DNA of 33,736 bases from Pseudobutyrivibrio ruminis (GTDB taxonomy: Bacteria > Bacillota > Clostridia > Lachnospirales > Lachnospiraceae), in the NCBI GenBank assembly GCA_015057315.1, contig SVER01000033.1, positions 1 to 33,736 on the forward strand, given 5' to 3'. Position 1 is the first letter of the stretch. Every line of letters begins with the position of its first letter. Positions 1 through 33,736 of this stretch are shown one piece after another. Both the position numbers and the translations under genes were made by a program. The notes beneath the pieces were generated by a model that was not told where the DNA came from, did not search any database, and saw nothing but the letters and a program-made list of their open reading frames with translations.

Positions 1-75
<75 letters not shown>

Positions 76-333
76 ATATTTAAGTAACCGAAGTTACTTG
101 AGTTCAATTCCAGGTCAGCATAAAACTGACTTGTTTACTAATAAAGGTTTTTGTTTCGTCTTAGAAACTAAATGAATTTCAAGGATACATGTCATTCATA
201 ATCTTTCCGAAGAAAAGATTGTGTTAAGTAACAAGCTTGCTTGTTACCATAAAAACTTGTATTAATTCAAGGTTTGTTTCACTGTTCAGTTATCAATCTT
301 CACTTTGTTGTCGTTCTTAGCAACAACTCGTTT
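76..333 (-). other. rrn leader RNA with stable hairpins
   Basis: This is the transcribed leader between the rrn promoters and 16S. No protein gene fits here. Visible hairpins on the transcript include a 7-bp stem with a UUCG tetraloop at 82-99, just upstream of the mature 16S 5' end. An 8-bp stem lies at 228-247, and an imperfect UUCG-type stem at about 200-222. Hairpins of this kind are usual in pre-rRNA leaders, where they guide processing and antitermination. I did not find a clear boxA. Confidence 0.6.
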
Positions 334-362
334 ATATTATCACGAGAAGAGCTTCGTGTCAA
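334..362 (-). promoter_or_regulatory. rrn promoter P2 (16S-proximal)
   Basis: On the minus strand a -35 box TTGACA (357-362) and a -10 box TAATAT (334-339) are separated by exactly 17 nt. Transcription would start near 327, about 250 nt before 16S. The full-consensus -35 and ideal spacing suit a strong rRNA promoter. Confidence 0.85.
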
Positions 363-467
363 CAACTTTTTTATTAATTTTTAAAGGTTTTCAAGAAATT
401 AAAATTGTTTATACAATTTTCACAATATCTTGTTTTCTTTAGCACCTCGTTCCCTCAGTGCTCGATT

Positions 468-496
468 ATAATATCACCTAAAATTGGCGGTGTCAA
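468..496 (-). promoter_or_regulatory. rrn promoter P1 (16S-distal)
   Basis: On the minus strand TTGACA (491-496) and TATTAT (468-473) are separated by 17 nt. This site lies 134 bp upstream of P2. Tandem promoters of this layout are the norm for rRNA operons. AT-rich sequence upstream (about 500-580) could act as an UP element. Confidence 0.82.
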
Positions 497-552
497 CTGA
501 ATTTCCATGTTTTTTCTAAAGTAAATCTATTTTCACATTATCTACAAATTGT

Positions 553-583
553 ATGAATTGTACTAATTATTTTTACAATTCAT
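553..583. terminator. AT-rich stem-loop after radA, possible weak terminator
   Basis: A 10-bp inverted repeat (553-562 with 574-583) lies just past the radA stop codon. The T tract follows it on the plus strand rather than in the radA direction. It is therefore a poor intrinsic terminator for radA and may only protect the 3' end. Some radA transcription may run into the rrn promoters. Confidence 0.3.
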
Positions 584-590
584 TTTTTAG

Positions 591-1976
591 CTACTTACTT
601 AAGGCATCTACAGCCTCTTTTACATTAGCTACACCAATTACAGTTATACCTTTGACACTTGATACACTGCTCATATTAGATGCAGGAATAATAGCTTTTT
701 TGAATCCAAGTTTTTTGGCCTCATTAACCCTTTGTTCTGCCATTGAAACAGAACGAACTTCGCCAGATAAGCCTATCTCTCCAAATATTATGGTGTCAGC
801 ATCTACAGGTATATCCTTTTCGCTAGAATATATCGCAAGAGCAATTGCTAAATCAATCGCAGGCTCAACAATACGTATTCCGCCAGCTATATTTACATAT
901 ATATCTGATCTGCCAAGGAAGATACCACAGGCTCTATTTGCTTTAACATCTCGCATTCTTTCTAACACAGCTACTAACAGATTCACTCTGTTATAATCGC
1001 AACCTGTAGCCATTCTTCTAGGAATTTCGAAGGCTGTTTTACTAACAAGGGATTGTATTTCAACAAGTATTGGTCGTGAGCCTTCCATAGAACATGTAAC
1101 AATAGAACCAGTGGCATTTTCTGGTCTTCCATCCAGCATAACAGCTGATGGATTTTTTACCTGTTCAAGTCCAGTATCTCTCATTTCGAAAACGCCTATT
1201 TCGTTTGTCGAACCAAAGCGGTTCTTAACACCTCTAAGGATTCTATAGGAAGCATGCCTGTCCCCTTCAAAGTATAGTACAGTGTCAACCATGTGCTCTA
1301 ACACTCTAGGACCAGCAACAGTTCCTTCTTTTGTTACATGACCAACAATAAATACAGCTATCCCTTTACCTTTGGCAATATTCATTAATACACTTGTAGA
1401 CTCCCTAACCTGGGATACAGAGCCTGGGGCAGAGCCAACAGCTTCATTAAACATAGTCTGTATTGAATCTATTATAAGAACAGTTGGCATTTCTCGCTCA
1501 ACCACAGCCTTTATTGTATCTAAGCTGGTTTCACATAATAAATCCAGCTTATCGTTAAATTTACCTATGCGGTCAGCTCGTATTTTTATCTGCTGAAGAG
1601 ATTCCTCTCCTGAGACATACATTACATTAATTCCTGATGAGCAAAGTCTCTGGCAGGTCTGTAACAACAGTGTGGACTTGCCTATTCCAGGATCACCGCC
1701 TACTAATATCATAGAGCCAGGTACTATTCCACCACCAAGGACTCTATCAAATTCCTCTATAGTTGTAGACATTCTTGCCTCATTAGATGCAGTAACATCT
1801 ATTAGCCTGGTAGGCTTAACATCAGCTACCTTAGCCCTGGCTTTAACCGATGTCTTATCAATCGTCTCCTCCACAAGGCTATTCCATGCACCACAAGCTG
1901 GACATTGTCCAGACCATTTAGATGTTTCATTACCACATTCCTGACAGAAAAATACTGATACTTTTTTGTTTGCCAT
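591..1976 (-). CDS. radA: DNA repair protein RadA (Sms)
   Basis: RadA is a RecA-like ATPase/branch-migration helicase that helps process recombination intermediates during DNA repair. The 461-aa protein has the family's three parts. The N-terminal C4 zinc finger has Cys at 11, 14, 25 and 28. The RecA-type ATPase core has a Walker A motif at 94-102 (GDPGIGKST) and the RadA-specific KNRFG motif at 251-255. The C-terminal third is Lon-protease-like and contains GLSGEVRS. Length is normal. The ATG at 1974-1976 is preceded by AAGGAG at good spacing. It lies downstream of clpC, a neighbour it has in many Firmicutes, with a small conserved gene between. Its only visible promoter overlaps the preceding terminator hairpin (separate entry). 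Confidence 0.97.
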   Translation of the reverse strand: MANKKVSVFFCQECGNETSKWSGQCPACGAWNSLVEETIDKTSVKARAKVADVKPTRLIDVTASNEARMSTTIEEFDRVLGGGIVPGSMILVGGDPGIGKSTLLLQTCQRLCSSGINVMYVSGEESLQQIKIRADRIGKFNDKLDLLCETSLDTIKAVVEREMPTVLIIDSIQTMFNEAVGSAPGSVSQVRESTSVLMNIAKGKGIAVFIVGHVTKEGTVAGPRVLEHMVDTVLYFEGDRHASYRILRGVKNRFGSTNEIGVFEMRDTGLEQVKNPSAVMLDGRPENATGSIVTCSMEGSRPILVEIQSLVSKTAFEIPRRMATGCDYNRVNLLVAVLERMRDVKANRACGIFLGRSDIYVNIAGGIRIVEPAIDLAIALAIYSSEKDIPVDADTIIFGEIGLSGEVRSVSMAEQRVNEAKKLGFKKAIIPASNMSSVSSVKGITVIGVANVKEAVDALSK

Positions 1977-1993
1977 TTGTTCTCCTTAGACTT

Positions 1994-2026
1994 AAAAAAT
2001 CTTCCCACATTAAAGTGGGAAGATTT
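1994..2026 (-). terminator. Intrinsic terminator after the 137-aa gene
   Basis: A perfect 12-bp stem (1997-2008 with 2015-2026) with a 6-nt loop is followed on the minus strand by a run of six T (1994-1999). It sits between the stop codon at 2041 and the radA start at 1976. radA would therefore need read-through or a promoter inside this element. Confidence 0.85.
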
Positions 2027-2037
2027 GCTCGAATCAA
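2009..2037 (-). promoter_or_regulatory. Candidate radA promoter overlapping a terminator
   Basis: On the minus strand TTGATT (2032-2037) and TTTAAT (2009-2014) are 17 nt apart. The -10 box is the loop of the terminator hairpin, and the -35 begins 3 nt past the upstream stop codon. A transcript starting near 2002 would lack the 5' arm of the stem and so escape termination. This is inferred from spacing only. Confidence 0.5.
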
Positions 2038-2040
2038 TTA

Positions 2041-2454
2041 TTAAACTCTTTTAACCTCAACCAAAACTGGTACTCCTGGGTCAAGTTCAACTGATAAATT
2101 AAGCTTACCACCGAGGTTTGTCTTCATCTGACCTGCACTATTGCCACCTACAGTAATATCATAGCTTGTTTCAGGCTCAAGCTCAAGGGTAACCATTGCA
2201 TCCTCCTTGCCTTCAACCGTAAATGTAACTGAATCAGATGTGCAATTGAATTTTTCTACGGCTGTACCAGGTACTGACTCATATACAAACATACCGTTTC
2301 TCTCTAATTTAGTAATATCAGAGAAAGTCTTTACCTTATACAAATCCCCATCATGTTTAAAATCTTCAAGCTTCTTCTTATCAGCTAAAGTGTAATCCCC
2401 GAAGCTGATAGTTCCATCTGCTTCACTGCGAATCAACTCACTAATCACAGCCAT
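2041..2454 (-). CDS. Conserved 137-aa protein of unknown function (Lachnospiraceae family often labelled endosialidase)
   Basis: A small soluble protein with no signal peptide, membrane segment or cysteine-metal motif. The sequence alternates short acidic and hydrophobic stretches, consistent with a mostly beta-strand fold. I recall close relatives in Lachnospiraceae genomes carrying the name endosialidase. At 137 aa it is far too short for a real endosialidase, and no catalytic motif is visible, so the name should not be trusted. The ATG at 2452-2454 follows an AGGAGG site (2462-2467) at good spacing. It has its own consensus-like promoter and a strong terminator, so it is probably an abundant single-gene transcript. 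It sits between clpC and radA. Confidence 0.85.
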   Translation of the reverse strand: MAVISELIRSEADGTISFGDYTLADKKKLEDFKHDGDLYKVKTFSDITKLERNGMFVYESVPGTAVEKFNCTSDSVTFTVEGKEDAMVTLELEPETSYDITVGGNSAGQMKTNLGGKLNLSVELDPGVPVLVEVKRV

Positions 2455-2502
2455 GTTTGTTCCTCCTATAGTCGCCGCACTATGCAGCTTATCTTAAGAA
2501 AG

Positions 2503-2531
2503 ATTATAGCAAAGGAATTTGATTTTCACAA
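2503..2531 (-). promoter_or_regulatory. Promoter of the 137-aa gene
   Basis: On the minus strand TTGTGA (2526-2531) and TATAAT (2503-2508) are separated by 17 nt, giving a leader of about 45 nt before the start codon at 2454. It lies in the 93-nt gap after clpC, where I see no clpC terminator, so clpC read-through may add to expression. Confidence 0.75.
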
Positions 2532-2547
2532 TAAACTTTAATTAAAA

Positions 2548-4986
2548 TCAGAATTTTTCAAAAACCACTTCATCCTTCTTGATTTTAGCCTTAACCTTAT
2601 CTCCTGATTTAATCTTACCTGCCAAAATATCTTCTGCCATAACATCCTCAAGAGCTGTTTGAATCTTACGACGTATAGGTCTGGCACCATATTTAGGCTC
2701 GAAGGATTTTTCTACAATCCAAGTCTTAACTGTAGCTGGAATGTTAACAGAAATGTCCATCTGTTCTTTGCATCTAGCGGCAAACTGCTTAACCTGAAGT
2801 GCTGCAATTTCCTTCATATCATCCTTTGTAAGAGCTCTGAATACGATAGTTTCATCAATACGGTTCAAAAACTCTGGCTTGAAGATTCGCTTAACCTCTT
2901 CCATTACGCCGTTTTTCATAAATTCGTAATCCTTGTTAGCGTCCTCCTTAGAAGCAAAACCAAGCCTTTTAGGTTCTATAATAGCTTGAGCGCCAGCGTT
3001 ACTTGTCATTATGATAATTGTGTTTTTGAAATCTACCTTTCTGCCCTGAGAGTCTGTTACATGACCATCATCAAGAATCTGTAGCATGACATTAAATACA
3101 TCAGGATGAGCCTTTTCAATTTCATCGAAAAGAATAACAGAATATGGATTCCTACGAACCTTTTCAGAAAGCTGACCGCCCTCCTCATAGCCTACATAAC
3201 CTGGTGGTGAGCCTATCATCTTAGATACAGAGTGCTTTTCCATATATTCACTCATATCTACACGTATCATAGAATTCTCATTACCAAACACTGCTTCAGC
3301 TAAAGCTTTGGAAATCTCTGTTTTACCTACACCAGTAGGACCCAAGAATAGGAACGAACCAATTGGTCTTCCCTTTTCTTTAAGACCTACACGACCTCTT
3401 CTAACAGCACGAGCCACTGCTGATACCGCTTCTTCCTGGCCAATAACCCTTTTGTGAAGAATACTTTCAATTTTTCTAAGCCTTACAGATTCCTGTTCTG
3501 TAAGCTTAGCAACAGGTATCTTGGTCCATAATGCTACTACTGCAGCAACATCATTTTCTGTAAGAGTAATAGGCTTAAGCTTAGAACGTCTATTAAGTCG
3601 CTTTTCTTCCGCTTCTTTCTTAGCAATAAGCTCATCTTTTTCCTTCTTGATAGAACTAGCAAGTGCTATATCACCCTCTATAATGGCTTGTTCCATCTCT
3701 TCAGATAATTCGTCTATTCTATTATTTAAGGAATCATCCTTTGTAATCTTTTTAACATCCTTTAGTTTTATAGCAGCAGCTGCTTCATCCATAAGATCAA
3801 TTGCCTTATCTGGCAAAAATCTATCTGCAATATATCTTTCAGAAAGGTTAACACAAGCCTCTACCGCCTCGTCAGGAATAGTGATTCCGTGGTGTTCTTC
3901 GTAGAGATGTCTAACTCCCTTAAGAATCTCAATAGTCTCCTCTGGGCTTGGTTCTTCAACCATAACCGGCTGGAATCTTCGCTCTAAAGCAGCATCCTTT
4001 TCTACGTATTTACGATATTCTGTAATAGTAGTAGCTCCAAGGATTTGAATCTCACCTCGAGCCATGGCAGGTTTAAGGATATTAGAAGCATCAATAGCAC
4101 CTTCTGCACCGCCAGCTCCTATAAGAGTGTGAATCTCGTCGATAAATAAAAGAATGTTACCTTCCTCAATAACCTCTGCTATAACCTTTTTGATACGTTC
4201 TTCAAATTCACCACGATACTTAGAACCAGCAACCATGCCAGATAAATCTAAGGAAAGTACCCTTAAATCCCTAACTGAATCAGGCACATTTCCTTCAACT
4301 ATTCTTTCAGCCAGTCCCTCTACGATAGCTGTTTTTCCAACACCTGGTTCACCAATAAGACATGGGTTATTCTTACCACGTCTTGAAAGTATTTGTATAA
4401 CACGCTGAATCTCGGCATCACGGCCTACAATTGGATCCAATTCTCCATCCTCAGCAAGAAGCGTTAAATCTCTAGAAAACTGGTCTAGATAAGAAGTTTC
4501 ATTACGTCTTCTGCCGCTATTAATAGCCTGCATTTCCTCTTTATAAACAGTTCCCTCAGCTCCCATTCCTGCAACAAGCTCTGAAAAAAGCTTATGAGGA
4601 TTAATATCAAGAGAATTAAGCAGTCTTGCCCCAGAGCAATCTTGCATACGAATCATTGCAAGAAGTAAGTGTTCAGTTCCGATTGTTTTGGAGTTACACT
4701 TATCTGCTTCCTCACCAGCATGTTCAAGGAGCTGTTCCATCTTAGGTGTATAGCCGTCTCTTTCCTGGATGGCAACATCCCCACCTGGTGAAATAAGTTC
4801 CTCTACAAGCTTAAGCAAGGAATCTTTTGTAACCCCATTTGAGTTCAAAACCTTAGCAGCAAGGGAATTTTCCTGTTCTATAATGGAAATTAATAAATGC
4901 TCTGTTCCAACATAGCTGTGCTTCAAAGATTTTGAAAGCTTAGATGCGCCTGTAATGGCGCGTTTTGCCTGTCTAGAATATTCCAT
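2548..4986 (-). CDS. clpC: ATP-dependent Clp protease ATP-binding subunit ClpC
   Basis: ClpC is a hexameric AAA+ unfoldase that feeds substrates to ClpP in protein quality control. The 812-aa protein has two Clp-N repeats (about 1-140). The first AAA+ domain has Walker A GEPGVGKT at 212-219, and a UVR-type coiled-coil middle region spans about 418-460. The second AAA+ domain has Walker A GPTGVGKT at 549-556. A LGF tripeptide at 675-677 matches the loop that docks on ClpP. The middle region marks it as ClpC rather than ClpA or ClpB. The start ATG follows AAGGAG. In many Firmicutes clpC follows ctsR-mcsA-mcsB. Here none of these is present, and a membrane protein gene ends 14 nt upstream, apparently in the same transcript. 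No CIRCE or CtsR-type direct repeat was noticed. Confidence 0.97.
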   Translation of the reverse strand: MEYSRQAKRAITGASKLSKSLKHSYVGTEHLLISIIEQENSLAAKVLNSNGVTKDSLLKLVEELISPGGDVAIQERDGYTPKMEQLLEHAGEEADKCNSKTIGTEHLLLAMIRMQDCSGARLLNSLDINPHKLFSELVAGMGAEGTVYKEEMQAINSGRRRNETSYLDQFSRDLTLLAEDGELDPIVGRDAEIQRVIQILSRRGKNNPCLIGEPGVGKTAIVEGLAERIVEGNVPDSVRDLRVLSLDLSGMVAGSKYRGEFEERIKKVIAEVIEEGNILLFIDEIHTLIGAGGAEGAIDASNILKPAMARGEIQILGATTITEYRKYVEKDAALERRFQPVMVEEPSPEETIEILKGVRHLYEEHHGITIPDEAVEACVNLSERYIADRFLPDKAIDLMDEAAAAIKLKDVKKITKDDSLNNRIDELSEEMEQAIIEGDIALASSIKKEKDELIAKKEAEEKRLNRRSKLKPITLTENDVAAVVALWTKIPVAKLTEQESVRLRKIESILHKRVIGQEEAVSAVARAVRRGRVGLKEKGRPIGSFLFLGPTGVGKTEISKALAEAVFGNENSMIRVDMSEYMEKHSVSKMIGSPPGYVGYEEGGQLSEKVRRNPYSVILFDEIEKAHPDVFNVMLQILDDGHVTDSQGRKVDFKNTIIIMTSNAGAQAIIEPKRLGFASKEDANKDYEFMKNGVMEEVKRIFKPEFLNRIDETIVFRALTKDDMKEIAALQVKQFAARCKEQMDISVNIPATVKTWIVEKSFEPKYGARPIRRKIQTALEDVMAEDILAGKIKSGDKVKAKIKKDEVVFEKF

Positions 4987-5000
4987 ATTCTTTAACTCCT

Positions 5001-6455
5001 TTATAGGTCATTTAAATCCATCATATTTAAACTAGAAGCTCTTCTAGCTTCATAAGATTCAGATTCATAACGAGCACGAGAAGTCTCTGGCTCTATCTCA
5101 TAATCATCAGCTTCTTCATCATTATACTCTTCTTCGTAGTCTTCATCTTCGTCATAGTCATCTAGCTCTTCTTCGTAGTCTTCATCTCCGTCATCATCGT
5201 CACTGCGACTACCAAAAACTATAGAACGTGGCTGACGTTTAGCTGGCTTTTCAGGCTTGCTGGCAAAAACATCTCCATCAAAATCATCGTCATCTTCGCC
5301 ACGACCCTTAATAGCTTTGTTAATAATAATGAATAATAAAACTACACAAAGAATAATCAATCCCATAATTATCTTACGGTAAAGATTAAGCTTCTCAATA
5401 TAAAGATCAGAATTATCAGATGAATTAGACATATCTGAATCAGTTACTGCATCATCAGAACCTGATGCACTAATTGCAGATTCATCAACTCGAGAAACAG
5501 TTCCATAGGTCTTATCATAAAGGTACCAGCCTGTTGCTCCATCCTGATTAACACCATATACATAGAAGAACTCTGCTCCATCGATAGTATATGCTGTTGC
5601 AGTTCCACCTGTGACCTCAATTGAGGCTGTAGTAAAGGCAGATGATAATGTTGAATCTGGAGTAGATATAATTACATAATTCTTAGCACTTCCAAGCATT
5701 AAAAATGGAGATACTGTACCTGCCTGCTCGTTGTACAAATAGAACACGCCTGAACCTGCTGTATTATCAGCTGGCTTTAGATACAGTAATGTAATTGTTC
5801 CATTAGTAAGCTCACTATAGGTGCTGCTTCCGATAGTAATTGTAGTCTTAGAAAAACCTGAAGGAATCTCTGAATCAGCGTAACGCTCAGAAACTACATA
5901 AGAAACTCCGTTAATATCAAAACCACCATTACTATTTAATGTGCCAACAGCGCCATCTGTTGGTGCAGGTGCAGCTTGAGTCTCCTCGGCTGAAGCCTCT
6001 GGTGCCTCCTCTGTAGTAGTCTCCTGCTCAGTTGGCTCAGCAGGTTCAGCAGCCTCAGCTGGCTCTTCTGCTGCCTTGGAACCACCTATAGAAAGAGTAG
6101 TGCTACTTCCCGAATTAGCTGAAGAAGATACAATAATAGAAGCTGTACCATCAGCTGTGGCCTGGAAAACCAAATCTCCTGAAGTGCCTGAGAATGTAAC
6201 AGAATTACCCTCAGTACTATAACCTGAAACACTACAGCTAGTAAGATTAAGCATGCTAGAAGTGTATTTAACAGTAATAGAGCCCTTCTCTGAACCAGAT
6301 ACTGTAACTGTAATAGAATCTCCCACCGAAGCAGAGCTCTTTGATACAGAAATCTTTGTGGTTCCCTGGGCAAACGCAACTATGTTAAATGCAAAAACCA
6401 ACGTAAAAATTAAAACTGCATTAAAAAATCTTTTACAACATTTACTCATAAACAT
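5001..6455 (-). CDS. Membrane-anchored surface protein with cohesin/Ig-like domain and acidic cytoplasmic tail
   Basis: Not a named family that I can assign. The 484-aa protein starts with a signal peptide (about 1-29, ending AFA). A Ser/Thr/Gly-rich beta domain at about 31-125 resembles cohesin or bacterial Ig-like folds. A Pro/Glu/Ala linker follows (127-168), then a second beta-rich region (172-325). One strong transmembrane helix lies at about 361-379, and a very acidic Asp/Glu/Tyr tail runs from 386 to 455. The expected topology is a large outer domain with a charged tail of about 100 residues in the cytoplasm. It is the first gene of a unit with clpC, 14 nt apart, behind a consensus promoter. 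The third codon is also ATG and could be the real start. The ClpC link suggests a stress or envelope role, but that is inference. Confidence 0.85.
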   Translation of the reverse strand: MFMSKCCKRFFNAVLIFTLVFAFNIVAFAQGTTKISVSKSSASVGDSITVTVSGSEKGSITVKYTSSMLNLTSCSVSGYSTEGNSVTFSGTSGDLVFQATADGTASIIVSSSANSGSSTTLSIGGSKAAEEPAEAAEPAEPTEQETTTEEAPEASAEETQAAPAPTDGAVGTLNSNGGFDINGVSYVVSERYADSEIPSGFSKTTITIGSSTYSELTNGTITLLYLKPADNTAGSGVFYLYNEQAGTVSPFLMLGSAKNYVIISTPDSTLSSAFTTASIEVTGGTATAYTIDGAEFFYVYGVNQDGATGWYLYDKTYGTVSRVDESAISASGSDDAVTDSDMSNSSDNSDLYIEKLNLYRKIIMGLIILCVVLLFIIINKAIKGRGEDDDDFDGDVFASKPEKPAKRQPRSIVFGSRSDDDDGDEDYEEELDDYDEDEDYEEEYNDEEADDYEIEPETSRARYESESYEARRASSLNMMDLNDL

Positions 6456-6600
6456 TACCTTCCTTAAATTATATAGCTACACTAAAAACAGCTCAGTTAT
6501 ATGCTATTGCAATCATAGATTTCCACAAATATGTTATTTAAGAAAACCCTACAATATTTTTGCTTAAAGCCATCTCAAGATACTATATATAGATAATTTA

Positions 6601-6629
6601 ATTATAGGTAACACACAATACATAGTCAA
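6601..6629 (-). promoter_or_regulatory. Promoter of the surface protein-clpC unit
   Basis: On the minus strand TTGACT (6624-6629) and a perfect TATAAT (6601-6606) are separated by 17 nt. The -35 overlaps the stop codon of the upstream 64-aa reading frame. The resulting leader is about 140 nt, AT-rich, without an obvious riboswitch. Confidence 0.8.
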
Positions 6630-6820
6630 CAATTTCTACAAAGTAAAATAAACCAAATAGAACTGGAAAGGCCAGAATATGAACCAATAAACTGGCCTAT
6701 ATTAGCTTGTGAAATTTGTATGTCGAACATAAAAAGCAAAAAGAATATAACCCCTGTTGCAAACAATAAAGCAATAACTGCCAAAGAAATAATTGTACCT
6801 TTATCAAGCTTTCTTTTCAT
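6626..6820 (-). CDS. Possible small membrane peptide (64 aa)
   Basis: A short reading frame with basic N-terminal residues (MKRKLDK) followed by a hydrophobic helix at about 9-30 (ISLAVIALLF onward) and a second hydrophobic patch near the C terminus. The ATG at 6818-6820 is preferred because an AGGAGG site (6830-6835) lies 9 nt upstream. A TTG two codons earlier would leave only 3 nt. It stands alone between the ftsZ terminator and the next promoter. I do not recognise a family. The good ribosome site is the main support. Confidence 0.5.
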   Translation of the reverse strand: MKRKLDKGTIISLAVIALLFATGVIFFLLFMFDIQISQANIGQFIGSYSGLSSSIWFILLCRNC

Positions 6821-6857
6821 AATCAATGACCTCCTGTATGTTTATGAAAAGATGATA

Positions 6858-6885
6858 ACAGGTATGCCTGTACATAAATATGTAC
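6858..6885. promoter_or_regulatory. Two overlapping palindromes upstream of the 64-aa frame
   Basis: ACAGG-TATG-CCTGT (6858-6871) overlaps GTACAT-AAAT-ATGTAC (6870-6885). Both are perfect inverted repeats of operator size and lie 38-65 bp upstream of the start codon. They could be binding sites for a dimeric regulator or mutually exclusive RNA hairpins. No clear promoter could be placed next to them. Confidence 0.35.
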
Positions 6886-6924
6886 TATCAAAGGAAGTGG
6901 GACGCGGGACGCAATTTAGGGTAA

Positions 6925-6951
6925 CAAAAAAGCCCCAAAACTTGGGGCTTT
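6925..6951 (-). terminator. Intrinsic terminator of ftsZ
   Basis: A 10-bp stem (6929-6938 with 6942-6951) containing a CCCC/GGGG core has a 3-nt loop. It is followed on the minus strand by six T (6926-6931). It lies 15 nt past the ftsZ stop codon and closes the division cluster. Confidence 0.92.
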
Positions 6952-6965
6952 GATTGATAGACTAA

Positions 6966-8180
6966 TTATTTTTTGATTGAGTTCATGAAATCTGGCATCT
7001 TAATGTTGAGCTCAGGTACTGAACTTTCTGTAGGTACAGTTGGTGTAACTGGACGCTGTATAGGAGTAGGTGTAACAGGTCTGTTTATAACTGGTGGTGT
7101 ATTTGTAACACCTGACTGGCTTGCAGGAGCTGCTGCTCTATTCATGCTGCCAAGAATATCAGCGCTAGACTGTCTTGGCTGTGAGCCATAAACCATGCCT
7201 GTAGTGCTACGGAAACTTCCAGCTGGAGCTGGATCACCAAGTCCTGTAGCAATAACTGTAACAGAAACCTCATCATCCATAGATTCGTCAACAGTGATAC
7301 CAAGAATGATATTAGCATCTGCACCAGTCATATCCTGTACATAAGATGTAGCTTCGTTAGCATCGTTAAGTCCAACATCACCGCAGATATTAACAATAAC
7401 ATCTGTAGCGCCCTGGATGCTTGTCTCAAGAAGTGGAGATGCAACAGCTGCCTTAACAGCCTCAAGTGCCTTCTCATCACCCTTAGCAGAACCGATACCT
7501 ACGTGTGCTAATCCCTTATCCTTCATAACGGTAGTAACATCAGCGAAGTCAAGGTTAATAAGTGAGTTCTTAGTAATAAGATCTGTTATACCCTGAACAG
7601 CCTGATGAAGTACACCATCTGCCATTCTAAAGCTTTCGCCAATTCCCATGCTCTTGTTGCAGATCTCAACAAGCTTCTGGTTAGGGATAACGATAAGTGT
7701 ATCAACATTTTCCTTTAATCTTTCTATACCATTGAGAGCGTTGTTCATACGTGGCTTGCCCTCAAACTGGAAAGGCTTGGTAACAATACCTACTGTAAGG
7801 ATACCCTGCTCTTTTGCAATCTTAGCAACTACAGGAGCAGCACCAGTACCTGTACCGCCGCCCATACCGCAAGTAATAAATACCATGTCAGCACCTTTGA
7901 TTGCTGATGAAATATCCTCTGCGCTTTCTTCAGCAGACTTCTGGCCTACTTCTGGATTAGCTCCAGCGCCCTTTCCGCCTGTAGTTTTTTCACCTATAGC
8001 TAAAAGAGTAGGTGCCTTGCATAAATCAAGGGCCTGCTTATCAGTGTTGATTCCTATGAACTCAACTCCCCCAATTCCCTCTTCAACCATACGCTTTACT
8101 GCATTGTTGCCAGCTCCGCCGACACCAACAACAATGATTCTGACAGGAGCTCCTGTTTCGTCAGTCGTAATGTTAATCAA
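6966..8180 (-). CDS. ftsZ: Cell division protein FtsZ
   Basis: FtsZ is the tubulin-like GTPase that forms the cytokinetic ring. The 404-aa protein has GVGGAGNN at 19-26 and the tubulin signature [10 protein letters not shown] at 107-116. The catalytic T7 loop has NLDFADV at 209-215. A Pro/Thr/Ser-rich linker (about 325-388) leads to a conserved C-terminal peptide ([16 protein letters not shown]) that would bind partners such as SepF. The start appears to be TTG (8178-8180). An AGGAGG lies 8 nt upstream, the N terminus has the usual length before GVGG, and no in-frame ATG is available nearby. It is the last gene of the division cluster, with its own promoter in the 140-nt gap after ftsQ and a terminator. 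FtsA is not encoded here. Confidence 0.98.
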
Positions 8181-8264
8181 AACTATATCCTCCTTTTATT
8201 AAACCTCTACGGGAGGTTGCAAAATCTCTAATACCAAATGCATACTCATAAATGTACACTAATA

Positions 8265-8293
8265 ATATTATAGTTTTTCACTATATTTCGCAA
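8265..8293 (-). promoter_or_regulatory. ftsZ promoter
   Basis: On the minus strand TTGCGA (8288-8293) and TAATAT (8265-8270) are separated by 17 nt. The leader of about 80 nt carries a small 6-bp hairpin (AACCTC/GAGGTT) just before the ribosome site. This lets ftsZ be expressed apart from the upstream genes. Confidence 0.65.
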
Positions 8294-8320
8294 CCGTTTT
8301 TTAACAAAAAATCCATTTTC

Positions 8321-9082
8321 TTATTCTGAGACCTCATCTTTTTCAAATACAATATCTGTATTTTGATTAGAATAATTTTCAAGATGTAGTGTACCATATA
8401 ATCCTTCAATCTGTGGAAGTATCCTAAGCATCCTGTCAATCTTCTCTTCAAGCAAGTAGCTGCTTCCTAAAGCAATGCTATAGGTCTCATATCTTATCGT
8501 AATATGACTTTTCTCGTCATAGGAAATAGCATTAGGCATCAACTCATTTTTCCTAAGGATTTTAATCAATGATAGCAGGTAGCCCATTTCGTCATCACCT
8601 ATTGGCAATGCCTTTCCAATCTTTGGTTCATCAAGTGAAACTCCATCAACCTGCATGTAGCCTCTATCAACAAAGGTTTCACTTATCTCTGTAATATTGC
8701 CATCATAATCAAAATACAAATACTTGCCATCCTCTGTCATGATATATCCTAAAATAGGCTTTTCATTACAAATAATCGTCAAATGATTAGGCCCCTTTAT
8801 CGAAACATCAAATGACTCGATAAACTCTGCGTCACCTTTAGGAAAAAGCTTGTTTTTGATAAAAGCATATACTGTATTATGAGAGTAATCATCATCTATG
8901 ATGTAATTAACTATTTCATCTTTTGTATATAAATCAGTTCCTTCAACATCCACCTTTTTCAGAGGACAAAAGAAATAAGCTGCTGCCATAGCAATAAGTG
9001 CAAATATAACTATAGCAAGAATCAATTCTATTATTCCAAGGATGAAGCTACCTATGCTTCGTCTTCTACGCCTTCTAGACAT
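8321..9082 (-). CDS. ftsQ: Cell division protein FtsQ/DivIB
   Basis: FtsQ/DivIB is a bitopic membrane protein that links FtsL and FtsB/DivIC to septal peptidoglycan synthesis. The protein starts with six consecutive arginines, then one transmembrane helix (about 13-37). An extracellular POTRA-like domain follows (KKVDVEGTDLYTKDEIV) with the beta domain behind it. The start at 9082 gives 253 aa and a 6-nt spacing from AGGAGG. A longer reading frame to 9127 lacks this site and would overlap ftsW by 53 nt. With the chosen start, the ATG overlaps the ftsW stop by 8 nt (ATGTCTAG), a sign of translational coupling. Confidence 0.9.
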   Translation of the reverse strand: MSRRRRRRSIGSFILGIIELILAIVIFALIAMAAAYFFCPLKKVDVEGTDLYTKDEIVNYIIDDDYSHNTVYAFIKNKLFPKGDAEFIESFDVSIKGPNHLTIICNEKPILGYIMTEDGKYLYFDYDGNITEISETFVDRGYMQVDGVSLDEPKIGKALPIGDDEMGYLLSLIKILRKNELMPNAISYDEKSHITIRYETYSIALGSSYLLEEKIDRMLRILPQIEGLYGTLHLENYSNQNTDIVFEKDEVSE

Positions 9083-10232
9083 CTTCATCCTCCTTGAATT
9101 CCATATTCTTTGATACGCTAAGCGCAAGGCCTAGCTCAGTAAGAAGAATCGCCACTGAGGTTCCACCATAGCTAATAAGAGGTAAAGTAACACCAGTATT
9201 AGGCATAGAATTGGTAACAACCGCAACATTCAAAATAACCTGAATGGCAATGTGAGCCATAATTCCAATGCAAATATATGAGCCAAACATGTCCTTTGCA
9301 TGATTAGCAATATATAAAAGCCTATACAAAAGCAGAATATACAAAAGGATAACGCAAACTGCTCCAAATACCCCAAGTTCCTCACAAATAATAGAAAAAA
9401 TCATATCATTTTGAGCTTCAGGCACTATGTACTTTTGCATACTCTCTCCTAAGCCTTTTCCAAACAAGCCACCACTACCAATTGCATAGAGCCCCTGTAA
9501 GGTTTGATAGCCTGTACTGCTAATAAAATCTTCCGGATGTAGCCAGGCTTGTATACGTCCAGCTCTATATCCTGCAAGTGGTATAGAAGCCAGTATCAGT
9601 AACACACCTATTCCAATCGCCCCAACAAAATATAAATATTTAGGTGAGGCAACAAATACCATAACAAAAGCTATTCCAAGAATTATAATGGCTGTAGACA
9701 GATTGTTGTAAGCTACTATACCAAACAAAGGAAAAGCAATTGCAAGTGTTTTTAAGGTTCCTTGAATTGTTCGTTGAGATTTTGGAAATCTATCTATAAC
9801 AAAGGCTAAAAGCAAAATAATAGATACTTTTCCTAATTCAGAAGGTTGCATTTGAATTGGGCCAAGCATTAACCATCTGGCCTGACCATTTACAGTTTTA
9901 CCTACAAAAATTACTATGAAGCACAGAAATATGGACAAAAGATAAAAAGGAATCGTAAGGGTAGCCCATCTTCTGTAATCAATTTTGGTAGAAAAAAACA
10001 TACCAAAAAAGCCTAAGCATGCGGCAAATAGCTGTTTCTTTAAGTAAGTCGCTGAATTGCCGGTTTTTAGAGCTGCAGCGTAAGCTGAAGTACTGTAAAG
10101 CATAACTAATCCAAAGGCAAGGATAAATATGACGATAAGTAGTAAGGTATAATCAAAATTAAGCAACTTTTTAAGTTTTTTTCGTCGCCGCGCCTCTTTA
10201 CGTGCGTCAGCATACTCCTGCTCTCTTACCAT
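9075..10232 (-). CDS. ftsW: Septal peptidoglycan glycosyltransferase FtsW (SEDS family)
   Basis: FtsW polymerises lipid II into glycan strands at the septum, paired with a class B PBP. The 385-aa protein has about ten hydrophobic helices after a basic N-terminal tail (RKEARRRKKLKK). Family signatures include GLVMLYSTSAYA near the N terminus, the QPSELGK motif, and the C-terminal run with NTGVTLPLISYGGTS. RodA and SpoVE share these motifs. The placement between mraY and ftsQ in the division cluster argues for FtsW/SpoVE. It lies 18 nt downstream of mraY, with a weaker AGGGA ribosome site. Confidence 0.94.
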   Translation of the reverse strand: MVREQEYADARKEARRRKKLKKLLNFDYTLLLIVIFILAFGLVMLYSTSAYAAALKTGNSATYLKKQLFAACLGFFGMFFSTKIDYRRWATLTIPFYLLSIFLCFIVIFVGKTVNGQARWLMLGPIQMQPSELGKVSIILLLAFVIDRFPKSQRTIQGTLKTLAIAFPLFGIVAYNNLSTAIIILGIAFVMVFVASPKYLYFVGAIGIGVLLILASIPLAGYRAGRIQAWLHPEDFISSTGYQTLQGLYAIGSGGLFGKGLGESMQKYIVPEAQNDMIFSIICEELGVFGAVCVILLYILLLYRLLYIANHAKDMFGSYICIGIMAHIAIQVILNVAVVTNSMPNTGVTLPLISYGGTSVAILLTELGLALSVSKNMEFKEDEDV

Positions 10233-10250
10233 ATACTCTTTCCCTATCCC

Positions 10251-11198
10251 TTAGACCAAATAATATGCAAAAACACATAAGAAAATTGTAACTGTTGTAA
10301 ACACAGCAACAACTTTTACTTCTGACCAGCCTCCTAATTCAAAATGATGATGAATAGGCGCCATTCTAAAGATACGTTTTCCTCCTGTAAGCTTAAAATA
10401 GCCTACCTGAAGAATAACCGATAAAACCTCTGCTAAATAAATAATAGCAACTATGATAATAAAGATTGGCATCTTTAACATGTAAGCACATGATACTACA
10501 AATCCGCCAAGGGCAAGGGAGCCTGTATCTCCCATAAAAATCTTAGCTGGGTGAACATTAAACATCAAAAAGCCCAAAAGTGCACCAATCATACCAGCAA
10601 TTGCTGGAGTAATATCTGAATACAAATGAATTGCAGCTACCCCAAAGAAAGCAGCTATTACAAGTGTAACTGATGTTGCAAGTCCATCTAATCCATCTGT
10701 AAAGTTTGCTCCATTTACTGTACCAAGAACTGCTAAATAAAGAACAACAACAGCAAGCCAGCCTATATCAACAAAAGCTCCTGTAAAAGGAATTCTAAAC
10801 TCTAAGGAAATATCCGAAAACTTAACCATATATACTGCGAAGCCAGTTGTTATAGCAATCTGCCCAAGCATCTTCTGCCATGCCTTTAGTCCATCAGAAC
10901 TGTGCTTAACAGCCTTAAGGAAATCATCGACAAATCCTATAATTCCAAATCCTAATGTTACAAATAGAACTGGATAAATATGTGGGCAAAATCTAGCATG
11001 ATAAAATCCTACTATCGCAAAAGCTATAAGAATCATAATGCCGCCCATGGATGGGGTTCCGTTCTTAGCCTTATGCTCTTTAATATATTCTCTTTCAGTA
11101 TTTCCCATCTTAAGTCTTCTAAGAATAGGGATACATATTGGTCCTAAAAAAAGAACCAAAGCAAAGCTTACTAACATTGGTAAAAAAACTTCAAACAT
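10251..11198 (-). CDS. mraY: Phospho-N-acetylmuramoyl-pentapeptide transferase MraY
   Basis: MraY moves phospho-MurNAc-pentapeptide from UDP onto undecaprenyl phosphate to make lipid I at the cytoplasmic face of the membrane. The 315-aa polytopic protein has the expected signatures in order. These are NGTPSMGG near the N terminus, GFVDDFLK with the Asp pair, NFTDGLDGLA, PAKIFMGDTGS and the C-terminal APIHHHFELGG histidine motif. Length is usual for Firmicutes. It lies 44 nt downstream of the PBP gene. The next gene is ftsW, because murD, which often follows mraY, is missing. Confidence 0.97.
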   Translation of the reverse strand: MFEVFLPMLVSFALVLFLGPICIPILRRLKMGNTEREYIKEHKAKNGTPSMGGIMILIAFAIVGFYHARFCPHIYPVLFVTLGFGIIGFVDDFLKAVKHSSDGLKAWQKMLGQIAITTGFAVYMVKFSDISLEFRIPFTGAFVDIGWLAVVVLYLAVLGTVNGANFTDGLDGLATSVTLVIAAFFGVAAIHLYSDITPAIAGMIGALLGFLMFNVHPAKIFMGDTGSLALGGFVVSCAYMLKMPIFIIIVAIIYLAEVLSVILQVGYFKLTGGKRIFRMAPIHHHFELGGWSEVKVVAVFTTVTIFLCVFAYYLV

Positions 11199-11242
11199 AA
11201 TTAGACTCCAATCCTCTTCTATAAATCTCTATATTAAACAAA

Positions 11243-13297
11243 TTATTGACCTGTTGTATCCTCCACTACTTCAGGTGTAGCCGATGGATCTGCTGTTGAA
11301 TCTGCGCCCTCTGGTGTATCCTCAGAAACACCTTCATCTGGAACAGCCTGTGCTGCCTCTGTAAGAGACTGGGCTGCCTGGGCTTGTTCTTCTTCTGATA
11401 GAGAAGATTCAACCCCAAGGTATGGTAAAATCTGCTCAAAAATATTATGACAGATTTCCTGAGCAAAGCTACTGTGGGCCTGATTGTTACCGATTGCACC
11501 AACTCCTGGCTCATCTACAATAACATACACTACTACCTGTGGATTATCAACAGGAGCAAATCCTATAAATGAAACTAAATACTTATAGTTACCACGAGGA
11601 AGCTTCTCTGCTGTACCTGTCTTACCACCAATCCTGTAACCTTCAACACCTGCAGTCTTACCTGTTCCATCAGAAACAACATATTCCAAATAGCTTTTTA
11701 TTAAATCTCCTGTTTCTTTGGAAATAGTTCTTTTTTGAATAACAGGCTCTATCTCAGAAACTGTATTACCATTTGAATCTGTAATCTTTGTAACTAAATG
11801 AGGTTCGTAAAGATAACCTCCATTAATTAATGAACAAAATCCTGTTCCGAGCTGAATCATTGTAGTGTTAAAGTTCTGTCCAAATGAATTTGTTGCAAGG
11901 TTAATAGCAGAATTTAAATCATCTTCACTATAGATAAGACTTGCTGTACTCGCCTCACCTGTTAAATCAATTCCTGTTTTTTGGCCAAAACCAAAAATAG
12001 ATTGATATTCAGAAAAGGTTTCAGGGCCGATTACTCTTGCCATCTGCATTAAAGCATCATTGCAAGAATTGGATAATGCATCTGCAATAGTCTGTGTGCC
12101 ATGTCCGCCTTTGTTGTGGGCAACACATTTTACCACCTTAGGGTAGCCTGGAATCATTTCGCCACCATCGCAAAAATAGGTTTCATCCCCTGTAAGCACA
12201 CCTGTTTCAAGTCCCATAGCAACAGTAAATGGTTTAAATGTAGAACCTGGCTCATAGGTGTAGGTTGTGCAGAAATTCTGCCATATTTTGTTAAGCTCAT
12301 CCATCTTTTGTTCCTGATCCATGGCATCTATATCTTCCTGACTGAAGAAAGGTGTCAAATCTCTAGGATTGTTCAAATCAAAATTAGGATACTGAGCCAT
12401 GGCATAAATCTCGCCATTGTTTGGATTCATAACAAGCACTGCTGTATGCTTAGAACCAAAGGTCTCAGGTTCATCTGGATGCTCTGCATTCCAAGTGGCA
12501 GCTGTTGTCTCATTCCAATCTGCCACAGCCTTTTCTACTATGCTTTGAATATTAACATCTAATGATAAAACAATATTATTACCGTTTGTTGCATCGATTG
12601 TTGTCTGCTCTAAGTTGTTATCAGAATTAAGATAACCATAGGTACGTCCATTAATACCATTTAAAACAGAAGAATATTTATTCTCTAATCCAATAACACC
12701 TGTGTTACCACTACTGGCATATCCTATTGTAGCTGCCGCAAGGCTTCCGTATGGATATTGTCTGATATATTCTTTTTCAAACCAAATGCCAAATATCTTT
12801 CCCTTGTAGCCCTTCTCCTCTTTCTTTTCCTGGAACTTGGCCATCTCTTCATAAGCGACCTTCTTAGCAAGAATATAGTACTGGCTTGAAGCATTGTCTT
12901 TCAGCTGAGTTTTGATTGTTTCGGCATCAATCTCTTCAAAGCATTCTGTTACGAGATCCACTGTAGCAGCTATGCTTCCTTCAAATTTCTTCTCATTTCC
13001 ATTCAATACCTTACAATCCAAAACTACATTGTATACATCTACGCTGGTTGCAAGTACTGTGCCTCTTGCATCAACAATATTGCCTCGTTGAAATGGAATG
13101 ATGGTACTATCATAATCCTGCTGGGATAATACAATCTTTTCATATTTATCCCCACTAGTACGCTGAATATACATTACTCGTCCTATCAGAACGACAAAAA
13201 GAATACAAACAACTCCAAATACTAGCCAGAGCTTACGTTGCATTCTTTTTAATATTTTTTTATTTGGTTTTAATCTTCGTCTTTTATTACTAGCCAT
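11243..13297 (-). CDS. Class B penicillin-binding protein (FtsI/PBP2B/SpoVD type)
   Basis: A transpeptidase that cross-links septal peptidoglycan, anchored by an N-terminal helix (about 22-42) after a strongly basic tail. The 684-aa protein has a dimerisation domain (about 60-240). The active-site Ser is in STFK at 352-355, SCN at 411-413 is the second motif, and KTG at 559-561 is the third. No PASTA domain follows. Instead there is an acidic Glu/Ala/Pro/Thr tail from about 630 that looks disordered. It lies between ftsL and mraY, so it is the likely partner of FtsW. PBP2B and SpoVD cannot be told apart from motifs alone. The ribosome site is weak (AGAG), and the gene starts 16 nt after ftsL. 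Confidence 0.95.
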   Translation of the reverse strand: MASNKRRRLKPNKKILKRMQRKLWLVFGVVCILFVVLIGRVMYIQRTSGDKYEKIVLSQQDYDSTIIPFQRGNIVDARGTVLATSVDVYNVVLDCKVLNGNEKKFEGSIAATVDLVTECFEEIDAETIKTQLKDNASSQYYILAKKVAYEEMAKFQEKKEEKGYKGKIFGIWFEKEYIRQYPYGSLAAATIGYASSGNTGVIGLENKYSSVLNGINGRTYGYLNSDNNLEQTTIDATNGNNIVLSLDVNIQSIVEKAVADWNETTAATWNAEHPDEPETFGSKHTAVLVMNPNNGEIYAMAQYPNFDLNNPRDLTPFFSQEDIDAMDQEQKMDELNKIWQNFCTTYTYEPGSTFKPFTVAMGLETGVLTGDETYFCDGGEMIPGYPKVVKCVAHNKGGHGTQTIADALSNSCNDALMQMARVIGPETFSEYQSIFGFGQKTGIDLTGEASTASLIYSEDDLNSAINLATNSFGQNFNTTMIQLGTGFCSLINGGYLYEPHLVTKITDSNGNTVSEIEPVIQKRTISKETGDLIKSYLEYVVSDGTGKTAGVEGYRIGGKTGTAEKLPRGNYKYLVSFIGFAPVDNPQVVVYVIVDEPGVGAIGNNQAHSSFAQEICHNIFEQILPYLGVESSLSEEEQAQAAQSLTEAAQAVPDEGVSEDTPEGADSTADPSATPEVVEDTTGQ

Positions 13298-13313
13298 TGT
13301 GTGAATCTCTATT

Positions 13314-13802
13314 CTATGGAATATCCTGGTATTGACTCATGTAGTCTGAACCATCTACACTATAATACACTATTTGGTTGTTGGTTGCATACACCATTCC
13401 CAATTCATTTATGGCTTTATCCTTAATTTCTGAAAGATTTGTTGTTGTGGATATTCTGCTTTCTGCCGCCTTATTATCTGCATTTACTGTTGATAGTTCA
13501 TTCTGTAACTCAGCTATATGATTCATTCTAGTGGTAACATTTGTCTGCAAACCTACATAACCAACCAACATAAGGCATGTAAGAATAACTGCTACTATCA
13601 TATAACCTGTTAATAATCTATTTTTTCTAAGGGCTGCCGCACGTCTTCTATCTGTAATCTTTTGACGGCGCATTGCCTCTTCTCTCTTTTCACGTTCACG
13701 CTGCTGTCTTGTAGGCAGACTTCTAGCAGGGCTCAGAACAAGTTCTGACTCTTTTCTAACCGCATTGCCCTGATTGTAATAATAAGTTCTTACTTCCTGC
13801 AT
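13314..13802 (-). CDS. ftsL: FtsL-like cell division protein
   Basis: A 162-aa bitopic membrane protein. It has a long, highly charged cytoplasmic N-terminal part (1-62, rich in Arg, Lys, Glu and Gln), one transmembrane helix (about 63-84), and a coiled-coil segment (about 90-120) with little else. This architecture and its place between rsmH and the septal PBP are those of FtsL, which forms the FtsL-FtsB-FtsQ complex. Sequence conservation in FtsL is low, so the call rests on layout. The cytoplasmic tail is longer than in the textbook FtsL proteins. A TAGGAG ribosome site precedes the ATG. A 71-nt gap separates it from rsmH. Confidence 0.85.
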   Translation of the reverse strand: MQEVRTYYYNQGNAVRKESELVLSPARSLPTRQQREREKREEAMRRQKITDRRRAAALRKNRLLTGYMIVAVILTCLMLVGYVGLQTNVTTRMNHIAELQNELSTVNADNKAAESRISTTTNLSEIKDKAINELGMVYATNNQIVYYSVDGSDYMSQYQDIP

Positions 13803-13873
13803 TCTCTAACTCCTAAAATCTTGCAATTAAAACTAGCATTAAACTCCCTTTATTCATCACCGTTTAAAATCGT

Positions 13874-14812
13874 TTAATTTCCTCTTTCAAAAACTCTAAG
13901 CTTAGCGCTCTTAGATCTTGAATTTTCCTCTAGCTCTTTGTCACTAGGCAAAATTGGCTTTCTTGTAATTACCTTGCCCTTTGATTTTTTGCCACAAACA
14001 CATACTGGAAAATCCTTAGGGCATGTGCATGGGTCTTCGTTTCTCTTAAAAGCAACCTTTGTTATCCTGTCTTCTAAGGAATGGAAGGTAATAATACAAA
14101 GCCTTCCGCCTGGATTAAGCAAATCTACCATATCATCTATATGGTCTTCTAACACTGTCAATTCCCTGTTAAGCTCTATTCTGAGGGCCTGATATGTTCT
14201 CTTAGATGGATGCCCCTGACCAACCTGAGCTTTTTTTGGAATACTTTCTGCAATTATTTTGTTCAACTGACCAGCTGTAAGAATAGGAGCAAGCTCCCTT
14301 TCCTTAACAATATTCTTTACAATCTGCTTAGAGAACTTCTCCTCACCGTATGTAAACAATACTCTGGTTAAATCTTCTGGAGAGTATGTGTTAACAATGT
14401 CAGCAGCTGTCATATCGCTGTCCTTGTTCATGCGCATATCAAGTGGAGCATCATCTACCCTGTAAGTGAAACCTCTTTCAGCCTCATCAAGCTGGAAGCT
14501 GGATACTCCAAGGTCAAGCATAATTCCATCTACCTTCGTAACCCCAAGTTCAGATAGCTTTTCCTTCATAAACTCGTAGTTACTGTGGATGGTGGTAACC
14601 CTGTCCTTAAATGGTGACAGGCGCTCACCTGCTGCCTTTAAAGCATCAGTATCCTGATCAAATCCATATAAATGGCCAGTAGTCAAGCGGCTTGCGATTT
14701 CATAAGAATGACCGCCTCCACCCAAAGTGCCATCAACATAGATTCCATCTGGCTTTATATTCAAATTATCAATAGTTTCATGTAATAAAACTGAATAATG
14801 ATTAAATTCCAT
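13874..14812 (-). CDS. rsmH: 16S rRNA (cytosine-1402-N4)-methyltransferase RsmH (MraW)
   Basis: RsmH uses S-adenosylmethionine to methylate N4 of C1402 in the ribosomal decoding centre. The 312-aa protein has the SAM-binding loop [10 protein letters not shown] at 27-36, the [16 protein letters not shown] segment and the late ITFHSLEDR motif, all typical of the family. A Cys-rich stretch ([15 protein letters not shown]) near the C terminus is common in Firmicute versions. The start codon directly follows the mraZ stop (TAAATG), indicating translational coupling. This mraZ-rsmH pairing is conserved across bacteria. Confidence 0.97.
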
Positions 14813-15244
14813 TTAAATTCCCAATCCTAACTCAGCCATGTGCTCTGCTATTTCATCCATATCATCATAAGTGCCTTCATCCTGCCATCTTTCCTTTGAC
14901 CAGATTTCTATTCTATTTAAAACACCTACAGATACCACTTCTTTATCGATACCTGCATACTCCTTTAGTGTGGATGGAATAAGTACTCTTCCCTGCTTAT
15001 CCACATCGCACTCTGCTGCTCCTGCAAAGAAAAAACGAGAGAACTTTCTAGCGTCCTTAGTGGTCAGTGGTATTTCTCTAAATTTCTCCTCGATTGTCTG
15101 CCACTCGCTCATTGGATAAACGAACAAACAACCATCAAGTCCCTTAGTGGCTACGAAATGCTCTCCAAGCTGTTCACGAAACTTAGCTGGCATAATTAGA
15201 CGGTTCTTGGCATCTATATTGTGACAGTATTCGCCCATGAACAT
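14813..15244 (-). CDS. mraZ: Transcriptional regulator MraZ
   Basis: MraZ is a ring-forming AbrB-like DNA-binding protein that represses its own division/cell-wall operon. The 143-aa protein has the two tandem domains, each with the DxxxR signature (D11-R15 and D82-R86), and the typical start MFMGEY. Length is normal. It is the first gene of the cluster, and several GTGG-type boxes at about 10-bp steps lie between its promoter and start codon (separate entry), as expected for autoregulation. An AGGAGG lies 10 nt before the chosen ATG. Confidence 0.97.
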
Positions 15245-15265
15245 ATCAGCATTTCCTCCTTTCCA

Positions 15266-15303
15266 CCACTATGTGACACTATCTAACCACTTTCCTCCAC
15301 TTT
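15266..15303 (-). promoter_or_regulatory. MraZ operator boxes (GTGG repeats)
   Basis: On the minus strand AAAGTGG occurs at 15297-15303 and 15287-15293. A degenerate ATAGTGT lies at 15276-15282, and ATAGTGG at 15266-15272. Starts are 10, 11 and 10 bp apart, so all face one side of the helix. Known MraZ sites are similar GTGG or TGGG boxes at 10-bp steps. They lie just downstream of the -10 box, where bound MraZ would block transcription. Confidence 0.75.
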
Positions 15304-15317
15304 TAACTACATTTTAT

Positions 15318-15346
15318 ACTATAAATGTCATCTTCGCAACCCACAA
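15318..15346 (-). promoter_or_regulatory. Promoter of the mraZ division cluster
   Basis: On the minus strand TTGTGG (15341-15346) and TATAGT (15318-15323) are separated by 17 nt, with start expected near 15311. An alternative -10, TATAAA, overlaps it. The MraZ boxes follow at once. Confidence 0.55.
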
Positions 15347-15383
15347 ACCGTGAAAAATCAGTGTTTTCGCCTATCTTCAAGAT

Positions 15384-15397
15384 GTGGTATAAAGTGG
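15384..15397 (+). promoter_or_regulatory. Second pair of MraZ-like boxes in opposite orientation
   Basis: GTGG at 15384-15387 and at 15394-15397 are exactly 10 bp apart on the plus strand. The second is part of AAAGTGGAGG, identical to the outer box of the mraZ operator. They lie upstream of the mraZ -35, and no plus-strand gene follows. Confidence 0.4.
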
Positions 15398-15441
15398 AGG
15401 GGATTACCACAAAAAGCACAATATCTGATAAAAAATGGCAT

Positions 15442-15471
15442 AAAAAAAGACATTGGCTAACCAATGTCTTT
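15442..15471 (-). terminator. Intrinsic terminator after lgt
   Basis: An 11-bp stem (15446-15456 with 15461-15471) with a 4-nt loop is followed on the minus strand by a run of T (15442-15448). A run of T also follows on the plus strand, so it could work both ways. It lies 14 nt past the lgt stop and insulates the mraZ promoter. Confidence 0.9.
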
Positions 15472-15484
15472 AAAAAAATACAAT

Positions 15485-16354
15485 TTATTTGTCATTTTGT
15501 AATGGATGTCTCTTCAGATAATATAAAAACAAACCACTTCCTACCACTACTGATATTCCAGCTATAATTTGTGAAACGGCCATATTTGTTCCCCACAGCT
15601 TAAGCTGGTCAGTACGGACTCCCTCAATCCAAAATCTTCCGGCACCATACACAATTAGATATGTAAAAAATACATATCCATCGAATTTCTTTTTCTTTCT
15701 AGTGCAAAGAAGAAAGATGAGTAACCCAAGATTCCACATGGATTCATACAAGAAAGTCGGATGAACAGATATGTAATTTACTCCATTTATTGTTACTAAA
15801 TTAGTAAGCATTTCAGAAGTAACGTCTGACTGGGAGCGAATAGCATCTATAGGAAGAAGCATTGCAAACAGCCCATCTGTATACTGACCAAAAACTTCTC
15901 TATTAAAGAAATTGCCCCATCTTCCAAAAATCTGGCCTATTATTACGCCAAACATAGCTACATCCATAACCTGCAGAAAATTAAGCTTCTTTATACGGGA
16001 TAAAACATATATACATGCTATGCCAAAAAGAACACCACCGTATATAGCAAGACCGCCCTGCCTAATATTAAGTGCACTGATTGGATTATCCTTATAATAG
16101 TCCCAGGCAAATATTACATAATAAACACGAGCACCGATAACACCTACTATAATGGTAATAATGCAAATATCCAGGAATTCATCCTCATTAAAGCCAACGC
16201 GCTTAGCTTCCTTAAGAATAAAGCTAACGCCAATTAACATCCCGATTGCAATAATTACACCGTAAAAAGCAATGAAAAAGGATCCAATATAGAATCCTTT
16301 TCCAACATTATCAAGTGTAATATGCAAATTCGGGAAAATAATACTATTATTCAC
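15485..16354 (-). CDS. lgt: Phosphatidylglycerol-prolipoprotein diacylglyceryl transferase Lgt
   Basis: Lgt transfers diacylglycerol from phosphatidylglycerol to the lipobox cysteine of prolipoproteins, the first step of lipoprotein maturation. The 289-aa protein has about seven membrane helices. The family signature is GRWGNFFNREVFG near the middle, with the conserved Arg and Asn, and a later HPTFLYES segment with the essential His-Pro. GARVYYV is also typical. Length is normal. It is the last gene of the pheS-pheT-pilZ-lgt run, 23 nt after the PilZ gene, and ends at a terminator. Confidence 0.96.
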   Translation of the reverse strand: MNNSIIFPNLHITLDNVGKGFYIGSFFIAFYGVIIAIGMLIGVSFILKEAKRVGFNEDEFLDICIITIIVGVIGARVYYVIFAWDYYKDNPISALNIRQGGLAIYGGVLFGIACIYVLSRIKKLNFLQVMDVAMFGVIIGQIFGRWGNFFNREVFGQYTDGLFAMLLPIDAIRSQSDVTSEMLTNLVTINGVNYISVHPTFLYESMWNLGLLIFLLCTRKKKKFDGYVFFTYLIVYGAGRFWIEGVRTDQLKLWGTNMAVSQIIAGISVVVGSGLFLYYLKRHPLQNDK

Positions 16355-16377
16355 GATAATTATTCTCCCAGTTTGTT

Positions 16378-16725
16378 CTACTGTGCATCGTTAAACAGCT
16401 GATAAATCTCTATCTTGAGTGCATCAGTATCTGTCATCCCAACGAAAATACATCCGTACTCATTAACTCCATTATCAAGCTCATTAACTCTGACAACCTT
16501 AAATACAGTATCAATTGTTTCCTTTGTCCAAATCTGGATTTTAGCATCAAAACATGCTCCAACCTCAAATTTAACATCTGGTACTCTGAAAGCTAAACCT
16601 GTCTTAGAGATATTAACTACATCAACCTCCATGTATTTAACAGTGGTGATGTTGTCTTCATCGATTCTTTCGATTTCGACCTTAACGTCAATATCAAGTC
16701 TTTTGTTTTTTCTCTTTTCTTCCAT
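16378..16725 (-). CDS. PilZ-domain protein, probable c-di-GMP receptor
   Basis: A 115-aa stand-alone PilZ domain. The two c-di-GMP contact motifs are intact: RxxxR as RKNKR at 5-9 and (D/N)xSxxG as NISKTG near residue 40. The barrel that follows is of normal length. It probably binds cyclic di-GMP and passes the signal to a partner, but no target can be named. The ATG at 16723-16725 is preferred because GGGAGG lies 7 nt upstream. Upstream in-frame starts (a TTG at 16740 and an ATG at 16731) overlap that site or sit too close to it. The gene lies between pheT and lgt. Confidence 0.9.
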   Translation of the reverse strand: MEEKRKNKRLDIDVKVEIERIDEDNITTVKYMEVDVVNISKTGLAFRVPDVKFEVGACFDAKIQIWTKETIDTVFKVVRVNELDNGVNEYGCIFVGMTDTDALKIEIYQLFNDAQ

Positions 16726-16746
16726 GCTCATGCCTCCCAAAATTAT

Positions 16747-19107
16747 TTACCCCTTTAGATTGATGCCCTTATTCTTAAGCTTTTCGATTATATCGTCAAC
16801 AACCTTCTGAACCTCTTCGTGTGTAAGTGTACGCTCATCTGCACCAAAGAGTAATCTTACGGTAATTGACTTGCTAGAGCCGTCAGAATATATATCGGCA
16901 ACTCCTACATTTTTCAGGATATCTCCTGCTGTTATTTTTATTGTATCATTTATTTCGGAAAATTTCTCTGCTATAAATGATAAATCCACTTCAATTGAAG
17001 GATATTTTGATGGCTCATGGTAAGAAATAGGCTGTTGCTTAATATCAGCAAGTGTTTCTACATCTATTTCAGCAAATACTATTACTGCCTTTTTATCTAT
17101 CTTCTTAGATACTAAAGGATGGGCCACACCAAGCTTACCAATTACAGTATCATCAATTAATAAACTGAAAAGATTCTTTGGATGCTCATAGGAATGAGTA
17201 GCCTCAAGATTCTTATATGTAAGAGACTTATGTCTAACATCATCGATTGTCTCAGCAATCATATCACGAAGTTCAAAGAAAAGCTGTTCAAGAGACTTTG
17301 TCTTTGAGAATAATGTGATACAAAGCTTCTTCTTTTCATCGCAAAGGCCATCTTCCTTTGTTCCTTCAACAACTCGACCTACTTCGAAAATACCAAAATC
17401 TGTAGCAAAGCCGGTATTGTAGTTTACCTGGCAAAGCTGTGTAGGAATAATGGAACGACGAAGTGTTTCGATGTTAGGGTTTGTAGAGTTAGCAAGCTTA
17501 ACATTCTCCTCCACTTCCATTCCAAGCTTCTTATATTCATCTGCATACTGCCATACATAAGAATGAACCTCATGAAGCTTAAATCTCTTAACAAGAATAT
17601 CCTTGATTCTATCCTCAACATTCTTGTCCTCTGCCATACGAACAGGGTAAAGAGGTGCATTTGTTGTAGAAAGCTCAAAGTTATCATATCCGTAGATACG
17701 TGTAATCTCTTCGATAATATCTGCCTTTAAGCTGATATCCTTAGTAGCACGATAAGATGGAACATCTACATGGAAGTTATCCCCATCCTGAGTGATGCCA
17801 AAGCCAAGAGCTGTAAGTGTATCCACAATATGCTCATTACTAATCTCTATTCCTGTGTACTTATCCACAAAGTTCTTATCAAAATCAAGGGCAATATGTG
17901 GATAATGGAATGCATATTCATCTGTAAGAGCTGATACAACCTTAACTCCTGGGTCGATTTCTGTTAAAAGCTTCATGAAACGAGCTATAGCAACTGTTGT
18001 CATTTCAGGGTCAAGGCTCTTTTCATAACGAGCAGAAGCATCTGTTCTGTGAGCAAGACGTACTGCACTCTTTCTGATCGAAGCTGCATTAAATGTAGCT
18101 GACTCAAGTGTAAGTGTTGTAGTATCATCTACAATTTCCGAATCAAGGCCACCCATAATACCTGCTATGGCAACTGGTGTATTGTCGTTGCAAATCATAA
18201 GTGTATTCTCGTCAATATTACGCTCTACACCATCAAGTGTTGTGAATGTAAATGGCTTATCAAATCTCTTGATACGAATCTTTCCTACCTTACGAGAATC
18301 AAAGGCATGCATTGGCTGACCCATTTCAAGCATAATGTAGTTTGTAAGGTCTGCAAGAAGGTTGATTCCTCTCATGCCACAATAGAAAAGACGAATTCTC
18401 ATATTCATAGGTGCAACATTCTTTTCAATGTTTTCTACCTTGAGGGAAGAATATCTCTGGCAAAGCTCGTCTTCTATTTTTAAATCAATCTTTTCAAGAT
18501 TGTCGTACTTACTTAAATCAAGTGTTGGAAGCTCCTTTAAAGGACGCTTTGCAATAGTAGCAAACTCTCTAGCGATACCATAGTGACCCCAAAGGTCAGG
18601 ACGGTTAGTAAGAGACTTGTTATCTACCTCGAAGATAATGTCATCGATTTCGTATAAGTCCTTAATATCTGTACCATTTGCTACATCCTCTAAAATGTCC
18701 ATGATACCATCGTTGTTATCAGAAATACCGATTTCCTTTTCTGAACAACACATACCAAATGAATCATATCCTGCAAGTGGACGAGGTGCGATTGTAATAT
18801 CACCAAGCTGAGCCCCAACCTTAGCAAATGCAGTCTTCATTCCAACACGAACGTTAGGTGCGCCGCACACAACATCTGTAAGCTTGCCATCACCTGCATC
18901 CACCTTAAGAAGGTGAAGCTTCTTAGATTCTGGGTGCTCTTCTACTGATTTAATCTCAGCAACTACTACACCAGATAAATCCTCGCCTTTATGGAAAATA
19001 TCATTTTCTACCTCTGCTGTTGCAAGAGAGAACTTACTGATAAGCTCCATCTTGTCTAAACCTTCAAGGTCAACAAAATCAGAGATCCAATTCATTGAAA
19101 TAAACAT
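16747..19107 (-). CDS. pheT: Phenylalanine-tRNA ligase beta subunit
   Basis: Together with PheS it forms the (alpha-beta)2 enzyme that charges tRNA-Phe. The 786-aa protein has the family order. A tRNA-binding EMAP/OB-like domain (about 40-150) is followed by the B3/B4 editing domain (about 205-370) and the B5 domain (about 395-470). A catalytic-like core comes next, and the anticodon-binding FDX-ACB domain (about 690-786) starts at YHEPSKYPS. Length is normal. It starts 15 nt after pheS with a GGGAGG site 9 nt before the ATG. Confidence 0.97.
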   Translation of the reverse strand: MFISMNWISDFVDLEGLDKMELISKFSLATAEVENDIFHKGEDLSGVVVAEIKSVEEHPESKKLHLLKVDAGDGKLTDVVCGAPNVRVGMKTAFAKVGAQLGDITIAPRPLAGYDSFGMCCSEKEIGISDNNDGIMDILEDVANGTDIKDLYEIDDIIFEVDNKSLTNRPDLWGHYGIAREFATIAKRPLKELPTLDLSKYDNLEKIDLKIEDELCQRYSSLKVENIEKNVAPMNMRIRLFYCGMRGINLLADLTNYIMLEMGQPMHAFDSRKVGKIRIKRFDKPFTFTTLDGVERNIDENTLMICNDNTPVAIAGIMGGLDSEIVDDTTTLTLESATFNAASIRKSAVRLAHRTDASARYEKSLDPEMTTVAIARFMKLLTEIDPGVKVVSALTDEYAFHYPHIALDFDKNFVDKYTGIEISNEHIVDTLTALGFGITQDGDNFHVDVPSYRATKDISLKADIIEEITRIYGYDNFELSTTNAPLYPVRMAEDKNVEDRIKDILVKRFKLHEVHSYVWQYADEYKKLGMEVEENVKLANSTNPNIETLRRSIIPTQLCQVNYNTGFATDFGIFEVGRVVEGTKEDGLCDEKKKLCITLFSKTKSLEQLFFELRDMIAETIDDVRHKSLTYKNLEATHSYEHPKNLFSLLIDDTVIGKLGVAHPLVSKKIDKKAVIVFAEIDVETLADIKQQPISYHEPSKYPSIEVDLSFIAEKFSEINDTIKITAGDILKNVGVADIYSDGSSKSITVRLLFGADERTLTHEEVQKVVDDIIEKLKNKGINLKG

Positions 19108-19122
19108 GTCCTTTGTCCTCCC

Positions 19123-20178
19123 TTACTGCTCATCATCAGTGAACTGAGCAAGGCTTGAAAGGTTACCACTGTTCAGATCACGAATGTCTTTTATTCCGTA
19201 TTTCATCATTGCAAGTCTTGTAAGACCAAGGCCAAAAGCAAAACCTGTATACTTATCAGGGTCAATTCCACCTTCCTCAAGTACCTTAGGATGAACCATA
19301 CCGCATGGGCAAAGCTCAAGCCAACCTGAGTGCTTGCATGATGGGCAGCCCTTGCCACCACAGTTTAGGCAGTTAATATCAAGCTCGAAGCCTGGCTCCA
19401 CAAATGGGAAAAAGCCTGGACGAAGTCTTACTTTAATATCACGTCTGAATACCTCTGAAAGCATTGTCTTCATGAAGTAAATAAGGTTTGAAATAGAAAT
19501 ATCTTTGCCTACCATTACGCCTTCCATCTGGAAGAATGTGTTCTCATGACAAGCATCTGTAGCCTCATTTCTAAAGCAACGGCCTGGGAAGATAGCCTTG
19601 ATTGGAGTGCCATCTTCTATAAGCTGCTTACGGTATTTCTTATAGATAGCGTTCTGTGCAGCTGTAGTCTGAGACTTAAGAAGCTGTCCATTTTCAAGAT
19701 AATATGTATCCTGCATATCACGTGCTGGGTGATACTTAGGAATATTAACTGATTCGAAGCACTCGTAATCAGTAACTACTTCACTGTAATCCTCAACTGT
19801 AAAGCCCATAGACTTAAAGATTGTCTCGCACTGGCGCTGTACAAGTGTAATAGGATGATAGCTTCCCTGTTCTAAACGCTCTGGAAGAGAGATATCAAAT
19901 TCAGGAACCTTATCAATCTCCTTCTGAAGCTCAAGGGCTGCTATTTCTTCCTTCTTTGCAGCAATCTTTTCAGCAACTGTGTTCTTAAGTACGTTAATCC
20001 TCTGGCCAAACTCCTTCTTTTCCTCTGCAGAAAGCTTGCCCATTTCCTTCATTGCAGCTGTAACACTACCTTTTTTACCCAAGTAAGAAACACGGATATT
20101 TTCAAGCTCTTCAGAGTTCTTGATATTCTGAAGCTCCGCTTCAAACTTGGTGCTCAATTCAGATATTATATCTATCAT
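19123..20178 (-). CDS. pheS: Phenylalanine-tRNA ligase alpha subunit
   Basis: The catalytic class II aminoacyl-tRNA synthetase subunit. The 351-aa protein has an N-terminal coiled coil that binds tRNA (about 1-90). Motif 2 is FRNEATDACHENTFFQMEG, and motif 3 is near the C terminus (GFAFGLGLTRLAMMKYGI). A Cys-rich zinc-like insert (CLNCGGKGCPSCKHSGWLELCPCG) lies between them, as in many Firmicute PheS proteins. The ATG is preceded by GGGAGG. A promoter lies in the 67-nt gap after queA. No T-box leader fits in that gap, although Firmicute synthetase genes often have one. Confidence 0.97.
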   Translation of the reverse strand: MIDIISELSTKFEAELQNIKNSEELENIRVSYLGKKGSVTAAMKEMGKLSAEEKKEFGQRINVLKNTVAEKIAAKKEEIAALELQKEIDKVPEFDISLPERLEQGSYHPITLVQRQCETIFKSMGFTVEDYSEVVTDYECFESVNIPKYHPARDMQDTYYLENGQLLKSQTTAAQNAIYKKYRKQLIEDGTPIKAIFPGRCFRNEATDACHENTFFQMEGVMVGKDISISNLIYFMKTMLSEVFRRDIKVRLRPGFFPFVEPGFELDINCLNCGGKGCPSCKHSGWLELCPCGMVHPKVLEEGGIDPDKYTGFAFGLGLTRLAMMKYGIKDIRDLNSGNLSSLAQFTDDEQ

Positions 20179-20215
20179 GGCTTCCTCCCATAAATTAAAA
20201 TCTCATTAGGTTAAA

Positions 20216-20244
20216 ATTTTAACAGTAAAACTGGCTTAATTCAA
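20216..20244 (-). promoter_or_regulatory. pheS promoter
   Basis: On the minus strand TTGAAT (20239-20244) and TAAAAT (20216-20221) are 17 nt apart, giving a leader of about 30 nt. The -10 is part of a perfect 14-nt palindrome, GTTAAAATTTTAAC. Read-through from queA is also possible, as no terminator is seen. Confidence 0.6.
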
Positions 20245-20245
20245 G

Positions 20246-21277
20246 TTATAAATCGGTTATTAGCATGGCATCACCAAATGAGAAAAACCTGTATTTTTCC
20301 CTAACAGCCTCCTCGTATGCTGCTAGCACATGCTCTCTTCCAGCAAGAGCTGAAACAAGCATAATAAGTGTAGACTGAGGCAGATGGAAATTAGTAATCA
20401 GCCCATCTATCACCTTAAATTCGTAACCTGGATATATAAAAATCTGAGTCCATCCACTCTTAGGTGTAAGAGGCTTGCCTGGCTCTGCTGCAGACTCTAG
20501 TGTACGAGTACTTGTGGTACCTACTGAAATAACTCTACCACCATTTGCCTTGGTTTCGTTGATGATATCACAGGCTTCCTGGTTAAGTATGAAGTACTCT
20601 GAATGCATGTGATGATCTAAGACCTCTTCTTCCTTAACCGGTCTAAAGGTTCCAAGACCTACATGAAGAGTAACCTCTGCTATCTTAACTCCCATAGCCT
20701 TAATCTCTTCAAGAAGCTCTGGTGTAAAATGAAGACCGGCAGTAGGAGCTGCGGCTGAACCGTCATATTTAGCATAAACTGTCTGGTATCTATCTCTATC
20801 CTTAAGCTTATGTGTGATGTAAGGTGGAAGTGGCATCTCTCCAAGCTTATCAAGTATTTCTTCGAAAATACCATCATAGCTAAACTCGATAATTCTGTTA
20901 CCTTCATCTACGATATCTATGATTTTACCTGTAAGAATGCCATCGCCAAAGGATATTTCCATTCCAGGGCGAGCCTTCTTACCTGGCTTAACAAGACATT
21001 CCCACTGATTATCACTGATTCTTTTGAGAAGAAGTATCTCTACCTTGCCGCCAGTACCAACTCTGGCTCCGTATAATCTGGCAGGAATAACCTTTGTATT
21101 ATTAATAACAAGGCAATCCCCAGCCTTAAGATATTCCTTAATGTCATAGAAATGCTTATGAATTGTCTCACCTGTTTTCTTATCCAAAACCATAAGTCTT
21201 GAATTACTTCTTTTTTCCAGAGGATCCTGAGCGATGAGTTCTTCAGGAAGCTCGTAATCAAAATCTTTTACTAACAT
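20246..21277 (-). CDS. queA: S-adenosylmethionine:tRNA ribosyltransferase-isomerase QueA
   Basis: QueA transfers and isomerises the ribosyl group of S-adenosylmethionine onto preQ1 in tRNA, forming epoxyqueuosine. The 343-aa protein starts with the hallmark [13 protein letters not shown] and contains SRLMVLD, the long RPGxxxxFGDG region ([13 protein letters not shown]), [11 protein letters not shown], and the C-terminal [19 protein letters not shown]. Length is normal. No tgt gene is adjacent, so the partner enzyme must lie elsewhere. It precedes pheS by 67 nt on the same strand. Confidence 0.97.
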
Positions 21278-21341
21278 ATAACTTCTTTCTAAAATAAAAA
21301 ACTAATTCTTTCGCTAATAGCGCCTAGCCTAGTGTAGCACA

Positions 21342-22217
21342 CTAATTATTATCAGTCCACTTTATATGATGTTTCTCTTTCATTCTGTTAATGAAATTGC
21401 GCCATGCAAGGCCAAATGCCTCTTTGAAAAACACATTAGCCTCTGCTGCCATAAGCATAAAATACATGCAAAAATACAGCCAGAACATAAACATCATCAT
21501 GGTTGCAAACGCCCCATACATTGAGTATGTATTAAGGACCTTAACCCAGATTGCAAAAATCAAACTGAAGATATACCAGCTGGCTGCACATAAAAAACCG
21601 CCAGGTAGCTGACTAAAAAATGTAAGATGCTTGTTAGGCAATACTGTAAACAAAAACGTAAATACGATAACCAAGAATATGAATACAAAAATGCCTCTGA
21701 AAAGTGGCCTGATACCAACTACGTAAGCCAAAAAGCCATAGTAGTTCTTAGCGTAATACTGAAGCTTTTGTGTGAATACAAGCATTAGCATAATCACAAC
21801 AATTACTGATAACAATACAAGGGTATAAAAGATAGCCTTAAATCGCCTTGCAAACCAGTTTCTGGTCTCTTCAATTTTGTTAACCTGATTAAGGCCAACC
21901 ATTAAATTCTGAAAAGCCTTACCAGATGCCCATATAGCCATGACTATTGATATTGAAATCATTCCAACTGATGCTTGTGTAACAAGGCCAACAACCTTTG
22001 CAATATATGGTGAAAATGTATCAGGAAGAACATCATATACAAGCTCATTCATATATTCATTAATAGAAGGCACATAGCCTGCCACCCACACAAGAAGCAT
22101 CATAACAGGAATAGCTGACATAATCATAAAGTAAGCTGTCTGGGCTGCGTAAGCTCCTATGTTATCTCTACCACACTTATCTAAATATGTTTTTCCATAG
22201 CCTAAAAATGTCCACAT
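21342..22217 (-). CDS. YihY/BrkB family inner membrane protein
   Basis: A polytopic protein of 291 aa with about six hydrophobic helices. It shows the family hallmarks: AAQTAYFMIMSAIPVMMLL near the N terminus, ASGKAFQNLMVGLNQV in the middle, and a late region with YGAFATMMMFMFWLYFCMY and AANVFF. The family was once called RNase BN in error. Its function is unsettled, and transport has been proposed. The ATG at 22215-22217 follows AGGAG at 7 nt. A TTG five codons upstream lies inside that site and is rejected. It starts 33 nt after the terminator of the upstream RNA gene. Confidence 0.93.
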   Translation of the reverse strand: MWTFLGYGKTYLDKCGRDNIGAYAAQTAYFMIMSAIPVMMLLVWVAGYVPSINEYMNELVYDVLPDTFSPYIAKVVGLVTQASVGMISISIVMAIWASGKAFQNLMVGLNQVNKIEETRNWFARRFKAIFYTLVLLSVIVVIMLMLVFTQKLQYYAKNYYGFLAYVVGIRPLFRGIFVFIFLVIVFTFLFTVLPNKHLTFFSQLPGGFLCAASWYIFSLIFAIWVKVLNTYSMYGAFATMMMFMFWLYFCMYFMLMAAEANVFFKEAFGLAWRNFINRMKEKHHIKWTDNN

Positions 22218-22239
22218 AACGTTTCTCCTCAATGCCTAA

Positions 22240-22268
22240 ATTTTAGCAAAGAAAAAGCGGCTATGCAA
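22240..22268 (-). promoter_or_regulatory. Candidate yihY-family gene promoter overlapping the ncRNA terminator
   Basis: On the minus strand TTGCAT (22263-22268) and TAAAAT (22240-22245) are separated by 17 nt. The -35 lies in the loop and 3' arm of the terminator hairpin, and the T tract forms part of the spacer. A transcript would start only about 17 nt before the start codon. Confidence 0.5.
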
Positions 22269-22496
22269 CGCATAACCGCAATAATTACTTAATATCTAAC
22301 CCAGAGTGCCGGGCCTATCAATTGACTCCTAGCTCTAGCTAGGTGGATCGCCGCAACTAATCTTTTGCCTTCCCCTGCGTGATGGAGGCCTGACAGCCAA
22401 CTAGAAATATAAGCATTCCATTTAAAGTAAATGTAGGTTCAAAAAGGATAAGTTAAATCGTACATCCCAGGTTAGAATGAGTTCGGTATTTACTAC
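22251..22496 (-). ncRNA. Structured noncoding RNA of about 245 nt, family not assigned
   Basis: A stand-alone transcription unit without a credible reading frame. It has a TATAAT box at 22502-22507 and an intrinsic terminator at 22252-22279. Pairing seen on the minus strand includes a 5' hairpin, GGTA/TACC. An 11-bp closing stem (22466-22476 with 22295-22305) contains four G-U pairs, and a hairpin lies at 22419-22433. A second closing stem (22392-22398 with 22312-22319, one bulge) encloses two arms. One arm closes GCCT (22386-22389) with AGGC (22367-22370). The other closes AGTTG (22354-22358) with CAATT (22320-22324) and is capped by CCTAGC-TAGA-GCTAGG (22328-22343). This three-way junction argues against the rod of 6S RNA. 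The raiA-motif family of Firmicutes is a possible match in size and context, but I cannot confirm it. Confidence 0.75.
22252..22279 (-). terminator. Intrinsic terminator of the noncoding RNA
   Basis: A 10-bp stem with one G-T wobble (22257-22266 with 22270-22279) and a 3-nt loop is followed on the minus strand by TTTTT (22252-22256). It defines the 3' end of the RNA gene near 22250. Confidence 0.9.
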
Positions 22497-22501
22497 CTGC
22501 A

Positions 22502-22507
22502 ATTATA
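22502..22507 (-). promoter_or_regulatory. -10 box of the noncoding RNA promoter
   Basis: A perfect TATAAT on the minus strand. The -35 is weak: ATTTTG lies 17 nt upstream, or TTGTCA at only 14 nt. Transcription should start near 22495-22497. The pckA terminator ends about 46 bp upstream, so the unit is insulated. Confidence 0.6.
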
Positions 22508-22548
22508 GTACTACATAATTGTGACAAAATAAAGAACCAATTTTTACC

Positions 22549-22585
22549 AAAAAAGAACCAGAGTGTTTTTATCACTCTGGTTCTT
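22549..22585 (-). terminator. Intrinsic terminator of pckA
   Basis: A perfect 13-bp stem (22553-22565 with 22573-22585) with a 7-nt loop is followed on the minus strand by a run of T (22549-22554). It starts 23 nt past the pckA stop codon. Confidence 0.92.
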
Positions 22586-22608
22586 GTATCAGTTAATTAG
22601 ATTACAAA

Positions 22609-24222
22609 TTATAACTGTGGACCTGCTGAAACAAGTGCCTTACCAGCTTCGTTTGTAGTGTACTTAACAAAGTTCTTGTTGAATCTAGCAGCAAGATCCT
22701 TAGCCTTCTCTTCCCACTCAGAAGCGTTAGCGTATGTATCTCTAGGATCAAGAATCTTAGGATCAACACCTGGAAGCTCTGTAGGAACTTCGAAGTTGAA
22801 CATTGGGATTGTCTTTGTAGGAGCCTTCTTGATGTCACCTGAAAGGATTGCATCGATGATACCTCTTGTATCCTTAATTGTGATTCTCTTTCCTGTTCCG
22901 TTCCATCCTGTGTTAACAAGGTAAGCCTTTGCTCCAGACTTCTCCATCTTCTTAACAAGCTCCTCAGCGTACTTTGTAGGATGAAGCTCAAGGAATGCCT
23001 GTCCGAAGCAAGCAGAGAATGTAGGTGTAGGCTCTGTGATACCTCTTTCTGTACCAGCAAGCTTAGCTGTGAAACCAGAAAGGAAGTAGTACTTTGTCTG
23101 CTCTGGTGTAAGGATAGATACTGGAGGAAGTACTCCAAATGCATCAGCTGAAAGGAAGATTACGTTTTCAGCGTCAGGACCAGCAGAAACCTTATTTACC
23201 TCAGCTGCAATATTGTTGATGTGCTCGATTGGATAAGATACACGAGTGTTCTCTGTAACGCTCTTGTCATCAAAATCAATCTTGCCATCATCAGCTACTG
23301 TTACGTTCTCAAGAAGAGCGTCTCTCTTGATTGCGTTGTAGATATCTGGCTCAGATTCCTTATCAAGACCGATAACCTTTGCGTAGCAACCACCTTCAAA
23401 GTTGAATACGCCGTTATCATCCCAGCCGTGCTCATCATCACCGATAAGACGACGCTTAGGATCTGTAGAAAGTGTAGTCTTACCTGTTCCAGAAAGACCA
23501 AAGAAGATTGCTGTGTGCTTTCCATCCATATCGCAGTTAGCTGAGCAGTGCATTGAAGCCATACCCTTAAGTGGAAGGAAGTAGTTCATCATAGAGAACA
23601 TTCCCTTCTTCATCTCTCCACCGTACCATGTATTGATGATAACCTGCTCACGAGATGTAATATTGAAAGCTACACATGTCTCAGAGTTAAGACCGAGCTC
23701 CTTGTAGTTTTCAACCTTTGCCTTAGATGCATTGTAAACTACGAAATCTGGCTCGAAGTTTGCAAGCTCTTCTGCTGTAGGCTTAATAAACATATTTGAT
23801 ACAAAGTGAGCCTGCCAAGCAACCTCAACGATAAAACGAACTGCCATACGGCTGTCCTTGTTAGCTCCACAGAAAGCATCTACTACATAAAGATCTTTGT
23901 TTGAAAGCTCTTTCTTAGCGATTTCCTTAACTGCTGCCCATGTCTCTTCGCTCATTCTGTGGTTATCGTTTGGATACTCTTCAGATGTCCACCATACAGT
24001 GTTCTCAGAGTTCTTATCTACAACGATAAACTTATCCTTAGGTGAACGACCTGTATAGATACCTGTCATAACATTAACAGCACCAAGCTCTGTCTCTTTA
24101 CCTTTCTCATAACCCTCTAAAGAAGGATCTACCTCTGCCTTGTAGAGATCCTCGTAAGAAGGATTATGTACAATACTAGTTGTTCCTGTGATGCCATACT
24201 TAGTTAAATCAACATTAGCCAT
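22609..24222 (-). CDS. pckA: Phosphoenolpyruvate carboxykinase (ATP)
   Basis: Interconverts oxaloacetate plus ATP with phosphoenolpyruvate, CO2 and ADP. In fermentative gut anaerobes it can run toward oxaloacetate. The 537-aa protein has [10 protein letters not shown] near the N terminus and the kinase-1a P-loop GLSGTGKTT at 242-250. The metal-binding stretch [10 protein letters not shown] (259-268) follows, and [18 protein letters not shown] lies further on. These assign it to the ATP-dependent class. The ATG follows a GTGAGG ribosome site. The gene has a consensus-like promoter, a leader hairpin and a terminator, so it is monocistronic, divergent from citrate synthase. Codon use looks biased (frequent AAG, CTT and GTT), as in highly expressed genes. 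Confidence 0.98.
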
Positions 24223-24254
24223 CTTGTCTTACCTCACTTTTCTATTTTTATTTA

Positions 24255-24292
24255 TTAGTTCACCCCAGAAGTAATCTGGGAGCAAAAACTAA
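24255..24292 (-). promoter_or_regulatory. Stem-loop in the pckA leader
   Basis: TTAGTT pairs with AACTAA (24255-24260 with 24287-24292), and inside it CCCAGA pairs with TCTGGG (24264-24269 with 24275-24280). It lies between the pckA promoter and the ribosome site, about 35 nt before the start codon. There is no T tract after it, so it is probably a stabilising 5' structure rather than a terminator. Confidence 0.45.
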
Positions 24293-24307
24293 TTTTCACT
24301 AGTTACC

Positions 24308-24336
24308 ATTTTAATTTTTCGTTAAATTAAAGTCAA
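24308..24336 (-). promoter_or_regulatory. pckA promoter
   Basis: On the minus strand TTGACT (24331-24336) and TAAAAT (24308-24313) are separated by 17 nt, giving a leader of about 80 nt. It is about 55 bp from the divergent citrate synthase promoter, close enough for shared control. Confidence 0.75.
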
Positions 24337-24388
24337 TGTTTTCTATAAAAAATTGTTTTCAGATTTGTACAATTTTCAGTAATAAAAC

Positions 24389-24417
24389 TTGTGCAATTAC
24401 ACCGTTTATGGTAACAT
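24389..24417 (+). promoter_or_regulatory. Citrate synthase promoter
   Basis: On the plus strand TTGTGC (24389-24394) and TAACAT (24412-24417) are 17 nt apart, about 35 nt before the start codon. The boxes are weaker than those of pckA, which suggests activation or modest expression. ATTGTACAATTT-like repeats lie just upstream (about 24363-24375). Confidence 0.5.
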
Positions 24418-24452
24418 AGCTTAAATCACTTTAGCACGTTAAAGGAGGAATA

Positions 24453-25832
24453 ATGATAATGGCAATCGAAAACTTCAGTGAGATTACTCCTGAGCTAGAA
24501 CAGCTTGCAGAGCTTTCTAAGAAATCCTCATATATAGACCCGGAATTATATACAACCTACGATGTAAAACGTGGCTTGCGTGACTTAAATGGTAGAGGTG
24601 TTCTTGTTGGTATAACAGAAATATCAGAAGTAAATTCCAAAAAGTTTGTAGACGGAAAAGAAGTTCCTTGCGATGGTCAGTTATTCTATAGAGGCTACAA
24701 TGTACAGGAAATAGTAAAAACACTTCCTCAGGAGCAGCATTTTGGCTTTGAGGAATGCACATATTTGCTACTTTTTGGTTCGCTTCCTACTATAGAACAG
24801 CTTGAAGATTTTAAGAAGCTTCTGTCTGACTACCGCTCTCTTCCACAGAATTTCGTAAGAGATATTATTATGAAGAAACCTTCAAAGGATATGATGAATT
24901 CCCTGGCTCGTTCAGTACTTTCAATGTATTCCTATGATGAATGTGCCGATGATACATCTGAGCCTAATGTTCTTCGTCAGTGTTTACAGCTTATAGCTAA
25001 CTTTCCTTTGCTTTCTGTTTATGGATATGCAGCCTATGATTACTATTATAATGATGCATCATTTATCATACATCAGCCAAGGCCTGATTATTCAACAGCA
25101 GAAAACATTCTTCACTGTCTAAGACCAGATAGTAAGTTCACTCCACTTGAAGCTAAGCTTCTTGATGTAGCCCTTATTCTCCACATGGAGCACGGTGGCG
25201 GTAACAATTCAACATTCACCACTCACCTGGTATCTTCTTCTGGAACTGATACATATTCTGCTATTGCTGCTGCTCTTGGTTCTCTGAAAGGACCTAAGCA
25301 CGGTGGTGCCAACATCAAAGTCGTAAAGATGTTTGAGGATATGAAAGCCCATCTTAAGAACTGGGAGGATGAAGAAGAGGTAGGTAATTATCTTAGAGCC
25401 TTGTTACACGGTGAAGCATTTGATAATGCAGGACTTATTTATGGTATGGGACACGCTGTTTATTCTGTATCAGATCCTCGTGCCATTACCTTCCACTCCT
25501 TTGTAGAAAAGCTTGCTGTTGAAAAGGGCATGGAAAAGGAATACAACCTCTATGAATTGGTAGCAAAGCTTGCACCAAAGATTATCGCTGAGGAGCGCAA
25601 GATTTATAAGGGTGTTTCACCTAATGTGGATTTCTATTCAGGATTTGTTTATCAGATGCTTGGAATTCCAGGAGAGTTATTTACTCCAATATTTGCCATC
25701 GCCCGTATTGCAGGATGGAGTGCACACCGCATGGAAGAGGTTTGCCACAAGGGCAAGATTATGAGACCTGCTTACATGACTGTTTGCCCACATAAAAAAT
25801 ATATTCCAATTGAAGATCGTGTTGTAGATTAA
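24453..25832 (+). CDS. gltA: Citrate synthase (citrate/2-methylcitrate synthase family)
   Basis: Condenses oxaloacetate and acetyl-CoA to citrate. In an anaerobe this probably feeds 2-oxoglutarate and glutamate rather than a full cycle. The 459-aa protein has the family signatures: MEHGGGNNSTF (from 245), GPKHGGAN (280-287), GMGHAVYSVSDPRA (331-344) with the catalytic His at 334, and NVDFYSG (391-397) with the catalytic Asp at 393. The extended N-terminal part (about 1-70) is usual in the Clostridia version. An AGGAGG lies 4 nt before the first ATG and 10 nt before a second in-frame ATG (24459), so either may be used. It is the only plus-strand gene here, divergent from pckA. gltA and citZ are both used as symbols for this family. 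Confidence 0.93.
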   Translation: MIMAIENFSEITPELEQLAELSKKSSYIDPELYTTYDVKRGLRDLNGRGVLVGITEISEVNSKKFVDGKEVPCDGQLFYRGYNVQEIVKTLPQEQHFGFEECTYLLLFGSLPTIEQLEDFKKLLSDYRSLPQNFVRDIIMKKPSKDMMNSLARSVLSMYSYDECADDTSEPNVLRQCLQLIANFPLLSVYGYAAYDYYYNDASFIIHQPRPDYSTAENILHCLRPDSKFTPLEAKLLDVALILHMEHGGGNNSTFTTHLVSSSGTDTYSAIAAALGSLKGPKHGGANIKVVKMFEDMKAHLKNWEDEEEVGNYLRALLHGEAFDNAGLIYGMGHAVYSVSDPRAITFHSFVEKLAVEKGMEKEYNLYELVAKLAPKIIAEERKIYKGVSPNVDFYSGFVYQMLGIPGELFTPIFAIARIAGWSAHRMEEVCHKGKIMRPAYMTVCPHKKYIPIEDRVVD

Positions 25833-25851
25833 AATAAAGCTTAAAAGAATT

Positions 25852-25881
25852 AATGCCTGCCACCAAAAGGTGGCAGGCATT
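25852..25881. terminator. Bidirectional terminator between citrate synthase and the surface-protein pair
   Basis: A perfect 13-bp stem (25852-25864 with 25869-25881) with a 4-nt loop lies between two genes that converge. The T tracts are short and interrupted on both sides (ATTCTTATT on plus, ATTAATTC on minus). The strong stem suits shared use. Confidence 0.8.
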
Positions 25882-25907
25882 CTTATTGTACTATACTAAT
25901 CAAGTGA

Positions 25908-28589
25908 TTAATCTATGTAGTATATGTCGTCAGTAAGACCAATTTTTTGTCTTTGTTCCTGAATTTTATTAGCCAATTCGTCAAGTGTAACCGCTTGAAG
26001 ATCAAATGAGTTAAAGCAATCAATATATGTCATATAATTGTCAAGATAATCCTTATCTACCTTATAAATATCCACTCCATACCCATCTGTTGGTAGCTCA
26101 TCAGCAAATTCCATTAATCCCAAGCCCTTAGTTGGAAGATAATAGGTATTTTCCTTATCCTCGGTGTAGATGTCTTCTCCAAAGCAAATTTCTTCATAAC
26201 ACATACAATAATCATCTGGCCAATCAACTTGTACTTCAGAACTACCATCATTCACAAATGTACAATTTCCATGGTACCAAGTATGATATTGACCGTCCTT
26301 ATCTATATATGAAAAGCTGTATGAACTATTACCTGCCCCACCGGAACCTGAATCATACATTAACCCATTAAAATAATATATGTCATATCCACGTGTTAAT
26401 GATGATATATCCCGAGGAGCATAGCAGGTACGAAGTTCGCCATCATAATTTTTGATTATGTAATTATATGTATTATTTGAATCATAAAGGGTACAATTGA
26501 ATTTAAAAGAGGCAAGCATCTCATATTGACCATCTTTTCCTAAATCCAGGTACTTCACGTAAACATCATCATAGCTACATCTTTCACGATCAAACTCATC
26601 AAGATTATTATACAAAACATTAATCAAATCATTAATATTATACTTTGTTCCATCAGCTATATAAGAACAATTATAAATAGTTAGCTCACCTGTGCCATTT
26701 AAAAATGAGTCATACAAACTCTTTGTCTCTGAATCCAAATCAATTTCATCAATAGACTTAGGAAGCGTATAATCCACATGGCGTCTAATCTTTGTTCTGC
26801 TGCCATCTGCTGCAACATGGGTGCAGACTGATGCATCATGTTTTGGATCCTCCTTAATCATAGGAGAATCATCAAACTCTAAATGATAATACAATCTATT
26901 CGTATCTTCTTCTGACAATATAGGAATCTTTGTACCTTCGACTATTCCAGCACCTTTTAATGATTGAGCTAATAAAAATGCAGCGGAAAAATCCCCATCG
27001 TCAGTAACGTAAAAATCAATCAATGGACCTACAGCCTTAGCTTCCCAGCAAGCCGTTTCATACCCTGGTACAACATCTAGCTGCTCAGCAGATATTTGGA
27101 AATAGAAATCTACTTTAGGCGCAATTAGTGGGAACTTCGCTACTTTCAAAGTAGCCTTAGGAGCCACACCGCCACTAAATGTAACAGTAGCATTCCCATC
27201 ATCCAATCCCTCATCTTCAAAATTAGTTACTATTTTATGTTCTTCATATTTTTTAGAATAGCCATTCTCATCAATACTTATTACTGTTCCAATTCTATCT
27301 TCTGTACTTATTGCTATTCCGATATTTTCCATTTCCAGGTCCGCATGGATTCCGAGTGCAAGCTCTATTTCAGCAATTCCTAAAGGAACTGGAATAGATG
27401 GCATATCAACTGCAAAATTAACACTAGCATCACCCATTTTTAAAACAGGTTTATACAGACACTCATAGTAAAGACCATCAGACTTGTTTGCATAAGCATA
27501 TAGCTGAAAATCTTCTAAAGACATTTCGATGGTGACTGATTTTTCACGCTCTATTTCTTTACTGTTACCTTGTTTCTTAAGGCTTTCGACATAATCTTTT
27601 GTCACATTGTATGTTTCACAAAGATAAGAATAATCCTTGCCACCGATTTCAAAACCAGTAACCTTGAACTCAACATCTTTGCCATCAGATGAATTATTTT
27701 TTTTAGTTAGCTCACCTGTTACTGTAACTGTAGTTTTGATTCCCTTATCCTTCTTTGTAGATACAAAACTATAATTTGGCACATTTGAAGAATCTAAAAC
27801 CTGTGCACCATCCTCAGTATTAATGGCATCAACATTAGACCAGTCTACATAGCCTGCAACCGTATAATCAGTTAATAAATCATCCAGACTCTGTGGCTTG
27901 GTAGTCAAGACATTGTAGATATTGCCGTCACGCTTTTCAATAGCGCTGATAATACCTCCACGTAGAACACCTACAGTATCCTTGTAGATTAGCTTTTCCC
28001 CAACAGAAGGCGCATCACCCTTTATTTCAATAAGAGCCTCTTCGGTTCCATCCTCATGGCTGGTGTAATAGGTCGCTGTCCAATCTGAGCCATCTACAAC
28101 ACCTTCAGCTGCCTCATACTTGGATACAGAAACGTGATAATCCTCTATTGTAGCAAGGGCTGTAAAATTTTTAATAAGCGCCTCTGCTTGAGTGCTGCTT
28201 AAATAAGCATCTTTAAACTTCTTTGATAGAACCCCTTTCTTTTCTACAAGGTCAAATCTGGTTTCTGGAGTATCTTCGGTTCCATCCAATAGATATTCAC
28301 GGTAAGCAGGGCCAAGGCGGTCTACACCTTTAGCCACTGCATCCTTACCAGTGATTTTATTATCGGAATACTCTATAGAGTCCTCATAGTTAAAGGCTTC
28401 GTTGAGAAGTGCCATATATTCCTTTTCTGAAATAGCATCATCCTCTGAAACTTCTTCAAAAGCTACAGGCTCTATACCATCAAGAGATTCATTCCCTGAA
28501 TTGCCTTTCGCCAATATAAATCCTATAATTCCGCCAATAATTAATACGCAAGCAATTATTCCCCCGATAATAAATGGCTTATTTTTCAT
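25908..28589 (-). CDS. Large membrane-anchored extracellular protein of unknown family (893 aa)
   Basis: I do not recognise a family. The N terminus is a short basic stretch and one long hydrophobic helix (about 6-27). An IIAC sequence at 11-14 resembles a lipobox, but the helix continues past it, so a membrane anchor is more likely. The rest is hydrophilic, acidic and beta-rich, with many Asp, Tyr and Asn. Residues 30-130 include charged helices. A middle region (about 380-560) has a hydrophobic beta segment, SIPVPLGIAEIELALGIH. The C-terminal part has several Cys and two DxxxDG-type stretches (DLGKDGQYEM and DKDGQYHTW) that look like calcium-binding or tandem repeat cores. It starts 36 nt after the stop of the 1251-aa surface protein and probably shares its transcript. 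Confidence 0.85.
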   Translation of the reverse strand: MKNKPFIIGGIIACVLIIGGIIGFILAKGNSGNESLDGIEPVAFEEVSEDDAISEKEYMALLNEAFNYEDSIEYSDNKITGKDAVAKGVDRLGPAYREYLLDGTEDTPETRFDLVEKKGVLSKKFKDAYLSSTQAEALIKNFTALATIEDYHVSVSKYEAAEGVVDGSDWTATYYTSHEDGTEEALIEIKGDAPSVGEKLIYKDTVGVLRGGIISAIEKRDGNIYNVLTTKPQSLDDLLTDYTVAGYVDWSNVDAINTEDGAQVLDSSNVPNYSFVSTKKDKGIKTTVTVTGELTKKNNSSDGKDVEFKVTGFEIGGKDYSYLCETYNVTKDYVESLKKQGNSKEIEREKSVTIEMSLEDFQLYAYANKSDGLYYECLYKPVLKMGDASVNFAVDMPSIPVPLGIAEIELALGIHADLEMENIGIAISTEDRIGTVISIDENGYSKKYEEHKIVTNFEDEGLDDGNATVTFSGGVAPKATLKVAKFPLIAPKVDFYFQISAEQLDVVPGYETACWEAKAVGPLIDFYVTDDGDFSAAFLLAQSLKGAGIVEGTKIPILSEEDTNRLYYHLEFDDSPMIKEDPKHDASVCTHVAADGSRTKIRRHVDYTLPKSIDEIDLDSETKSLYDSFLNGTGELTIYNCSYIADGTKYNINDLINVLYNNLDEFDRERCSYDDVYVKYLDLGKDGQYEMLASFKFNCTLYDSNNTYNYIIKNYDGELRTCYAPRDISSLTRGYDIYYFNGLMYDSGSGGAGNSSYSFSYIDKDGQYHTWYHGNCTFVNDGSSEVQVDWPDDYCMCYEEICFGEDIYTEDKENTYYLPTKGLGLMEFADELPTDGYGVDIYKVDKDYLDNYMTYIDCFNSFDLQAVTLDELANKIQEQRQKIGLTDDIYYID

Positions 28590-28625
28590 CTATCAATTCC
28601 TCTGCCCAAATGGCATTATGTAAAA

Positions 28626-31600
28626 TTAAAAGAACTTCTTAGGATTAATCTTGTAGCTTACCTTCTTAGTTCCTACATAATTATTCTTTCCTATAAGCTC
28701 AAAGGTAGCTGTTCCCTTCTTGTTATTCTTTGCAAAATGAGTAATCTGGTAGTTTGAAGAATTCACTGGTGTATTCTTTAAAGTAACTGTGATGTCACTC
28801 TTGGTAGGAACTACACCACTGTTTTTGTTACTGTAATCCTGGGCCTTTACTGTAACCTTCACTGAATTGATGTTGTATCCAATTCTAAAGGTTGTTGTGT
28901 AGCTTTGGCACTTTTCATAAGTACCAGTTCCAGTAATTGTTACACGTACAACTGTTCCAACAGGTACAGTGTATTTTGCATCCTTCTTAAGCTCCGCACC
29001 TGAAGCAAGCACTGTCTTTGTAGCCTTATTTTTGTATTTACCAGAAACTACAGTCTCATTTACCACATTGTAAACAACTGTAAATTCCCTATTCTCTTTA
29101 AGATTTACATTAAGTCTTGGGTTATAAACCTTAAGCTTTGGTACCCAATTGTTGGCTTTTTTTGCATAAACAACATCAGGGCAGGTTACATCAAAGGCTG
29201 TTTCAAAAGCAGCGGCCTCTGCCTCATTTGTTATGTTGTAGTAGCTTCCCTCAAGAATCTTATACACAACCTCCTTTGTGCCCTCGTACATGCTGTTGTC
29301 TTTGGCTGTGAATGTTATCTTAATCTCTGTACCAGCAGGATATTTAATGTTGGCTGGCTCCTTAAAGCTAGAGTCAGAGGAAGTCTTAACCTGATAGTAC
29401 ATTGAGTAATCGCTACTACCTAAAACTGTTCCATAATTGTCTGCAAGTGTATATGTAGCCTTCTTGTAGTTTACCTTCTTTTCATTGTAAATAGGCGCTA
29501 CAACTGTATTTGCAAAGGCTGCCACACCAGCAAGGCCTGATGCCTTGAAGTATTTATTGTAGCCTGCACTATTGATTCCATAAACTGTAGCATCTGAAAG
29601 TTTTGTCTTTTCAACAGGAACGGTAAAGGTAACCTTACCCTTGTAATTTGTCTTTCCTGTAAATGTGGCAACACAGTTCATCTTGCCAGTATTCTTGTCC
29701 TTTACAAACTTTACGCTTCGACCTGTAAGGTAAGCATAGTCAACGCATTCATTTGTTGATTTGATATGTAAATATAAATCCGATGGCTTCTTGCCCTTAT
29801 TAGCCTTTACCGCAAAGCTTGTGCTTGAAGCATTGCTATCAGAAATAGCAAGATCACCTGCTTTCTGAAGCTGAGCTAAATCTATTGGCTTAATCTCAAA
29901 CTTCTTTGAAGCTGTACCGTAATACTTTTCACCTGTAAATATAACTGTTACTGTTGCATTCTTACCTGCATTGATGTTGTTTGCATAAGTTACTGTGTAT
30001 TCTTTTGCATCAATATCAATAATCTCTTTTGCTGATTTCTTGTACTGAACAGTAATTGCTGGCTTTGCCTCAGTATCCTTCTTGTAAGTGAAGGTGGCCT
30101 GTTCAAGATTGATTACTACCTTGTTTGAAGCTAGCTTTTCAGCATTTTCAGACTTATCCTTGATAGTAAAATATTTCTTAATCTTTCCTGCATAGTTGCC
30201 TTTAAGGTTGATAACAAGGGCTGGTGCAACAAGCTTGCCTGAAGCGTTTCTCTGTTCAAAGGTTGCAGCCTTTGTATTGTTCTCGTAAGAAATAGTATAA
30301 TCTACCTTTTCTTTAAGAGCCTTCTTGTTATAATAAACCTTAATATCTTTAGATTCGAAAGTAACCTTTGAGCCAGTGAATTGATGAGTTTCAGTACCGT
30401 TCTCGACCTTCTTTCCCTTATAGGTTACAACAAACTTGTCTTCATCCTCATCGGCCTTGACTACTTCATCAATCTCCTCATCCGCCACAACAAATGTAAC
30501 GCTAGTCTGCTCACTTGTAGCTCCATCCTTTGTGGCCTTTGCTGTAATAACATACTCTCCAGCCTTGTTCAATAAAATTTCTGATTCATAATTCTGATTT
30601 GAAACAGTAGCTACACCAGAAATTGAATATGTAATTTCTGCATCCTCTGTTGTAGTAGAAATAGTCACTTTGCTATTTAATTCAGCAGGGATTTTGCCTG
30701 TAGCATCTGCCACAGATTCCTGTCCCCAAAGTGAAATTGAAGGAGCGTCAACCGTAGTAACTACAGTTGAATAAAGAGCCTCTACAACTGAGCTTGTAGC
30801 AACCTGATCTACCTTTGAGTTACTTGTAATCTCCACACCTTCCTTTGTAAACCAGCCAAGGAATGTCTTTCCTGCCGGTGGAGTAACTGTTGGAAGCTCT
30901 CCAAAAACGTCGCCCTTTACATAGCGAACTTCAGTCTTTGAAGCTGTACCACCCTTTGCATCGAAAGTGATGTTGTAAATAGGACCTTCCCACTTTGCGT
31001 AGAGGGTGATGTTGTCGTTGTATGGTGCAACATCAAGAATTCCCTTGCCGTCCTTGATATTTTCTATAGCGATAGCTGGCTTTGTAAATTTTGCATCAAA
31101 ATACCAGCCCTTGAAATCATAAAATTCTCTTGTTGGGCTTGTGATTGTATATGGGGCATCAGCCTTAGTAAAGCCTGTAGGATTAGTACCATCTACAGTT
31201 CCACCATTTAATACATATTTGATGGTATTTCTGGTAACTATTTCAGGATGTCCATAATTTCTATATTTTTTTGTTTCATTAATAAAACTTTTTAGCGATG
31301 CTTCTGTAGTTGTACCCTTATTACAAACAAAATAATCTATGCTATAAACATCGTAGAAAACTTTTCTATCAAATTTCTGCAAATTATTACCCGGAAAATC
31401 AATTGATTTAAGACCTTCAACATAATGGAACGCCCAAGGAGTAATTGCAGTAATCGAAGCAGGCATTGTAAGATTAGATGCCTCTCCTGTAAAGTTACAA
31501 AATGCAAATAGTCTTGGAAATCTTCTCATTCCTTCTGGAAGATTAACCTCTGTCAAAGTATGTTTTTTACCACTGACGGTATTATGTGAAAACATTGAAC

Positions 31601-32381
31601 CATAATAGTCGGTCCCACCTGAAAGATCTACATCTTTCGATAAAATAGTAACTGATGTAATATTTGTCGAACCAAAAGCTAAATCTCCTATAGTCTTTAC
31701 ATTTTCTGGAATAATAAGAGTAGTTAACTTTTTACATCCACAAAAAGCATTTTTTCCAATAGAAACAAGCGACTTTGGGAAGTCAACTGCTTCAAGATTC
31801 TCACATCCATAAAATGCACTATCTCCAATCTCCTTTAATGAAGTTGGAAAAACAATTGTTGTAATATCTTTGTTACTTTTGAAGGTCTCCTTATCTATCT
31901 TAGTCACACCTTCTTTTATAGTAAGAACGCCATTTTCAAGTGTATATTCATTACTTAAAGTGTTAAGAAGCTCCTCTTCGTCTGCTTCTTCCACTAAAAG
32001 TTCTTCTTCAGATACCTCTTCTTCAGCTGTCTCTTCTTCAGCTGCCTGAGAGTCTGTTGGCTGTTCGGTCACTTCACCTGCAGAAGTTTGGCTATTCTCA
32101 TTTGCAGCAGGAAGCTGGTTTCCTTCTGTAGTCTGTGTCTGGTTTCCTTCTGTAGTCTGTGTCTGATTTTCAGCTGGCACTGTACTATCTGTGCCAGGTT
32201 CTTCATTTATAATATTCTCCCCATTTTCGGTCTGAATATTAGCGTCTGTTGTGTTCTCTGTCACTTCTGTTGTTTCAGCTGATTGCTGAAGTTCTGTAGC
32301 ATGAACATCTGTCACAACAGTAGTGAAGGTCATCACTAATGCTAAGCAAAAGCTAAATGCCTTTCGCAAAGTCTTTTCCAT
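28626..32381 (-). CDS. Secreted surface protein with leucine-rich (BspA-like) and InlB-type repeats, 1251 aa
   Basis: Probably an adhesin-like or structural cell-surface protein. A signal peptide ends at about 28 (VHA). A Glu/Thr/Gln-rich low-complexity stretch follows (29-140) and includes a duplicated QTQTTEGN. LRR_5/BspA-type repeats span about 145-350 (for example SLKEIGDSAFYGCENL). Two Listeria-Bacteroides InlB B-repeat modules span about 387-465 and 469-545 (NGGTVDG and DAKGGTASK starts, FKGWY and FLGWF cores). From 550 on there are repeated Ig/MBG-like beta modules rich in Lys, Thr and Tyr, with KKYFTIKD- and KKFEIKP-type ends. No LPXTG or C-terminal helix is present, so it is released or held non-covalently. 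AGGAGG precedes the ATG. It is the first gene of a pair with the 893-aa protein, and its promoter has a homopolymer spacer. Confidence 0.93.
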   Translation of the reverse strand: MEKTLRKAFSFCLALVMTFTTVVTDVHATELQQSAETTEVTENTTDANIQTENGENIINEEPGTDSTVPAENQTQTTEGNQTQTTEGNQLPAANENSQTSAGEVTEQPTDSQAAEEETAEEEVSEEELLVEEADEEELLNTLSNEYTLENGVLTIKEGVTKIDKETFKSNKDITTIVFPTSLKEIGDSAFYGCENLEAVDFPKSLVSIGKNAFCGCKKLTTLIIPENVKTIGDLAFGSTNITSVTILSKDVDLSGGTDYYGSMFSHNTVSGKKHTLTEVNLPEGMRRFPRLFAFCNFTGEASNLTMPASITAITPWAFHYVEGLKSIDFPGNNLQKFDRKVFYDVYSIDYFVCNKGTTTEASLKSFINETKKYRNYGHPEIVTRNTIKYVLNGGTVDGTNPTGFTKADAPYTITSPTREFYDFKGWYFDAKFTKPAIAIENIKDGKGILDVAPYNDNITLYAKWEGPIYNITFDAKGGTASKTEVRYVKGDVFGELPTVTPPAGKTFLGWFTKEGVEITSNSKVDQVATSSVVEALYSTVVTTVDAPSISLWGQESVADATGKIPAELNSKVTISTTTEDAEITYSISGVATVSNQNYESEILLNKAGEYVITAKATKDGATSEQTSVTFVVADEEIDEVVKADEDEDKFVVTYKGKKVENGTETHQFTGSKVTFESKDIKVYYNKKALKEKVDYTISYENNTKAATFEQRNASGKLVAPALVINLKGNYAGKIKKYFTIKDKSENAEKLASNKVVINLEQATFTYKKDTEAKPAITVQYKKSAKEIIDIDAKEYTVTYANNINAGKNATVTVIFTGEKYYGTASKKFEIKPIDLAQLQKAGDLAISDSNASSTSFAVKANKGKKPSDLYLHIKSTNECVDYAYLTGRSVKFVKDKNTGKMNCVATFTGKTNYKGKVTFTVPVEKTKLSDATVYGINSAGYNKYFKASGLAGVAAFANTVVAPIYNEKKVNYKKATYTLADNYGTVLGSSDYSMYYQVKTSSDSSFKEPANIKYPAGTEIKITFTAKDNSMYEGTKEVVYKILEGSYYNITNEAEAAAFETAFDVTCPDVVYAKKANNWVPKLKVYNPRLNVNLKENREFTVVYNVVNETVVSGKYKNKATKTVLASGAELKKDAKYTVPVGTVVRVTITGTGTYEKCQSYTTTFRIGYNINSVKVTVKAQDYSNKNSGVVPTKSDITVTLKNTPVNSSNYQITHFAKNNKKGTATFELIGKNNYVGTKKVSYKINPKKFF
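32117..32164 (-). repeat. 24-bp tandem direct repeat, two perfect copies, in frame
   Basis: Two identical 24-nt units (32117-32140 and 32141-32164) lie head to tail inside the surface-protein gene and encode QTQTTEGN twice, with a degenerate fragment at each side. Because 24 is a multiple of 3, copy-number change would lengthen or shorten the stalk without a frameshift. Confidence 0.9.
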
Positions 32382-32453
32382 TTTAGTACATCCTCCTAAA
32401 TAATGCGTTTTCTGAAAACATTACAGTTCTCGCCGCTTTTTTATTTTAATTTG

Positions 32454-32484
32454 ATTATATACCCCCCCCATTTTTTTAAGTCAA
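32454..32484 (-). promoter_or_regulatory. Promoter of the surface-protein pair with homopolymer spacer
   Basis: On the minus strand the -35 is TTGACT (32479-32484). The spacer holds seven A (32471-32477) and eight G (32462-32469). A TATAAT box (32454-32459) lies at 19 nt, and an overlapping TATATA (32456-32461) lies at 17 nt. The leader is about 65 nt. Loss or gain of G residues would change which -10 is at the optimal distance. Confidence 0.75.
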
Positions 32485-32571
32485 CATTAAATTTAGAAGA
32501 TTTTCCAAATTGTACAGACCTGCAAAAAACACATGCTAATAAACTTCATGTTTGCGGCTTATTTTTTATAA

Positions 32572-32607
32572 TAAAAAACGAGTGAAATCCGAAGATTTCA
32601 CTCGTTT
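32572..32607 (-). terminator. Intrinsic terminator of gdhA
   Basis: A perfect 14-bp stem (32576-32589 with 32594-32607) with a TTCG-type loop is followed on the minus strand by TTTTTT (32573-32578). It lies beyond a REP-like element that separates it from the gdhA stop codon. Confidence 0.93.
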
Positions 32608-32610
32608 CTA

Positions 32611-32710
32611 CCCTCATCCGTCTGCTGCGCAGACACCTTCTTCTACGCTTCGCTCCGGTCGGCTCAAAGCAGAGGTCCACTGGACCTCTTTCGCCCCAAA
32701 AGGGGAAGGC
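32611..32710. repeat. REP-like composite palindromic repeat
   Basis: This element of about 100 bp is GC-richer than its surroundings and fills the space from the gdhA terminator to its stop codon. It contains three hairpins: GTCTGC-TGC-GCAGAC (32620-32634), AGAGGTCC-ACT-GGACCTCT (32671-32689) and CCCC-AAAA-GGGG (32694-32705). Outer CCTTC (32636-32640) matches GAAGG (32705-32709). Its ends, CCTCATCCGTCTGC and GGGGAAGGC, resemble a short interspersed repeat I recall from many gut Firmicute genomes. Here the usual CCTTC-CCC core seems split by about 53 bp of extra sequence. Confidence 0.7.
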
Positions 32711-32711
32711 T

Positions 32712-33736
<1,025 letters not shown>

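Follow-up and report, generated by a model that had tools for sequence, protein, structure and literature searches.

Homopolymeric tracts between the -35 and -10 boxes of a promoter can set the level of a surface protein by changing the spacing of the boxes. This is described for porA of Neisseria meningitidis, and likewise for fetA and opc (PMC3899988, PMC2791445, PMC3639595). In porA, successive shortening of the 11G tract to 10G and 9G reduces surface expression 2-fold and 13-fold, so that the output is graded; compared with the 11G tract, a 7A tract within the coding frame showed negligible variation (PMC3639595). Repeat number also sets the -10/-35 spacing of Haemophilus influenzae hifA/hifB (PMC3899988), but there the repeat is a TA dinucleotide in a bidirectional promoter. 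In the gut commensal Bifidobacterium breve, slippage of a G tract switches a sortase-dependent pilus, a surface structure (PMC9187656); that tract is intragenic, whereas the one described here lies in a promoter spacer. G8/G9 heterogeneity is documented for Campylobacter cgtB (PMC6437147). Among the matches listed from excerpts of the open-licence PMC literature, we found no report of promoters with poly-G spacers from Lachnospiraceae or from other commensal Clostridia. An earlier note on the present locus knew of no established example in Lachnospiraceae; our survey identifies candidates in that family by their sequence.

We analyzed a 33,736-nt stretch of Pseudobutyrivibrio ruminis DNA (the window). 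Read directly, its minus strand from 32484 to 32454 is TTGACT-TAAAAAAATGGGGGGGG-TATATAAT. The -35 box TTGACT (32479..32484) is followed by a T, a run of seven A (32471..32477), a second T (32470), a G8 tract that is the candidate slippage element (32462..32469), and TATATAAT (32454..32461), which holds two overlapping -10 candidates. TATATA (32461-32456) has a 17-nt spacer and TATAAT (32459-32454) a 19-nt spacer. The A7 and G8 spacer and both spacings are thus as the earlier note had described them, and its statement that the loss of two G would bring TATAAT to 17 nt holds by arithmetic. The final T of the -10 box is conserved and TATATA lacks it, so TATAAT at 19 nt is more likely to be the -10 box. 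A generic consensus promoter scanner with a range of 16-18 nt did not call this promoter, because the final T is missing from TATATA and the spacing to TATAAT is outside that range. The start codon is 72 nt downstream of TATAAT and is preceded by the ribosome-binding site AGGAGG (32392..32397, minus strand).

The two open reading frames that the earlier note had placed behind this promoter are both present on the minus strand. The 1251-aa protein (28626..32381) contains BspA-type leucine-rich repeats (LRR_5, E 8e-35) and Listeria-Bacteroides repeats (Flg_new). Together with a signal-like N-terminus, recognized by eye, these domains bear out its description as an LRR protein of surface type, which is presumably surface-exposed. 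The 893-aa partner (25908..28589) has an N-terminal hydrophobic segment by eye and no Pfam or NCBIfam match at the thresholds used. The gap between the two is 36 nt, from which we infer that they are probably co-transcribed. On the other side of the promoter lies the 3' part of a minus-strand gene that is open at the window edge (32712..33734) and that we take, by eye, to be glutamate dehydrogenase-like. A hairpin followed by a T-run (32576..32607, minus strand, position read from the sequence) is situated 3' of this gene. The stretch 32555-32720 folds with a z-score of -5.8, a value for all 166 nt that includes other hairpins, and a simple terminator scanner did not list the hairpin at 32576..32607. 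It is a probable terminator that would separate the promoter from the gene before it.

The window therefore shares with porA a G homopolymer between the -35 and -10 boxes and a likely surface protein downstream, the exposure of the 1251-aa protein being predicted. The systems differ in that porA belongs to a Gram-negative host in which switching and graded expression are proven, whereas for the window they are predicted. Its host belongs to the Lachnospiraceae, its G8 tract touches the double -10 region TATATAAT, and the gene encodes an LRR protein.

We assessed whether the tract itself is unusual. A G8 run is expected 0.24 times per window and was present in 17 of 100 dinucleotide shuffles of the window, and the 3.42-Mb genome from which the window derives has runs of G8 or longer at five places. 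The run by itself is within chance expectation and is no evidence of function. The notable part is its placement between two conserved promoter boxes, which has to be judged by comparison. We did not find GGGGGTATAAT in the window's own genome, and an exact search for the promoter in the genome-contig collection, from which the window's own or very near records were possibly excluded, gave no match. Elsewhere in the same genome, on contig C28, three further G8/G9 runs (L002:439-447, 2475-2482 and 2519-2526) flank a 569-aa open reading frame that is transposase-like by eye.

A protein search of 61 genomes recovered one close orthologue of the 1251-aa protein, 85% identical, in the same-genus genome G015; the next matches were at most 40% identical. 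In G015 the LRR gene likewise adjoins the orthologue of the 893-aa partner. Its promoter reads TTGACA-GAAAAAAATGCAGAGG-TATATAAT, so that G015 retains the boxes, A7T and TATATAAT; TTTAGGAGGATGTAC at the ribosome-binding site is identical. In place of G8 it has GCAGAGG, which makes the spacer 1 nt shorter than that of the window. Upstream of the promoter, G015 and the window align poorly. These comparisons suggest constraint on the promoter boxes and show no conservation of the G run; the run would have been either gained in the lineage of the window or lost in G015. The loss of one G in the window would produce a spacing of 18 nt, that of the G015 orthologue. None of eight paralogue upstream regions from the window's genome, G015 and G020 contains a G8 run within 140 nt. 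Upstream of one LRR-protein paralogue in G020 (L196, contig C15), we observed TTGAAT, a G-rich spacer with GGGGTGGGG, and TATAAT, an arrangement that resembles an interrupted tract.

We then searched for similar promoters using the pattern TTGACN{4,17}G7N{0,5}TATAAT in 397 genomes of Lachnospiraceae (henceforth, the family). The pattern occurred at 31 places in 24 of the 397 genomes, the window's place included. The reversed control pattern had no match in the same genomes, and a control with C7 for G7 matched four places in four genomes (G7 versus C7, Fisher p 1.4e-4). With the window's own genome excluded, 23 of 396 family genomes matched, compared with 5 of 397 genomes in a phylum sample (p 4e-4), which also had one reversed match. 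Genus g85, chosen because it contained a match, had 17 places in 14 of 77 genomes and no reversed match. In the window's own genus there is no clear excess, since a looser G6 pattern was found in 3 of 29 genomes and its control in 2 of 29.

A G8 version of the pattern recovered at least 118 stretches from the species-genome collection; by a visual count of those listed, 37 titles refer to Clostridia and 20 to Bacilli. Other hosts among the listed matches include Saccharibacteria, Streptobacillus, Helicobacter, Blautia luti, Coprococcus comes and some environmental Chloroflexi. Eleven viral contigs carry the same architecture, and on one viral contig (L183:5051-5083) a G11/TATAAT promoter precedes an open reading frame with hydrophobic segments. 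We define the class by TTGAC, a spacer, G7 or more at most 5 nt from TATAAT, and a downstream gene with a signal-like start. The window locus (L029) has all of these features, with a gap of 2 nt between tract and TATAAT that results from its TATATAAT double -10. One metagenome-assembled genome (MAG) of the Bacilli has a size of about 1.0 Mb (G842); its isolate name, Lapin, presumably indicates a rabbit host. It contains 20 class promoters (L273-L292), and more may exist because several copies are at contig ends. Nineteen of the 20 are closely similar and L276 less so, and their tracts comprise 14 of G9, five of G10 and one of G11. A downstream gene could be called for 14 promoters of this MAG; all 14 encoded proteins have signal-like starts, and many share SYALW by eye.

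A link to genes with signal-like starts is also seen across the class. By a crude hydrophobicity rule, which is not SignalP, 97 of 121 downstream genes (family and wider matches listed) have a signal-like N-terminus. The corresponding numbers are 83 of 310 for background open reading frames, 10 of 32 for genes on the opposite strand and 5 of 23 for genes that follow ordinary consensus promoters. The class counts omit the places (36 of 158 and 34 of 155) for which no downstream gene could be called. The proportion is 21 of 26 for family loci alone and 11 of 16 for genus g85. A fifth to a third of the downstream genes do not fit the rule.

We examined the anatomy of the class promoters. Among the family and wider matches listed, tract and TATAAT are directly adjacent in 117 of 158 places. 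G9 is the most frequent length (72 of 158), with 33 tracts of G8, 29 of G10 and an overall range of 7-15, among listed matches that come mostly from a scan for G8 or longer. The G8 of the window is below this mode. In the deduplicated family and genus loci, we counted seven tracts of G7, six of G8, nine of G9, seven of G10 and two of G11. Of the 122 listed places that have a gene, 62 show a spacing to TATAAT of 18-19 nt and 11 a spacing of 17 nt, whereas 17 nt is the most frequent spacing of the ordinary consensus promoters in these loci (13 of 28). This casts doubt on the idea that TATAAT at 17 nt would be the ON state, because the G-tract promoters cluster at 18-19 nt. A spacing of 19 nt may be common in the class because a G run is possibly more compact than average B-DNA.

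The total spacing is less variable than random pairing would produce. Its variance is 3.6, versus 6.2 when the pre-tract length and the tract-plus-gap length are paired at random (0/5000 permutations; rho -0.40), so that total promoter spacing appears to be under selection. For pre-tract length against tract length alone, rho was -0.14 (p 0.08; variance test 16/5000) over all 155 places listed and -0.32 (p 5e-4; variance test at most 1/5000) over the 115 zero-gap places.

Tract length was compared between homologous class promoters. It differs in 17 of 38 pairs and is equal in 21, where both members were required to have at least 7 G, a rule that excludes complete losses of the tract such as that in G015. 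The 38 pairs mix orthologues with paralogues, and one pair consists of identical viral contigs. In the same pairs, pre-tract length differs in 9 of 38, and the 20-nt flanks contain a gap in 6 of 38 pairs on the upstream side and in 9 of 31 on the downstream side. Per base, with the tract taken as 9 nt, the tract changes about 3 to 6 times as often as its flanks. One MAG contributed 15 of the 38 pairs, 7 of which differ, and 10 of the 23 pairs from elsewhere differ. The clearest variant pair is found within one genome (L050/L059), where G9 plus TG corresponds to G7 and the neighboring sequence is nearly identical. We dropped another candidate allele pair (L037/L171) that has the same -35-side spacer and G10 versus G9, since the flanks differ.

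Other tracts are kept at constant length. In genus g85, one orthologous promoter has G9 in all of a set of four species, and two others, each from a pair of species, have G10 and G9, respectively. In the four-species set (L319, L320, L325 and L333), G9 and the 19-nt spacing are kept though adjoining bases change, which argues for selected spacing or a fixed element. Scans of the viral contigs for length variants of three promoters, which represent four of the 11 contigs, returned only contigs already known. When one class promoter was searched as DNA across its genus, the longest matches were intragenic, and no orthologous promoter was discernible.

Tracts of G8 or longer also occur within genes. 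Two Lachnospiraceae genomes, G421 and G332 (L233-L272), have 42 and 20 such places. We read all 20 listed places in G332, and in G421 21 of the 42 listed places together with one tract beside an assembly gap. Of the tracts read (G8-G12), 14 of 22 in G421 and 11 of 20 in G332 fall within a sense frame that is 150 or more residues long; with so many inside sense frames, we rejected the idea that the G8 tracts of these genomes are promoters with a degenerate -10 box. Pfam searches of 26 tract-bearing frames assigned 14 to acyl-, methyl- or sugar-modifying types and 7 to other families, and found nothing for 5. The 14 comprise three MBOAT proteins, five methyltransferases, two hexapeptide transferases, WcbI, a sugar-transfer ATP-grasp protein, a sulfatase and a GDSL protein. 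Judged from their frames, the two tract sets are candidate coding phasomes. At L261 (G332, contig C18), the halves of an MFS_2 transporter are in different frames (62-901 and 759-1559). The two frames overlap at a G11 tract, and the locus has the appearance of an intragenic tract caught in a natural OFF state. The window's own genome has a G9 tract (L001:1001-1009, contig C27) inside the open reading frame of a WcaF-like polysaccharide O-acetyltransferase. The other two frames there stop after 1 and 4 codons, a layout that would suit an intragenic ON/OFF contingency locus. Given the intragenic tracts in G421, G332 and the window's own genome, contingency tracts of the slippage type seem to extend beyond promoters in this family.

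Our preferred reading, which we hold with moderate confidence, is that the window promoter is a member of a recurrent class of promoters with poly-G spacers, works like porA and uses slippage to tune the LRR surface protein and its partner. It would be a sigma-A-type promoter with a slippage-prone G8 tract in the -35/-10 spacer, flush against the -10 region. The gain or loss of a single G in replication would alter the spacing of the boxes, which is 19 nt to TATAAT at G8, and the change in spacing would lead to more or less transcription of the LRR gene and its partner in individual cells. The class as a whole (TTGAC, spacer, G7 or more, TATAAT) appears mostly to precede genes for secreted proteins or lipoproteins in Lachnospiraceae and other Bacillota. 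By analogy with porA, a graded tuner is more likely than an ON/OFF switch; slippage at the window tract, its effect on expression and a graded output are all predictions from the comparison. The proposal of the earlier note that poly-G slippage could switch or tune the LRR pair is thus supported in part. The conserved boxes, the LRR gene with its partner, the recurrence of a G-specific class and the tract differences among homologues speak for it, and the tractless close orthologue and the fixed length of some g85 orthologues speak against it.

We weighed this reading against three others. The G-rich spacer could be a fixed element, structural or recognized by a protein (rigid and A-form-like, or providing a constant G at -14/-13), with a selected length and no switching. 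The constrained total spacing, the clustering at 18-19 nt, the G9 or G10 lengths kept across species and the equal tracts in 21 of 38 homologous pairs would all be expected of such an element. A tract range of 7-15, with lengths of 9-11 among closely similar promoters of one genome, and the higher rate of change per base in the tract than in its flanks are less easily reconciled with it, as is the orthologue of the window itself, which keeps the boxes without the tract. We consider a fixed element unlikely. We think it rather unlikely, too, that the spacer of an ordinary constitutive promoter simply drifted to G8 in this lineage, with no role for the run. The frequency of G8 in the window shuffles makes this conceivable, as do the already G-rich spacer of the orthologue (GCAGAGG) and the absence of a clear excess in the window's own genus; the four C7 places in 397 genomes indicate that spacer runs can arise, though uncommonly. 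Drift of this kind would hardly produce 31 G7 places against 4 for C7 and none for the reversed pattern in the same family sample, nor tie the class to genes with signal-like starts, among them the window gene.

The boxes might also not form a working promoter, or the run might be an assembly error, with the real start elsewhere. The silence of the consensus scan leaves room for this. We regard it as very improbable because another species retains the boxes, A7T and TATATAAT, which lie 72 nt before a start codon, with a conserved ribosome-binding site downstream and a probable terminator hairpin upstream.

Beyond the poly-G tuning that we favor for the window promoter, a more general picture seems to us, by a narrow judgment, the probable one. 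Commensal gut Bacillota, including Lachnospiraceae, would vary secreted proteins and lipoproteins through widespread, so far undescribed porA-like poly-G promoters. In some genomes these would form multi-locus phasomes, the 20 promoters of the 1-Mb MAG being an example, and they would operate alongside intragenic G tracts that the same family has in genes of surface-polysaccharide type. The G run may shift the spacing optimum of such promoters to 18-19 nt, and the LRR gene and its partner in the window would be a single-locus member. The pattern of this class in commensal Bacillota can be searched for in genomes, and tract lengths can be read by deep sequencing. If this picture is true, the surface antigens of gut commensals would be heterogeneous within clones, which would bear on immune recognition, on phage adsorption and on how metagenomes are read.
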